Source: an uncultured Aquiluna sp.
Lineage (GTDB): Bacteria; Actinomycetota; Actinomycetes; Actinomycetales; Microbacteriaceae
Assembly (NCBI GenBank): GCA_905182225.1
Contig: CAJJAJ010000010.1
Coordinates: 1 to 64,000, forward strand
Length of the DNA: 64,000 nt
Direction of reading: 5' to 3'
The first letter of the stretch is position 1. Each line of letters opens with the position of its first letter. The translations under genes and the position numbers were made by a program. The notes below the pieces were generated by a model. The model was not told the DNA's origin, searched no databases, and was given only the letters and a program-made list of their open reading frames with translations. This document shows, piece after piece, positions 1-64,000 of the stretch.

Positions 1-2
1 TT

Positions 3-125
3 CTGGAAGCGATGAAGATGGAGCAACCGCTAACCGCCCATCGCTCAGGAAAGATTAAGCAAATAGGCGTGGCCGTCGGAGATACTGTTTCGGCCGGGAC
101 TCTGCTTCTAGAGATAGAAGACTAA
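3..125 (+). CDS. Biotin carboxyl carrier domain, C-terminal end of an acetyl/propionyl-CoA carboxylase alpha-type protein (partial at window start)
   Basis: Translation LEAMKMEQPLTAHRSGKIKQIGVAVGDTVSAGTLLLEIED*; biotinylation motif EAMKM. Confidence 0.8.
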   Translation: MEAMKMEQPLTAHRSGKIKQIGVAVGDTVSAGTLLLEIED

Positions 126-1535
126 TCAGTCGTCAATCGGCGGGTGCAGTGCACTAGCGGCTTCAGAAATAGACCCCGATAGCGACGGGTAGACCGTGTA
201 GGTTCTTGCCAACTGGTCAACCGTTAGTCGGTTCTCAATCGCTACGGCAATCGGATAGATCAAATCCGAAGCAGTTGGAGCAACTACCACCCCTCCAATA
301 ACGGTGCCTGAGCCCACAGAAGCATAGAGCTTTATAAAACCCTCTTCGATGCCTTGCATTTTGGCCCTCGGGTTGGTTTCGAGCACAATTTTTTGCACTT
401 CACCGCGAACGACGCCCTGCTCAATCGCATCCTGCGACCAGCCGACCGAAGCGATCTCCGGTGACGTGAAAACGTTGGAGGCCACGTTGCGCAAACTCGT
501 TGGGACGGACACATCTCCCATGGTGTGGTAGATGGCAGTTCTTCCTTGCATCGCGGCAACTGAAGCCAGCGGCAACGCCGTAGAGCAGTCGCCAACGGCA
601 TACACATTCGCCCTAGAAGTTCGAGCGACTTTATTTGAAATCACGTGACCGGTTTCATTGAGCTTCACGCCGGCTTCTTCCAAACCAAGATCGGCAGTGT
701 TGGGAATTGCTCCAACTGCCATCAAGCAGTGCGAGCCGGAAATAACCTGGCCATCTTCCAGGGTGACTTCGACACTCTCGCCTAAGTTTTTCACTGATGT
801 TGCTCGGGCATTGCGCAGTATGTTCATGCCTTTGCGCTTAAAGACACCCTCTATCAACTCGGCTGCATCACCGTCGTTTCCAGGAAGCACTTTGTCTCTC
901 GAGGACACAAGGGTCACCTCACTCCCGAGATCCAGGTATGCCGAAGCGAACTCCGCACCGGTAACGCCGGAGCCAACAACAATCATGTGGGTCGGTAAAT
1001 CACCAATGTTGTAAAGCTGCTTCCAGTTCAGAATTCTTTTGCCATCAGTCTTGGCACTTGCAAGCTCTCTGGGGCTTGCACCGGTGGCGACAATAATCGT
1101 CTTGGCCTCGATTCGCTCTGGGGAGGTCTCGCCGGACTTGGTTATTAGAACATGGTGGTTTCCATCAAGAACCCCGCGACCATCAACCACGATGACCCCT
1201 TCGGTCTTTAGAGTGCGAATCATATCTTTGGACTGGGACTTGGCTAATTGAAGTAAGCGGGTATTGATTGCTGGTAAATCTATGTCGATGATCGGGGTGA
1301 CGCGCTTGCCGTCCACCATTAGCCGAACACCCAGGGCTGAAGCAGACGCAACACGTTGGGCCGCTTCTGCGGTTGCGATCAGAGTCTTCGAAGGGACAAC
1401 GTCGGTGAGGACAGCATTGCCGCCAATACCGTTTTCCTCAACAAGGACAACTTCGGCTCCAAGCTGGACACCGGCTCGAGCGGCTTCGTAGCCACCCGGG
1501 CCACCACCGATCACGACAATGCGGTGCTTAGTCAT
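126..1535 (-). CDS. lpdA: LpdA-like NAD(P)H-quinone dehydrogenase of the pyridine nucleotide-disulfide oxidoreductase family
   Basis: GGGPGGYEAA FAD motif; the CxxxxC region is GGNAVLTDVVPSK, without redox cysteines. Start moved to MTKHRIVVIGGG. Confidence 0.8.
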   Translation of the reverse strand: MTKHRIVVIGGGPGGYEAARAGVQLGAEVVLVEENGIGGNAVLTDVVPSKTLIATAEAAQRVASASALGVRLMVDGKRVTPIIDIDLPAINTRLLQLAKSQSKDMIRTLKTEGVIVVDGRGVLDGNHHVLITKSGETSPERIEAKTIIVATGASPRELASAKTDGKRILNWKQLYNIGDLPTHMIVVGSGVTGAEFASAYLDLGSEVTLVSSRDKVLPGNDGDAAELIEGVFKRKGMNILRNARATSVKNLGESVEVTLEDGQVISGSHCLMAVGAIPNTADLGLEEAGVKLNETGHVISNKVARTSRANVYAVGDCSTALPLASVAAMQGRTAIYHTMGDVSVPTSLRNVASNVFTSPEIASVGWSQDAIEQGVVRGEVQKIVLETNPRAKMQGIEEGFIKLYASVGSGTVIGGVVVAPTASDLIYPIAVAIENRLTVDQLARTYTVYPSLSGSISEAASALHPPIDD

Positions 1536-1603
1536 TTTTTTTTCGATCACCGGCCCTATTCTCCACCACGTGAGCATGACTATGCGTGGCTAGAATGATT
1601 TTC

Positions 1604-2425
1604 ATGACGCATCTACTCAACGACGAGACAATTAAGCCCTTCGAAATTGCCCAAGAAGCGGCTGACCAGATAAGAAAGCTTTCGGGGGTTGAGACCCATC
1701 ACATCGCGCTGACACTTGGCTCAGGCTGGGCTAAGGCAGCCGACCTAATTGGTGAGACAGTCAGCGAAATACCAGCTTCTGAGGTGATCGGATTCTCAAA
1801 GCCCGCTCTTGCAGGGCACGTTGGAAACATCAGATCCATAAGACTGCCCAACGGCAAGTTTGCTCTTGTGATTGGAGCCAGGACCCATTTCTACGAAAAC
1901 CACGGCGTCAGAGCAGTAGTTCATTCGGTTCGAACGGCCGCTAAAGCCGGAGCAAAAGTAATGGTCCTCACAAACGGAGCCGGAGGAATCCAGCCTAAGT
2001 GGGCCGGTGGTGCCGCGGTTCTGATTTCCGATCACATCAACCTGACAGCCTCAAGCCCCCTTGAAGGGGCCAACTTTATTGATCTGACTGACCTCTATTC
2101 AGCAAGACTACGCGCTATCGCTAAAACCGTTGATTCCAGTCTCGATGAGGGCGTCTACGTTCAATTCCGCGGCCCTCACTACGAAACACCCGCCGAAGTC
2201 CAAATGGCCAAAATAATGGGCGGCGATATCGTAGGTATGTCAACCGCACTTGAGGCCATTGCCGCAAGAGAATCGGGTATGGAGATCCTCGGTATGTCGC
2301 TAATCACAAACCTGGCCGCAGGTATCCAAAAGACTCCGCTTAGTCACGCGGAAGTTATTGAAGCCGGTCAACAAGCCGAAGCTCGAATATCCAAGCTGCT
2401 GGCAGAAATTGTGGACAAGATTTGA
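1604..2425 (+). CDS. Purine-nucleoside phosphorylase
   Basis: LTLGSGWAKAAD, GRTHFYENH-like IGARTHFYE and TNGAGGI motifs; start chosen at MTHLLND. Confidence 0.88.
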   Translation: MTHLLNDETIKPFEIAQEAADQIRKLSGVETHHIALTLGSGWAKAADLIGETVSEIPASEVIGFSKPALAGHVGNIRSIRLPNGKFALVIGARTHFYENHGVRAVVHSVRTAAKAGAKVMVLTNGAGGIQPKWAGGAAVLISDHINLTASSPLEGANFIDLTDLYSARLRAIAKTVDSSLDEGVYVQFRGPHYETPAEVQMAKIMGGDIVGMSTALEAIAARESGMEILGMSLITNLAAGIQKTPLSHAEVIEAGQQAEARISKLLAEIVDKI

Positions 2426-4059
2426 GTCAACTAACGGATCAGGCCCAGGCGTGGCTTGATCAGGATCCAGACCCGGTTACAAAGCTCGAGCTTCAAGCAC
2501 TTATCGATAATCACGATGAGGAAGGCCTCGCTTCTCGATTTAGTTCGCGCCTAGACTTCGGAACCGCAGGACTGCGGGGCGAACTAGGGGCTGGCCCGAA
2601 CCGAATGAACAGGGTGGTTGTGGCGCAAACGGCCCTGGGTATTGCTCAGTTTTTGAATGCTAATCGCGAGGCCTACTTGGATCCTTCCGGAGAACTAAGT
2701 GCAGTAATCGGCTATGACGGCAGAACAAACTCAGATGTGTTCGCGCTGGACAGCGCAGAAATATTGAGCGCAGCCGGAATCAAGACCTTTCTATTTTCAG
2801 AAATGGTTCCTACGCCGGTTGCCGCTTTCACCGGCAGGCGGCATGGCGCGAGCCTCACTGTGGTTGTGACGGCAAGCCATAATCCTCCTAGAGATAACGG
2901 CTACAAGGTCTACCTTGGAGGCCCTACCGGGGGCAGCCAGCTTGTTCCGCCGCAGGACAAAGAAATAGCGAATCTAATAGCTGCCATTTCAAATAAAACT
3001 GCTTTTCAAGAGATTCCAAAAAGCAAAGGCTTTACGCTCATCGGGCAACCAGAAATCAACCAGTACCTAGATCGAGCCAAAACACTGATTAGCATGCAAG
3101 AAAGCGAAATTGCCAAAAGGTCAGCAATCCGAATCACACACACCGCCCTGCATGGCGTTGGCTGGAAAGTAGTTAACCCACTAATGGTCGCCGCAGGCTT
3201 CAAGGTTTTACCGGTGAAATTACAAGCAGAGCCGGACCCTAATTTTCCAACCGTGGCCTTTCCGAATCCAGAGGAAAAAGGTGCCATGGATCTGAGTTTC
3301 GCCGAAGCAACCAGCAATGACAGTGACATCATTTTGGCCAATGACCCAGATGCGGACCGGCTTGCAGTAGCAGTTCGCAGTGGTGATGGTTATCAAATGC
3401 TCACCGGAGACCAGGTTGGACTGCTGCTTGCAAATCAGCTTGCTCCAAGCTCAAGGGCAATCGCAAATTCGATAGTGTCGGCTGATTTATCAGCACTTGC
3501 AAAGCACTACGGCGTGCCCTACACCCAGACATTGACAGGCTTCAAGTGGATTTCCAAGGTTCCCGATCTTGGCTATGGATATGAGGAAGCTCTCGGTTAC
3601 TGTGTTGATCCGGAATACACCCCGGATAAGGACGGCATAACAGCGGCCCTAATAATCGCCCAGATGGCATCAGATTTGAAAGCCCAAGGAAAGACACTGG
3701 TTGATCAGATTCAGGATTTGGCCCAGAAATTTGGGCACGTTGCAACCGGTCAGGTTTCACTTAGAGTGTCAGATCTTTCGGTGATTGGAAAAATCACATC
3801 TGGCTTGCGGGCTAACCCACCAGTACGCATTGGAGACGAAGTCGTCCTTTTCGAGGATTACCTAGCCCGAACTGATGCCATGAAAACGGACGCCCTTATT
3901 TTTTCAAGCAAGTCGATCAAGATAATCGTGAGGCCCTCTGGAACCGAACCCAAGCTCAAGTGCTACTTACAGGCTTCCGCGACCAGCAAGCCAGAGGCCG
4001 CAAAGCTTCTTGAGGGCCTGAAGACTTGGGCCGAGGCTACTTTGAGCGCCTTGAAATAA
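2422..4059 (+). CDS. Phospho-sugar mutase, PGM2/PgcA-like alpha-phosphohexomutase family
   Basis: Phosphoserine loop TASHNPPRDNGYKVY, metal loop NDPDADR, C-terminal RPSGTEPK; 4-nt overlap with the upstream PNP gene. Confidence 0.88.
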   Translation: MSQLTDQAQAWLDQDPDPVTKLELQALIDNHDEEGLASRFSSRLDFGTAGLRGELGAGPNRMNRVVVAQTALGIAQFLNANREAYLDPSGELSAVIGYDGRTNSDVFALDSAEILSAAGIKTFLFSEMVPTPVAAFTGRRHGASLTVVVTASHNPPRDNGYKVYLGGPTGGSQLVPPQDKEIANLIAAISNKTAFQEIPKSKGFTLIGQPEINQYLDRAKTLISMQESEIAKRSAIRITHTALHGVGWKVVNPLMVAAGFKVLPVKLQAEPDPNFPTVAFPNPEEKGAMDLSFAEATSNDSDIILANDPDADRLAVAVRSGDGYQMLTGDQVGLLLANQLAPSSRAIANSIVSADLSALAKHYGVPYTQTLTGFKWISKVPDLGYGYEEALGYCVDPEYTPDKDGITAALIIAQMASDLKAQGKTLVDQIQDLAQKFGHVATGQVSLRVSDLSVIGKITSGLRANPPVRIGDEVVLFEDYLARTDAMKTDALIFSSKSIKIIVRPSGTEPKLKCYLQASATSKPEAAKLLEGLKTWAEATLSALK

Positions 4060-4696
4060 ACCTTTGAATGCTTTCCGGAACAGGCAGGGATTCCGACTCT
4101 GGGTCGACGGGTATTGCCTCACCGGCTATTGAAGTAAGTGGGATGGTTCCTGACCAAAAACCTAGGTCCATGTCCTCTGGTGGGTCATCAACTTCGTTAA
4201 CTGAAATCTTTACTGACGCTTCTGCCAGCGACAAGGAAAGAATCAATGTGGCTGCTACTTCTTTTTTGGTGGTTGGTCTCGCCTCGCCAACTCTTCCTGG
4301 AATCATCGCATCACTAACTACGTCTAGAGCGTGATGTTTTTGGTCCATTGGAACCAATTTGGCTTTTCCAAAGATCATGACCGCTCGGTAGTGCATGCCG
4401 CTGTTGAAATTGCTTCTGGCAACCTTCAAGGCATTGAGTTCAGTTATGGAAACGCAGACCTCTGGTTCGGTTTCCAAAATGCGCATCAGCCTTGATCCGG
4501 ATGAGCCGTGAAGGAATATCTCATCTCCGCTCCTGCCATATGCCATCGGAACTACCAGAGGAGAGCCGTCGATGACCACGCCAACATGGGCAACCAGATT
4601 GGCGTCCAAGATGCTATTCAGATCCGAGGTGCTCTCAGAAGATTTGTAGCTCATTCTTTTGAGCTTCGTTCGCTCCGAGGAGCCTGGGGTACTCAT
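4037..4696 (-). CDS. Pyridoxamine 5'-phosphate oxidase-like flavin/split-barrel family protein
   Basis: VAHVGVVIDGSPLVVPMAYGRSGDEIFLHGSSGSR split-barrel pattern; overlaps the 3' end of the mutase gene. Confidence 0.75.
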   Translation of the reverse strand: MSTPGSSERTKLKRMSYKSSESTSDLNSILDANLVAHVGVVIDGSPLVVPMAYGRSGDEIFLHGSSGSRLMRILETEPEVCVSITELNALKVARSNFNSGMHYRAVMIFGKAKLVPMDQKHHALDVVSDAMIPGRVGEARPTTKKEVAATLILSLSLAEASVKISVNEVDDPPEDMDLGFWSGTIPLTSIAGEAIPVDPESESLPVPESIQRFISRRSK

Positions 4697-4705
4697 TCTG
4701 CAAGA

Positions 4706-4978
4706 CTAGCTCAGCGTGGCTTTTAGCTTTTCGCCTAGTTCGCCCAAATCAAAAATGTTATTTATAGCTATTACCTCGGCGGGAATGCCGGCAAGCTGGT
4801 CAAGAATTTCAGGAGTCGCAAGGACCACCTGCGCCATTTCGTCGGCCCCTCGAGCTTCATCTATTGAGACAGCTCGCACCTCCGCTTCGATCCCCAGCAT
4901 TGATAGAGCCCTCTCGGCATTGGACTTCAGTAAAACACTGGTCCCAATCCCCGCTCCACACACTGCATAAATCAACAT
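4706..4978 (-). CDS. PTS EIIB, ascorbate/SgaB-like
   Basis: N-terminal Cys loop MLIYAVCGAGIGTS; start trimmed from the ORF track to MLIYAV. Confidence 0.8.
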   Translation of the reverse strand: MLIYAVCGAGIGTSVLLKSNAERALSMLGIEAEVRAVSIDEARGADEMAQVVLATPEILDQLAGIPAEVIAINNIFDLGELGEKLKATLS

Positions 4979-4985
4979 GGTTTGA

Positions 4986-5432
4986 TTAAAGCGCGTATCT
5001 AAAAAGAATGTCCTCAATGACGCTTAGGGCAGAAGCATTTAACAAGTTGTTCATAACCTGATCGGTGCTCATGAGCTGCCCAAAATCACCCAGCATCTCC
5101 ACATGCTCGCTGGCATTAGGGGAACACATTGAGAAAATAAGACTGACCGGATCATTTGCGGATCCAGATATGACTGGCTCGTCAAGCCTCAAAAGGGCCA
5201 TTCCAGGAGCCAGAACCGAATCGGACGGCTTGGCATGAGCAAGAGCGAGGCCAGGGGCAATAACGAAGTAAGGACCCAAAGTTTTTAGGCTTTCTAAAAC
5301 GTCGTCAACGTAGCTAAGTTTCGTTTTGCCTGATGTGACCAAGAGGGAAACCGATTGCGTCACTGCGGCAACGAAGCTCGGCGAAGTGCCTTGAGTGACT
5401 ATTGAACCTGGACCAAAATAACTACTCAGCAC
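4986..5432 (-). CDS. PTS EIIA, ascorbate/mannitol-type
   Basis: APGLALAHAKPSD with candidate active-site His; probable GTG start overlapping the add stop codon (start uncertain). Confidence 0.78.
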   Translation of the reverse strand: MLSSYFGPGSIVTQGTSPSFVAAVTQSVSLLVTSGKTKLSYVDDVLESLKTLGPYFVIAPGLALAHAKPSDSVLAPGMALLRLDEPVISGSANDPVSLIFSMCSPNASEHVEMLGDFGQLMSTDQVMNNLLNASALSVIEDILFRYAL

Positions 5433-6513
5433 CGTTTGCCTCAGCGAAACCAGCCTCAATCATCTCGATTAGCTCTTCGCGCTCATCGACCGCCTGAAAA
5501 GCCGCCTCGGCGGCATTTAGCTGCAGCTGCTCAAGGTCTGCCAATTTGTAGCCAAAAGTATCGACCAAAATTTGAAGTTCCTTGGTTAGGTTTGTCGAAC
5601 TCATAAGTCGGTTGTCGGTATTGACAGTTACGTTGAATCCGAGGTCATACATGATGTCGATCGGATGATCGGCCATCGTGTCGCCCAAGAGGCTAAAAGC
5701 TCCGGTTTGCAGGTTCGAGGAGGGAGAGACTTCAAGGGCTATTTGTCGATCGTGCACCCATTGAGCAACCGGTCCAAGAACTACTAGGTCGGTATCACCA
5801 TCGGTTCTAGAAAACATGATGTCCTCCACCAGCCGAACTCCGTGACCAATCCTGAGTGCCCTTCCAGAGACAACTGCGTCCTTTATAGACTCAATGCCGC
5901 TGCCTTCTCCCGCGTGAACTGTGCATGGAAATAACTCAGCCGCCAGGTAATCAAATGCCAACTGGTGCTTGGATGGCAAAAAGCCTTCTTCGGCTCCCGC
6001 GATGTCAAAGCCGACGACCCCATCGTTCCGGTGCCGAACTGCAAGCTCCGCGACCTCAAGAGCCCTGTCCGCGTGACGCATCGCAATAATGATCTGCCCA
6101 GTGCGAATGAACCCGCCTTGGTCACCGACTTCCTCCATGCCCCGCTCAAGGCCGTCCTGCACTGCTTCAACCGTTTCATCGAGGCTCAGCCCCATGTTCA
6201 AGTGCTGTTCGGGGGCCCAGCGCAATTCCGCGTAAATTACATTTTCTTTCGCCAAGTCAATGACAGCTTCATAGGCGACCCGCTCCAGCCCGGCTCGAGT
6301 CTGCATAACACCCACGGTGTGCTGAAAAGTTGAGAGGTACCGCTCCAATGAGCCCGAGTCTGCATTTGTTGTAAACCAAGCTGCTAGTTCCAGCGAATCC
6401 GTGGTTGGTAATTCATGCCCAATTTCACCGGCAAGCTCAACGATGGTTTGTGGTCTAAGCCCACCATCTAGATGGTCGTGGAGCGAAATTTTCGGAAGCG
6501 CTGCGATGTCCAT
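5422..6513 (-). CDS. add: Adenosine deaminase
   Basis: LPKISLHDHLDGGLRP, VHAGEG and NTDNRLMS motifs. Confidence 0.93.
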   Translation of the reverse strand: MDIAALPKISLHDHLDGGLRPQTIVELAGEIGHELPTTDSLELAAWFTTNADSGSLERYLSTFQHTVGVMQTRAGLERVAYEAVIDLAKENVIYAELRWAPEQHLNMGLSLDETVEAVQDGLERGMEEVGDQGGFIRTGQIIIAMRHADRALEVAELAVRHRNDGVVGFDIAGAEEGFLPSKHQLAFDYLAAELFPCTVHAGEGSGIESIKDAVVSGRALRIGHGVRLVEDIMFSRTDGDTDLVVLGPVAQWVHDRQIALEVSPSSNLQTGAFSLLGDTMADHPIDIMYDLGFNVTVNTDNRLMSSTNLTKELQILVDTFGYKLADLEQLQLNAAEAAFQAVDEREELIEMIEAGFAEANGAE

Positions 6514-6550
6514 TTATTCCTAACTAACCATGTTCCGTGTTGGCTTCGGT

Positions 6551-7828
6551 CTAATTAACCCGACCAAGAATTAGCTTACGTTCCGCCGGCTTGCTTTCTT
6601 GGAATCCGATTGCTTCTTCGGCAATTGCGATTGCTCGCTCGAACCTTTCTGGGGTATCGGTGTAAAGAGTCATCACGGGTTCTCCAGCTTTCACGTGGTC
6701 GCCAAGCTGAGCATGTAATTCAACACCGGCTCCAAACTGAACCTGATCCTCCTTGCGCTCTCTGCCGGCTCCCAGCCTCCAAGAAGCGACGCCGATTGAC
6801 AGGGCTTCCAACTTCGAAATAAATCCGGACTGGCTGGCTCTGATAACTTGCGAATCGGTGGCCTTTGGCATTTTTGCGTCTGGGTCTCCTCCCTGAGCTG
6901 AAATCATCTTCCGCCAAACATCCAAAGCTTTGCCGTTATTCAGATTCTCGCGAGGGTCCACGTCTGGCATGCCGCTCAGTGAAAGCATCTCCCTTGCCAA
7001 TTCCACCGTTAGCTCCACCACATCGGACGGCCCTCCGCCCGAAAGAACGTCCACCGATTCCTCGACCTCAAGTGAGTTACCAATCTTCCTGCCCAAAGGG
7101 GTGGACATGTCGGTTAGTAGCGCCGACGTGTTAACGCCTGCATCTTTTCCGAGCTGTACCAACACCGTTGCCAATTCGTTTGCTCGGTCAAGGGTCTTCA
7201 TGAACGCGCCGGAACCGACTTTCACATCCAGAACCAATGAAGAGGTGCCTTCGGCAATCTTCTTGCTCATGATTGAAGACGCAATAAGAGGAATTGCCTC
7301 GACTGTTCCCGTGACATCGCGCAAGGAATAAAGTTTGCGATCTGCAGGAGCAAGACCCTGCCCAGCAGCGCAAATGACTGCTCCAACCTCGGCTAGCTGG
7401 CTGTATAACTCTGTGTTGGAAAGACTGGCCTGCCAGCCAGGAATTGCCTCTAGCTTGTCTAGTGTCCCGCCGGTGTGGCCCAGACCACGGCCACTTAGCT
7501 GAGGAACCGCAATGCCGTAGGACGCAACTAGTGGGGCCAGCGGCAAGGTGATCTTGTCTCCCACGCCCCCGGTGGAGTGCTTATCGGCGGTGGGCTGAGT
7601 GAGTCCAGAGAAGTTCAATCGCTCTCCGGAGGCAATCATCGCCATCGTCAGGTCTCTAATTTCATCTCGGCTCATGCCGTTTAACAAAATAGCCATGGCC
7701 ATTGCCGACATTTGCTCGTCCGCCACCACGCCAGAGGTGTAGTTCTCAACCAGCCAATTGATTTCGGCGGTACTAAGCGCACCTTGTTCGCGCTTCTTAA
7801 TAATCAGTTCTACGGCACTAAAGCTCAT
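6551..7828 (-). CDS. deoA: Thymidine (pyrimidine-nucleoside) phosphorylase
   Basis: DKHSTGGVGDK signature; start set at MSFSAVELIIKKR. Confidence 0.93.
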   Translation of the reverse strand: MSFSAVELIIKKREQGALSTAEINWLVENYTSGVVADEQMSAMAMAILLNGMSRDEIRDLTMAMIASGERLNFSGLTQPTADKHSTGGVGDKITLPLAPLVASYGIAVPQLSGRGLGHTGGTLDKLEAIPGWQASLSNTELYSQLAEVGAVICAAGQGLAPADRKLYSLRDVTGTVEAIPLIASSIMSKKIAEGTSSLVLDVKVGSGAFMKTLDRANELATVLVQLGKDAGVNTSALLTDMSTPLGRKIGNSLEVEESVDVLSGGGPSDVVELTVELAREMLSLSGMPDVDPRENLNNGKALDVWRKMISAQGGDPDAKMPKATDSQVIRASQSGFISKLEALSIGVASWRLGAGRERKEDQVQFGAGVELHAQLGDHVKAGEPVMTLYTDTPERFERAIAIAEEAIGFQESKPAERKLILGRVN

Positions 7829-8216
7829 TGCGGTAAAGGTCCTTCGGTCCAAAGGCATCCGGGAGTACCTCGTTGATTGTTTTAATTCCCGAGACAGTTT
7901 GAAGAAGCATCCCCTCGGCACTGTGCTCATAGAGCAACTGCCGACATCTGCCGCAAGGCATCAATGGATTTCCTTGACCGTCGACACAGGCAAATGCCAC
8001 GAGCTGACCGCCTCCGGTGCGAAACAGCTCACTTACAAGCGAGCATTCTGCACAAAGCGCAAGCCCGTAGGACGCATTCTCCACATTGACGCCCGTGATG
8101 ATGCGGCCGTCGTCACAAATCGCAGCCGCGCCCACTGGGAACTTCGAATAAGGTGAATACGATTTTGGAAGCACATCAATGGCTTGTTGGGTTAGGTTCT
8201 CCCAGTCGATTTTCAT
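7818..8216 (-). CDS. cdd: Cytidine deaminase
   Basis: CAECSLV and PCGRCRQ zinc motifs. Confidence 0.93.
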   Translation of the reverse strand: MKIDWENLTQQAIDVLPKSYSPYSKFPVGAAAICDDGRIITGVNVENASYGLALCAECSLVSELFRTGGGQLVAFACVDGQGNPLMPCGRCRQLLYEHSAEGMLLQTVSGIKTINEVLPDAFGPKDLYRNEL

Positions 8217-8219
8217 ACA

Positions 8220-9473
8220 CTAGCCCTTCACGTATGGCACTGCCAGTGCCTTCGGAGGCCTCGATTTACCAACGAAACCGACAACCGCAATGATTGTCAC
8301 TACATAAGGGACCATGGTTATAAAGTCCGTCGGAATTCCCGGACTGACTTGGTTCGCCCATACTCTTAGAATGATCGAGAACCCGAACAAGAGTGCCGCA
8401 AGGGACGCGTAGATTGGGTTCCAGCGACCGAGGATGACAACCGCAAGAGCGATAAATCCAAAGCCTCCAGACATCTCTCGGCCAAAGGCTCCTGCGTTAC
8501 CGATTGTGAGTGCAGCGCCGCCAAGGCCCGCTATTGACCCACCGATAGTTACCCACCAGAATCTGGTTCGCCCCACATTTATACCTACTGTGTCAGCGGC
8601 CAATGGGTGCTCACCAACCGCCCTGGCTCGAAGTCCCAATCTGGTCTTGAATAAAATGAACCAGATCGTCGGCACTATAAGAATGGCGAGGAACACCGTG
8701 ATGCGGTTTTCGAAAAACACGTGTCCCAGTATTGGTATGTCGCTCAATACCGGAATTTTGATTATGTCCATGGTTCCGGGGAAGTTTACGTTCTCGGCAT
8801 CCTCTGTCAACCACTGCTGATACAGGAAGTTAGTAACTCCGATAACCAGAACGTTAAGTACAACGCCAACGATGATCTGCTGCGCCAGGAACTTTATCGA
8901 AAATACCGCCAAGATCATCGAAACTAGGGCGGAGGTGACCATTGCGGCGATTACTCCAAACAGGAAATTATCCGTGATTGATGACACCACTGCCGCCATG
9001 AACGCTCCGGTTAGAAGCTGGCCCTCGATGGCTATGTTCGTTATTCCCACGCGCTCACTCATGATTCCAGCCATCGCCCCAAGAATGATTGGGACCGCCA
9101 AAACCAAAGCCGTGCCGGTGATAAACGCAATTGGAACCGATTTTTCAGCCGCTAGCCAGCCAAGTAGCGCCGTTATTCCAATGGCTCCAAAGACAATCGA
9201 AACCCAGATTGGGGTTTTGAGGTTCTTTATGGCCTTGGAAAGTGAAAATCCTGCTAGCGCGAACATCGCCAATCCGGCAAGGACTCCGAGCAGGCTTGAG
9301 TCGATATCTAACGTCGGCAGCTGAAGGGAATCGTTTCGCCTAGATATCTCAAAAGCGACCATTCCATCGCGTCCCAGAAGCCCTAAAAACACAAGTGTCA
9401 GAAGGCCAATCGAGCCCATTACGATCGGCGACTTGTAGCCAACCTTTACTTCAGTTTCCTTGGAGGTGGTCAT
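8220..9473 (-). CDS. Nucleoside-type ABC transporter permease
   Basis: Hydrophobic BPD_transp_2-like protein (ERVGITNIAIEGQLLTGAF); operonic with the BMP-type importer. Confidence 0.88.
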   Translation of the reverse strand: MTTSKETEVKVGYKSPIVMGSIGLLTLVFLGLLGRDGMVAFEISRRNDSLQLPTLDIDSSLLGVLAGLAMFALAGFSLSKAIKNLKTPIWVSIVFGAIGITALLGWLAAEKSVPIAFITGTALVLAVPIILGAMAGIMSERVGITNIAIEGQLLTGAFMAAVVSSITDNFLFGVIAAMVTSALVSMILAVFSIKFLAQQIIVGVVLNVLVIGVTNFLYQQWLTEDAENVNFPGTMDIIKIPVLSDIPILGHVFFENRITVFLAILIVPTIWFILFKTRLGLRARAVGEHPLAADTVGINVGRTRFWWVTIGGSIAGLGGAALTIGNAGAFGREMSGGFGFIALAVVILGRWNPIYASLAALLFGFSIILRVWANQVSPGIPTDFITMVPYVVTIIAVVGFVGKSRPPKALAVPYVKG

Positions 9474-10705
9474 TTGGAGCCCCCTCCACGTGTGAACATT
9501 CGTTTTCGGATCGATTCGAGGGCGTTAGTCGTCTGTGGCTTAGGCAGTCTAAATAGCGCCCGAATCAGGGGCGGGGCTGCAATGAATAGCACGATTGCTC
9601 CCTGAACGATTCCAAGCACCTCCGGGCTTACTCCGAAAACCTGCATGGATGGCGCGCCGGCCTTGAATGCCCCGAAGAGCAGTCCAGCAAGCAAAATGCC
9701 TGGTCCTGATGATCCGCCGAGCAAAGCGACCGTGATTGCATCAAAGCCGATATTCGCGTGACTAGAAGGAGTGACACCGATTGCAGTTCCCAGAGTCTGG
9801 TTGGCTGCAGCGACGCCGACGAATCCCGCCGAAAGTGCCATTGCCAAGATGTAAGTCTTTTCGACATTTATTCCGGCCGCCCTAGCAGCATCAGGATTAA
9901 AGCCCACCATTCTCAACCGATACCCAATCGTGCTTCGCTCCATTAGCCACCAGAAAACTACAACTGCCAGCAGCGCAAAGATCAGACCCCAGTGCAGCGA
10001 ATAACTGTCTCCAAGCAACTTAGGGAACAGTGCCGTTTCGGCAGCCGGATCCGCTTTTGGGTTGCCGGACGCTCGAGTTTCCTGCAACAGCGCAGGGTCT
10101 CTCATCAAAAATGTGAAGAAATAAAGCGCGATGTAATTCATCATGATCGTCAAGATCACCTCATGTGCACCCGTCCTAGCCTTCAGGAAGCCCACAAATG
10201 CACCCAAAAGTGCAGCGCCGACTATTCCGGCTATAAGAGCAACGACCATGTGCAGCACAAAGGGAAGCTCAAGCCTCGTAGCTACGAATGTCGCGAATAT
10301 CATTCCGAAGATTAGCTGTCCGGTTCCACCAATATTGAATAGGCCCACTCGAAAAGTAAGCCCGATGCCAAGCCCCGCAGCGATAAGCGGTGCACCTAAA
10401 CGTAGAGTCTCGGTCAGTGGTCTGATTGCCTTTTCAAATGTTTCCGCATCGGCGTTATAAATAGCGCCTCGGAAAAGTGCCCCGTAGCCATCATTCACAA
10501 CAGCAAAGGCGGCGCCCAGTGCGTCGCCAGGCCGGGCAAATATGTATCCGAGGGACTCAATGAACTCCTTGTTTGAGCCAATCATGAATAACGCCCCGAC
10601 CAAGAAACCCAGCAAGATCGAGATCACCGTTCGGACCAAGCCACCCGAGAAAATTTCACGCATTACCTGCGGCATCGTGTTGTCAGCCTTATTGATTTCA
10701 CTCAT
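9470..10705 (-). CDS. Nucleoside-type ABC transporter permease
   Basis: GLTFRVGLFNIGGTGQLIFG permease motif; 4-nt overlaps with both neighbours. Confidence 0.88.
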   Translation of the reverse strand: MSEINKADNTMPQVMREIFSGGLVRTVISILLGFLVGALFMIGSNKEFIESLGYIFARPGDALGAAFAVVNDGYGALFRGAIYNADAETFEKAIRPLTETLRLGAPLIAAGLGIGLTFRVGLFNIGGTGQLIFGMIFATFVATRLELPFVLHMVVALIAGIVGAALLGAFVGFLKARTGAHEVILTIMMNYIALYFFTFLMRDPALLQETRASGNPKADPAAETALFPKLLGDSYSLHWGLIFALLAVVVFWWLMERSTIGYRLRMVGFNPDAARAAGINVEKTYILAMALSAGFVGVAAANQTLGTAIGVTPSSHANIGFDAITVALLGGSSGPGILLAGLLFGAFKAGAPSMQVFGVSPEVLGIVQGAIVLFIAAPPLIRALFRLPKPQTTNALESIRKRMFTRGGGSK

Positions 10706-12207
10706 GCGGTCACTCCAGCCATTAGCTTGCCGAGATCTTCTCTCGAAGTATTCGGTTCTACAATTCCAACTATTTTGCCGCGATACATCACTGCAATTCG
10801 ATCTGCCAGCGCCAAGACTTCATCGAGTTCTGAAGAAATCAAAATCACGGCCTTACCCGCATCTCGCTCAGCAATTATTTGCTCGTGAATGAACTCAATA
10901 GAGCCCACGTCCACTCCTCGAGTTGGCTGAGATGCGATCAAGAGACTGACCTCTCTGGACAACTCTCTGGCAACAACGACTTTTTGCTGGTTACCGCCGG
11001 ACAGCTTGTTAGCAACTGTTTCTGAAGATGGAGTTCGGACATCGAACTGCTCTACCAGCTCCTTAGCAATGAGCTTGCGGGCTGCAAAGTTTATGTTCAG
11101 GCCCTTAGTGAACCTTGACTTATAGGAGGAGTTCAACATTAGATTTTCAGCAATCGTAAACTCGGAAACCAAGCCATCGCTCTGGCGGTCTTCAGGAATA
11201 AACCCGACGCCACTCTCCAGCACTTCGCGCACGGACTTGTTTGTTATTTCCTTGCCGTTTAGGTTCACCTTGGCTTTTGACCCCATGGGCTTCCTCAACC
11301 CAAGCAGGAATTCGGCCAGTTCGGTTTGACCGTTGCCTTGGACTCCGGCAAGGGCCAGAATCTCTCCGCCTCGAACCTCAAAGCTCACTTCATTCACAGC
11401 CTTTTGCGATCGATCATCTAAGACGGTTATGTGCTCAACTTCTAGGACCACATCTCCCATAGCTGCTGGCTTCTTGTTGACAGTCAGCATTACTTCGCGA
11501 CCGACCATCAGCGATGCAAGTTCCGAGGTTGCGGCATCGGGCTTAGCCGAGCCAACAACCTTACCCAGCCGAATAACAGTGATTCGGTCTGCCACAGCTT
11601 TTACTTCGCGAAGCTTGTGAGTGATAAAAACAATTGAGGTGCCGCTTTTGGCAAGTTGGCGCATGATCTCCATGAGCTCGTCGGTCTCCTGAGGAGTAAG
11701 TACTGCTGTCGGCTCGTCCAGCACGAGGATCCTGGCATCTCTTGAAAGCGCCTTGATAATTTCAACTCGCTGCTGGGCTCCGACCGGAAGGTCCTCGATT
11801 AGAGCGTCCGGGTCAATGTTGAACCCAAAGCGCTCAGAAATCTCTAAAACTTGTTTTTTTGCTTCAGCTATGTCAATTACCCCAAGGGCTTTAGTCGGCT
11901 CGTGGCCGAGGGCAACGTTCTCCGCAACAGTAAAGACGGGGATGAGCATGAAGTGCTGATGGACCATTCCGATTCCGGCCGCCATCGCGTCGCCTGGTCC
12001 GGAGAAGTTCTGCCTAACTCCATCGATTTCTATGTGGCCCTCGTCGGCGGTGTATAGGCCGTAGAGGACGTTCATCAGCGTGGACTTGCCGGCACCATTT
12101 TCGCCAAGCAGGGCATGAATCTCGCCGGGCTCAATGACTAGATCGATATCTTCGTTTGCGGTAACTGCGCCAAAGCGCTTCGTGATTCCGCGTAGTTCAA
12201 GTTTCAA
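10702..12207 (-). CDS. Nucleoside-type ABC transporter ATP-binding protein with two ABC domains
   Basis: GENGAGKSTLMN Walker A; second domain signature LSGGNQQK. Confidence 0.92.
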   Translation of the reverse strand: MKLELRGITKRFGAVTANEDIDLVIEPGEIHALLGENGAGKSTLMNVLYGLYTADEGHIEIDGVRQNFSGPGDAMAAGIGMVHQHFMLIPVFTVAENVALGHEPTKALGVIDIAEAKKQVLEISERFGFNIDPDALIEDLPVGAQQRVEIIKALSRDARILVLDEPTAVLTPQETDELMEIMRQLAKSGTSIVFITHKLREVKAVADRITVIRLGKVVGSAKPDAATSELASLMVGREVMLTVNKKPAAMGDVVLEVEHITVLDDRSQKAVNEVSFEVRGGEILALAGVQGNGQTELAEFLLGLRKPMGSKAKVNLNGKEITNKSVREVLESGVGFIPEDRQSDGLVSEFTIAENLMLNSSYKSRFTKGLNINFAARKLIAKELVEQFDVRTPSSETVANKLSGGNQQKVVVARELSREVSLLIASQPTRGVDVGSIEFIHEQIIAERDAGKAVILISSELDEVLALADRIAVMYRGKIVGIVEPNTSREDLGKLMAGVTA

Positions 12208-12245
12208 AAAACACTCCTTTGTGCACTTACTTTATTTCAAAAACT

Positions 12246-12291
12246 AAAAACTAAAAGGCCGTGGGATTTACCCCACGGCCTTTTAGTTTTT
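12246..12291 (-). terminator. Intrinsic terminator/attenuator between the BMP lipoprotein gene and its ABC ATPase gene
   Basis: 20-bp inverted repeat aaaaactaaaaggccgtggg / cccacggccttttagttttt with 6-nt loop, just after the BMP stop. Confidence 0.85.
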
Positions 12292-12295
12292 TTAA

Positions 12296-13387
12296 CTAGC
12301 TCTTTGGATCGATTTCACCGGAGTTGATTCCGGCTTCAATCTCCACTAGTCGTGCCTTTACTTCGTCAGAAAGCTTGGAGTCGAAGTCGTAGAACGGGCT
12401 TAGGCCAGTTCCGCCATTCGCAAGAGTTCCAACATATGCCTCACCGTCGAATGCTCCACCAGCTGAAAGCTCAGCAATGATGTCGTATACGGCGTTGGTC
12501 ATGCGCTTCTCAGCTGAAGTAAGAACGAATGGTGCGTACTCTGGGCTGGTCAGTGCAACGTCCTTGTCAACACCAATCATTACGCCATCGATGCCGGCTT
12601 CCTTGATCGCTTCGGATGAAGCACCGAACTGGTCGCCACCAACTGGGAACAATACGTCAGCACCCTCGTTGATAAGAGCAGCAGCAATTGATTTTGAAGT
12701 TCCAGAGTTTGGAACGAAGTCACCGATGAACTGACCGGTTTGAGCCATTGGGTCCCAGCCGACGACAGTCACAGGGACGCCGTTTTCGTTAGCCCAGGCC
12801 ATTGCGCCGTAGTAGTAACCGTCCATGAAGTCAGTAACTGCTGGGATCTGAACTCCACCGTAAGTTCCAACAACCTTGGTTGTCGAGTATGCAGCTGCTG
12901 CATATCCTGCAAGGTAAGAAGACTCAGCCATGTTGTATATAACTGGCTTTAGGTTTGCGTTGCCCTCTGACCATCCATCGATGGTTACGAAGCTCATGGT
13001 TGGGTTAGCAGCTGCGATTGCGTTAGCATCGGCCACCAAGTTGAAGCCCACTGCGAATGTGATATCGCAGCTCTGGTCAACCATTGCTTGCAAGTTTGGA
13101 GCGAAGTCCTCGGCAGAGTTTGACTCAGCGTCGGCAATCTGTGATCCAAGGTCTGCTTCAGCCTTCTCTAGGCCGTCATACACAGACTCGTTGAATGACT
13201 TGTCGTTCCAGCTACCCTCATCCGAAACTGCACAGGCCAAGTAGTCAAGGGCTGGTGCTGCTTCTTCTGTCGCGGTAGCGGCAACTGTCTCGGTTGGCTC
13301 GGCCTCTGGGGCGGCAGCACAGCCTGACAGCACTAGTGCTGAAACGCCCATTAGAGCGAAAACAGCGGATGAATTACGTAGCTTCAA
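12296..13387 (-). CDS. BMP family lipoprotein, nucleoside-type substrate-binding protein
   Basis: Lipobox LVLSGC; DEGSWNDKSFNESVYDGL BMP/PnrA motif; SD aggagg before a TTG start. Confidence 0.92.
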   Translation of the reverse strand: MKLRNSSAVFALMGVSALVLSGCAAAPEAEPTETVAATATEEAAPALDYLACAVSDEGSWNDKSFNESVYDGLEKAEADLGSQIADAESNSAEDFAPNLQAMVDQSCDITFAVGFNLVADANAIAAANPTMSFVTIDGWSEGNANLKPVIYNMAESSYLAGYAAAAYSTTKVVGTYGGVQIPAVTDFMDGYYYGAMAWANENGVPVTVVGWDPMAQTGQFIGDFVPNSGTSKSIAAALINEGADVLFPVGGDQFGASSEAIKEAGIDGVMIGVDKDVALTSPEYAPFVLTSAEKRMTNAVYDIIAELSAGGAFDGEAYVGTLANGGTGLSPFYDFDSKLSDEVKARLVEIEAGINSGEIDPKS

Positions 13388-13501
13388 GGTTCCTCCTGAA
13401 TTTTGTGAAGGCGCTTAACGCACCTAGTTTAGAAATACTCTAGCGGCACAAATCGCGGCTCAAACCCATATTGCAAAGCTTTACATTATTGAGATGTTTG
13501 C

Positions 13502-14611
13502 CTAAAGAAGGTCAGAATGACCGGTTTGCTTGAGCGCTTCGACCATAGCTTTGACTTTTTGAGCGTGGGCCTTTGAGGTTATAAGAAGTGCGTCGGCTGT
13601 ATCCACGACAATGATGTCCTCAAGTCCAATCAGAGCAACCAGTCGATTTGTATCACTCACCAATATTCCTGATGAAGAATCGGACAGGACCTTTGCTGAT
13701 CCAAGCACCGCAAGGTTGTTGCTATTGCCCTGTGACTGCAGCTCCGCGATAGCAGCGAAGTCTCCCACGTCATGCCATTCGAAATTGCCTGGCACTACGG
13801 CCACCAAGCCCAGCTTTGCCGCTGGCTCCGCGATCGCATAGTCGATCGCAATCTTGTCGAGCCCCGGCCAGATTGAATGCAGCTTCTCGGCGCGATTCTC
13901 AGTGTCCCAGTGTTCAGCTAACTCCATGACACCTGCGTGGAGCTTTGGTTGCGTCTTCGCAAGCACATCGAGCAAAAGCTTTGCAGGCGCGATGAACATT
14001 CCGGCGTTCCAAAGGTACTTTTTTGAGGCAACAAATTTTCCGGCTTTTTTTATGTTCGGCTTTTCAATAAAGTCAGCCACCTCAAACCCTTCGGTGCCCA
14101 AAATTGGAGAACCTTTTTTCATGTATCCAAAAGCCACAGATGCTTCGGTTGGAACGATGCCAATGGTAACGATCTTCCCAGTGGCAGCTATCTCAACTGA
14201 AGCTTCGATTGCCTTCAAAAGCTTTCCGTTATTTCTGATTACATGGTCTGCGGCGAAAGAGCCGACTATTACTTTCGGATCTCTTTTATAGAGCACTGCT
14301 GTTGCCAGCGCAATAGCTGCGGTCGAGTCCTTTGGTGAGGGTTCAAGAATTAGATTCGCTTGGTCTAAATCAGGCAGGTGCTTTGCAACCGTTGTGGCAT
14401 GAACATCGCCGGTAACTACCATCATCCGATTGCCCACTAAGGGCGTCAGTCGATCCCAAGTGTCTTGTAGCAACGTTTGCCCGGAACCGGTCAGGTCGTG
14501 CAGGAACTTTGGAGCACTGGCTCTGGATAGTGGCCAAAGCCTTGAACCCACGCCACCGGCCGGAATGATTGCAAAGAAATGGTCTTGCGCAGCGGTTGGT
14601 TTTTTATTCAC
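13502..14611 (-). CDS. manC: Mannose-1-phosphate guanylyltransferase
   Basis: IIPAGGVGSRLWPLSRASAPKF nucleotidyltransferase signature. Confidence 0.88.
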   Translation of the reverse strand: MNKKPTAAQDHFFAIIPAGGVGSRLWPLSRASAPKFLHDLTGSGQTLLQDTWDRLTPLVGNRMMVVTGDVHATTVAKHLPDLDQANLILEPSPKDSTAAIALATAVLYKRDPKVIVGSFAADHVIRNNGKLLKAIEASVEIAATGKIVTIGIVPTEASVAFGYMKKGSPILGTEGFEVADFIEKPNIKKAGKFVASKKYLWNAGMFIAPAKLLLDVLAKTQPKLHAGVMELAEHWDTENRAEKLHSIWPGLDKIAIDYAIAEPAAKLGLVAVVPGNFEWHDVGDFAAIAELQSQGNSNNLAVLGSAKVLSDSSSGILVSDTNRLVALIGLEDIIVVDTADALLITSKAHAQKVKAMVEALKQTGHSDLL

Positions 14612-14706
14612 GAAATCACTCTAGGTGTTATTGGCTTAGATTCAAAAGGTTGGGATTTACTGGGTTAGACTTAAGTACAAAATTTGATCTATTCATGGAG
14701 GCGAGC

Positions 14707-15084
14707 TTGGCAATAAAGCCGGCAGGAACCCTTTACCGGGGCAAAGTCGGTATGTGGTCCTGGGTACTGCACCGCATCAGCGGCGTCGGTATCTTTTTCT
14801 TTTTACTCGTCCACGTTTTGGACACCGCGCTCGTTCGAGTGAGCCCTGAGGCATACAACATCGTCATCGAGTCTTACAAAACCCCGGTGGTCGGTCTCGC
14901 AGAGCTCGGCCTTGTGGGGGCAATCTTGTTTCACGGCCTCAACGGTCTTCGCGTAATCGCGATTGATTTCTGGTCAAAGGGAACGAAATATCAAAGCGTG
15001 ATGTTCTGGGTTGTGATTGCGGTGACTGTCATCGCAGTTGCAGGGTTCACTCCGATGCATCTTGCTCGAGTATTTGGACACTAG
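14707..15084 (+). CDS. sdhC: Succinate dehydrogenase cytochrome b556 subunit
   Basis: SGVGIFFFLLVHVLDTALV; TTG start behind GGAGG; upstream ORF-track residues rejected. Confidence 0.88.
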   Translation: MAIKPAGTLYRGKVGMWSWVLHRISGVGIFFFLLVHVLDTALVRVSPEAYNIVIESYKTPVVGLAELGLVGAILFHGLNGLRVIAIDFWSKGTKYQSVMFWVVIAVTVIAVAGFTPMHLARVFGH

Positions 15085-15091
15085 GGGGTTG

Positions 15092-15535
15092 ATGATGAGC
15101 GTAACTATCGAGACACCAAGTCGTCCTAGGACTCGCAAGCAAGCGAACTGGGAGAAGTACGGCTGGCTGTTCATGCGTGTCAGCGGCCCGTTACTAATCG
15201 TTCTGATCTTCACCCACCTAGTCGTCAACCTCGTTCTCGGTGACGGCATAAAAGCTATCGACTTTGCATTTGTGGCTGGTAAGTGGGCAGACCCGTTCTG
15301 GCAGGTTTGGGATCTAGCGATGCTTTGGCTCGCTCTGATTCACGGAACCAATGGAATGAGAACCATCGTCAACGACTACGCCGGCCAGGTCAAGGTCCGC
15401 AGAGCTCTCACAACAACACTGTGGGCAGTTTGTGCGCTTCTGATTTTGCTGGGAACTCTAGTGATTTTCACATTTGACCCATGCCCAGCTGGTGCATCCG
15501 CTGAGCTCTTAGCCTCATTCTGTCCGGCGCAGTAA
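15092..15535 (+). CDS. sdhD: Succinate dehydrogenase membrane anchor subunit
   Basis: Small membrane protein between sdhC and sdhA; AGGGGG SD before ATGATG. Confidence 0.85.
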   Translation: MMSVTIETPSRPRTRKQANWEKYGWLFMRVSGPLLIVLIFTHLVVNLVLGDGIKAIDFAFVAGKWADPFWQVWDLAMLWLALIHGTNGMRTIVNDYAGQVKVRRALTTTLWAVCALLILLGTLVIFTFDPCPAGASAELLASFCPAQ

Positions 15536-15549
15536 GTAAGGGAAATAAA

Positions 15550-17328
15550 TTGGCGGAAAAAGTTACAGCGGACGAAAACATCACATATCACTCCTTTGAC
15601 GTGCTGATAGTTGGTGCCGGGGGTGCCGGCATGCGAGCTGCAATCGAGGCTGGCACGGACCTCAGCGTAGGTGTCGTTTCCAAACTATTTCCAACCAGAA
15701 GCCACACCGGAGCCGCCCAGGGCGGAATGGCCGCAGCGCTTGCAAACGTTGAAGAAGACAACTGGGAGTGGCACACTTTCGACACTGTTAAAGGTGGGGA
15801 CTACCTAGTTGACCAGGACGCAGCCGAAATCTTGGCCAAAGAATCCGTTCAGGCAGTAATTGACCTAGAGAACATGGGACTGCCCTTTAACAGAACCCCA
15901 GACGGCAAGATTGACCAGCGCCGCTTCGGAGGTCACACGAGGGACCACGGCAAGGCACCGGTTAGGCGCAGCTGTTACGCAGCCGACCGAACTGGCCACA
16001 TGATTCTGCAGACTTTGTACCAGAACTGCGTCAAGCTCGGAATCAATTTTTTCAATGAGTTCTACGTTCTGGATTTGGTAATGAACGATGGCAAGCCAGC
16101 CGGAGTTGTTGCCTATGAACTCGCCACCGGAGACATTCACGTTTTCCAGGCAAAGTCGATTGTTTTTGCAACCGGTGGGTTTGGCAAGATCTACAAAACA
16201 ACTTCTAATGCCCACACCTTGACCGGTGACGGAGTGGCGATTGCTTTTAGAAGAGGCATCCCACTGGAGGACATGGAGTTTTACCAGTTCCACCCGACCG
16301 GCCTTGCCGGTTTGGGAATCCTCTTGTCCGAGGCAGCCAGAGGTGAAGGCGGAATTCTCAGAAACTCCTCCGGCGAAAGGTTCATGGAGCGCTACGCACC
16401 GACCATTAAAGACCTTGCTCCAAGAGACATGGTTGCAAGAGCAATGGCAAACGAGGTCCGTGAGGGCCGCGGTGGCGGACCAAATAAGGATTATGTTTTC
16501 CTTGACCTGACTCACCTTGAGCCTGCGGTCATTGACGCAAAGCTTCCAGACATCACTGAGTTTGCAAGAACCTACCTTGGTGTTGAGCCTTACACCGAAC
16601 AGATACCCGTTTTCCCAACCGCTCACTATGCGATGGGTGGCATACCAACCAACATCAAGGCTGAAGTGCTTTCGGATAACGACACTGTTATTCCGGGTCT
16701 CTACGCGGCTGGAGAGTGTGCTTGCGTTTCAGTGCACGGCGCGAACCGCTTGGGAACCAACTCACTTCTAGACATCAACGTGTTTGGAAAGCGCGCTGGA
16801 CAGTACTCAGTTGAGTATGCAAGAACCGCAACTCAGGTGCCGATGCCGGAAAACGCAGCCGACGATGTCATTGCAATGATCGCCAAGGTGCGCAAAGCCA
16901 AGGGCAAGGAGAAAATTGCTCAGCTTCGTAAAGAGCTGCAGGAAACCATGGACAAGAACGCTCAGGTCTTTAGAACCGAAGAAACCCTGAACGAAGCTTT
17001 GGAAAAAGTAGCGGAACTGCGCGGGCGCTACGAAAAGATTTCTATTCAAGACCAGGGCAAGCGCTTCAACACTGATCTACTAGAGGCGATCGAATTAGGC
17101 TTCCTGCTGGATCTTGCCGAAGTAACTGTAATTGCTTGCCGCGAGCGCCGAGAATCACGCGGTGCGCACCTTCGCGAGGACTACACCGAGCGAGATGACA
17201 AGAAATTCATGGTTCACTCCATGGTTTACAAGCAAGAGAAAACAGAAAAGAACACCGGGACAAACATGAGAATCGGCTGGAAGCCCGTTGTTGTGACTAA
17301 CTACCAACCTATGGAGCGCAAGTACTAA
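15550..17328 (+). CDS. sdhA: Succinate dehydrogenase flavoprotein subunit
   Basis: RSHTGAAQGGMAAAL, QFHPTGL and HGANRLGTNSLLD motifs. Confidence 0.96.
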   Translation: MAEKVTADENITYHSFDVLIVGAGGAGMRAAIEAGTDLSVGVVSKLFPTRSHTGAAQGGMAAALANVEEDNWEWHTFDTVKGGDYLVDQDAAEILAKESVQAVIDLENMGLPFNRTPDGKIDQRRFGGHTRDHGKAPVRRSCYAADRTGHMILQTLYQNCVKLGINFFNEFYVLDLVMNDGKPAGVVAYELATGDIHVFQAKSIVFATGGFGKIYKTTSNAHTLTGDGVAIAFRRGIPLEDMEFYQFHPTGLAGLGILLSEAARGEGGILRNSSGERFMERYAPTIKDLAPRDMVARAMANEVREGRGGGPNKDYVFLDLTHLEPAVIDAKLPDITEFARTYLGVEPYTEQIPVFPTAHYAMGGIPTNIKAEVLSDNDTVIPGLYAAGECACVSVHGANRLGTNSLLDINVFGKRAGQYSVEYARTATQVPMPENAADDVIAMIAKVRKAKGKEKIAQLRKELQETMDKNAQVFRTEETLNEALEKVAELRGRYEKISIQDQGKRFNTDLLEAIELGFLLDLAEVTVIACRERRESRGAHLREDYTERDDKKFMVHSMVYKQEKTEKNTGTNMRIGWKPVVVTNYQPMERKY

Positions 17329-18062
17329 TGGCTGAACTATCCGTTCCAACGATTGAGTCCTTCACGGTCACACTTATCGTCAGAAGATTCGACCCAGAGA
17401 ATGACACCGAGCCAAAGTGGGAGGATTTCGACGTCGAGATGTATGGAACCGACCGGGTTCTAGACGCGCTTCACAAGATCAAGTGGGAGCAAGATGGCTC
17501 ACTTACCTTCCGTCGCTCTTGCGCACACGGCGTTTGCGGCTCCGATGCAATGCGCATCAACGGTAGAAACCGACTTGCCTGTAAGACTCTTATCAAGGAC
17601 CTCGACATCTCTAAGCCGATCTACGTGGAGCCAATCAAGGGCCTACCGGTAGAGAAGGACTTGATTGTCGACATGACGCCGTTCTACAAGGCTTACCTCG
17701 AAATCAACCCATTCTTGGTTGCCACCGATAAACCAAACAAAGAGCGCCTCCAATCTCCCGAAGACCGTGCCCGCTACGACGACACCACCAAGTGCATCCT
17801 TTGTGCCGCTTGCACAAGCAGCTGTCCTGTGTTCTGGACCGATGGTCAGTACTTCGGCCCAGCTGCAATCGTGAACGCCCACCGATTCATCTTTGACTCC
17901 AGAGACGAAAACGCAGAGCTACGTTTAGACATCCTGAACGATAAAGAAGGTGTATGGCGCTGCCGTACTACCTTCAACTGCACCGAAGCATGTCCGAGGG
18001 GGATTGAAGTCACCAAAGCTATAGCTGAAGTGAAACAGGCCATCTTGCGCGGAAGAGCCTAG
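17328..18062 (+). CDS. sdhB: Succinate dehydrogenase iron-sulfur subunit
   Basis: RRSCAHGVCGSDAM 2Fe-2S motif; CILCAACTSSCP and CTEACPRGI motifs. Confidence 0.96.
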   Translation: MAELSVPTIESFTVTLIVRRFDPENDTEPKWEDFDVEMYGTDRVLDALHKIKWEQDGSLTFRRSCAHGVCGSDAMRINGRNRLACKTLIKDLDISKPIYVEPIKGLPVEKDLIVDMTPFYKAYLEINPFLVATDKPNKERLQSPEDRARYDDTTKCILCAACTSSCPVFWTDGQYFGPAAIVNAHRFIFDSRDENAELRLDILNDKEGVWRCRTTFNCTEACPRGIEVTKAIAEVKQAILRGRA

Positions 18063-18085
18063 ACAATTTATTTGTTGACAATTCA

Positions 18086-18532
18086 ATGACCGTAAATAGA
18101 CGAACTGCCCTTACTGGGATTGTCGCCACATCCGCCGCCTTTACCCTTGCTGCATGCGCCGCCGAGGCTGAGCCAGTAGAAACCACTCTCCCTAGCGCAA
18201 CAGTTGATGAAACCAGTGCGCCTCCCACCACCGAGCAACTCCTTGGCAAAGCCGATGACGTGATTGTCGGATCGGGAATGAAGTACAAGATAAGCGATGC
18301 GCTCACTATCTTGGTTACCCGTCCAGCTCTAGAGACTTTCCGTGCCTTCAACGCGACTTGCACTCACGCCGGGTGCATCGTCACCGGCGTTCGCGAAGAT
18401 CAGATAACTTGTGGTTGCCACGGAGCAAGATTCGACACCGATAGTGGTGAGCCTCAGTCCGGTCCAGCCAGAAGCGCTCTGGGCAAAATAACCATTGAAG
18501 TGCGCGGTGAAGATCTCTACGCGCTCATCTAG
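18086..18532 (+). CDS. Rieske [2Fe-2S] protein with Tat-like lipoprotein signal
   Basis: NRRTAL...FTLAACA signal/lipobox; CTHAGC...CGCHGARFD Rieske ligands. Confidence 0.88.
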   Translation: MTVNRRTALTGIVATSAAFTLAACAAEAEPVETTLPSATVDETSAPPTTEQLLGKADDVIVGSGMKYKISDALTILVTRPALETFRAFNATCTHAGCIVTGVREDQITCGCHGARFDTDSGEPQSGPARSALGKITIEVRGEDLYALI

Positions 18533-18549
18533 CTCATAGATTGGTGTAG

Positions 18550-19359
18550 ATGCTAAAGATTGCAAGCGTAAACGTAAACGGAGTCCGAGCCGCAGCTCGG
18601 AAAAACATGGGTGAGTGGGTTCAAGAATCCAATCCCGACGTGCTTTGCCTTCAAGAAGTTAGGGCACCTACCGAAGATTTGACAGAACTGTCCACCAACG
18701 GACCGCTTGCGGTTGCCGAAGGCTGGAACATTTTTGACGACCTCGCCACCGCCAAGGGCAGGGCGGGAGTTGCAGTACTTTCCAAGCACAAGGTCCTGTC
18801 CTCCTCCACAAAACTTGGGCCGGATGACTTTGATTCTGCTGGACGCTGGCTAGAGGCCAAGATCGAAGTCGGCGACCAAACGGTCACTATTATCAGTTGT
18901 TACGTTCACTCCGGAGAAGTAGACACCCCCAAGCAAGTTGAGAAATATAAGTTCCTGGATGCCATGACAATTCGCATGCAGGAGCTGATGGACTCAGGCC
19001 AACATGCGGTCGTCGTTGGAGACCTAAACGTTGGCCACACCGAACTGGATATAAAAAACTGGAAGGGAAACCTGAAAAACTCCGGCTTCTTGCAAGAAGA
19101 GCGGGTGTATTTCGATGGCTTCCAGAACATGGGCTGGATAGATGTTGGAAGAGCCAGTCACCCAGACCAATCCGGTCCCTACACCTGGTGGTCTTATCGG
19201 GGTAAAGCGTTCGACACTGATGCTGGTTGGCGAATTGATTACCAGCTTGCCACCCCGGCATTGGCAAAACTCAGCCAGACTTATCAGGTAGATCGGGCAC
19301 CGAGCTATGACACCAGGTGGAGCGACCACTCCCCCGTTGTCGTTGAGTACGAACTGTAG
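18550..19359 (+). CDS. xth: Exodeoxyribonuclease III family
   Basis: ASVNVNGVRAA, CLQEVRAP and WSDHSPVVVEY motifs. Confidence 0.92.
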   Translation: MLKIASVNVNGVRAAARKNMGEWVQESNPDVLCLQEVRAPTEDLTELSTNGPLAVAEGWNIFDDLATAKGRAGVAVLSKHKVLSSSTKLGPDDFDSAGRWLEAKIEVGDQTVTIISCYVHSGEVDTPKQVEKYKFLDAMTIRMQELMDSGQHAVVVGDLNVGHTELDIKNWKGNLKNSGFLQEERVYFDGFQNMGWIDVGRASHPDQSGPYTWWSYRGKAFDTDAGWRIDYQLATPALAKLSQTYQVDRAPSYDTRWSDHSPVVVEYEL

Positions 19360-19368
19360 GAATAGAAG

Positions 19369-20373
19369 ATGACTAAACCAAACCTGCTATCAGGAATGCA
19401 ACCATCTGCGGCAAGCCTTCATTTGGGCAACTACTTAGGTGCACTTACCCAATGGGTAGCGATGCAGGATCAGTTCAACGCCTATTACGTAATTGTTGAC
19501 CTGCACGCGATCACGGTCCCGCAGGATCCGAAGCTGCTCCGCAACAACACCCGTCGGACAGCGGCACAGTATCTGGCTGCCGGATTAGATCCAGCCAAGA
19601 GTGCGTTGTTTGTGCAGTCTCATGTCCCTGCTCACGCTCAACTAGCCTGGGTGCTGAACTGCATAACCGGTTTCGGAGAAGCCTCGAGAATGACGCAGTT
19701 TAAAGACAAGAGCCAAAAGGGTGGCGCAGACAATTCATCCGTCGGTTTATTCACATACCCAATCTTGCAAGCGGCGGACATTTTGCTTTATCAACCGACC
19801 GCAGTTCCTGTCGGCGAAGACCAGCGTCAACACCTCGAACTAACCCGCGATTTGGCGATGCGGTTTAATTCAAGATACGGCGAAACTTTTACAATTCCAA
19901 AAGCAGAGATCTTGAAAGAAACCGCCAAGATTTATGACCTTCAGGTGCCGACAGCGAAGATGTCAAAGTCAGCTCATGACCCTAAGGGATTGATAAACCT
20001 AATGGACGAGCCTGCGCAAATAACTAAGAAAATAAAATCTGCAGTAACCGACACCGATGGTGATATCCGGTTTGACCAAGAAAATAAGCCTGGCATTTCT
20101 AACCTGCTCGGTATTTACTCTGCACTCACCGGAGAGCCGGTCTCCAAATTAGAAGCAGGGCTTTCTGGCAGTGGTTACGGAGCACTCAAGACTGAGGTTG
20201 CTGAAGTAGTAGTTGCAGCACTGGAGCCAATCAGAACTAGGGCCAATGAACTACTCGAGGATCCAGCTGAATTAGATCGCCTTCTTGCCAAAGGGGCGGC
20301 TAGCGCCAACGAGACTGCAGAAAACACCCTCAAGGCCGTGTATGAAAACCTTGGGCTGGTAACTCCGGTCTGA
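19369..20373 (+). CDS. trpS: Tryptophanyl-tRNA synthetase
   Basis: [19 protein letters not shown] (HIGH-like) and KMSKS motifs. Confidence 0.95.
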
Positions 20374-20414
20374 GGAATTTCTCAGCTCAAAAGAGTATTG
20401 TTTCAGGTAAGCAC

Positions 20415-20558
20415 AGTTCTTCGGGGTCAGTGAAAATCTGAACCGGCGGTTATAGTCCGCGACCCGACTGGAAACATCGCAACCAGCGATGAGACTCCAG
20501 GCGGTTGACTTGGTGGAAATCCAAGACCGACGGTTAAAGTCCGGATGAGAGAAGAACT
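20415..20558 (+). promoter_or_regulatory. FMN riboswitch (RFN element)
   Basis: Conserved RFN blocks: cttcggggtcagtgaaaatctgaaccggcggttatagtccgcga ... ttggtggaaatccaagaccgacggttaaagtccggatgagagaag; P1 agttcttc/gaagaact. Confidence 0.96.
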
Positions 20559-20587
20559 AGGGCGCTATTTGCGCCCTCTTATTTTTT
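20559..20587 (+). terminator. Riboswitch expression-platform intrinsic terminator
   Basis: AGGGCGC-tattt-GCGCCCT followed by cttatttttt, directly after the P1 3' strand. Confidence 0.88.
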
Positions 20588-20628
20588 CCGTTCCCGCGGT
20601 TCTGTGTTACCAGAATCGAGAGGGAAAG

Positions 20629-21657
20629 ATGCCAAGCGTTGAGCAGTACGAATCCGCGATGCGCCGCGCCCTCGAGATTTCTCTAACCGGTCCAGCTGTT
20701 GGCATAAACCCTCAGGTTGGCGCAGTAATTTTGGATCCGACTGGCGCCATCGTCAGTGAAGGTTGGCATAAAGGTGCCGGCAGCGACCACGCCGAGGTCA
20801 TGGCCCTTGAGCACTTCGCAGAAACTTTTCCAGGCACTTCTCTTGAAAATCACACCGCAGTCGTGACGCTAGAGCCTTGCAACCACGTTGGTAAGACTGG
20901 GCCCTGCGCCTTGGCTCTTGTTGAAGCTGGAGTCAGTCGAGTTGTATTCGCGTCCGCTGACCCCGGGGATGAGTCAAGCCTGGGATCTCGAACCTTGAAA
21001 GATGCAGGGATCGAAGTAATACCCGGTGTCCTTCTAGAGCAAGCCGAAGAGCAAAATCGAGTCTGGCTCGGCTCTAAGCGCCTCGGTAGGCCATTTGTGA
21101 CATTGAAGTGGGCTAGCACGTTAGATGGCCGCAGTGCCGCCTCTGATGGCACTAGCCAATGGATTAGTGGCCCTGAATCAAGGGCAGACACTCATTCGCG
21201 GCGTGCAAGCGTGGACAGTATTTTGGTGGGAACCAGTACCGCAATTGCAGATGATCCCGAACTGACGGCCAGGAGGCCAGACGGTAGTTATTTTGAAGAT
21301 CAACCAATTCGAATAGTTTTGGGCGAATCTTCAATTCCAAATACTTTGCGCCTCTTTAATGACAAAGCCAAAACTATTCAAATCCAAACGCGTGATCTGC
21401 ACGACGCAATGCACCAACTTTGGGCGCTGGGGATAAAGCACGTTTTTGTCGAGGGTGGACCGAAGCTTGCGAGCGCATTTGTTGCAGCCAAATTGGTAGA
21501 TGAATTCATTGTTTACCTAGCGCCAAAACTTCTTGGTGGCCCAAACATGGCACTCGGTCAAATAGGGGTTACCGGCATCGAAGACGCAGCGCAGCTTCAA
21601 CTAATTGAAACCAAACAACTTGGAAACGACATATTCATCAGAGCGAGGAGCGCCTAA
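20629..21657 (+). CDS. ribD: Bifunctional diaminohydroxyphosphoribosylaminopyrimidine deaminase / 5-amino-6-(5-phosphoribosylamino)uracil reductase
   Basis: HAEVMAL...EPCNHVGKTGPC deaminase motif; ATG with gagaggga SD downstream of the terminator. Confidence 0.95.
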   Translation: MPSVEQYESAMRRALEISLTGPAVGINPQVGAVILDPTGAIVSEGWHKGAGSDHAEVMALEHFAETFPGTSLENHTAVVTLEPCNHVGKTGPCALALVEAGVSRVVFASADPGDESSLGSRTLKDAGIEVIPGVLLEQAEEQNRVWLGSKRLGRPFVTLKWASTLDGRSAASDGTSQWISGPESRADTHSRRASVDSILVGTSTAIADDPELTARRPDGSYFEDQPIRIVLGESSIPNTLRLFNDKAKTIQIQTRDLHDAMHQLWALGIKHVFVEGGPKLASAFVAAKLVDEFIVYLAPKLLGGPNMALGQIGVTGIEDAAQLQLIETKQLGNDIFIRARSA

Positions 21658-22247
21658 TGTTCACCGGAATCATTGAAGAACTTGGAACCGTAACCGGAAT
21701 TACCAAGCAGTCAGACGCGTTGCGTCTAACGATTAAGGGCAAAATGGTGCTGGAGGACCTGAAGCGAGGGGATTCAATCTCTTGCTCGGGCACTTGCCTA
21801 ACCGCTATCGAGATTGACGAAAATGGCTTTACCGCAGACGTCATGATGGAAACCATCAAGCTGACCAGCCTCATGGAGGTGGTAGTTGGTGCCCCAATTA
21901 ACTTAGAGCGCGCTATGAACGCCCAAACTCGTTACGGCGGTCACGTCGTCCAGGGGCACATCGATGGTGTCGGAGAGTTTGTTTCGCGTGAGACCAGTGA
22001 GAACTGGGATTGGGTGAGAATCAGAATTCCTCGCGAACTCTTGCGCTACGTAGTGATGAAGGGGTCGATCACCTTCGACGGCATCTCGCTCACCGTCAAT
22101 GAAATATCCGACGACGTGATTGGGCTTTCTTTGATTCCTGAGACGCTGCAGGTGACAACGCTGGGTTCCAAAAAGCCCGGATCAAAGGTCAACGTCGAGG
22201 TTGATGTAATGGCAAAGCACATCGAGAGACTCATGGAGTTCAAGTAA
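21657..22247 (+). CDS. ribE: Riboflavin synthase
   Basis: MFTGIIEELG; repeated lumazine-binding domains; GHVVQGHIDG. Confidence 0.95.
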   Translation: MFTGIIEELGTVTGITKQSDALRLTIKGKMVLEDLKRGDSISCSGTCLTAIEIDENGFTADVMMETIKLTSLMEVVVGAPINLERAMNAQTRYGGHVVQGHIDGVGEFVSRETSENWDWVRIRIPRELLRYVVMKGSITFDGISLTVNEISDDVIGLSLIPETLQVTTLGSKKPGSKVNVEVDVMAKHIERLMEFK

Positions 22248-23489
22248 ATGGAGGTTATTGAATCAAGCATTGAAGAGGTTCTTAGTGCGCTTCGGGCCGG
22301 CAAGCCGGTTTTGGTAACCGATGCCGCAGATCGAGAAGACGAGGGCGACGCAATAATTGCCGCCGAGTTTGCCACAACCGAGTGGATGGCCTGGATGATC
22401 CGCTACACCTCAGGATATATCTGTGCGCCCATGACTGAGCAGCGAGCCAACGAACTTGACTTGCCATTGATGTGGGTAAAAACCCAAGACCCCCACCGCA
22501 CTGCCTACACGGTAAGCGTCGATGCTACCGATCGCGCGACAACCGGAATTTCAGCAGCCGACAGAGGCCTAACAGCCAGAGTGCTGGCTGACCGGAATTC
22601 CGGACCGCTTTCTTTGATGCGCCCAGGTCACGTTCTTCCGCTGCGAGCGAAGGCCGGTGGTGTGCTGGAGAGAGCCGGTCACACCGAAGCAGCGGTTGAC
22701 CTCATGAAGCTAGCGGGCCTTGAGCCGGTTGCAATGATGGCCGAGATGGTCAATGACGACGGAACTATGATGCGGCGCGAGGAATTATTTCAGGCCTCCC
22801 TAAGGTTTGGGTTACCTATGACTAGCATTTCGAACCTGAAGGATCACTTGGCTAAGCTGTCCCCGAAGCTGAATTCCAGCAGCAACAGGATTCGTTTCGA
22901 TGCCGAAGCCAAGTTGCCCACAACTCACGGTGACTTCCGGGTACGAGGCTATTACGATGTGCAGACCACTGCGGACCACGTCGCCATCATCGCGGGCAAG
23001 CCCACTGGAAAGAATGTTCTTGTCCGCCTTCACTCGGAGTGCATCACTGGGGAAGCTTTCGGTTCGTTAAAGTGTGAATGTGGCCCACAGCTGGATGGTG
23101 CAATGGATGCTATTGCCGCTGATCCAAAAGGCGGGGTAGTTATTTACCTTCGTGGCCAAGAGGGCCGAGGTATCGGTCTACTTAACAAGCTAAAAGCTTA
23201 TGCGCTTCAAGAACAAGGCTTGGACACTGTGGATGCGAACCTAGCGCTTGGGCTCCCAAGTGAAGCGCGCGAGTACGGAGCAGCGATTGCTATCTTGCAA
23301 GACTTAGGCATCGAAAGCGTTCGCTTGCTGACAAATAATCCTGAAAAGCGAGAGTCTCTGGAGAGCGCTGACATAGCTGTCACCGAGACAGTTCCCCTGA
23401 TTGTTGGCCTAGCAGAGCAGAACCTTGGGTATCTAGCTGCTAAGCGCGAGCGCATGGGCCATGAGTTACCCGCTAATCTGGACAAGTGA
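22248..23489 (+). CDS. ribBA: Bifunctional DHBP synthase / GTP cyclohydrolase II
   Basis: DREDEGD motif; GCHII motif HSECITGEAFGSLKCECGPQL. Confidence 0.95.
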   Translation: MEVIESSIEEVLSALRAGKPVLVTDAADREDEGDAIIAAEFATTEWMAWMIRYTSGYICAPMTEQRANELDLPLMWVKTQDPHRTAYTVSVDATDRATTGISAADRGLTARVLADRNSGPLSLMRPGHVLPLRAKAGGVLERAGHTEAAVDLMKLAGLEPVAMMAEMVNDDGTMMRREELFQASLRFGLPMTSISNLKDHLAKLSPKLNSSSNRIRFDAEAKLPTTHGDFRVRGYYDVQTTADHVAIIAGKPTGKNVLVRLHSECITGEAFGSLKCECGPQLDGAMDAIAADPKGGVVIYLRGQEGRGIGLLNKLKAYALQEQGLDTVDANLALGLPSEAREYGAAIAILQDLGIESVRLLTNNPEKRESLESADIAVTETVPLIVGLAEQNLGYLAAKRERMGHELPANLDK

Positions 23490-23950
23490 GCGGTAGCGGA
23501 GCACCAAACCTGAAGGTTTCAGCAGTCGGCAAGAAAGTCGTCATTGTTGCAACTTCTTGGCACCTAGAGATAATGGCAGGCTTGATTGCGGGTGCTCAGA
23601 AAGAACTCAAAGTTTCCGGAGCTGAAGATGTTCAGTTAAATATGGTGCCGGGTGCATTCGAACTCCCATTAGCCGCAAAATGGGCTTTTGATCAAGGAGC
23701 GGATCTAGTTATCGCGCTTGGGGTGGTAATTCAGGGTGGCACCCCTCACTTTGACTACATCTGCTCTTCGGCAACAGAGGGCCTAACAAGAGTCCAGCTT
23801 GATGCAAACAAGCCCTTAGGCTTCGGCCTGCTAACAGTAAACGACGAGCAGGAAGCACTGAATCGAGCTGGCCTCGAGGGGTCCAAGGAGGACAAGGGTG
23901 CGGAGGCCGTTCAGGCCGCACTTGCCATGTCAGTCCTAATGGCCGGCTAG
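23486..23950 (+). CDS. ribH: 6,7-dimethyl-8-ribityllumazine synthase
   Basis: VPGAFELPLAAKW and ALGVVIQGGTPHFDYI motifs. Confidence 0.95.
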   Translation: MSGSGAPNLKVSAVGKKVVIVATSWHLEIMAGLIAGAQKELKVSGAEDVQLNMVPGAFELPLAAKWAFDQGADLVIALGVVIQGGTPHFDYICSSATEGLTRVQLDANKPLGFGLLTVNDEQEALNRAGLEGSKEDKGAEAVQAALAMSVLMAG

Positions 23951-24080
23951 TGACAACTATTTAATATGCTGCTGGTTGCGGCTTGAGTTTAGGGGTCTTT
24001 GAAATTGCTGAAGCTCTAAATCTCATTTCGAGTACTGCCCCAACAAAGAGTTTTGGCTATGGCACTTGTATCTTTAGTAA

Positions 24081-24929
24081 ATGACTAAAAAGCTTGGCAA
24101 CCGCAGGGTTAGCGGAACTGAGCAGTACTACACCCCCAAGGACCTTGCAGACGAACTCGTGAAGCTGACGCTAAAGGCAATCCCCCGTGCGACCGAAAGG
24201 ACCTTTCTTGAGCCCGCAGGTGGCACCGGCAGTTTTATTGAGGCACTCAATATGGCAGGCATTACGGCGGTAACTTCGGTCGATAAGTACCCTATGCACC
24301 CAGGCGTGATCAAGGCTGACTTTCTCGAGTGGGAAACAAAGGACACGGATTTGCTCACCATTTCAAATCCTCCGTTTGGAAGAAATAATGCGCTCTCCGT
24401 GCCGTTTTTCAATCGAGCTGCCAAATTCTCAAGCCACATCGCTTTTTTGGTGCCTCGATCCTGGCGTAAGTGGTCGGTGCAAAACCGGTTAGATACAAGA
24501 TTCCATCTAGTTCTAGATGTTGACGTTGCCGTTCAATACGAGGACGTTCTCGGAGCAAAAATCGCCAAGCGAAACGACCTTAGAACATGCTTCCAGATCT
24601 GGGAAAAGCGCCTAGAGCTGCGCCCGGTGATAGCCGTTCCTGACAACGGCTTTATCCAAAAATCGTCTCCAGATGAAGCGGATCTCGCCGTAAGGGTTTT
24701 TGGGTACGGGTGTGGAACTGTGATGGATGACTTTCCACGGCAGCCAAATACCACTTTGATGTTCCTGAGAGTTTTGGATAAAAGCATAGAATCAGCTCTC
24801 CAGGACCTAGATTATGAAAGGTTCTCAATAAATACCGCCTACACAAGGGCCCTCTCGTTTCAAGAAATAAACTTTCTTATTAATGAACAGGTCTTTGGGG
24901 ATGGCTTCCATAAGAAGTTAGGTTTATAA
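24081..24929 (+). CDS. Orphan N6-adenine-type DNA methyltransferase
   Basis: SAM motif I FLEPAGGTGSF followed by motif IV NPPFG; no restriction endonuclease adjacent. Confidence 0.72.
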   Translation: MTKKLGNRRVSGTEQYYTPKDLADELVKLTLKAIPRATERTFLEPAGGTGSFIEALNMAGITAVTSVDKYPMHPGVIKADFLEWETKDTDLLTISNPPFGRNNALSVPFFNRAAKFSSHIAFLVPRSWRKWSVQNRLDTRFHLVLDVDVAVQYEDVLGAKIAKRNDLRTCFQIWEKRLELRPVIAVPDNGFIQKSSPDEADLAVRVFGYGCGTVMDDFPRQPNTTLMFLRVLDKSIESALQDLDYERFSINTAYTRALSFQEINFLINEQVFGDGFHKKLGL

Positions 24930-24933
24930 AGCA

Positions 24934-26721
24934 GTGAGCGAGTACTACCAAGATCCAACTCAGAACCCAAAGAGCCGCGAGTATCGCGGCCCGAGGGCAA
25001 AGCTGAAAGACTTACTGCCGTATCTGGCAGAACACAAAAAAACCTTGATTTTGGCACTTGTGCTGTCGATTATCGGATCTCTGTTAGCCCTGGGCCAACC
25101 GCTCTTGATTGGCCAACTAATCACAGCCGTTCAAGAAAACCTGGATACCACTCTGCTTGCCTCGTTGATTGTGGCCCTAGTCATAACCTCGGCGCTGGTG
25201 AATGCGTTCCAGTATTACCTCCTCTACAAGACCGGTGAAGGTGTGGTGCTGAACACGAGAAAAGCGCTGGTTGCCCGAATGCTGAGGCTTCCAATTTGGC
25301 AGTATGACCGCCGCCGAATCGGTGACCTTGTTTCTCGGGTCGGATCGGATTCAACTCTGCTGAAGGCCGTGTTGACTCAAGGTCTAGTTGATGCTCTCGG
25401 AGGACTGCTCCAGTTTGCTGGCGCGATCATCGTAATGGCCTTCATTGACCCGCTGCTTCTTGGAACAACGCTGCTTGTTGTCTTTGCTGCCGTTGGAGCG
25501 ATTGCACTTACCGGCAGGCGCATCCGTTCTGCAACGACCAAGGCGCAGATGCGCGTTGGTGAGATGAGCGCTGCAGTTGAACGAGCGCTGAGTGCGATCC
25601 GAACCATCAAAGCTTCCCGGGCCGAGGCTCGCGAAACTGAAGAAATCCATAAGGACGCTGAGGCTGCATACGACCAGGGCCTTAGCATCGCAAGACTTTC
25701 AGCCATCGTCTCCCCCATTGCTCAGGTTGCCTTCAACTCAGCGTTCATAATTGTGCTTGGACTAGGTGGCCTAAGGGTTGCAACTGGTGCAACAACCATT
25801 GCCTCACTGGTTACCTTTGTAATCCTGCTGTTTTTCATGATCGGCCCACTTATCTCGGCCTTTGGGGCCTACACATCAGTGATGGGTGCCTTGGGTGCGC
25901 TGGCCCGAATCAAAGAGATCATGGATCTCGATGAAGAAGAGCCTGGTGGCGACAAGCTGCCTAGAAAGGGCACCAACAAGACCGCCATTGAATTCAAAGA
26001 CGTTGAGTTTCACTACGCGACCGAGGAAGGCGAAGAGCCTCAGCCGATATTGAAAAAGCTGAATCTAAAAATTGCTCGCGGTTCAAGAGTTGCGTTGGTG
26101 GGGCCATCCGGTGCCGGCAAATCTACGGTTTTCTCACTGATCGAGCGGTTCTACGAGCCAACCAGTGGACAAATTTTGCTCGACGGTCAGCCGGTAACTG
26201 AATTTTCAAGAGACTCACTCCGGCAGCAACTTGGCTATGTTGAGCAGGACGCTCCAGTGTTAGCTGGATCGCTAAAGGACAACCTGTTGCTGGGCAAAGC
26301 TGACGCAACAGATGAAGAGTTAGAAAGCGTGCTGAAGCAGGTGAACCTTGCAGAAGTTCTGAAGCGCGACACCAAAGGCCTGGCCGCAGAAGTCGGTGAA
26401 GATGGCATCATGCTCTCGGGTGGCGAGCGACAGCGCTTGGCAATTGCCAGAGCGTTGCTGGCCTCTCCGGAGATCCTTCTGCTAGATGAGTCAACCAGTG
26501 CCCTGGACGGCCCGAATGAGCAGCGCATGCGCGAGGCCATTGACGCCGTAGCGCATGACCGCACCCTTTTGATAATTGCTCACAGGCTTTCCACCGTGGT
26601 GGATTCAGACCAGATTATTGTTCTGGAGCATGGCGAAATTGTTGGGGTCGGCACCCATTCCGAGCTAGTGAAATCCACCCCGCTCTACACTGACCTAGCA
26701 AAGCACCAACTGCTGGTTTAG
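24934..26721 (+). CDS. ABC exporter, fused membrane and ATPase domains
   Basis: VGPSGAGKSTVFS, LSGGERQRLAIARALL, LLLDESTSALD. Confidence 0.92.
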   Translation: MSEYYQDPTQNPKSREYRGPRAKLKDLLPYLAEHKKTLILALVLSIIGSLLALGQPLLIGQLITAVQENLDTTLLASLIVALVITSALVNAFQYYLLYKTGEGVVLNTRKALVARMLRLPIWQYDRRRIGDLVSRVGSDSTLLKAVLTQGLVDALGGLLQFAGAIIVMAFIDPLLLGTTLLVVFAAVGAIALTGRRIRSATTKAQMRVGEMSAAVERALSAIRTIKASRAEARETEEIHKDAEAAYDQGLSIARLSAIVSPIAQVAFNSAFIIVLGLGGLRVATGATTIASLVTFVILLFFMIGPLISAFGAYTSVMGALGALARIKEIMDLDEEEPGGDKLPRKGTNKTAIEFKDVEFHYATEEGEEPQPILKKLNLKIARGSRVALVGPSGAGKSTVFSLIERFYEPTSGQILLDGQPVTEFSRDSLRQQLGYVEQDAPVLAGSLKDNLLLGKADATDEELESVLKQVNLAEVLKRDTKGLAAEVGEDGIMLSGGERQRLAIARALLASPEILLLDESTSALDGPNEQRMREAIDAVAHDRTLLIIAHRLSTVVDSDQIIVLEHGEIVGVGTHSELVKSTPLYTDLAKHQLLV

Positions 26722-26737
26722 CAATAGAGTAAAGGGC

Positions 26738-28042
26738 ATGAACGCTCATAATCAGATCACTGCCGAACAGGTATCCCTTCTGGATGCTAACGACCCATTG
26801 GCACATTTTCGCGACGAGTTTGTGATTTCGGACTCTGAGGTTTGCTACCTAGACGGCAACTCACTGGGCAGGCTACCAAAGCGCACAATCGAAGAAGTAA
26901 ATAAGTTTTTGACCAATGAGTGGGGACCTGAGTTAGTAGACGGTTGGTCGCACTGGATAGATCAAGCCCAACCCGCAGGAGATCTTTTGGCCCGTGCCGT
27001 TCTTGGAGCAGGCGAGGGTCAAACCCTGGTCTGCGACACCACCAGCGTGAATTTCTACCAACTCTGCGTTGCAGCAATAAAGGCGAGACCTGGGCGCAAG
27101 ACAGTAATTATCGATTCATCTAATTTCCCCACCGACCGATACATTCTGGCCGGCATCGCCGAATCAATGGGGCTGAACCTTGTAACGCTTGATACCGACG
27201 GGTCCGGTGGACCCGGGGCAGTAAAAATCGAGTCAGAGTTTGAAAGAGTGACTGCTTCCGAGCTCGCAAAGCACCTGAACGACGACGTCGCAATGGTCAC
27301 CCTTCAAGCAATCAATTATCGATCCGGTGCAAGGCAAGACCTCAAAGCAATCACCGATTTAGTCCGCCACCACGGAGGGCTTGTAGTCTGGGATTGCTCT
27401 CACGCCGCTGGTTCTATCCAGCTAGATTTCGAGAAAAATGGCGTTGACCTAGCGGTTGGCTGCACCTACAAATATGGCAATTCTGGACCCGGATCACCGG
27501 CATGGCTGTTTGTCTCAAAATCGATTCAGACAGAGCTTCGAGTTCCAATTCAGGGCTGGTTCGCGCAAGAAATGCAGTTTGAAATGGGGCCGAATTTTGA
27601 GCCTGCAGACACCATTCGGCGCTACCAGATTGCCAGCCCCTCAATCATCGGAATCAGAGCAGTTGAGGTCGCCTACGAGATGATAGAGCGCGCCGGTATC
27701 GCACTTATTGAACAGAAGGCTGCCAGAGGCACGGAGTTGATGATGGATTTGTTCAAGCAATGGCTGGAGCCACTTGGGTTTGAAGTTGCCTCCCCTTCTC
27801 AGGCGGCACTGAGGGGTGGCCACATAATCTTGACTCACCCGGAAGCAAGACAAATTGCCTACGCGATGCGGAAGATTTCAAAGGTAATACCTGACTATCG
27901 AGAGCCCAACGCGATCCGGGTGGCTATTTCTCCGCTTGCGACAAGCTACACAGAGGTATTCGAGGGGTTTTCGCGATTGCGAGACCTTGTCGAAAGCGGA
28001 AAATACTTGAGCATCGAGCAAGATGCCAACCGGGTTACCTAA
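26738..28042 (+). CDS. kynU: Kynureninase
   Basis: PLP-enzyme fold; YLDGNSLGRLP, WDCSHAAGS, CTYKYGNSGPG motifs. Confidence 0.92.
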   Translation: MNAHNQITAEQVSLLDANDPLAHFRDEFVISDSEVCYLDGNSLGRLPKRTIEEVNKFLTNEWGPELVDGWSHWIDQAQPAGDLLARAVLGAGEGQTLVCDTTSVNFYQLCVAAIKARPGRKTVIIDSSNFPTDRYILAGIAESMGLNLVTLDTDGSGGPGAVKIESEFERVTASELAKHLNDDVAMVTLQAINYRSGARQDLKAITDLVRHHGGLVVWDCSHAAGSIQLDFEKNGVDLAVGCTYKYGNSGPGSPAWLFVSKSIQTELRVPIQGWFAQEMQFEMGPNFEPADTIRRYQIASPSIIGIRAVEVAYEMIERAGIALIEQKAARGTELMMDLFKQWLEPLGFEVASPSQAALRGGHIILTHPEARQIAYAMRKISKVIPDYREPNAIRVAISPLATSYTEVFEGFSRLRDLVESGKYLSIEQDANRVT

Positions 28043-28122
28043 GCCTCAAGCCTTCTCTTAAATGCAAACTAAATAGCCAGAAAAGCTGGCAGTGAACACT
28101 CGGACAGAGCGAATGGATAACA

Positions 28123-28947
28123 GTGGAACAGAATAAGCACGTCACCTACATTTCTTACCTCAAAATTGATGAGCTCCTCGCGCTGCAAGAGCCGTTGAGC
28201 GATGGCCCGGAGCACGACGAATTGTTGTTCATCACCATCCACCAGGTCTATGAGCTCTGGTTCAAGCAGGTCCTTCACGAAGTCGCCGCCCTACAGGTCA
28301 CGCTGCAAGAAGGTAACTCGCACCGATCCATGGCACTGCTAGGTCGAATCCGAACCATTATGAAGACTTGCGTCTCTCAACTGGACATCCTGGAAACAAT
28401 GACCCCACTGCAGTTCAATTCATTTCGAGAGCGCCTTAGCTCCGCGAGCGGATTCCAGTCCGCCCAGTTCCGCGAGCTAGAGGCAGTTCTGGGAAGGCGT
28501 GATCAAGCCGGAGCAAAGGCCGATGCCAAATCCGGCATGGGCATGGCTGAGCACCTGATTGCAGGCTCCCCGGCTCGAGCAAGAGTAGAGGCTGCAATGA
28601 CAAGAATGTCGTTGTGGGATTCGGCCCTGCACTATTTCAACTCGAGGATGGCACTACCAAAGGAGTTGCTGTCTAGAGACGTCACGGAAGCCTGGGAACC
28701 TCACGAGGGGCTTCAGAATGTTTTAATCGAACTCCACCGAAATGACCCGGAAGCTTCCATGATTGGCGAAGCTCTAGTCGATTTGGATGAGGGGCTGCAA
28801 GAGTGGCGTTATCGTCACGTCAAGATGGTCGAACGCACTATCGGGCACAAAATTGGATCCGGAGGCTCTTCGGGAGCAGGCTATTTGGCAAGCACACTTT
28901 TCAACCCGGTGTTCCCAGATCTGTGGGCTATCAGGTCGCGTTTTTAA
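28123..28947 (+). CDS. kynA: Tryptophan 2,3-dioxygenase
   Basis: [19 protein letters not shown] and [24 protein letters not shown] motifs; GTG start. Confidence 0.94.
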
Positions 28948-29795
28948 CCTGCAGCCAGTACAACGTTTCTAACGAGCATTGCCCGAGTCATTGGGCCAAC
29001 GCCGCCCGGATTCGGAGAGATGTGACCGGCAACCGTCGCAACACCAGGATGGACATCGCCCACAAGCTTTCCGTCGACTCTTGTTATTCCCACATCCAAC
29101 ACCGCAGCGCCGGGCTTTATCCATTCAGGTCTTATGAAGTGAGGGCTTCCTAAAGCCGCCACCACAATGTCCGACCTCGAAATAACTTCCTCGATGTGCC
29201 TAGATGCGCTGTGAAGCAAAGTTGGTGTCGCATCAACGCCTTTGCGAGTAAGCATTAGCCCCAGCGGTCTGCCCACGGTCAGGCCTCTACCGATAATTGC
29301 AACCTGTGCGCCTCGAAGGCTCACTTCGTAGCGCTCCAGGAGTTCGATGATCCCGCTTGGCGTGCAGGGCAGTGGACTACTGATTTGACCACCGGTGTTC
29401 ATAACCAGCCGGCCAAGATTCACCGGGTGAAGTCCATCGGCATCTTTGTCAGGATCGATTAGTTCCAGCATTTCGTTGGCATCGATACCACCCGGAAGCG
29501 GCAACTGAACTATAAACCCGGTCGCTTCCTTGGCCTCATTGAGGTCCTTTATAGCAGCCTGGATATCGGCTCTAGAGGCAGTTGCTGGAAGATCGATTCG
29601 AATAGATTCGATTCCAACCTCAGCGCAATCCCTATGCTTACCGGACACATAAGAAAGTGACCCCGCGTCATCGCCCACCAAGATAGTTCCGAGCCCAACG
29701 TTTATGCCCCTGGCCGTCAGACCAACAACCTCAGCTGCAAGCTCTGTCTTTATGGCCTTGGCTGTTGCTAAGCCATCAAGTATTAGAGCGGTCAA
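28944..29795 (-). CDS. folD: Methylenetetrahydrofolate dehydrogenase/cyclohydrolase
   Basis: [25 protein letters not shown] motifs. Confidence 0.94.
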
Positions 29796-29799
29796 CCAG

Positions 29800-31080
29800 C
29801 TACCTAGTTTCTAGTCCGACGTAAAGCGGGAAGGCTTCGGTCAGAACTCTAACTCTTGCTTTCAATGCGGGTAAATCAGCACCTGGAATGAGAGCGTGAG
29901 CGATGATGTCGCCAACCTCAACGAATTCTTCGTCGCCGAAGCCTCTGCTTGCTAGAGCCGCAGTACCAATGCGTACCCCGGAGGTCACCATTGGCGGCCT
30001 AGGGTCGTTAGGAACTGAGTTCTTGTTCACTGTCACACCGGCCTCGTGCAATAGGTTCTCGGCCATTTGACCGTCAACCTCAGAGTTCCTAAGATCAACA
30101 AGCACCAAGTGAACATCGGTGCCGCCAGTCAACACTGAAACTCCGGCCCCAGTGACATCGGCTTGGTTCAGCCTGTCTGCAATAATTCGCGCACCAGAAA
30201 TGGTTCGTTCTTGACGCTCTCGAAACTCCGGCTGCATAGCTGCCTTGAATGCGACGGCCTTGCCGGCAATTACGTGCATCAATGGCCCACCCTGCTGTCC
30301 AGGGAAAACAGCGGAGTCAATCTTCTTTGCCCACTCCTGCTTGCAAAGAATGAGACCGGAGCGGGGACCGCCAAGGGTCTTGTGAACGGTGGTGGAAATT
30401 ACATCGGCGTAAGGAACTGGGCTTGGGTGAACTCCGGCAGCAACAAGGCCTGCGAAGTGAGCCATGTCCACCCACAACTTGGCGCCAACCTCATCGGCGA
30501 TTGCCCTGAATGCCGCAAAATCTAGATGCCTTGAGTATGCCGACCACCCCGCAATCAGAACTGCCGGCTTTACCTCTATTGCTCGCTGACGAACGGTCTC
30601 CATGTCAATCAGATGTGTCTCTGAATCTAGCTCGTATGAGTGCCCCTCATACATGCGTCCCGAGAAGTTCAGCTTCATGCCGTGAGTCAAGTGACCGCCG
30701 TGAGCGAGGTTTAGGCCCAAGATACGATCTCCCGGACTCGCCAGTGCCATGAGTACTGCCGCATTTGCCGAGGCACCGGAGTGAGGCTGAACGTTCGCGT
30801 GTTCCGCGCCAAACAATTCCTTTGCACGCTCTCTTGCAAGATCCTCTGCAATGTCTACCGCTTCACAGCCGCCGTAGTAACGCTTGCCCGGATAACCCTC
30901 AGCGTACTTATTGGTGAGGACTGAACCCTGGGTTTCTAAAATTGCAGCGGAGACAAAGTTCTCGCTCGCAATCATTTCCAAGGTGTGGCGTTGACGATCA
31001 AGCTCCTGCTGCAAAACCGCGGCAATTTCCGGATCAACTTCGCTTAGCGGGGACATAAATTTCACTGAATGAGTAAGCAT
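29800..31080 (-). CDS. glyA: Serine hydroxymethyltransferase
   Basis: LEMIASENF and [15 protein letters not shown]-lysine motif. Confidence 0.96.
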
Positions 31081-31138
31081 CTTTCAACTTTATCAGAGTT
31101 ATTTCGGTCGGACTGGTAGGCGCCAATAGTATTGAGGA

Positions 31139-31996
31139 ATGCAAGCTGCCAAAGAACATTGGGTTCTGACTTTTATCTGCCCAGACCGACCAGGCATAGT
31201 CCACGCAATCTCCGGAGCCGTGGTTGCTGCCGTTGGAAACATTACCGAGAGCCAGCAGTTCACCTCACAGGACACTGGCCGCTTTTTTATGAGACTGCAG
31301 ATTGAAGCGGACATAACAAAGGCAGACTTTGAAAAACAATTTGAAGCCATAGCCGAGACTTTTCAGATGCAATACGTGCTTGACCATGTAGACAGGCCCA
31401 TGCGGACTCTCGTCTTAGTTACCAAAGCCGATCACTGCCTAAATGACCTTCTCTACCGTCAGCGCGCTGGGCAAATTGCAATCGAAATCCCTAAAGTCTT
31501 TGGCAACTCTGACGACCTACAAGAGTTAGCTAGTTTTTTTGGAGTTGATTTTGAATCCCTCCCAACTAACAACCTCAGCGATAAGGCCGACTTCGAAAAA
31601 CGATTGCGTGAAATTATTATTGAACACGACATCGAACTTATTGTTCTGGCTCGTTACATGCAGATTCTTTCCGCCGAATTCTGTGAGGAGTTTGCTGGAA
31701 AGATAATAAACATCCACCACTCATTCTTGCCGGGCTTTAAAGGCGCCAACCCATACGCCCAGGCTCATGCTCGAGGCGTGAAGCTCATCGGTGCGACCGC
31801 CCACTTTGTGACCGAAGATCTCGATGAAGGTCCGATCATTGAACAAAACGTGACCAGAGTTGAACATGCATCCACCAAGTCACACTTGGTTCAGATCGGC
31901 CAAGACGTGGAATCCAAGACCCTTACCCAAGCAGTTCGCTGGTTTGCCGAGCATCGAGTGCTACTTGATGGTCAACGCACCATCATCTTCCGATAA
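31139..31996 (+). CDS. purU: Formyltetrahydrofolate deformylase
   Basis: N-terminal ACT-like CPDRPGIVHAIS; formyltransferase-like INIHHSFLPGFKGANPY. Confidence 0.93.
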   Translation: MQAAKEHWVLTFICPDRPGIVHAISGAVVAAVGNITESQQFTSQDTGRFFMRLQIEADITKADFEKQFEAIAETFQMQYVLDHVDRPMRTLVLVTKADHCLNDLLYRQRAGQIAIEIPKVFGNSDDLQELASFFGVDFESLPTNNLSDKADFEKRLREIIIEHDIELIVLARYMQILSAEFCEEFAGKIINIHHSFLPGFKGANPYAQAHARGVKLIGATAHFVTEDLDEGPIIEQNVTRVEHASTKSHLVQIGQDVESKTLTQAVRWFAEHRVLLDGQRTIIFR

Positions 31997-34167
31997 ACGG
32001 TAAAAGCCAAGACTGCTGCTACCGCTCCACCCGCCAACCAAGGCGAAATCCGAGCAACAGAGTCTGGTTCCGCAGGTTTTTGATCTCCCGAAGCCAACTC
32101 AGCTACGTAGGTTGACTGTGCAGGTGTTTCGGCTCGATCAGGTAACTCCTCTTCGTCATTCGTCAGTGTGGCTTCGTTTTCAAGCTCTTGAGGCTCAGGC
32201 TCAGGGGTCACGAGAGGTGGCTTAGATGCGATTGGCGATGAGACAGCTTCGCTCGACCGAGTTGGAACCGTGGCGACCGCTTTGGGCGGTGACTCTTTTT
32301 CAATTGGAATGACCTCTGCACTTTCAACAAACTCCAGAATTTCTTCAACCATCTCTTGGTCTATAAACCCAGGCGCCTCAATCGGTGATTGGATGTCATC
32401 CGGGAGCCCTGGCGCTAGTTGACTCGGAATCTGTAACGCGGGTTGCCGAGGAGCCACCTCCAGCGCCGGCTCTGGTGTTGCTGGCATTGGTTCTGGGGTT
32501 GGTTCCGGGATTGGCACTGCGGCAACAAGTGTTAGTTCGAGAACTTTGTCGATAGCTGGACCTGAGTTTCCCGCCGAATCAATCAAGGAAAATGCCGCTA
32601 ATTTCCAGCTCATGCTCCCAGGCGCGCAGCCAGTATATTCGAAGGTTATTTCTCCTTCTGCAGATGTTGTCATTGGAAGGCAACTTATTTCATCGGCGAG
32701 AAATTCGACAGCGGCGTCTTCAACTAGAGAATCGTCGTGTCTGAGCAAAATTACCAAGTTAAAGTTGCCGTCTATCTCGGTGATTTCGGGCTCGAGCCAT
32801 TGCGCTGTCGGAGCGATTGTGTCCCTTGACAGTTCAAGGACAGCAGGTTCGGAAGGACCTAGATTACCCATTGAGTCAGTCACAACGTTTGACGCAAGAG
32901 TGATTGTGATATCGCCCTCCTGGCAATCGTTCAGGCTTAGCCTTTGGTTCAGAAGCACAGTTTCGTCACATCCTGTGACAAGAATGTCATCCGAGGACAA
33001 ACCGGAATTATCCTCACTGCCAACAAGGTCAAACACGTAGTCGTGATCAGCAGAAATAATTTGTTCGAAGGCGTACTCCGGGCCAATTAGGTCAAGCTCG
33101 ATCTGCAGCGAGGCACTCGTGTCATCAACTAGCAAAGCGGCGGCTTCAGGTGCCAGAGCGGCTTGAAAGGGCGAGTCGACGCAGCTCTGAATTTGAAAGA
33201 CATAAGTTGATCCAGTTAATTCGGGTTCGCTTACGATGCAGGCAGTGTCAACGATCTCCAGATGGGTCGAGTCGGGACTAAAGCTACCCTCTACCTCCAT
33301 GTTGATCGAAACCTCGTTATTACTTAGCTGGGTGCCAGCAAACAAAGTGATTATCGAAGGAGCCTGATACCGAATGACCACTCGACCCGCTGCATTCTGG
33401 ACTCCTGCTTGATGGTTGATGTTGGTCACTAGAGACGTGTTTGCATATGAAGATCCACCTCCGCCGCCTCCGGCATCAGCGCAACAAGAGTCGTCATCCG
33501 CTCCACCACCACCGCCACCGAACCAACCGCCGCCGCCACCGCCGCCACCGGCGTTCCAGCTGCTACCTCCAGTTCCTCCAATCCCAAAACCACCGGGTTG
33601 TGCCGAACTGCCGCCGTTAGAGGCACCCGCGGAACCCCCAGAGCTTTCCCGACCGCCGCCGCCTCCGGAACCTTGTCCCGATCCACCGTTCTCGGCGACT
33701 AGGTTTCCACCGGGACCTCCAGCAGCTCCGGCATAGCCGCCGCCACCTCCGCCGCCTCCGGCCACAACAATCCGATCATTTAGGTTCGTACCGGAGCGAA
33801 TGTCGCTGGCCCCTCCACCGGAACCCTCGTTGCCCCTGGAGCCTCCGGCCCGGCCCCCTCCGTTATAACCGCCCGGAGCCTCGGCATTAATCACGCCCTC
33901 GCCGCCCACAAGCACCCAGAACCCAGTCGGTGAGTTTATGAACTCGCCGGTTACGCGGCCGCCCATGCCGCCTCTTCCTCCGGCCGCTCCACTGATTTCG
34001 AAGGAAACGTTTTTGGCGCCGTCAGGGACCGTGAAGTACTCTGCGTTACCGGTGTATTCAAAGACCAATTCGCAGATTCCGTCTGGACATTCTTCGGCTT
34101 GAGCGGGCACAGCTCCAAAAGCTATTGAAGAGCAAAAAGTAAGGGCTAATAATGATCGAAGTTTCAT
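31972..34167 (-). CDS. Secreted membrane-anchored surface protein: ALK/LTK-like glycine-rich domain, Ig-like repeats, Pro/Glu-rich stalk, C-terminal TM
   Basis: Signal peptide MKLRSLLALTFCSSIAFGAVPAQAEE; GGGASDIR motif in a long Gly tract; Ig-like units with paired Cys; TM WLAGGAVAAVLAFTVYRKMMVR. Confidence 0.82.
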   Translation of the reverse strand: MKLRSLLALTFCSSIAFGAVPAQAEECPDGICELVFEYTGNAEYFTVPDGAKNVSFEISGAAGGRGGMGGRVTGEFINSPTGFWVLVGGEGVINAEAPGGYNGGGRAGGSRGNEGSGGGASDIRSGTNLNDRIVVAGGGGGGGGYAGAAGGPGGNLVAENGGSGQGSGGGGGRESSGGSAGASNGGSSAQPGGFGIGGTGGSSWNAGGGGGGGGWFGGGGGGADDDSCCADAGGGGGGSSYANTSLVTNINHQAGVQNAAGRVVIRYQAPSIITLFAGTQLSNNEVSINMEVEGSFSPDSTHLEIVDTACIVSEPELTGSTYVFQIQSCVDSPFQAALAPEAAALLVDDTSASLQIELDLIGPEYAFEQIISADHDYVFDLVGSEDNSGLSSDDILVTGCDETVLLNQRLSLNDCQEGDITITLASNVVTDSMGNLGPSEPAVLELSRDTIAPTAQWLEPEITEIDGNFNLVILLRHDDSLVEDAAVEFLADEISCLPMTTSAEGEITFEYTGCAPGSMSWKLAAFSLIDSAGNSGPAIDKVLELTLVAAVPIPEPTPEPMPATPEPALEVAPRQPALQIPSQLAPGLPDDIQSPIEAPGFIDQEMVEEILEFVESAEVIPIEKESPPKAVATVPTRSSEAVSSPIASKPPLVTPEPEPQELENEATLTNDEEELPDRAETPAQSTYVAELASGDQKPAEPDSVARISPWLAGGAVAAVLAFTVYRKMMVR

Positions 34168-34179
34168 GCCACACAAACT

Positions 34180-34211
34180 AAAACTCCCCGCAGTTTCCTG
34201 CAGGGAGTTTT
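34180..34211 (-). terminator. Intrinsic terminator downstream of icd
   Basis: Minus strand aaaactccctgcag-gaaa-ctgcggggagtttt: 14-bp stem (one G-T pair) with GAAA tetraloop. Confidence 0.8.
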
Positions 34212-34237
34212 CCACAAGCCGCCAGCGGCCTGGTTAT

Positions 34238-35455
34238 TTAGGCCATTTTTGACTGAAGGTTCTCGGCAATAGATGCCATGAACTCATCGGTTGACTGCCA
34301 AGGTTGATCTTTTCCAACCAATGCAGCCAAATCCTTTGTCATTTTTCCAGACTCAACCGTTTCGATAATTACATCTTCAAGAACCTGCGCGAACTCTGCC
34401 ACCTCAGGGGTGTTATCCAGTTTTGCTCGATGCATCAGGCCTCTTGTCCAGGCAAAGATTGATGCAATTGGGTTGGTAGAGGTCTTGTTGCCCTGTTGCC
34501 ACTGGCGGTAATGACGAGTCACAGTTCCGTGAGCAGCCTCGGCCAGTGCTGTCTTGCCATCTGGGGTTGTTAGCACCGAGGTCATTAGACCCAAAGAGCC
34601 AAAGCCCTGAGCCACGGTGTCGGACTGGACGTCACCGTCGTAATTCTTACAGGCCCAAACGTATCCGCCTTCCCACTTCAAGCAAGCCGCAACCATGTCG
34701 TCGATTAGACGGTGCTCGTAGGTGAGGCCAGCTTTTTCAAACCTGTCCTTGTACTCGGCGTTGAAAACATCCTCGAAGGCGTCCTTGAACGCTCCGTCAT
34801 AGGCCTTCAAAATTGTGTTCTTCGTTGACATGTAGACCGGATAGTTCCGAGCAAGGCCGTAGTTGAAGGAGGCTCTTGCAAAATCACGAATGGAACTCAT
34901 GTAGTTATACATTCCCATTGCAACTCCGCCGTCCTCCGGGAAGTCCGCAATTGTTAACACCTGCGGCTCTGAGCCATCAGCTGGGGCCCAAGTCATGGTG
35001 ACTTTACCCTTGCCGGGTATTTTGATGTCTGTGGCCTTGTACTGGTCACCGTGTGCGTGACGACCAATGATAATTGGCTTGGTCCAACCCGGGACTAGCC
35101 TTGGAACGTTTGAGATGATAATTGGCTCGCGAAATACCACGCCGTCAAGGATGTTTCGAATGGTTCCGTTCGGAGAACGCCACATTTTTTTCAAACCGAA
35201 TTCGACCACTCGGTCTTCATCCGGAGTAATCGTTGCGCACTTGACCCCAACGCCGTACTTCTTGATGGCGTGAGCTGCATCAATGGTGATCTGATCGTCA
35301 GTCGCATCTCGATTTTCAACCGATAGGTCGTAATACTCCAGGTCAATATCCAGGTAGGGAAGAATCAGCTTGTCCTTGATGTCCTGCCAGATGATGCGAG
35401 TCATTTCGTCGCCGTCTAGCTCAACAACTTTTCCAACAACACTGATTTTGTTCAT
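34238..35455 (-). CDS. icd: NADP-dependent isocitrate dehydrogenase
   Basis: [34 protein letters not shown] and [11 protein letters not shown] motifs. Confidence 0.95.
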
Positions 35456-35527
35456 TACTCTCCTGATTAAGCGCGTGAATCGGGCCTAAATGACCGTCCC
35501 TAGCCTATCGGTTTCAGTCAATGAGCC

Positions 35528-37333
35528 CTAAACCAGAGAATCTTTCCAGGATTTGTAGAGCTTCGAGAATTTACCTCCCGAGGCCACTAGCTGCGCCGGT
35601 GAACCGTCCTCAATAATTCTCCCGTGCTCCATTACCAAAACACGATCTGCTATCGAAACCGTTGAGAGTCGATGTGCGATGATCACGGCGGTCCGACCCG
35701 CAAGCAGTGTCTTTAGACCTAGTTGCACCATTGCCTCCGAGGGTATGTCCAAGGAAGAAGTTGCCTCGTCGAGAATCAAGACTGCAGGGTCCGCAAGGAA
35801 TGCACGTGCAAACGAGATCAACTGGCGTTGGCCGCTGGAAACCCTGCCGCCGCGCTTATTGACATCCGTCTCGTAGCCGAAGGGCAGTTCCAGAATAAAT
35901 TCGTGCGCTCCCACTGCCTTGGCGGCCTTAACCACATCATCCATCGATGCACCCGGGCGCCCTAGCTGAATGTTCTGCGCTACCGATCCGGTAAACAGGT
36001 ATGCCTCCTGAGTCACCATCACTACCTTTTGACGCAGATTCACATTCGAAATGTCTCTGAGGTCGTAATCGTCAAGCCGAACAACACCTTCGCTCGGATC
36101 ATAGAACCTTGAAATGAGTTTTGCAAGAGTTGACTTACCAGCACCAGTGGTGCCGACGAGAGCGATAGTTTGGCCACCGGGGATATCCAGCGAGAACGGG
36201 TGCAGCACGACATCACCGGTGTCGTACTGAAACTTCACCTTGTCAAAAATTAAACCGCCCTTGATGTTCTTTAGATCAACCGGGTTCTCAGGATCTGGAA
36301 CCGAAGGCTCTTCTTGCAGCACGCCGGAAATTTTCTCAAGAGCAGCAGAAGCCGACTGATAGGAGTTGTAGAAAATTGCAATCTGTTCCATCGGGTCAAA
36401 AAACCTCCTGGCGTAAAGAATTGCTGCCGTCAAAACCCCTATGCCCAAAGTTCCGTCGAGCACCCGGAATCCACCCACGAGCAAGATTGCAGCAACGGTC
36501 GCGTTGCCGATCAATATCAATGCTGGATCGTAAATTCCAAAAAGTTGAATCAGTCTTGCGTTCAATAGCCGGTACTTTTCCACCAGGCCACCAAAGTGCT
36601 TCTCATTGCGCCCCTCCTTGCGGAAAGCCTTAACCGCGCGAATACCGGTCATGGTCTCGACAAAGTTTTGAATCAAGGTTGAAGATGCAACCCGCTGCGC
36701 CCTAAAGCCTCGGTTTGTGTTTATCTGAAACCACCTAGTCACAATCGCAAGTGGAATCCCTGCAGCCATAAGAACAAGGAAGCTAATTGGATCAAGGATC
36801 AAGAGCGCACCAGCGGTGAATACCATGAAGAAGATTCCAACGACTAGCTCTCCTAAGCCACCAGACAGTAGTTCGGAAATTGACTCTAGGTCCGAGGTCT
36901 GCCTCGCGATCACACGCCCCGCGGTGTAGCGCTCGTGGAACTCAACTGACAGCTTTTGTGTGTGGATGAACATTCTGTTCCGCAGGGCAAGCAGCATGGA
37001 CTGAGCGATTTTTGCCGTAAGAATCATGAAGTAATAAACCATCAGTGCACTGAAAGCTGCGGCTCCCAGATACAGCAGAATTACCATCCAGAGCGGATAA
37101 AAGTCGTCTTCAATGGCCCTCGGGAGCGCCCAGTCAATCGCGAAAGCTATGAGCGCTGGCCCCGCGACCCTGAGCGTCGTGGAGATAAAAATCATTGCCA
37201 CCGCGAGCCAAAGCCTCGCGCGGAGTGGGAGCAACAACGAACCCAGAAGCAATCTGGATCGCTGTCTAATGAACCTAGATTCAGTTTTGGTTAGATCCGT
37301 TCTTTCTTCGTTATTAGTGCCGTAAAGACTCAT
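35528..37333 (-). CDS. ABC exporter half-transporter, canonical NBD
   Basis: [32 protein letters not shown]. Confidence 0.92.
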
Positions 37334-39105
37334 ACGTTCACCTCGCGCTCTTTCTGGTCAGTGTCCAGAGAGGTAATGACGTGGCGGTATTCGGTGCTGG
37401 TGTCTAGTAGTTCGCGATGAGTTCCGAAGGCAATAATCTTGCCACCTTGCATCAGAGCTACCTTGTCGGCCAACATCACCGTCGAAGGTCGGTGAGCGAC
37501 TATGAGGGCGGTGGTTGATTTCAGAACATGTCGAAGCGCATCCTCAACCATCGCCTCGGTGTCGACATCCACAGCAGACAATGGATCATCCAAAACCAAG
37601 ATCTTAGGTTTTGCCGCCACCGCTCTTGCCAATGCCAGTCGCTGACGCTGACCCCCGGAAAGGCTGAGACCTTCATCGCCGATTGGCGTATCAAGACCCT
37701 TTGGTAAATCGTATGCAAACTGCGCCTGGGCAATCTCGAGGGCCTGTTTTAGATCATCCTCGCTTTGATCTTTATTACCCAGGAGAACGTTGTCACGGAC
37801 ACTGGATGAGAAAAGAGTGGCGTCCTCAAAAGCCATTGCGATGTTGGACCTAAGGTCGGCTCGAGTCAAATCTCTAATGTCGACCCCATCGATAGTTATC
37901 GAGCCGCCGGTTACCTCATACAACCTTGTTGTTAGAGCCGTCAGGGTTGTCTTGCCACTTCCGGTGAGCCCAATAAGTGCTACCGACTGACCCGGCTCTA
38001 TTCGAAGGCTGACGCCATCCACCAAGTCGCGGTTCTTCGGATCAGCATCCGGGTAGTGAAAGTGGACGTCGTGAAACTCAAGTAGCCCCTTGGGCTCCAT
38101 TATTGTCTTGCGGGAAACCGGATCAGCAATTAGGTCCGGCTCATCCAGAACTTCGAAGATTCTCGTTGTGGCAGTCTTCGCCTCTAGCGTCATGCCCAGC
38201 AAGAATCCAAGAGACTCAGTTGGCCAACGAAGAACCATTGCGGTTGCAACAAAAGCCACCAGTGTTCCAACGGTCATTTCACCGTTAGCCGTGAACCAAA
38301 TCCCGGCCAGTAGAGCCAGGCCAAGAGCAAATTCGGGAATCATAATTAGGTACAGCCAAATGTTTGCGACGGCCTTGGCCTTGCTAATTTCTGTGTTCCT
38401 GAGTTCCGAAGCCTGGGTTGCAAATTGGTCAGCTGCAAAACCGCCACGACCAAAGGCCTTAAGAACCCTGACGCCGTGAACAGATTCTTCTACCCTTGTT
38501 GCCAGGTCCCCCGACTGATCCTGAGCCAGCCTGGCAATAGTGCCGAAACCGCGCTCAAAGCGGAATCCAATGAGCCAAATCGGAATCGATGCAACCGAAA
38601 AAATAAGCCCCAACCAGAAGTTGTAAGTGAACAGAATCAGTAGTCCAACCACCAATGTGATGAAGTTCGCTATCAACAGCACAATTCCAAAGCTGAGCCA
38701 ACGTCTAATTAGGCCTAGGTCAGCAACCGCCCTGGAAAGTAACTGCCCCGATGGCCAGCGATCATGAAATGCAACTGGCAAATCTTGAAGCTTGGCGAAC
38801 AATGTGTTGCGCATGTCGGCCTCGACGAATGTTCCGGGAGTCAGAACCAACCAACGCCTGAGAAGTACTAGAGCCGCCTCTAAAACACCGAGCAAGAGAA
38901 TCAAACCGACAGCCGGTAGCAATGCGCCCCGACCGCCGTCCACCAGTGAGTTCACCAGTGACTGCAAAAATTGCGGGATTGAAAGAGCAATCATGTGGGC
39001 GCCGATTGCAGCGAGTATGCCAAGGCCCATGCGCCAGAGTGCCCGTCTTGCAAATGGGACCAGTCGCCAAAGGGTTTTTATAGTCCCCATTTCAGCCTGC
39101 TGCAT
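37330..39105 (-). CDS. ABC exporter half-transporter, degenerate NBD
   Basis: [22 protein letters not shown], Walker [12 protein letters not shown]; start at ATG behind GGAGAG; overlaps the next gene by 4 nt. Confidence 0.9.
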
Positions 39106-39172
39106 AGCTCTCTCCGAGGTAATTCTGGCCAAGCGGCCTTTCTCGTAAACATCTGATGCGCTTTGATTATTT

Positions 39173-40714
39173 CTAGTGGAAAAAATGTCTTTCGCCCGTA
39201 AAGTACATGCTAATACCGGCCTTGCTAGCTGCGGCAATCACTTCCTCGTCTCGGACGCTACCACCCGGCTGGACTACTGCCAAAACCCCCGCGTCTATGA
39301 GAACCTGAAGACCGTCGGCGAATGGGAAAAACGCGTCGGAGGCTGCGACTGAACCCACCACTCTGTCTCCAGCCCTTGCAACCGCGAGCCTGCAAGAATC
39401 CAGCCTGTTGACCTGACCCATGCCGATCCCAACGGCGGACTGATTTTTAGCTAGCAAAATCGCGTTGGATTTCACTGACCGGCAAGCGATCCATGCAAAC
39501 TCTAAATCGAGCATCTGCGAGGCATCGACACTCTTGCCAGCGACCAATTGCCAGTTCTGAGTATTCAGGCCTTCGAATCCGTCTGAATCCTGAACAAGCA
39601 TGCCGCCGGAGACCTGACGAATATCTAATGCCGCTCTGACATAAGGATTTGAAAGCTCCAAAATTCGCAAGTTCTTTTTCTTTTTCAGTATTTCAATCGC
39701 TGTCGGATTGAACGAAGGCGCAATTATGACCTCGGTGAAGACTTCGGCAACGGCTAGAGCCATTGCCTCGGTAACTTCGCTATTGGTTGCAATCACTCCT
39801 CCGAAGGCCGAAACCGGATCGGTATTGTGGGCAGCTTGATAGGCAGTTGCAACATCTGCTCCGGTAGCAATTCCGCACGGGTTGGCATGCTTGATGATCG
39901 CTACCGCGGGGGCCTGAAAATCGTAGGCTGCCCGAAGCGCTGCATCTGCATCAACAAAGTTGTTGTAACTCATCTGTTTACCAGAATGCTGAATGGCAGT
40001 CGCCACCCCTGAAGAATCACCAGCTAAATAAAGAGCTGCCGACTGATGAGAGTTTTCCCCGTATCTCAAGTCCTGATCTTTGATGAGAGAAATATTGATC
40101 GACTCCGAGGTAACCTCTTCCCCGAATTCGCGAGCCAGGAAGCTTGCAACCGCTGCGTCATAACCGGAAGTGTGAGCAAATGCCTGCTGAGCAAGTTTTT
40201 GTCGAAACTTGAGTGTCGTGCCACCGTCATCGAGCGCATCAATCAAAAGCGGGTAATTCTTTGGGTCGACAACTATCGTCACATTGGCATGGTTTTTGGC
40301 GGCAGCTCGAACCATTGCGGGTCCACCGATATCAATCTGCTCGATGGCTGCATCCCCGGTTGATCCGCTGGCAACGGTCTCAACAAAAGGGTAGAGGTTT
40401 GCAACCACTAGCTGAAAAGCTTCGATGTTTAGCTCAGCAAGCTCTTGATTGTGCTTTTCAAGTCTCAGATCAGCAAGAATGCCGCCGTGGATGGACGGAT
40501 GCAGCGTCTTCACGCGGCCATCCAGACTTTCGGGAAAGCCGGTTACTTCACTGACTTCTTGCACGGCCATACCAGCAGACGCGATTTGCTTGGCAGTGGA
40601 ACCGGTTGACACCAGCTGCACTCCAGCCGCGGTCAGAGCTGCAGCTAGCTCAATCAAGCCAGTCTTATCCGACACGGAAATTAATGCTCTTTTTATGGCC
40701 ACTACATCAGGCAT
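39173..40714 (-). CDS. purH: AICAR formyltransferase/IMP cyclohydrolase
   Basis: [13 protein letters not shown] start; KHANPCG and [10 protein letters not shown] motifs; start trimmed to [10 protein letters not shown]. Confidence 0.95.
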
Positions 40715-41303
40715 TTTGTTCCTTTTCGGCGAGCAAGAGTGCTCCGGTTGCAATGTCCCGAACCGCTTGAACTAGCTGCTGCTGTTCCACTAGTTTAATC
40801 TGCTCATGCAAATCAATTTCTGAGATTCCAGGAGCAACTGGAATGCTGGCTTGAGTCAGTACCTTGCCGGTATCCACACCCTCATCGACTATGTGGACGG
40901 TCGCGCCAGTTACTGAAGCCCCAGCTGCCAAGGCGTCTGCAACGGCATTGGCCCCAGGAAAATCGGGCAACAAAGATGGGTGCAGATTTATCATTCTGGG
41001 CGAAAGCTTGTTAACAATGTTTGCAGGCAAGACCCTCATGAACCCGGCTAAGACAACTAGGTCTGGTTTATGGAACTCAATATTTGAAAGCAGAATCTCA
41101 GCCCAAGTTTCTCGGCTTTCAAACCCAGAAGGTTCAACAACGAAGGTCGGAACCCCAAACTCTTCGGCGTGCTCTAGGCCGGTAGCAGCCTTATCGGACC
41201 CAACCGAAACTACCTTCGCCGGATATAACGGGCTGGCCGCCGCCGTCAGAAGCGCACGAAGATTTGAGCCACCGCCTGAAATAAGCACTACGACCGAGAA
41301 CAT
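40707..41303 (-). CDS. purN: Phosphoribosylglycinamide formyltransferase
   Basis: [12 protein letters not shown] and [25 protein letters not shown] motifs. Confidence 0.94.
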
Positions 41304-41312
41304 TGCCCCAGT

Positions 41313-42560
41313 CTACTTTCGCTCGGAAGCATCACCGTATGGCTTAGCAATTACTAAAGCAGCCAGGAAGCTAGGCACGAGGACTTCCACAAACACCACC
41401 GCTGCGAACACGAGCGGGTCCGCCCCAACAGTTTCAAACCGACCCGGGCCAAAGCTACCTGATGCTGCCTGGCTCGTCAGGAAGACAGCGATAGCTGCGC
41501 TCGAGGCGGCAACCAGCGAGAGGGATAGCGCCCCGCTTAGTCTGGTGCTGTATTCCCAGCGCAATTGATCCGCATGCCTCGCTACAAAAAACGTAGCGAT
41601 AAGTGCGGCCAAGATGGGGATCAGCACAAAAATAAGTCCGCGCTCAAAGCCTCCGGTTGGTAAAGCTGCAAACACCGGAAGTGCTGGAAGTGGCCCTAGC
41701 TCGGATGCAAAAGGGGAAACGTAAGAGCCGGTGCCGATTGCAAACCCTGCCCCGGAAATCCAAGATGCGCCATAGACAATTAGGTTTGGCAAGATTGCCA
41801 GCTGACCAATGGTCACCATGACTCCACCCAAAATACTCAAGCCCAGTCCTTGGTAAAGTCCGATTACCTGAATCCAGCCGAAACCTAAACCCAAAGCAAT
41901 CAATGCCGAGCTTGCAAAAATCAAGACTGCCACAACTGACAAGCCAACCCTCACACCGGGATTTAGTGCGGTTCGAATTGACCAGTGCAACTTCGCATAG
42001 GCGGATATAAATAGACCTCTAATCCAGATGCGCTCTTTGGCCTCTTGGCCATTGGCGCCCTCGAATAGCTCAAATCTTTCACCGCTCACGGACGATGCGA
42101 TGAGTATTAATCCAAAAAATATTGCTGGGTAATAAAGCGGTTCCCAGGTGCCAGCAATCACCGAATCATCTGCCACCAATAATGAAGCTCCGTAGCTGAT
42201 GCCGCCAAAAGCTAGCGACCCTCCTAGCCATGCCGGCCAAAGCGAGGCAGCGGCCGATAGTCGATGACCGATTCTGATTGCCATTAGAACGATTAGGCCG
42301 GTAAGCCCAAGTGGCAGTGCTGTGAGGAAGAAGGCTCCAAAACCGATGCCTAAAATCTCACCTTCAGCGAAGCCAATTGGGACTCCGCATGCCAGTAAGA
42401 ATGCGTAGACAGCTACCCTGAGCGCCAGAATCCATTCAACTTGTCCATCGCCTTCGATAAACCAAGCAAGTGTTAGCGGAGCAATAATCAGTCCCACCAC
42501 AGTGGCAATGATTATCAAAGCCTGCAGTGCGGCTATTGCGAAGCTGAGCCCCCGGTTCAC
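41313..42560 (-). CDS. Polytopic membrane protein, DUF6350-like
   Basis: Multiple hydrophobic segments; position between sucD and purN. Family name is from gene context, not a search. Confidence 0.65.
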   Translation of the reverse strand: MNRGLSFAIAALQALIIIATVVGLIIAPLTLAWFIEGDGQVEWILALRVAVYAFLLACGVPIGFAEGEILGIGFGAFFLTALPLGLTGLIVLMAIRIGHRLSAAASLWPAWLGGSLAFGGISYGASLLVADDSVIAGTWEPLYYPAIFFGLILIASSVSGERFELFEGANGQEAKERIWIRGLFISAYAKLHWSIRTALNPGVRVGLSVVAVLIFASSALIALGLGFGWIQVIGLYQGLGLSILGGVMVTIGQLAILPNLIVYGASWISGAGFAIGTGSYVSPFASELGPLPALPVFAALPTGGFERGLIFVLIPILAALIATFFVARHADQLRWEYSTRLSGALSLSLVAASSAAIAVFLTSQAASGSFGPGRFETVGADPLVFAAVVFVEVLVPSFLAALVIAKPYGDASERK

Positions 42561-42568
42561 GGTTCGCG

Positions 42569-43456
42569 CTATAGGTTGGCGATAATGTCGCGCATCAAGG
42601 TGGCGGTCTCAGATGGCGTCTTGCCAACCTTCACACCAACGGCTTCGAATGCTTCTTTTTTACCCTGGGCTGTTCCGGCCGACCCAGAAACGATCGCACC
42701 AGCGTGACCCATGGTCTTGCCCTCTGGAGCGGTAAATCCTGCTACGTAGGCAACAACCGGCTTGGTCACGTGCTTGGAGATGTATTCCGCTGCCTTCTCT
42801 TCGCTGTCACCGCCAATTTCACCGATCAAGACAATAGCTTTGGTCTCAGGATCATTCTCAAATGCCTCGAGAGCGTCAATGTGAGTGGTTCCAATAACAG
42901 GATCCCCGCCAATACCGATTCCCGTTGTAAAGCCGATGTCTCTTAGTTCAAACATCATTTGGTAGGTAAGGGTTCCGGACTTAGAAACCAAACCAATCGG
43001 TCCTTTTCCGGTGATGTTCCAAGGAGTGATTCCAGCATTTGATTCACCCGGGCTAATGATTCCCGGACAATTTGGGCCGATAAGCCTGGTTTTCAGGCCC
43101 TTTTCGACATTGTATGCCCAAGCCGAAGCTGAGTCGTGAACCGGGATTCCCTCGGTAATAGCAACTGCAAGTGGAATCTCAGCGTCGATTGCTTCGACGA
43201 TTGCCTGCCTGGCAAAAGCCGGAGGCACAAAAATAACAGAAACGTTTGCACCGGTGGCGCTCATCGCCTCCGCGACAGTTCCGAAAACTGGAAGGGACTT
43301 CCCTTCAACTTCGACAGTTTCGCCCGCCTTGCGAGGATTTACTCCGCCAACGATGTTTGATCCGCCAGCCAGCATTCTCTGAGTGTGCTTCATTCCTTCG
43401 GCACCAGTCATGCCCTGAACGATGATTTTAGAATCTGAGTTTAGAAAGATTGCCAT
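42569..43456 (-). CDS. sucD: Succinyl-CoA synthetase alpha subunit
   Basis: [40 protein letters not shown]. Confidence 0.96.
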
Positions 43457-43467
43457 TTTTTAGCCCC

Positions 43468-44625
43468 TTAGCCGTTCGCGAGTTCAGCGGCGGTGTTAGC
43501 CCCACCATCCATGGTGTCCGCAAGTGCCACTAGCGGGTGGTTGAATTCCTTCAAAATTGTTCTGCCTTCTTCGACGTTGTTTCCGTCAAGCCTGACAACC
43601 AGTGGCTTAGAAGCCCTGGCGCCAAGAGTGTTTAGTGCTCCAACGATGCCGTTAGCAACCGCGTCGCAGGCCGTGATGCCACCAAAGACGTTCACAAACA
43701 CGCTTTTGACCTGGGGGTCATTCAGAATTACATCTAGACCTGCAGCCATTACTTCTGCCGAAGCTCCTCCGCCGATGTCCAAGAAGTTTGCGGGCTTTAC
43801 TCCGCCATTGGCCTCTCCGGCGTAAGCCACGACGTCTAGCGTGGACATAACAAGCCCGGCACCATTTCCAATGATTCCTACTTCGCCGTCGAGCTTCACG
43901 TAGTTCAGATCCATCGCTTTAGCTTTGGTCTCTAGTGGGTCGAGTGCGTCGCGCTCCATGTCATCGCGCTCGTGACGGAAATCCGCATTTTCATCGAGGG
44001 TGATTTTGCCGTCGAGGGCAAGAATTTGGCCGTCTTCGGTGAGAACCAAAGGGTTTACCTCAACCAAGGTCGCGTCCTCTTTTACGAATACTTCGTAGAG
44101 CTTGAGGATCACATCACTGACTGAGTCAATTAGCTCCTCCGGGAACCTGCCGGCCTTTGCAATTTCCATGGCCATGGCCTTGTCTATGCCGGTGACAGCC
44201 GAGACCGGAATCTTTGCAAGTGCATCTGGGCGCTCAACAGCTAGCTGCTCGATCTCCATGCCGCCTTCAACAGAACAAAGAGACAAGAAGGTTCGGTTTG
44301 AACGGTCTAGAAGGACTGAGAAGTAAAACTCCTGAGCAATCTTGGCCCCCTCTGCGATCATTAGGCGCTTTACAACATGGCCCTTGATGTCAAGTCCAAG
44401 AATTTCTTCGGCTTTTTGGCGGGCCTCGGCTGGGCTATGAGCCACCTTTACACCGCCGGCCTTGCCGCGCCCTCCGGTTTTTACCTGGGCTTTGACAACA
44501 ACTGTGCCGCCAATAGCGGTTGCTGCTGCCTCTGCTTCTTCAGGTGTATCTGCGATTCGACCCTGTAAAACCGGAACTCCGTGTTTTTCAAAAAGGTCGC
44601 GGGCTTGATATTCAAATAGATCCAC
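43468..44625 (-). CDS. sucC: Succinyl-CoA synthetase beta subunit
   Basis: [22 protein letters not shown]-grasp start; [10 protein letters not shown]. Confidence 0.96.
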
Positions 44626-44697
44626 TTTGGTCTTTCAGTTCTTTTTAGCCGACGTTTAACCCTCTAAAGTCTAGCGATTGAAAAAACGCTTTCCCGC

Positions 44698-46977
44698 CTA
44701 GAGCTTTGTTATTGGTGCCATTTTCACAAGTAGCCGCTTTGTAACACCTGATTCAAAACGAACCTCGGCGGTTTGCCTTGGGTTTTGACCCGACACACTG
44801 ATCACGGCGCCCTCGCCGAAAGTGTCGTGATTGACTCGGTCGCCTACTGCAAGCTCAAGGTCCTTGTTGTCCCGGACCGCACTTGGTGAGTTGATTGCAC
44901 CCTTCCATTTTGAAGGCTCTCTCGTGAATCCAACGGACCGCTCATAGGCCCTATCGGTTGATCGTTCGGTTCCCTCGGCCTCAACAAGTTCCTGGGGTAT
45001 GTCGGCCAAGAACATCGAGGTGGTGAAACCAGAGGTGTTCCCAAAAATCGTTCGCTGAAGCGCATGAGAGACAAACAGTTGCTCGCGGGCCCTGGTCATA
45101 CCGACATACATCAGTCGTCGTTCCTCCTGCAACCCTCCGGGCTCATCAAAAGACCTGATGTGAGGCAGTGTTCCCTGCTCAAGACCAATCATGAAAACAA
45201 CCTGATACTCAAGCCCCTTGGCGGTGTGAAGCGTCATCAAAGAAATGCTGCCGGATTCATCCTCGATCTCATCCGCGGCCGCCGAAAGCGTAACTTCCGC
45301 AAGGTAGTCGGCAACAGTGCCCTCCGGATACTGCGCTTGCCACTCGAATAGCTGTCCGAGCAAGGCATCTAAGTTTTCAACCCTTGCCTCATCTTGGGGG
45401 TCCCTTGATAGCTCCAGCTCGGAGCGATAGCCGCTCCTGGTTAGGGCTAACTTCAAAACCTCGGCCGGGCCATCAGTAACAGTCATTGCTTCTAATTCGT
45501 TGAGCAGTTCCCCAAAAGCCATCACAGATGCTTGAAGTTTGGGCCCAAGTTGCAAGTCGGAAGCAAATAAGAGTGCTTGTCGAAAGCTCATTTCATTTGT
45601 CCTGGCGAACTGAGCAATTTTTAGCTCAGTCTTCTGACCGATGCCACGAGTCGGGATATTTATGACTCTTCTTACGGCCTCATCATTGCGCCCATTCGAA
45701 ATTGCGGACAAGTAGGCCAACGCGTCTTTGATTTCTCTACGCTCAAAAAACTTCAAGCCCCCGATAACCGCATAGGGGATCTGCTGGCTCTTGAGCTCAG
45801 CCTCTAAAGATGGCGTCAGTGAGTTGGTACGGTACAGGACCGAGATGTCTCGGTAATTGACGCCTTCGTCGTGCAGCTTCTTGACTCTATCTACGACAAA
45901 AGCTGCTTCATTTCGCTCGTCGTAAGCGGTGAACATGGTGATCTTGTCACCAGCGCCCGAATCGGTCCAAAGGTTTTTAGCTGGTCGATAAGGGTTTTGC
46001 GAAATAACTGCGTTCGCAGCCGAAAGTATGTTTTGAGTGGAGCGGTAATTTTGCTCGAGGAGAATAGTCTCTGCTCCCGGGAAATCGCGCTCAAACTCAG
46101 TAATGTTCCTTATCGAAGCTCCGCGGAATGCGTAAATTGACTGGTCCGAGTCTCCAACAACGGTTAGGTCAGCCGGGCCAAGGACCTCTCCGGTTTGCTC
46201 ATCAAAAATTGCATGTTCCTCCGGCAATGGCCTGGTGAACTCTCGAATCAGTGCGTATTGGGCATGGTTGGTGTCCTGGTACTCATCGACCAGCACGTGA
46301 CGGAAACGCTTTTGATACCTAGCGCGAAGTTCCGGAAATGCCTGGAATAGGCCCACAGTCTCAACAATTAGGTCATCAAAATCAAAGGCGTTGTTTCTGC
46401 GCAGTTCGGACGTGTAGGCCTGGAAAACCTCGGCAACCAGTCGCTCTCTGGGGTTCGAGCGATCAGCATTTCGAGCGAAGTCCTCAGCGTCTTTCAATTC
46501 GTTTTTAGCATTGGAGATTATTGCGGCTGCCTGCGAAGGTTTTATGTCCGCATCTTCTGCGCCAGCTTCTCGAAGCAGTCGCTTCAATAGCGCACGAGTG
46601 TCTCCAGTGTCATAGACACTGAAGTTTGAGTCGTGGCCGAGACGTTGGGCCTCGCGTCTAAGGATTTGCAGGCAAGCGGAGTGGAAGGTCTTGAGCCACA
46701 TGCCCTGACCGGCCTGACCGATCAGGCTCTCAACCCGTTCCCTCATTTCGGCCGCAGCTTTATTGGTGAATGTAATAGCAAGAATCTGAGATGGCCAAAT
46801 TTCTTTATTGGCTAGCATGTGTGCCATGCGGTGAGTTAACACCCTGGTCTTACCGGACCCAGCTCCAGCGACAATTAGCAGCGCTCGTCCTCGATAGCGC
46901 ACTGCCTGCTGCTGCTGCGGGTTTAGCCCGGTTAGTAAATCATCCGGGTTCGGTTGCTCAAAAATCTCTAACGACAT
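44698..46977 (-). CDS. pcrA: UvrD/PcrA-type superfamily 1 helicase
   Basis: GAGSGKTRVLTHR, LVDEYQDTNHAQY, TLHTAKGLEYQVVF motifs; C-terminal KOW-like VNHDTFGEGAVI. Confidence 0.95.
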   Translation of the reverse strand: MSLEIFEQPNPDDLLTGLNPQQQQAVRYRGRALLIVAGAGSGKTRVLTHRMAHMLANKEIWPSQILAITFTNKAAAEMRERVESLIGQAGQGMWLKTFHSACLQILRREAQRLGHDSNFSVYDTGDTRALLKRLLREAGAEDADIKPSQAAAIISNAKNELKDAEDFARNADRSNPRERLVAEVFQAYTSELRRNNAFDFDDLIVETVGLFQAFPELRARYQKRFRHVLVDEYQDTNHAQYALIREFTRPLPEEHAIFDEQTGEVLGPADLTVVGDSDQSIYAFRGASIRNITEFERDFPGAETILLEQNYRSTQNILSAANAVISQNPYRPAKNLWTDSGAGDKITMFTAYDERNEAAFVVDRVKKLHDEGVNYRDISVLYRTNSLTPSLEAELKSQQIPYAVIGGLKFFERREIKDALAYLSAISNGRNDEAVRRVINIPTRGIGQKTELKIAQFARTNEMSFRQALLFASDLQLGPKLQASVMAFGELLNELEAMTVTDGPAEVLKLALTRSGYRSELELSRDPQDEARVENLDALLGQLFEWQAQYPEGTVADYLAEVTLSAAADEIEDESGSISLMTLHTAKGLEYQVVFMIGLEQGTLPHIRSFDEPGGLQEERRLMYVGMTRAREQLFVSHALQRTIFGNTSGFTTSMFLADIPQELVEAEGTERSTDRAYERSVGFTREPSKWKGAINSPSAVRDNKDLELAVGDRVNHDTFGEGAVISVSGQNPRQTAEVRFESGVTKRLLVKMAPITKL

Positions 46978-46987
46978 CGCAGGTAGC

Positions 46988-47836
46988 TTAGGTCAGGTCG
47001 GCTACGGTTTTGATCAACAGATCGGGCTGATCGGCAAAAATTCCATCGACTCCCGTCGAAACAAGACGTTCAAACCATTTTTCGACATTTCCCTCGGCTG
47101 TTTCCAGGCGGGCTGTGAAAGCATAGATTTCAAGCCCCATCTTTTTCGCCCGAGCCACAAGATCACCTGTCAGAACCATGGACATCGCAACGGACACAGC
47201 ATCGAAGTTATCAGCGATTTCAACGAGTAAGTCATCCGTTAGTTCTGTTATGCCCTCGGGCAGAGTGTCCCTGGCACTCAGAAACACGTAACTAATTTCT
47301 GGCCCAATCTCAAGTTTGGCTCTTTTTAGAAATTCGAACTCGAAGCTCTCGAGGCTAATTTTCATGCCGCGGCTTGACCAGTCGCTTTGCTCCAGCAGAG
47401 CCTTTACTTCCTGGATCGGGTCTATTCCGAGAGCCTCAAAATGTGCACCGTGCTTTATCTCGATGATCAGGTGCTTGCCATTGAATTGCTGGTGTCCCAA
47501 AAGCTGGCGGAGGGTTGGCACAAAGTATTTTCCGTCTTGGGAAGCCGAATCAACTCTGCCGTCTGGATAGCGTTCCTTGGCTCGTAGCCTTGAGACGTCA
47601 TCCTTTGTGAGTTGGTCGATCTTGGTTGACAGGAAGCTGTGGTCGTTGATGTCGGTAGTGCTGGCTAGATCTAGATCGTGGCGAATGACTGCTTGACCAT
47701 CCTTGGTGAAGACCACATCAAACTCGACGGCATCCGCGCCCTGCTCAAAAGCTAACTCCATCGACTCAATGGTGTTTTCCGGCAGATAACCGCACGCCCC
47801 GCGATGACCAAAAACCAGCACGCTATTCCCACTCAA
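46988..47836 (-). CDS. Glycerophosphodiester phosphodiesterase family
   Basis: [39 protein letters not shown]. Confidence 0.93.
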
Positions 47837-49376
47837 TCGTGCCCGGAGGCTTTGAGGTGATATCCAGCACGACCCGATTCACATCTGGAACTTCATTGGT
47901 GATGCGATTGGAAATTTTTGCCAGCAAGTCATAGGGCAATCTAGACCAGTCGGCCGTCATTGCGTCTTCCGATGAGACAGGCCGAAGCACGATTGGGTGG
48001 CCGTAGCTTCTGCCATCTCCCTGAACCCCTACCGAGCGCACGTCGGCCAAAAGAACAACCGGGCACTGCCAGATTTCAGCATCTTTGCCGGCTTCCGAAA
48101 GTTCTTCTCGAACAATTGCGTCCGCCTTACGAAGTAAATCAAGTCTTTCTTTTGTTACCTCGCCGACAATTCGAATCCCGAGACCGGGACCCGGGAACGG
48201 TTGCCTGGAAACTATCTCGTCCGGAAGCCCTAATTCAGCGCCTATTGCCCGCACCTCATCCTTGAATAACTCCCGAAGTGGCTCAATTAGCTCAAATTGC
48301 AGATCCTCTGGAAGGCCCCCTACGTTGTGGTGGCTCTTAATTCCAGCTGTTGCGCCGCCACCGGATTCAACCACATCCGGATAAAGCGTTCCCTGAACCA
48401 AGAACTTTATTGGTCGATTATCAGCCTTGGCCTCGGCGATGAGCTTCTGCTCCGCCTTTTCAAAGCTACGAATAAACTCGCGTCCGATGATCTTGCGCTT
48501 TTGCTCTGGATCACTGACGCCAGCAAGTGCTGATAAAAAGACATCCTCGGCGCTCTCGGTTACTAACCTGATTCCAGTTGCCGCGACGTAGTCGCGCTCA
48601 ACCTGCTCTTTTTCACCCTCACGCAATAAACCGTGATCGACGAATACTGCCGTTAGCTGGTCTCCAATGGCCTTATGAACCAGTGCGGCGGCGACCGCTG
48701 AGTCAACCCCGCCGGACAACCCGCATATGACCCTGGCATCTCCAACCTGCGCACGAATTTTGGCAACCTGTTCAGCGATCACATTTCCAGAATTCCAAGT
48801 TGGCTCAATCCCGGCTCCAACGTAAAGAAAGTTTTCTAGGACTCGTTGGCCCTGGTCGGAGTGGACCACCTCTGGGTGCCACTGAACGCCGTAAATCTTG
48901 CGCTCTTTGGATTCAAAGGCCGCAACTGGAGTTGTGGCAGTGGAGGCCAAAACATCAAAGCCCTCAGGAGCCTGAACGACCTGATCACCGTGACTCATCC
49001 AGCAAACCTGGGATAGCGGTTGACCACTCAAAAGCGTTCCAGACTTGTTCACCGTGAGGTCCGTGCCGCCGTATTCCTTTTTGCCAGTCTTGTCCACTCG
49101 ACCACCTAAGTGATGGGCAAGAACTTGAAAACCGTAGCAAATACCCAGAATTGGAACGCCAAGCTCCAAAATCTTTGAATCAAGAGCTGGTGACCCGTCC
49201 TCATAGACGCTTGAGGGACCGCCAGAAAGAATAATTGCCGCCGGTTCTTTGGCTGCAATCTCGGCCGCTGTGACGCTGTGGTGAACAATCTCCGAATAAA
49301 CATTGGCTTCGCGAACGCGCCTGGCTATCAGCTGAGCGTACTGAGCTCCAAAGTCAACAACTAGTACCGGCTTCAT
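47823..49376 (-). CDS. guaA: GMP synthase (glutamine-hydrolysing)
   Basis: [28 protein letters not shown]-terminal KPPGTIEWE. Confidence 0.97.
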
Positions 49377-49807
49377 TTGCCCTCCAGTTTTGCAAGCTGT
49401 TCATGCGCCATTTTGGCGTAGCGGTTCTCGGTGTAAAAGCTCAAAAACGGTATGACGCCGCCCAGGGCAATCAGCAAGAACCTAGTGAACGACCAGCGCA
49501 TGAGGGTCCAGATTCTGAAGTCCGCAAATAGATAAACCACATAGAGCCAGCCGTGGACAATTAGGATCCAAACCGTCAGATTGAAACCGACATCGGGCAA
49601 GCCTTCGCCGTCAACGCCGTACTGTTCAAAACTAAAAAATCCGTTTGGACCGAGCAGCCAGAGATCAAAACCTAAAAATGGCAGGCGTCGAATGCCCCAG
49701 GTAATCATCAATAAAATCAAGAACCCGCCAGTTACATAAGAAGAAGCCTTATAAAAGCGGAGAACTTTTTTTATTTGAGGAACTTGAGCTGGATTCGGGC
49801 TTGACAT
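49373..49807 (-). CDS. DUF3817-like small membrane protein
   Basis: [17 protein letters not shown]...[22 protein letters not shown]; start trimmed to MSSPNPAQ. Confidence 0.75.
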
Positions 49808-49817
49808 GCTCTTGAGT

Positions 49818-51449
49818 TTACTTTGCTGAGATTGCAGCAAGGGCCGCTAAGGCCGCAGATTTTGCTTGATCGGCGTCAAGGCCCGTGAGCGCTGCCTCAA
49901 AAACTTCTTTGGCCTGTTGCTTTGTCACGGAGCTCAGAGCCTGTCTGACTATTCCCACCTGAGAACGAGACGAAGACACTGACTGGAACCCCATGCCGGC
50001 AAGAACTACGCCGAAGGCTGGATCCGAGGCGCTCTCACCGCAAACGCCCGAAGAAACTCCAGCTTCTTGGCAGACAATCGCAATTTGCTCCAGCGATCTC
50101 AATAGCGCCGGTTGCCATGGATTTAACATCGCCCCTAGGGCAGGATTCATGCGGTCGGCCGCAAATAGGTATTGTGATAAATCGTTGGTGCCCACCGAGA
50201 TAAAGTCCAAGACACCAGCTAGTTGTGCAATCTGATAGACGATGCTCGGCGTTTCCACCATGATTCCGACCTTGAACTTTCCGGCTTCCCTGGCAAGCGC
50301 GGCGAACTCAATCGCCTCGGAGTAAGTCGAAACCATCGGGGCCATCACCCAAACTTCGCGGCCCGATTGCTCTCTTGCGATTTCGAGGCTTTCCAGTTGA
50401 TCAACAATAAAGTCTCGGTGATTCTCAATCAGGCGATATCCGCGGACGCCCAGTGCCGGATTTTCTTCGTCACCCATGTCCAAAAACGGAACAGGCTTGT
50501 CGCTACCGGCATCGATGGTGCGGACAACAATTGGCCCGGCTGGAGCCGCCTTCAAAATCTCTGTGTAGCTAGCGGCCTGAGACTGCTTAGTCGGCCGGGT
50601 CTTGGCAGACAAATAAAGTAGCTCAGTTCTAAAGAGCCCCACCCCTTCAGCCGCCGAGGCACTGGCCGCAATCGCGTCTTCCAGCGAACCAATATTTGCG
50701 CGAACCGGAATGATCGGATCCTCGCTTTTTGCGATGAAAGATAGAGCTTCGGTGATGTCACTTTCCTGGCCATCCACCACAACGCGATCCCCCACCGGGT
50801 CAACTAGGACCTGCATCCCGTCAACCAAGTCTTTGGCCTGCTGACATGAAACAACCGCTGGGATCGATTTTGATCTGCAGATGATTGCAGTGTGTGAGGT
50901 CGGGCCGCCCTGGATGGTTACCACCCCGACAACCGCCTCAGTGAATTGCGCGGTATCAGCCGGTGAGAAATCCTCACCCACAATCACGAACCTTCCAGTG
51001 GTAGGAATATCCAGTCCAAGTGAAATGCCCGCGATCGAGGCGGCAACTCTTCTGGCAAGGTCGCGAATATCGTTTAGGCGCTCCTCAAAAGTAGCGTCTC
51101 CTGCAAAAATATCGGCGTATTCTTCAACCGCGTTAATAAAAGCGGTGCCGGCATTCCAGCCATGCGAGATCTGATCCGATGCAGTTTCGAATAGCTCTTC
51201 ATCTTCCAGCAGCATGATCAGGGCCTCGAAAATTTCAGCGGAGGTCTCGCCTGCCTTTTCGGCTAGGCCATTCATCTCCAGTGAAACTGCCGCGATGGCA
51301 GTCTTCAGGCTTTCTGTTTCCAGAGCTTTGTCACCGGAGTGCTTAGCCGCATTTGGCAATGAAGCTACAGGCTTTACTCGAAATACTTCGGCGGCGACGG
51401 AGCCCAGCCCCACGCCCATGCCTGTAAGAATTGTGCCGCTGTCTAGCAA
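49818..51449 (-). CDS. ptsI: PTS Enzyme I
   Basis: GGPTSHTAIICRS phospho-His motif; FRTELLYL; PEP-utilising C-terminal domain. Confidence 0.95.
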   Translation of the reverse strand: MLDSGTILTGMGVGLGSVAAEVFRVKPVASLPNAAKHSGDKALETESLKTAIAAVSLEMNGLAEKAGETSAEIFEALIMLLEDEELFETASDQISHGWNAGTAFINAVEEYADIFAGDATFEERLNDIRDLARRVAASIAGISLGLDIPTTGRFVIVGEDFSPADTAQFTEAVVGVVTIQGGPTSHTAIICRSKSIPAVVSCQQAKDLVDGMQVLVDPVGDRVVVDGQESDITEALSFIAKSEDPIIPVRANIGSLEDAIAASASAAEGVGLFRTELLYLSAKTRPTKQSQAASYTEILKAAPAGPIVVRTIDAGSDKPVPFLDMGDEENPALGVRGYRLIENHRDFIVDQLESLEIAREQSGREVWVMAPMVSTYSEAIEFAALAREAGKFKVGIMVETPSIVYQIAQLAGVLDFISVGTNDLSQYLFAADRMNPALGAMLNPWQPALLRSLEQIAIVCQEAGVSSGVCGESASDPAFGVVLAGMGFQSVSSSRSQVGIVRQALSSVTKQQAKEVFEAALTGLDADQAKSAALAALAAISAK

Positions 51450-51451
51450 AT

Positions 51452-51721
51452 CTAGCCCTTCAAAAAATCTTGAACCTGGGCGATTAGGGCAGTGGCTTCA
51501 GCCTCGTCATCAGAGTCAACTTCTATGGTCAACTCTTCACCCGTCTTAGCCTTTAGGGCCATCATGCGAAGCGGCGAGTTTGCTTTAGCTAACTCCTGAC
51601 CAGCCTTGCCAATTCGAACCTCTAGGCCTGACTCCTTTACTAGCTTCACTATCTGTCCAGCGGGCCTGGCGTGCAGGCCAATCGGATCCAATACGGTAAC
51701 TGAGCCATTTATTGTGGCCAT
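51452..51721 (-). CDS. ptsH: PTS phosphocarrier HPr
   Basis: IGLHARPAGQIVKL phospho-His motif. Confidence 0.94.
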   Translation of the reverse strand: MATINGSVTVLDPIGLHARPAGQIVKLVKESGLEVRIGKAGQELAKANSPLRMMALKAKTGEELTIEVDSDDEAEATALIAQVQDFLKG

Positions 51722-51783
51722 TGTTTTTCCCTTCGAAGTTCTAATAAAAAATACTAACTAACTCCCGGCGTCATACCGGCTGG

Positions 51784-52926
51784 TCATTTGTGACTTAGGG
51801 CCCCTTGATGTTTCGCTATTGCCCGCTCCAGTGAGCCAGCCAATTGATGTTCTGGGCTAATTCCACAAACCTCTTGTGCAAATTCTGAGGGCGTCAATGC
51901 CCCGAGCTTAGAGTTCAACAGAGCTATCTCAGGGTCGTTTTGGCTCATGAAATCCAAAGAAGCCTCAACCACTTCCAGCAGCGCGCTGGGCTCTTCGCCG
52001 AGCTCAGCCAAAAGCGCTGCCGGCCCAATAAGACGTTCAAACCTAGATAGCTTTCTCAAAGGCTGTCTTCCAACTCGCTCCACCTGATCGTCAAGTAAAG
52101 GGTTTGCTAGTCGCAGCAGCGTTCTGTGGACATATTTTGCGTGCTCATTCGAATCAAAGTCGTGCTTGGTGACAAGAGCCATGGAGGTTTCTTCCATTAC
52201 TCGGGCTACAGCATCACGGACAATCAGATCCCTTAGTGATCCGGCGATTGTGTCATGGCCGTTGCGCTGACCCAAGTACGCAATCGTCAAGTGCGCGGTG
52301 TTCACCGTATAGAGCTTTCGCTCAATAAAAGGCTGAAGATCATCGACCATGGTTGCCGCAGGAATCTTTAGATCAGTTCCAGCTAGCCCACTTTTGTCGA
52401 TGACCCATTCGCAAAAGCTTTCGGCAGCAACGTCTGGTTCACTATCTGCTTGCTGCATTGGAACGATCCGGTCGACAGCGGTATTAGCAAAAAAGATGTT
52501 TTTGGGAAGTCTCTCGAGAGTCTCCAATATATTGGACCACAAAATATCCGTGGCATTGATCGCGTTTTCGCAGGCCATTATGACAAGCGGAGAATCACTT
52601 GACCGTGCTTGAATGCCCCGAGCAATTACTGGCGCAATAGCGGGCAGAATATTCGTCCCAACTGATGCGGTAATTACATCGGCTTGGCCGATGGCTGCTA
52701 TCAGAGCGGCTTCGTCCGCGGTTGAGTCCAGAACTTCAAAGTTTTCGTAGTGGGTTTCTTTTTTGGCTTCGCCAAGTTCGAAAAGGCTGTACCCGATGGA
52801 GGATCGCAACTTGGCGATCAGCTCTTTATTCACATCAGCAAAAGTCACAAAGTAGCCGGCATCCTGCAGAACTGCCCCGATGAAGCCTCGCCCGATGTTT
52901 CCGGCTCCGAAGTGGACTGCCCGCAT
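51784..52926 (-). CDS. mtlD: Mannitol-1-phosphate 5-dehydrogenase
   Basis: MRAVHFGAGNIGRGFIG N-terminus. Confidence 0.95.
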   Translation of the reverse strand: MRAVHFGAGNIGRGFIGAVLQDAGYFVTFADVNKELIAKLRSSIGYSLFELGEAKKETHYENFEVLDSTADEAALIAAIGQADVITASVGTNILPAIAPVIARGIQARSSDSPLVIMACENAINATDILWSNILETLERLPKNIFFANTAVDRIVPMQQADSEPDVAAESFCEWVIDKSGLAGTDLKIPAATMVDDLQPFIERKLYTVNTAHLTIAYLGQRNGHDTIAGSLRDLIVRDAVARVMEETSMALVTKHDFDSNEHAKYVHRTLLRLANPLLDDQVERVGRQPLRKLSRFERLIGPAALLAELGEEPSALLEVVEASLDFMSQNDPEIALLNSKLGALTPSEFAQEVCGISPEHQLAGSLERAIAKHQGALSHK

Positions 52927-53012
52927 AGTTTTTTCTCCTGTGACTGTTCTGAGTGCTACTAGATTTTGTCTTGCTCAGTGGCTATTTGATTTTTTCTTAC
53001 TTTGACGTATAG

Positions 53013-53444
53013 CTAGTCGTTGCCAAGAAGCAGCTGAGCAATTTCCTCGGGGTTGTCCGAGTTTTGCAAAATTGCCAACTTGTCCTCGTCTTGAATCATT
53101 TCGGCCAAATTGCCGAGCAGCTCCACGTGTCCATCACCCTTCGAGGCGATACCAAGAATGCAAGTAACTTCATCATCGGCCCACTCAATTGGCTGTGCCA
53201 ATCGAATAAACACCAGCTGATCGAAAATAACGTGCGCACGTGATTCGTCAGTTCCATGCGGAATGGCAAAGCCCATGCCGATGGCGGAAGGAAAGATCTC
53301 TTCTCGCTCCCACATCGCGTCTGCATAGTCGCTTGTTGCCGCGCCTAGCTTAACTAGTAGCTTGCCGCAGATGTCCACAGCCTCCTCCGGAGAGGAGGCT
53401 GTGGCATCTAGCTTTATTCCGGCCTGTTGGACTAAATCAGTCAT
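53013..53444 (-). CDS. PTS mannitol-type EIIA
   Basis: AIGMGFAIPHGTDESRAH active-site His motif. Confidence 0.92.
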   Translation of the reverse strand: MTDLVQQAGIKLDATASSPEEAVDICGKLLVKLGAATSDYADAMWEREEIFPSAIGMGFAIPHGTDESRAHVIFDQLVFIRLAQPIEWADDEVTCILGIASKGDGHVELLGNLAEMIQDEDKLAILQNSDNPEEIAQLLLGND

Positions 53445-53751
53445 CGCTGATGTCGTCGCCCGACTTTATTCTTGACACGACCTCAGCGATTTTTAGATCG
53501 CCCAGAAACATGTCAAACATGATCACCACAGAGTTCGGCACCGCTTGTTTGGCCCTTGAGCCAAGTCCGCGGTGACAAAGAACTAAATCGTGTTCAGTTT
53601 CAGTCAGTTGGTTCACAGGGGAATGGGTCACTGAGACCTCTTGGGCCTTCAGTTGCTTAGCAAGCTGCTTCGCAACCATTACAGATGAGCCCATTCCGGC
53701 CTCGCAAGCAACAACTATGTTCTTGACAGAGGCACCCGATATAGTCGCCAT
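53437..53751 (-). CDS. PTS mannitol-type EIIB
   Basis: NIVVACEAGMGSSVM Cys loop. Confidence 0.92.
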   Translation of the reverse strand: MATISGASVKNIVVACEAGMGSSVMVAKQLAKQLKAQEVSVTHSPVNQLTETEHDLVLCHRGLGSRAKQAVPNSVVIMFDMFLGDLKIAEVVSRIKSGDDISDD

Positions 53752-53753
53752 AA

Positions 53754-54872
53754 TTACGCAGCATCTCCGGTCTTCATGGCCTGACTCTTTGCCTTCGAGG
53801 CGTCTAGATCTGCAGCATCATCTCCGGAGCCAGTTGCCTTCAAGATGAAGAAGGCCACAACGAAGGAAACAGCTGCTGACAACGCAATGCCCAAAAGCAC
53901 GCCGAAGTGGTTACCCGGAGGGGTCATCGCCATGTAAGCGAAGATCGATCCTGGTGATGGGGTGGCAACAAGGCCGACTCCAGTAGCCGCGAAAGTAGCA
54001 ACACCAGTTGCACCACCGGCAATCGCTGCAAGAACAACGATTGGCTTAAGTAGTACGTATGGGAAGTAAATCTCGTGGATTCCACCAAGGAAGTGGATAA
54101 CAATTGCACCTGGAGCTGAACCGCGAAGAATCTTCGGTCCTGCCAGCCAGAATGCAACTAGTAGGCCAAGTCCTGGACCTGGGTTTGACTCAAGCATGAA
54201 CATGATTGACTTGCCAGTTTCTTCGGCTTCAACTGCTCCGATTGGAGCCAGAACACCGAAGTTGATGGCGTTGTTCAAGAACAGGATCTTTGCTGGCTCA
54301 ATCAAGATTGAGGCCAAAGGCAAGAAGCCTGTGTCAACTAGAACCTTCACACCGCCTCCAAGCACATCGGAGAACGCGTTTACGGTTGGTCCGATTCCTA
54401 GGAATCCAAGGATTGCCATGAGCATTCCGGTGATTCCTAGCGAGAAGTTACCAATCAACATCTCGAAGCCGGTTGGGGTTACTGGGTCTAGCACGGCGTC
54501 AATCTTCTTCAATACCCATGCAGCCAATGGACCAATAAGCATGGCGCCAAGGAACATAGGAATTGAAGTTCCAACAATCACACCAACGGTTGCAACGGCA
54601 CCGATAACGGCACCACGCTGACCGTGAACCAAACGTCCACCAGTGTAACCGATGAGGATTGGCAATAGGTTGATGATCATTGGGCCAACCATTGAACTTA
54701 GCTCTTCATTTGGGAGCCAGCCGGTTGGGATGAACAGTGCAGTCAGTAAGCCCCAGGCGATAAATGCGCCAATGTTTGGGATTACCATGCCGGCGAGGTT
54801 GCCACCGACTTTTTGAACAAACGACTTCCAGCCTGTGTGAGTGCCGTCACCCGCGGGGATGAAATTAGCCAT
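53754..54872 (-). CDS. mtlA: PTS mannitol-type EIIC
   Basis: Polytopic; GGIHEIYFPYVLLKP; adjacent EIIB, EIIA and mtlD. Confidence 0.92.
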   Translation of the reverse strand: MANFIPAGDGTHTGWKSFVQKVGGNLAGMVIPNIGAFIAWGLLTALFIPTGWLPNEELSSMVGPMIINLLPILIGYTGGRLVHGQRGAVIGAVATVGVIVGTSIPMFLGAMLIGPLAAWVLKKIDAVLDPVTPTGFEMLIGNFSLGITGMLMAILGFLGIGPTVNAFSDVLGGGVKVLVDTGFLPLASILIEPAKILFLNNAINFGVLAPIGAVEAEETGKSIMFMLESNPGPGLGLLVAFWLAGPKILRGSAPGAIVIHFLGGIHEIYFPYVLLKPIVVLAAIAGGATGVATFAATGVGLVATPSPGSIFAYMAMTPPGNHFGVLLGIALSAAVSFVVAFFILKATGSGDDAADLDASKAKSQAMKTGDAA

Positions 54873-54895
54873 GGGTACTACCTTCCTAATAAGGG

Positions 54896-54949
54896 GTTGT
54901 ATTTATCAAATAGAGTCAGGTCAATTGCTTGCTTGCAGGCAAACAATTG
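54896..54949 (-). promoter_or_regulatory. Candidate mtl promoter with overlapping operator palindrome
   Basis: Minus strand TTGACC (54924-54919), 17-nt spacer, TACAAC (54901-54896); imperfect inverted repeat caattgcttgc...gcaaacaattg at 54922-54949 covers the -35. Confidence 0.6.
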
Positions 54950-54992
54950 GCTTTCCTCCGTCCATATCCACTGGCTTCTCTGCCAGTGAAAT

Positions 54993-55757
54993 TTATTGTT
55001 GGGCCAGAGCAATCTGGACCCCGCTTCCCGCAAGCGCATCTGTGAACGAAGCGTCGACATCGACGTTAGTCACTATGCGGTCAAAACCTGAAAAAGCGGA
55101 AAATTTAGCCGGGTAGGTGGAGCCATACTTGCCGCTATCGACTAAGAGGATTCGCTCCCGTGAGTTAGCCATCATGGTCTTCTTCACTAGGGCTTCATCG
55201 GTGTCAAACGCCGTGGCCCCTGCCTCTAGAGAAAAGCCGTTAGCACCAATGAAGCTCACCGAAGCAGTTAGCTCTCGAAGGTCCTCGCAAGTCTTAGCGC
55301 CCACGGCGCTCAATGTTGCAGGCCTAATTTTGCCACCCAGCAAATAAGTCTGCGTAGTCGAATCGGCGATCTTTCCTGCCAAGGTCAGATTGCTGGTTAC
55401 GACCAACAGACCGGGCTTGTTTCGAAGATATACAGCCAAGCACTCAGTAGTAGTGCCGCCATCAACAAAGATGCATCCCTCATCGGGGATAAAGGAAGCC
55501 GCAACATCGGCGACCAGGCGCTTTTGATTCGGATTCTGTCCATATCGCTCTGGGATTGTGTACTCGTGAGCAAATCTCTCAAGTGAAATTGCTCCGCCGT
55601 GAACGCGACGCAGAACTCCCCGGCGCTGAAGAACATCTAAGTCTCTTCTAACGGTCTCGACTGCGACATCTAGGTTCGATGCAGCCACATTTGCGTCGAC
55701 ACGGCCTTCTACTCGAGCCCACTCGCTCAGCTGTAGTCTTCGCTCTTCTGCCAGCAT
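54993..55757 (-). CDS. DeoR/GlpR family transcriptional regulator
   Basis: MLAEERRLQLSEWARVEGRVDANVAASNLDVAVETVRRDLDVLQRRGVLRRVHGGA HTH; DeoR sensor domain. Confidence 0.93.
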   Translation of the reverse strand: MLAEERRLQLSEWARVEGRVDANVAASNLDVAVETVRRDLDVLQRRGVLRRVHGGAISLERFAHEYTIPERYGQNPNQKRLVADVAASFIPDEGCIFVDGGTTTECLAVYLRNKPGLLVVTSNLTLAGKIADSTTQTYLLGGKIRPATLSAVGAKTCEDLRELTASVSFIGANGFSLEAGATAFDTDEALVKKTMMANSRERILLVDSGKYGSTYPAKFSAFSGFDRIVTNVDVDASFTDALAGSGVQIALAQQ

Positions 55758-55871
55758 CTTTGTATTCTCCGAAATTGTCTGGTTCCAGTACTAAACAACA
55801 AATTAGCAGGCTTTTCTCAGCTTGAAAGATAGAAACGGGCAAAAAACCACAGTAAAAACATAACAATTCGG

Positions 55872-56618
55872 TCACGTACTCAGTCGTGCCCGCTCATCCT
55901 GAACTAGTCGCCACCAAAGATAAAAGGCCACAAGAGCGAAGAAGGCCCACTCAATTGCGTAAAAAGCGGTCAACCAGTTGACCTCTATTTCTTGAGCCCT
56001 GATGTCGATCGATATTCTTTCGACCGTAAGATCTATGCCGTCACTGAGTATCAAGTAAACCGGAAGGCTAACTACCTGTTCGGAACTGTAGAGATTCACA
56101 AGTTGCGAGAGCGAGACCGAACCAAGGAAATCTTTAGATTCAGTTTCTTTGACTGCCTCGTTTGGCTCCAAGTAACCTGTGATGCTGTGGCTCGAACTAT
56201 CCAGTTCGCTTTGCACCATGCGAAGTTCCGTGACGTCCTGCGAGTAGCCCAGGGCAACGGTGAGGCTGACTAATTGGTCACCAATCTCGACAAAAGAGTT
56301 GGTTATGAGCCAATAACCCGGCACTAAATCATCGCCAACCAGCTGAAGGCGGTCCTGCACAATAAACGAGTTTTCTGGATCTAGAGTGACGTTCACAGTT
56401 GCAAGACGATCGTAGGCTCCAGGAGTAATGCCCTCGAGTCCAGCAAGTTCATCTAGTGGAACAGGTGCTAGCTCCTGCTCACTGACGCCGACATAACTAA
56501 AGGTTCGCTCCAACTGCCACTGCATTAACAGGGAAAAAGAAATCGCCACCAATGCAGCTATCGCTAGCCCCCCAAGCCATTTGGGCTTGCGGGCAATCGA
56601 GAAGAAACTCGGTTTCAT
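55872..56618 (-). CDS. SURF1 family protein
   Basis: Two terminal TM segments; LMQWQLERTFSY and GYWLITNSF motifs. Confidence 0.8.
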   Translation of the reverse strand: MKPSFFSIARKPKWLGGLAIAALVAISFSLLMQWQLERTFSYVGVSEQELAPVPLDELAGLEGITPGAYDRLATVNVTLDPENSFIVQDRLQLVGDDLVPGYWLITNSFVEIGDQLVSLTVALGYSQDVTELRMVQSELDSSSHSITGYLEPNEAVKETESKDFLGSVSLSQLVNLYSSEQVVSLPVYLILSDGIDLTVERISIDIRAQEIEVNWLTAFYAIEWAFFALVAFYLWWRLVQDERARLST

Positions 56619-57734
56619 TTATATGTATGAATTCGCAACTACATCGACGCGCTGGAATTCTTTGACGTCCGAATAGCCGGTGGTGGCCATTGAACGACGC
56701 AATGCTCCTATTAGGTTTGCGGTGCCGTCTGCAGAGCTAGTGGGGCCCATCAAAATTTGCTCAAGTGGAGCATGTGAGCCAACCCACACTCGCTGACCTC
56801 TTGGAAGCGAGGAATTTACCGCCTCTGGGCCCCAGTGCCAGCCTTGGCCTGGTGCTTCGGCGGCTCTTGCAAGAACAGTGCCCAGCATCACGGCATCCGC
56901 TCCACAAGCAATTGCTTTCACCATGTCGCCGGAGGTGCCAAGTCCTCCGTCAGCAATTACGTGAACGTAGCGACCACCGGATTCATCCATATAGTCACGA
57001 CGGGCGGCAGCCACGTCAGCGACAGCAGTTGCCATCGGAGCGTGAATGCCCAAAACTTTTCTGGTAGCACTAGCTGCTCCGCCGCCAAAGCCAACCAAGA
57101 CTCCGGCTGCACCAGTGCGCATCAGATGCAATGCCGCGGTGTAGGTTGCTGCTCCTCCTACAATCACAGGAACATCAAGCTGGTAAATGAACTCTTTGAG
57201 GTTTAGCGGTTCTGCACCTTGCGACACGTGCTCCGCAGAAACCGTGTTTCCGCGAATAACGAACATGTCGACTCCGGATTGCAAAACAATCTGGGAAAAC
57301 TCTGCTGTTCGCTGGGGAGACAGTGACCCGGCAACCCTGACACCGGCGGCGCGAATTTCCTCAAGACGAGCCTTAATGAGTTCGACCTGGATTGGTTGAG
57401 AATAGACGCGTTGCAAAACTGCCGTGGCGTCCTCGTCCTTGGCGTTCGCGATTTCAACTAACTGCTGGGTTGGATCCTCGTACCGGGTCCAGAGACCTTC
57501 CAAATCCAGAACACCAAGCCCGCCGAGCTTCCCAAGTGCAATCACTGTCGCAGGGCTCATTGCGGAATCAGTCGGTGCCGCGATTACGGGCATGTCAAAC
57601 TGGAAAGCGTCGATACCCCAGCTGGTTGACACGTCTCCCGGGTCGCGGGTCCTTCTGGTTGGCACAATTGCGATGTCATCGAATGCGTAGCCGTTGATTG
57701 CTCGCTTCGATCTGCCGATCTCTACTTCAGTCAT
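56619..57734 (-). CDS. GuaB3 family IMP dehydrogenase-related protein
   Basis: YAFDDIAIVPTRRTRDPGDVSTSW; no CBS domains. Confidence 0.9.
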   Translation of the reverse strand: MTEVEIGRSKRAINGYAFDDIAIVPTRRTRDPGDVSTSWGIDAFQFDMPVIAAPTDSAMSPATVIALGKLGGLGVLDLEGLWTRYEDPTQQLVEIANAKDEDATAVLQRVYSQPIQVELIKARLEEIRAAGVRVAGSLSPQRTAEFSQIVLQSGVDMFVIRGNTVSAEHVSQGAEPLNLKEFIYQLDVPVIVGGAATYTAALHLMRTGAAGVLVGFGGGAASATRKVLGIHAPMATAVADVAAARRDYMDESGGRYVHVIADGGLGTSGDMVKAIACGADAVMLGTVLARAAEAPGQGWHWGPEAVNSSLPRGQRVWVGSHAPLEQILMGPTSSADGTANLIGALRRSMATTGYSDVKEFQRVDVVANSYI

Positions 57735-57748
57735 TTTTTATTGCCTGC

Positions 57749-59263
<1,515 letters not shown>

Positions 59264-59444
59264 TCAGCGGCTCGGGACGGTATGGCTCAATCCTACAGAG
59301 CTAAGCCAACTGAAATAAGAGAGAATTCTTTATTACGAAGAGGTCACGACGGCAACTGTGTATTGTTATGCATTGGTATTGTGTTGCAGTACCCCTGATA
59401 GGGTTGAACGTGAGCATTGTGGCTCACCAAGATATGGAGGATCG

Positions 59445-60746
59445 GTGAATTTCCTCTCCGTGGGCAATCCAAAACGTTTTCTGAAACTCGTAGTAGTCGT
59501 ATTTACCGCTCTCATCATTGGCCTTGGTCTTTTGGTGTCGCCCGCCCAAGCCGACAGCGTCGGAGAAGACTTTGACCACGCTGTGCTTGGAAACGTCAAG
59601 ATTAAGGGCGAACCAATTGGCGGGGTCCGCATTGTGGTCGAAGGACCTTCCTATACCGCTGAGGTTCGCACCAGCGACGACGGAAGCTGGCTAGTTGGGG
59701 TTCCGACTAAGGACACCTACACAGTGACTCTTGATCAAGAAACTCTCCCTGCGGGCATTGCTGTTCTCGAGGGTGGGGCTACTCAAGATGTCGACCTCGG
59801 GCTTTCTGACCGCGTCGTAAAAAACTTTTTCATTGGCCAGGGTGAGCGAAATGAAGTTTCGTTCTTTGACCAATTTGTTGCCCGTCTGATTTACGGAATC
59901 AACTTCGGTCTTATGCTCGGGCTTGCCTCGGTAGGACTGTCTCTGGTATTTGGAACAACTGGTCTTTCTAACTTTGCACACGGCGAGATGGTTACCTTCG
60001 GAGCTGTTGCTGCCCTGATTCTCGGCACAGTACTTCAAGTGCCAATTTGGGTCGCCATTCCCGCTGCCGTGATTCTTTCTGCCGGGTTTGGGTGGTCGTT
60101 GGATGCCGGGCTATGGAAGCCGCTTCGGAAAAAAGGCTTGGGTATTGTCCAGTTGATGATTATTTCCATCGGACTATCGCTAACTCTTCGCTATGTCATT
60201 CAGTTCTTTATCGGTGGTGGAACCGAACAGCTACCAGGCTTCGATTCACCTAAAATAAACTTTTTTGGATCCGTTGCACTGAGTATCAACGATCTGTATT
60301 CAATGGGTATTTCCATTGTTGCAATTCTCGGATTTGCCCTGTGGCTTCTGAAAACCAACACCGGAAAAGCAACCCGCGCAATCTCGGACAACCCGGACCT
60401 AGCTGCGGCTTCCGGTATCGACGTCGACAAAGTTGTGCGTCTTGTTTGGATCGTATCCGCTGCACTCGCGGGGCTCTCCGGAGTGCTTTGGGCATATTTT
60501 CGACCAGGAATCAAGTGGGACATGGGAACGCAGATTCTGCTTCTAATCTTCGCCGCGGTGACCCTTGGTGGTCTCGGAACAGCATTTGGTGCGTTGATTG
60601 GAGCGCTCGTCGTGGGAATTCTGGTTGAGACCTCGAGCTTGTTCATCCCTTCAGATTTGAAGTACGTCGGTGCGCTCGTCGTGCTAATTGGAGTACTACT
60701 CTTCAGGCCACAGGGCCTTATGGGACGAAAACAGAGAGTCGGATAG
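59445..60746 (+). CDS. livH: Branched-chain amino acid ABC permease (LivH) with N-terminal signal peptide and predicted extracytoplasmic beta-sandwich domain
   Basis: GTG start behind ggagg; signal ...LLVSPAQAD; GEPIGGVRIVVEGPSYTAEVRTSDDGSW; LivH core TTGLSNFAHGEMVTFGA. Confidence 0.88.
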   Translation: MNFLSVGNPKRFLKLVVVVFTALIIGLGLLVSPAQADSVGEDFDHAVLGNVKIKGEPIGGVRIVVEGPSYTAEVRTSDDGSWLVGVPTKDTYTVTLDQETLPAGIAVLEGGATQDVDLGLSDRVVKNFFIGQGERNEVSFFDQFVARLIYGINFGLMLGLASVGLSLVFGTTGLSNFAHGEMVTFGAVAALILGTVLQVPIWVAIPAAVILSAGFGWSLDAGLWKPLRKKGLGIVQLMIISIGLSLTLRYVIQFFIGGGTEQLPGFDSPKINFFGSVALSINDLYSMGISIVAILGFALWLLKTNTGKATRAISDNPDLAAASGIDVDKVVRLVWIVSAALAGLSGVLWAYFRPGIKWDMGTQILLLIFAAVTLGGLGTAFGALIGALVVGILVETSSLFIPSDLKYVGALVVLIGVLLFRPQGLMGRKQRVG

Positions 60747-60756
60747 GAGGTAGCTC

Positions 60757-61740
60757 ATGGACTGGGGAACAATTATAAATAACACCTTGGCAGGGCTGCT
60801 AACGCCCACCACAATTGCTTTTGCACTTGCAGCACTTGGATTGGCAATGCACTTTGGTTTCGCAGGCCTGTTGAATTTCGGTATCGCGGGATTCATGGCC
60901 ATCGGTGCCTACGGGTACGCGATTTCGGTTCTAACTTTTGGTTTCCCTTGGTGGGGAGGCATGATTGTCGGCATCATCGGATCTATCCTGTTCGCGATCC
61001 TGCTGGGCGTTCCTACCCTGAGGCTTCGTGGGGACTACCTAGCTATCGTGACAATTGCGGCGGCTGAGATAGTGAGGCTGTTGTTCCTAACCACAGCCTT
61101 CACCGATGTCACGGGAAGTGCCGACGGCCTCTTTGGCTACAACAACTCTGGAGGATTCACTAGTGCAAACCCATTCCCACCGGGATCCTACGGATGGGGG
61201 CCTTGGACCTACAACTCCGAGACTCTTTGGGTTCTTACCTTTGGGCTTGGTGTCTTAGCTGTTTGTGTTTGGTTCCTGTGGGCTCTAATGCGCTCGCCTT
61301 GGGGAAGAGTTATCAAGGGTATCCGCGAGGACGAAGAGGCCATCAGGGCGCTCGGTAAAAACGTATTCGCTTACAAACTTCAGGCACTTATCATCGGTGG
61401 AATCTTCGGCGGAATGGGTGGAATTATTTACGCCGCATTCGCGAACGTTTCTCCGGGCGTGTATGTGACATCAATCACCTTTTTCATCTGGACATCACTG
61501 CTACTCGGTGGTGCCGCGACAATCTGGGGTCCGGTTATAGGTGCAGTTATCTTCTGGACACTTCAGGCCTTCTTATCGAACATCTTGCCGGAGCTCGCAC
61601 TAGCGGGTATTTTGCCAGTGTCCGGAACTCAAGCGGCAACACTGAGATTCGTGCTGGTGGGTATCGGTTTGATGTTGCTTGTGATTTACAGGCCCCAAGG
61701 TATTTTCGGAGACAAGAGGGAGCTGACCTTTGTCAAATAG
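60757..61740 (+). CDS. livM: Branched-chain amino acid ABC permease (LivM)
   Basis: GFAGLLNFGIAGFMAIGAY; LRLRGDYLAIVTIAAAEI; SD aggaggt. Confidence 0.93.
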   Translation: MDWGTIINNTLAGLLTPTTIAFALAALGLAMHFGFAGLLNFGIAGFMAIGAYGYAISVLTFGFPWWGGMIVGIIGSILFAILLGVPTLRLRGDYLAIVTIAAAEIVRLLFLTTAFTDVTGSADGLFGYNNSGGFTSANPFPPGSYGWGPWTYNSETLWVLTFGLGVLAVCVWFLWALMRSPWGRVIKGIREDEEAIRALGKNVFAYKLQALIIGGIFGGMGGIIYAAFANVSPGVYVTSITFFIWTSLLLGGAATIWGPVIGAVIFWTLQAFLSNILPELALAGILPVSGTQAATLRFVLVGIGLMLLVIYRPQGIFGDKRELTFVK

Positions 61741-62623
61741 TGACTCACCAATAAAATCAATCGGTCTACACATCGGCGAAGCCGCACCAGGTTGCAAAAA
61801 GACCGATCCAATGCTCGTTATTGACCATGTTAAGAAAAGCTTCGGTGGCCTAACAGCAGTTGATGTTGAGCACCTAGAAATTCCGAAGAATGCCATTACG
61901 GCGCTAATTGGTCCAAACGGTGCCGGCAAGACAACACTGTTTAACCTGCTTACTGGCTTTGACACACCTGATACTGGTGCCTGGGAGTTCCTAGGCACTT
62001 CGCTATCGGGAGTCCCCAGCTACAAGGTTGCCCAAATGGGTCAAGTTCGAACCTTCCAGCTAACCAAGGCGCTGAGCCTGTTGACAGTGTTGGACAATAT
62101 GAAGCTTGGCGCGAAGAATCAAGTCGGCGAAAGCATATTCCGCGCTCTTTTTCCAAGAGCTTGGAGAAAACAGGATGCTGAGATTGAGCTCAAGGCGATT
62201 GAGCTACTGAAGCGATTCAACCTTGAAGCGAAGCAGGCTGATTTCGCAGCGTCGCTATCTGGAGGTCAACGCAAGCTGCTAGAGATGGCAAGGGCATTGA
62301 TGACCGACCCCGTGCTGGTAATGCTCGATGAGCCAATGGCCGGTGTAAACCCTGCTTTGACTCAGTCCTTGCTTGGCCATGTTTTGAACTTGAAAAAAGA
62401 AGGCATGACCGTGCTGTTTGTCGAGCACGACATGCACATGGTTCGACACATTGCCGACTGGGTTGTCGTAATGGCCGAAGGTAAAGTTGTGGCCGAAGGT
62501 CCGCCCGAAACAGTCATGAACGAACAGGCCGTTATAGACGCCTATCTAGGTGCTCATCAAGACACTGATCTTGGTGTTGTCACGGGAAGAATTAGCGTCA
62601 TCGACCAGGAGAAAGAAAAATGA
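61730..62623 (+). CDS. livG: Branched-chain amino acid ABC ATPase (LivG)
   Basis: GPNGAGKTTLFNLLTGF; LSGGQRKLLEMARALM; start codon uncertain. Confidence 0.93.
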   Translation: MSNSDSPIKSIGLHIGEAAPGCKKTDPMLVIDHVKKSFGGLTAVDVEHLEIPKNAITALIGPNGAGKTTLFNLLTGFDTPDTGAWEFLGTSLSGVPSYKVAQMGQVRTFQLTKALSLLTVLDNMKLGAKNQVGESIFRALFPRAWRKQDAEIELKAIELLKRFNLEAKQADFAASLSGGQRKLLEMARALMTDPVLVMLDEPMAGVNPALTQSLLGHVLNLKKEGMTVLFVEHDMHMVRHIADWVVVMAEGKVVAEGPPETVMNEQAVIDAYLGAHQDTDLGVVTGRISVIDQEKEK

Positions 62624-63339
62624 CCCGAGTTGTAGATGTTAAGAATCTCACCGCGGGCTACTTGCCGGGAGTGAACATCCTGAACGAGGCAAACCTATAT
62701 GCCGACAAAGGCGAACTCATAGGAATTATCGGACCCAACGGTGCTGGTAAATCAACCCTTCTGAAATCAATCTTCGGACTCGTAAAGGTTCGTGAAGGAT
62801 CAATAACACTAAACGGTGAAGACATCGTGGGTCAGAAGCCAAACCAGCTTGTGGCAAAGGGTGTTGGGTATATCCCGCAGAACAACAACGTCTTTCCTTC
62901 ACTAACCATTGAAGAGAACCTTCAAATGGGTGTTTTCCAGGATCCAAAGAATTTCGAGAAGCGTCTTGAATTCGTAGTCTCGATATTTGACGAGCTTGGA
63001 AAGCGGCTGAAGCAGCGCGCTGGCTCACTGTCCGGTGGCGAACGTCAAATGGTTGCCATGGGTAGGGCATTGATGATGGAACCAAGCGTTCTGCTACTTG
63101 ACGAGCCGTCTGCAGGCCTTAGCCCTGTTAGACAGGATGAGGCCTTCCTTCGAGTCTCAGAGATCAACAAAGCAGGCGTTACCTGCATCATGGTTGAACA
63201 GAACGCTCGTCGTTGCCTTCAAATCGCTGACCGAGGTTATGTTCTAGATCAGGGCACTGATGCCGTCACAGGCACCGGTAGAGAGCTTCTGAACGACCCA
63301 CAGGTCGTCGGTCTCTACCTTGGAACCCTTGGCACCTAG
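62620..63339 (+). CDS. livF: Branched-chain amino acid ABC ATPase (LivF)
   Basis: GPNGAGKSTLLKSIFGL; LSGGERQMVAMGRALM. Confidence 0.94.
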   Translation: MTRVVDVKNLTAGYLPGVNILNEANLYADKGELIGIIGPNGAGKSTLLKSIFGLVKVREGSITLNGEDIVGQKPNQLVAKGVGYIPQNNNVFPSLTIEENLQMGVFQDPKNFEKRLEFVVSIFDELGKRLKQRAGSLSGGERQMVAMGRALMMEPSVLLLDEPSAGLSPVRQDEAFLRVSEINKAGVTCIMVEQNARRCLQIADRGYVLDQGTDAVTGTGRELLNDPQVVGLYLGTLGT

Positions 63340-63355
63340 TAAGAAGCTTCCCTAA

Positions 63356-63472
63356 GGATTTTCCGTCCCAATAGGCGCGGTGCTTGGTGGGGTTTTCGGC
63401 GTGCCGGTCAACAACATCGGACTAGAGGTTGCCATCGGTGCAGTCGTAGATGTCGCGTCCCGCAAAAGCTGA
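63356..63472 (+). pseudogene. Possible gene remnant: C-terminal piece of a small glycine-zipper-like hydrophobic protein
   Basis: Open frame with no ATG: GFSVPIGAVLGGVFGVPVNNIGLEVAIGAVVDVASRKS*; absent from the ORF track. Confidence 0.45.
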
Positions 63473-63532
63473 TCTCCCACTACACATTCGCTCAACCCGA
63501 TGCCCTTCCGGCTTCAGTATCTTCAGGACATA

Positions 63533-63570
63533 AAGAAACCCCCTCAGGCCTAAGCCCGAGGGGGTTTCTT
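63533..63570. terminator. Probable bidirectional intrinsic terminator between livF and the convergent substrate-binding protein gene
   Basis: aagaaaccccctc ... gagggggtttctt, 13-bp perfect arms. Confidence 0.85.
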
Positions 63571-63585
63571 GATTGAAACTAGTTA

Positions 63586-64000
63586 CTAGCCACGAATGGT
63601 AGCTGGAACGTTGTTTCCATCGAACTGCTGGATCAGGATGTTACCGTCTGTTGGGTCTCCAACGTCATTGAAGGTAATGTTTCCCGATGGACCGTCATAG
63701 TCTGCGGTTCCACCATCGTTGATGATGTCAGCACACTCAGCAAAGCTGGTGCACTTGGTACCGTCTCCAGAACCTCCAGAAACTTCCTGAAGCTTCTCTG
63801 ACATGTTGGCACCCTGGGTGCTACGCGCCTCTAGAGCAGCAAGTGCAAGCACTATAACTGCGTCGTAGGTCTCAGGACCGTAAGCGTTTAGCTCCAAGGC
63901 TGCGTTGCCGCGTGCCTGCCAGTTTGCATCAAGCTTCGCAACGAAGTCAGCAATGTTTGCCTCGTTCACGCCTGGGTAAGTACCCTTAGCACCCTCAAGG
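63586..64000 (-). CDS. Branched-chain amino acid-type ABC substrate-binding protein, C-terminal part (truncated by window end)
   Basis: AYGPETYDAVIVLALAALEA...SGNITFNDVGDPTDGNILIQQFDG Peripla_BP_6-like C-terminus; convergent with the liv operon. Confidence 0.85.
   Translation of the reverse strand, partial: LEGAKGTYPGVNEANIADFVAKLDANWQARGNAALELNAYGPETYDAVIVLALAALEARSTQGANMSEKLQEVSGGSGDGTKCTSFAECADIINDGGTADYDGPSGNITFNDVGDPTDGNILIQQFDGNNVPATIRG

Follow-up and report, generated by a model that had tools for sequence, protein, structure and literature searches.

The window analysed here, a 64,000-nucleotide stretch of DNA from an uncultured Aquiluna sp., carries on its minus strand a nucleoside uptake and salvage operon followed by two genes for PTS proteins, an EIIA and an EIIB (Table 1). 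EIIA and EIIB proteins normally relay phosphate to an EIIC sugar carrier. The coordinates and strand of the pair agree with those of a first-pass annotation, and Pfam and NCBIfam matches likewise support the operon content that it had described, with the pair lying behind add, deoA, cdd and a complete BMP-type ABC importer. EIIA begins with a GTG at position 5432, within the 3′ end of add, and its stop codon occupies 4986-4988; after a gap of 7 nt EIIB begins with an ATG at 4978, its stop ending at 4706. The open reading frame of deoA overlaps cdd, so the true start of deoA is probably downstream of 7930. A pyridoxamine-oxidase-like gene (4037-4696; PF12900, weak NimABCDEF match) stands 9 nt behind EIIB in Aquiluna and near relatives, an arrangement not shared by most of the Microbacteriaceae.

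Table 1. Genes of the nucleoside operon and PTS genes in the window
Feature	Positions	Strand	Profile match and remarks
EIIB, orphan, ascorbate/UlaB class, 90 aa	4706..4978	-	PF02302 (PTS_IIB) 7.8e-13; phospho-Cys is residue 7 (CGAGIGTS)
EIIA, orphan, ascorbate/UlaC class, 148 aa	4986..5432	-	PF00359 (PTS_EIIA_2) 5.8e-20; phospho-His66 (LALAHAKP), second His110 (SEHVEML)
add, adenosine deaminase	5422..6513	-	NF006847 4e-156, above cut-off; invariable neighbour of EIIA
deoA, thymidine/pyrimidine-nucleoside phosphorylase	6551..7930	-	NF004490 1.6e-184
cdd, cytidine deaminase	7818..8216	-	PF00383 4e-16
ABC permease 2, BMP-type importer	8220..9473	-	PF02653 (BPD_transp_2) 2.4e-36
ABC permease 1, BMP-type importer	9470..10705	-	PF02653 (BPD_transp_2) 8.8e-44
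ABC ATPase, BMP-type importer	10702..12207	-	PF00005 8.8e-49
BMP-type substrate-binding lipoprotein	12296..13387	-	PF02608 4.4e-41; nucleoside specificity suggested by the operon
ptsI, Enzyme I	49818..51449	-	PF02896, PF00391 and PF05524, all over cut-off; putative phosphate source of the relay
ptsH, HPr (His in GLHARPA)	51452..51721	-	PF00381 5.4e-19; putative donor to EIIA
Mannitol EIIA, EIIB, EIIC	53013..54872	-	PF00359 3.5e-29, PF02302 3.1e-11, PF02378 2.3e-17

The nearest NCBIfam models were the ascorbate IIA and cryptic-mannitol IIA equivalogs for EIIA and the ascorbate IIBC/IIB models for EIIB, all far below cut-off, and no PtsN model was among the NCBIfam matches listed for EIIA. The closest solved chains were an IIA of the cryptic-mannitol/RmpA type (IIA-Asc/Mtl-like) for EIIA, with PtsN much weaker, and a chain annotated RmpB for EIIB. 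Aquiluna and other Microbacteriaceae MAGs provided the nearest named relatives.

Profile matches bore out the earlier statement that the mannitol EIIC, with its own A and B parts, is the only EIIC in the window. The genome has one ordinary Enzyme I (EI) match, and in the window HPr adjoins EI. Outside the window, contig C32 of the same genome encodes a complete sorbitol-type EII (PF03608 EIIC2, split EIIBC and its own EIIA), a separate superfamily from the orphan pair and supplied with A and B parts of its own. Beside this system (locus L245, G000 contig C32, 6000-18527, at 5449-8890) are a GutM-like gene and what is probably a SorC-type regulator, and pyruvate-dehydrogenase-like E1/E2 genes adjoin it.

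Linkage to add and the missing EIIC

At least 103 of the 200 Microbacteriaceae genomes sampled have the pair immediately behind add, never with an adjacent EIIC, and a profile search of the family detected EIIB in 59 of 85 genera. At 73 of 74 loci (a few of which share one genome) the first conserved EIIA residue is encoded no more than 130 nt from the add stop, on the same strand. EIIA/EIIB genes stood behind add in 32 of 40 fetched loci (17-19 kb; L064 has EIIB only), where the gene order is (BMP, ATPase, permeases, cdd, deoA) add-EIIA-EIIB and converges on pmm-punA. In 80 further EIIB-positive genomes in which add was mapped, both genes lay beside it in 68, EIIB only in five, EIIA only in one and neither in six, all six of these last possessing EIIC-GAT. 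A scan of GTDB species supplied 80 named loci: 23 were linked to add and without EIIC, 55 were not linked to add and had an EIIC, and two had neither, one of them at a contig end and the other being L199. A true EIIC-linked pair is accompanied by an add-linked pair in the same genome (L099-L101).

At L049, L130, L131 and L135 the locus has no importer genes and yet the pair is still beside add, which points to add, and not the importer, as the fixed neighbour; conversely, importer operons without the pair were found at L105, L111, L113, L116 and L120. A divergent BMP-type lipoprotein gene lies immediately before add at L130, L131, L135 and L203, where deoA, cdd, the ABC permeases and the ATPase are not at the locus. 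No Add-EIIA gene fusion was found among the loci, and the idea of using one as proof of contact was dropped. EIIA-EIIB fusions are confined to EIIC-linked systems of other groups, a fused reading frame occurring in EIIC-linked ascorbate-type systems at L093, L097, L098, L156, L183, L195 and others (e.g. Corynebacterium, Nocardia, Streptomyces).

A UlaA-type EIIC elsewhere in the genome, which the earlier annotation had marked as worth a search, did not come to light: PF03611 (EIIC-GAT), whose profile matches UlaA-type proteins, had no match in the genome's own 1.09-Mb assembly (38 contigs, 90.7% complete). Across the family PF03611 was present in 24 of the 200 genomes and EIIB in 138, of which 115, complete genomes among them, were without PF03611. 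A tblastn search of all loci using four UlaA proteins found no EIIC in the add-linked loci, ruling out one hidden inside the nucleoside operon, and recovered an EIIC at every non-add pair, both in Microbacteriaceae and in other families of the order. Given enough flanking sequence, all pairs away from add thus have an adjacent EIIC and add-linked pairs never do.

In a tree of concatenated EIIA and EIIB the add-linked pairs formed two clades, a mainstream one of 27 and a small-genome one of eight that includes the window, both nested within a background of EIIC-linked pairs of ascorbate type from the family and the wider order. A single origin was not rejected (AU p 0.47), its branch being short of full support, and two separate recruitments to the add locus were set aside on this result. 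When the EIIB profile was run on 396 genomes of the order, no add-linked pair occurred among the fetched loci of other families. This suggests a Microbacteriaceae innovation that would have arisen through loss of the EIIC.

Co-occurrence with Enzyme I, phosphosites and selection

The EI profile PF05524 matched in 179 of the 200 genomes, and EIIB was present in 138 of these and in none of the 21 EI-negative genomes (Fisher p 1.3e-12, uncorrected for kinship), nor did any of the 21 give a strong EIIA match. The EI-negative genomes are spread over 15 genera, several of which also have EI-positive members, and 16 of them retain add, none with EIIA or EIIB at it. A departure is G585, an incomplete MAG in which the pair is present and an EI match absent. 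The co-loss with EI supports a dependence on phosphorylation and, by co-occurrence, the view that the pair would depend on EI.

Among EI-positive genomes, about 24 keep add with neither EIIA nor EIIB detected beside it, and about 12 without EIIB keep EIIA beside add. Six genomes have EIIB beside add and lack EIIA; EIIB was seen directly behind add without EIIA at L064 and in genera g16, g68 and g72. From these EIIA-only and EIIB-only lineages it follows that neither protein is indispensable.

EIIA His66 was conserved in 65 of 65 sequences and His110 in 64 of them, the exception being an EIIA-only lineage, whilst EIIB Cys7 was found in 56 of 56 homologues and the Cys in every pair. All 35 pairs retain the second EIIA His, which fits a working EIIA-to-EIIB step; this residue is involved in handing phosphate to EIIB, a use that it lacks in PtsN (2026 PTS-Ntr review, PMC13104625). 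Against close Aquiluna relatives dN/dS was 0.04-0.06 for EIIB and 0.13-0.23 for EIIA, and the dN of EIIA was about 2.5 times that of add. Two earlier claims stood up here, namely that phospho-His and phospho-Cys are retained, their loss in orthologues having been looked for and the residues proving invariant in the alignments, and that the pair does not look like decay, given these sites and dN/dS values of 0.04-0.23. On these alignments the pair is under purifying selection with its predicted phosphorylatable sites intact.

If the pair were a fossil, left over from an ascorbate operon in decay and kept where it is only by accident of gene order, the faster evolution of EIIA than of its neighbours and the repeated loss of the pair would be in keeping with this. 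Such a remnant would not, however, be expected to show phosphosites invariant in all aligned sequences, low dN/dS, a conserved coupling to add, EIIB in so many genera and a loss that is non-random and goes with EI, and we find this reading scarcely credible; decay of the pair itself was ruled out by the invariant sites and the low dN/dS.

A proposed relay without a permease and its possible targets

Several relatives have no detectable EIIC. G017, a complete genome in one contig, has EI and the pair and no PF03611, PF02378, mannose- or sorbitol-type EIIC; it also has several DhaK paralogues at several places in the genome, so that EI there may also serve dihydroxyacetone kinase. The six MAGs G584 and G589-G593, which may be incomplete, have EI, HPr with an intact His and the pair, and a search of them that covered PF02378, mannose- and sorbitol-type EIICs and DhaK found none of these. 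In G136 (99% complete) EIIA stands alone, with EI present and EIIC, DhaK and HPr undetected. One chimeric query served for the mannose-type, sorbitol-type, DhaK and HPr searches, and control genomes returned positive hits with it.

Wherever the MAG sequence extends far enough, EI is found by itself directly after sdhB, with neither HPr nor an EIIC adjoining, and in small-genome relatives (L203-L205, L207, L208, L211 and others) a lone EI lies between the sdh genes and xthA-trpS; if one contig carries both this EI and the add locus, the two are 10-20 kb apart (e.g. L203, L211). In the two EIIC-less MAGs inspected for HPr (L237, L238), its gene is flanked by polA and rpsA, a long way from EI.

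These genomes bear on whether the pair might still work in transport, phosphorylating a sugar via an EIIC at another place in the genome that went unrecognised or is non-cognate. It is true that all homologues away from add adjoin a real EIIC, and that the Aquiluna genome holds both mannitol and sorbitol EIICs, but those two systems are equipped with their own A and B, PF03611 is missing in most EIIB-positive genomes, complete ones included, and no EIIC could be detected in the complete G017 or in several MAGs. In the EIIA-only and EIIB-only lineages, moreover, a transport role makes no sense, whereas a regulatory device could survive. We therefore hold continued transport to be improbable. 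For the streamlined freshwater and marine relatives we tentatively suggest, with rather less than even confidence, that the whole remaining PTS (EI, HPr, EIIA, EIIB) may be permease-less and may serve solely to signal to the salvage of purine nucleosides, through a relay whose last step is EIIB~P, phosphorylated on cysteine; this would be a Gram-positive counterpart of PTS-Ntr, independently evolved from an ascorbate transporter.

Comparison of the genomes shows a conserved, EIIC-less EIIA/EIIB pair that is coupled to add and, to judge from its distribution, EI-dependent. It seems to us reasonably likely that, in Microbacteriaceae, a PTS branch of the ascorbate class was left without its permease and turned into an EI-HPr-EIIA-EIIB relay whose target lies in nucleoside salvage, Add or its pathway being the most likely one. 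EIIA and EIIB would have been kept as a soluble relay in which phosphate passes from PEP to EI, HPr, EIIA (on His) and EIIB (on Cys), the phosphorylation state reflecting PEP supply against the phosphate drawn by imported PTS sugars, here mannitol and sorbitol. Made together with adenosine deaminase, the pair would most likely bind Add or a neighbouring step of nucleoside salvage, the phosphorylation state of EIIA and/or EIIB would modulate the activity of this partner, and nucleoside carbon and nitrogen would presumably be used when PTS sugars are scarce. Rather than moving sugar, the pair probably informs nucleoside metabolism of the state of sugar uptake. Of the first-pass proposal of a phosphorelay sensing PTS flux to tune nucleoside import or catabolism, the phosphorelay is upheld by the absence of both genes from the EI-negative genomes, whilst flux sensing and tuning are still read from gene order.

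Add is the favoured target, since the pair stays with add at the loci that lack the importer and EIIA stays after EIIB is lost, and we would put it slightly short of an even chance; a target other than Add or the importer is a serious possibility. Against Add, the mirror-tree analysis gave no special signal of co-evolution of EIIA or EIIB with it (partial r 0.08 and 0.04). The chief rival to Add is the ABC importer, whose ATPase or permeases the same relay might control by inducer exclusion or by activation of nucleoside uptake. The importer is usually in the same operon, and the action of EIIA-Glc on MalK is a precedent. Another comes from Rhizobium, where PTS-Ntr inactivates ABC transporters post-translationally (PMC3665714). 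The separate occurrence of pair and importer at the loci listed above nevertheless speaks against such a target, as does the lack of co-variation of the pair with permeases or ATPase in the mirror-tree analysis, and we judge importer control unlikely.

DhaM carries PTS phosphate to dihydroxyacetone. The relay might similarly end in catalysis, with EIIB~P phosphorylating a soluble metabolite in nucleoside or pentose breakdown, and the retention of the EIIB Cys and of the second EIIA His (for its role see PMC13104625) suggests that phosphate is meant to pass beyond EIIA. The locus, however, has no DhaK-like substrate-binding partner, and EIIA-only lineages keep the linkage to add without an EIIB, which makes a catalytic end point quite doubtful compared with the regulatory relay that we prefer.

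Comparison with known PTS relays

Regulatory EIIC-less PTS relays are mainly known from Proteobacteria and end at EIIA. The proposed add-linked relay is actinobacterial, keeps an EIIB and is conserved across most of the large family Microbacteriaceae, whose members live in soil and water, and it points to a link of sugar PTS flux with nucleoside use. 'PTS sugar transporter subunit IIA/IIB' annotations at the add locus are accordingly not to be taken as sugar uptake, and EIIA, EIIB and add are a clear genetic target in cultivable Microbacteriaceae. A literature search, mostly outside subscription journals, found no published account of an add-EIIA-EIIB locus, only precedents (PTS-Ntr, Brucella).

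EIIA-Glc (Crr) is a PTS EIIA through which sugar flux acts on non-PTS transport or on catabolic enzymes (MalK, LacY, GlpK); unlike the orphan EIIA it has another fold and is part of a complete glucose PTS. DhaKLM also uses PTS phosphate without an EIIC, but ends in catalysis on DhaK, and no DhaK lies near the add-linked locus. Brucella melitensis and other alphaproteobacteria have EI, an HPr-like protein and EIIAs without a PTS permease, an incomplete PTS thought to be purely regulatory (PMC2937029); it comprises PtsN and a mannose-family EIIA with no EIIB, and differs from the add-linked pair in phylum and gene context.

With PTS-Asc (UlaA/UlaB/UlaC, SgaTBA) the pair shares a homologous ascorbate-class EIIA and EIIB. 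It differs in that UlaA is absent, the pair does not lie at an ascorbate locus and EIIA or EIIB may stand alone; by descent it is a PTS-Asc without UlaA. PTS-Ntr (ptsP/ptsO/ptsN, Proteobacteria) is likewise a soluble PEP-fed relay without a permease and with an EIIA of the PF00359 fold; neither it nor the add-linked loci, none of which has an EIIC beside it, include a dedicated membrane component. PTS-Ntr regulates by protein contact, ABC transport included (PMC3665714, PMC13104625), and the pair may play a comparable role. The EIIA of PTS-Ntr is nevertheless of the PtsN type, with the second His unused and no EIIB to follow, whereas the ascorbate-class EIIA described here keeps that His and has a Cys-EIIB as the next acceptor; PTS-Ntr also has a dedicated EI-Ntr/NPr and ptsN-rpoN linkage, in place of which the pair has the ordinary EI/HPr and linkage to add. 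The add-linked pair is thus a system that would work like PTS-Ntr and is not a member of it, differing in EIIA class, EIIB, linkage and phylum.
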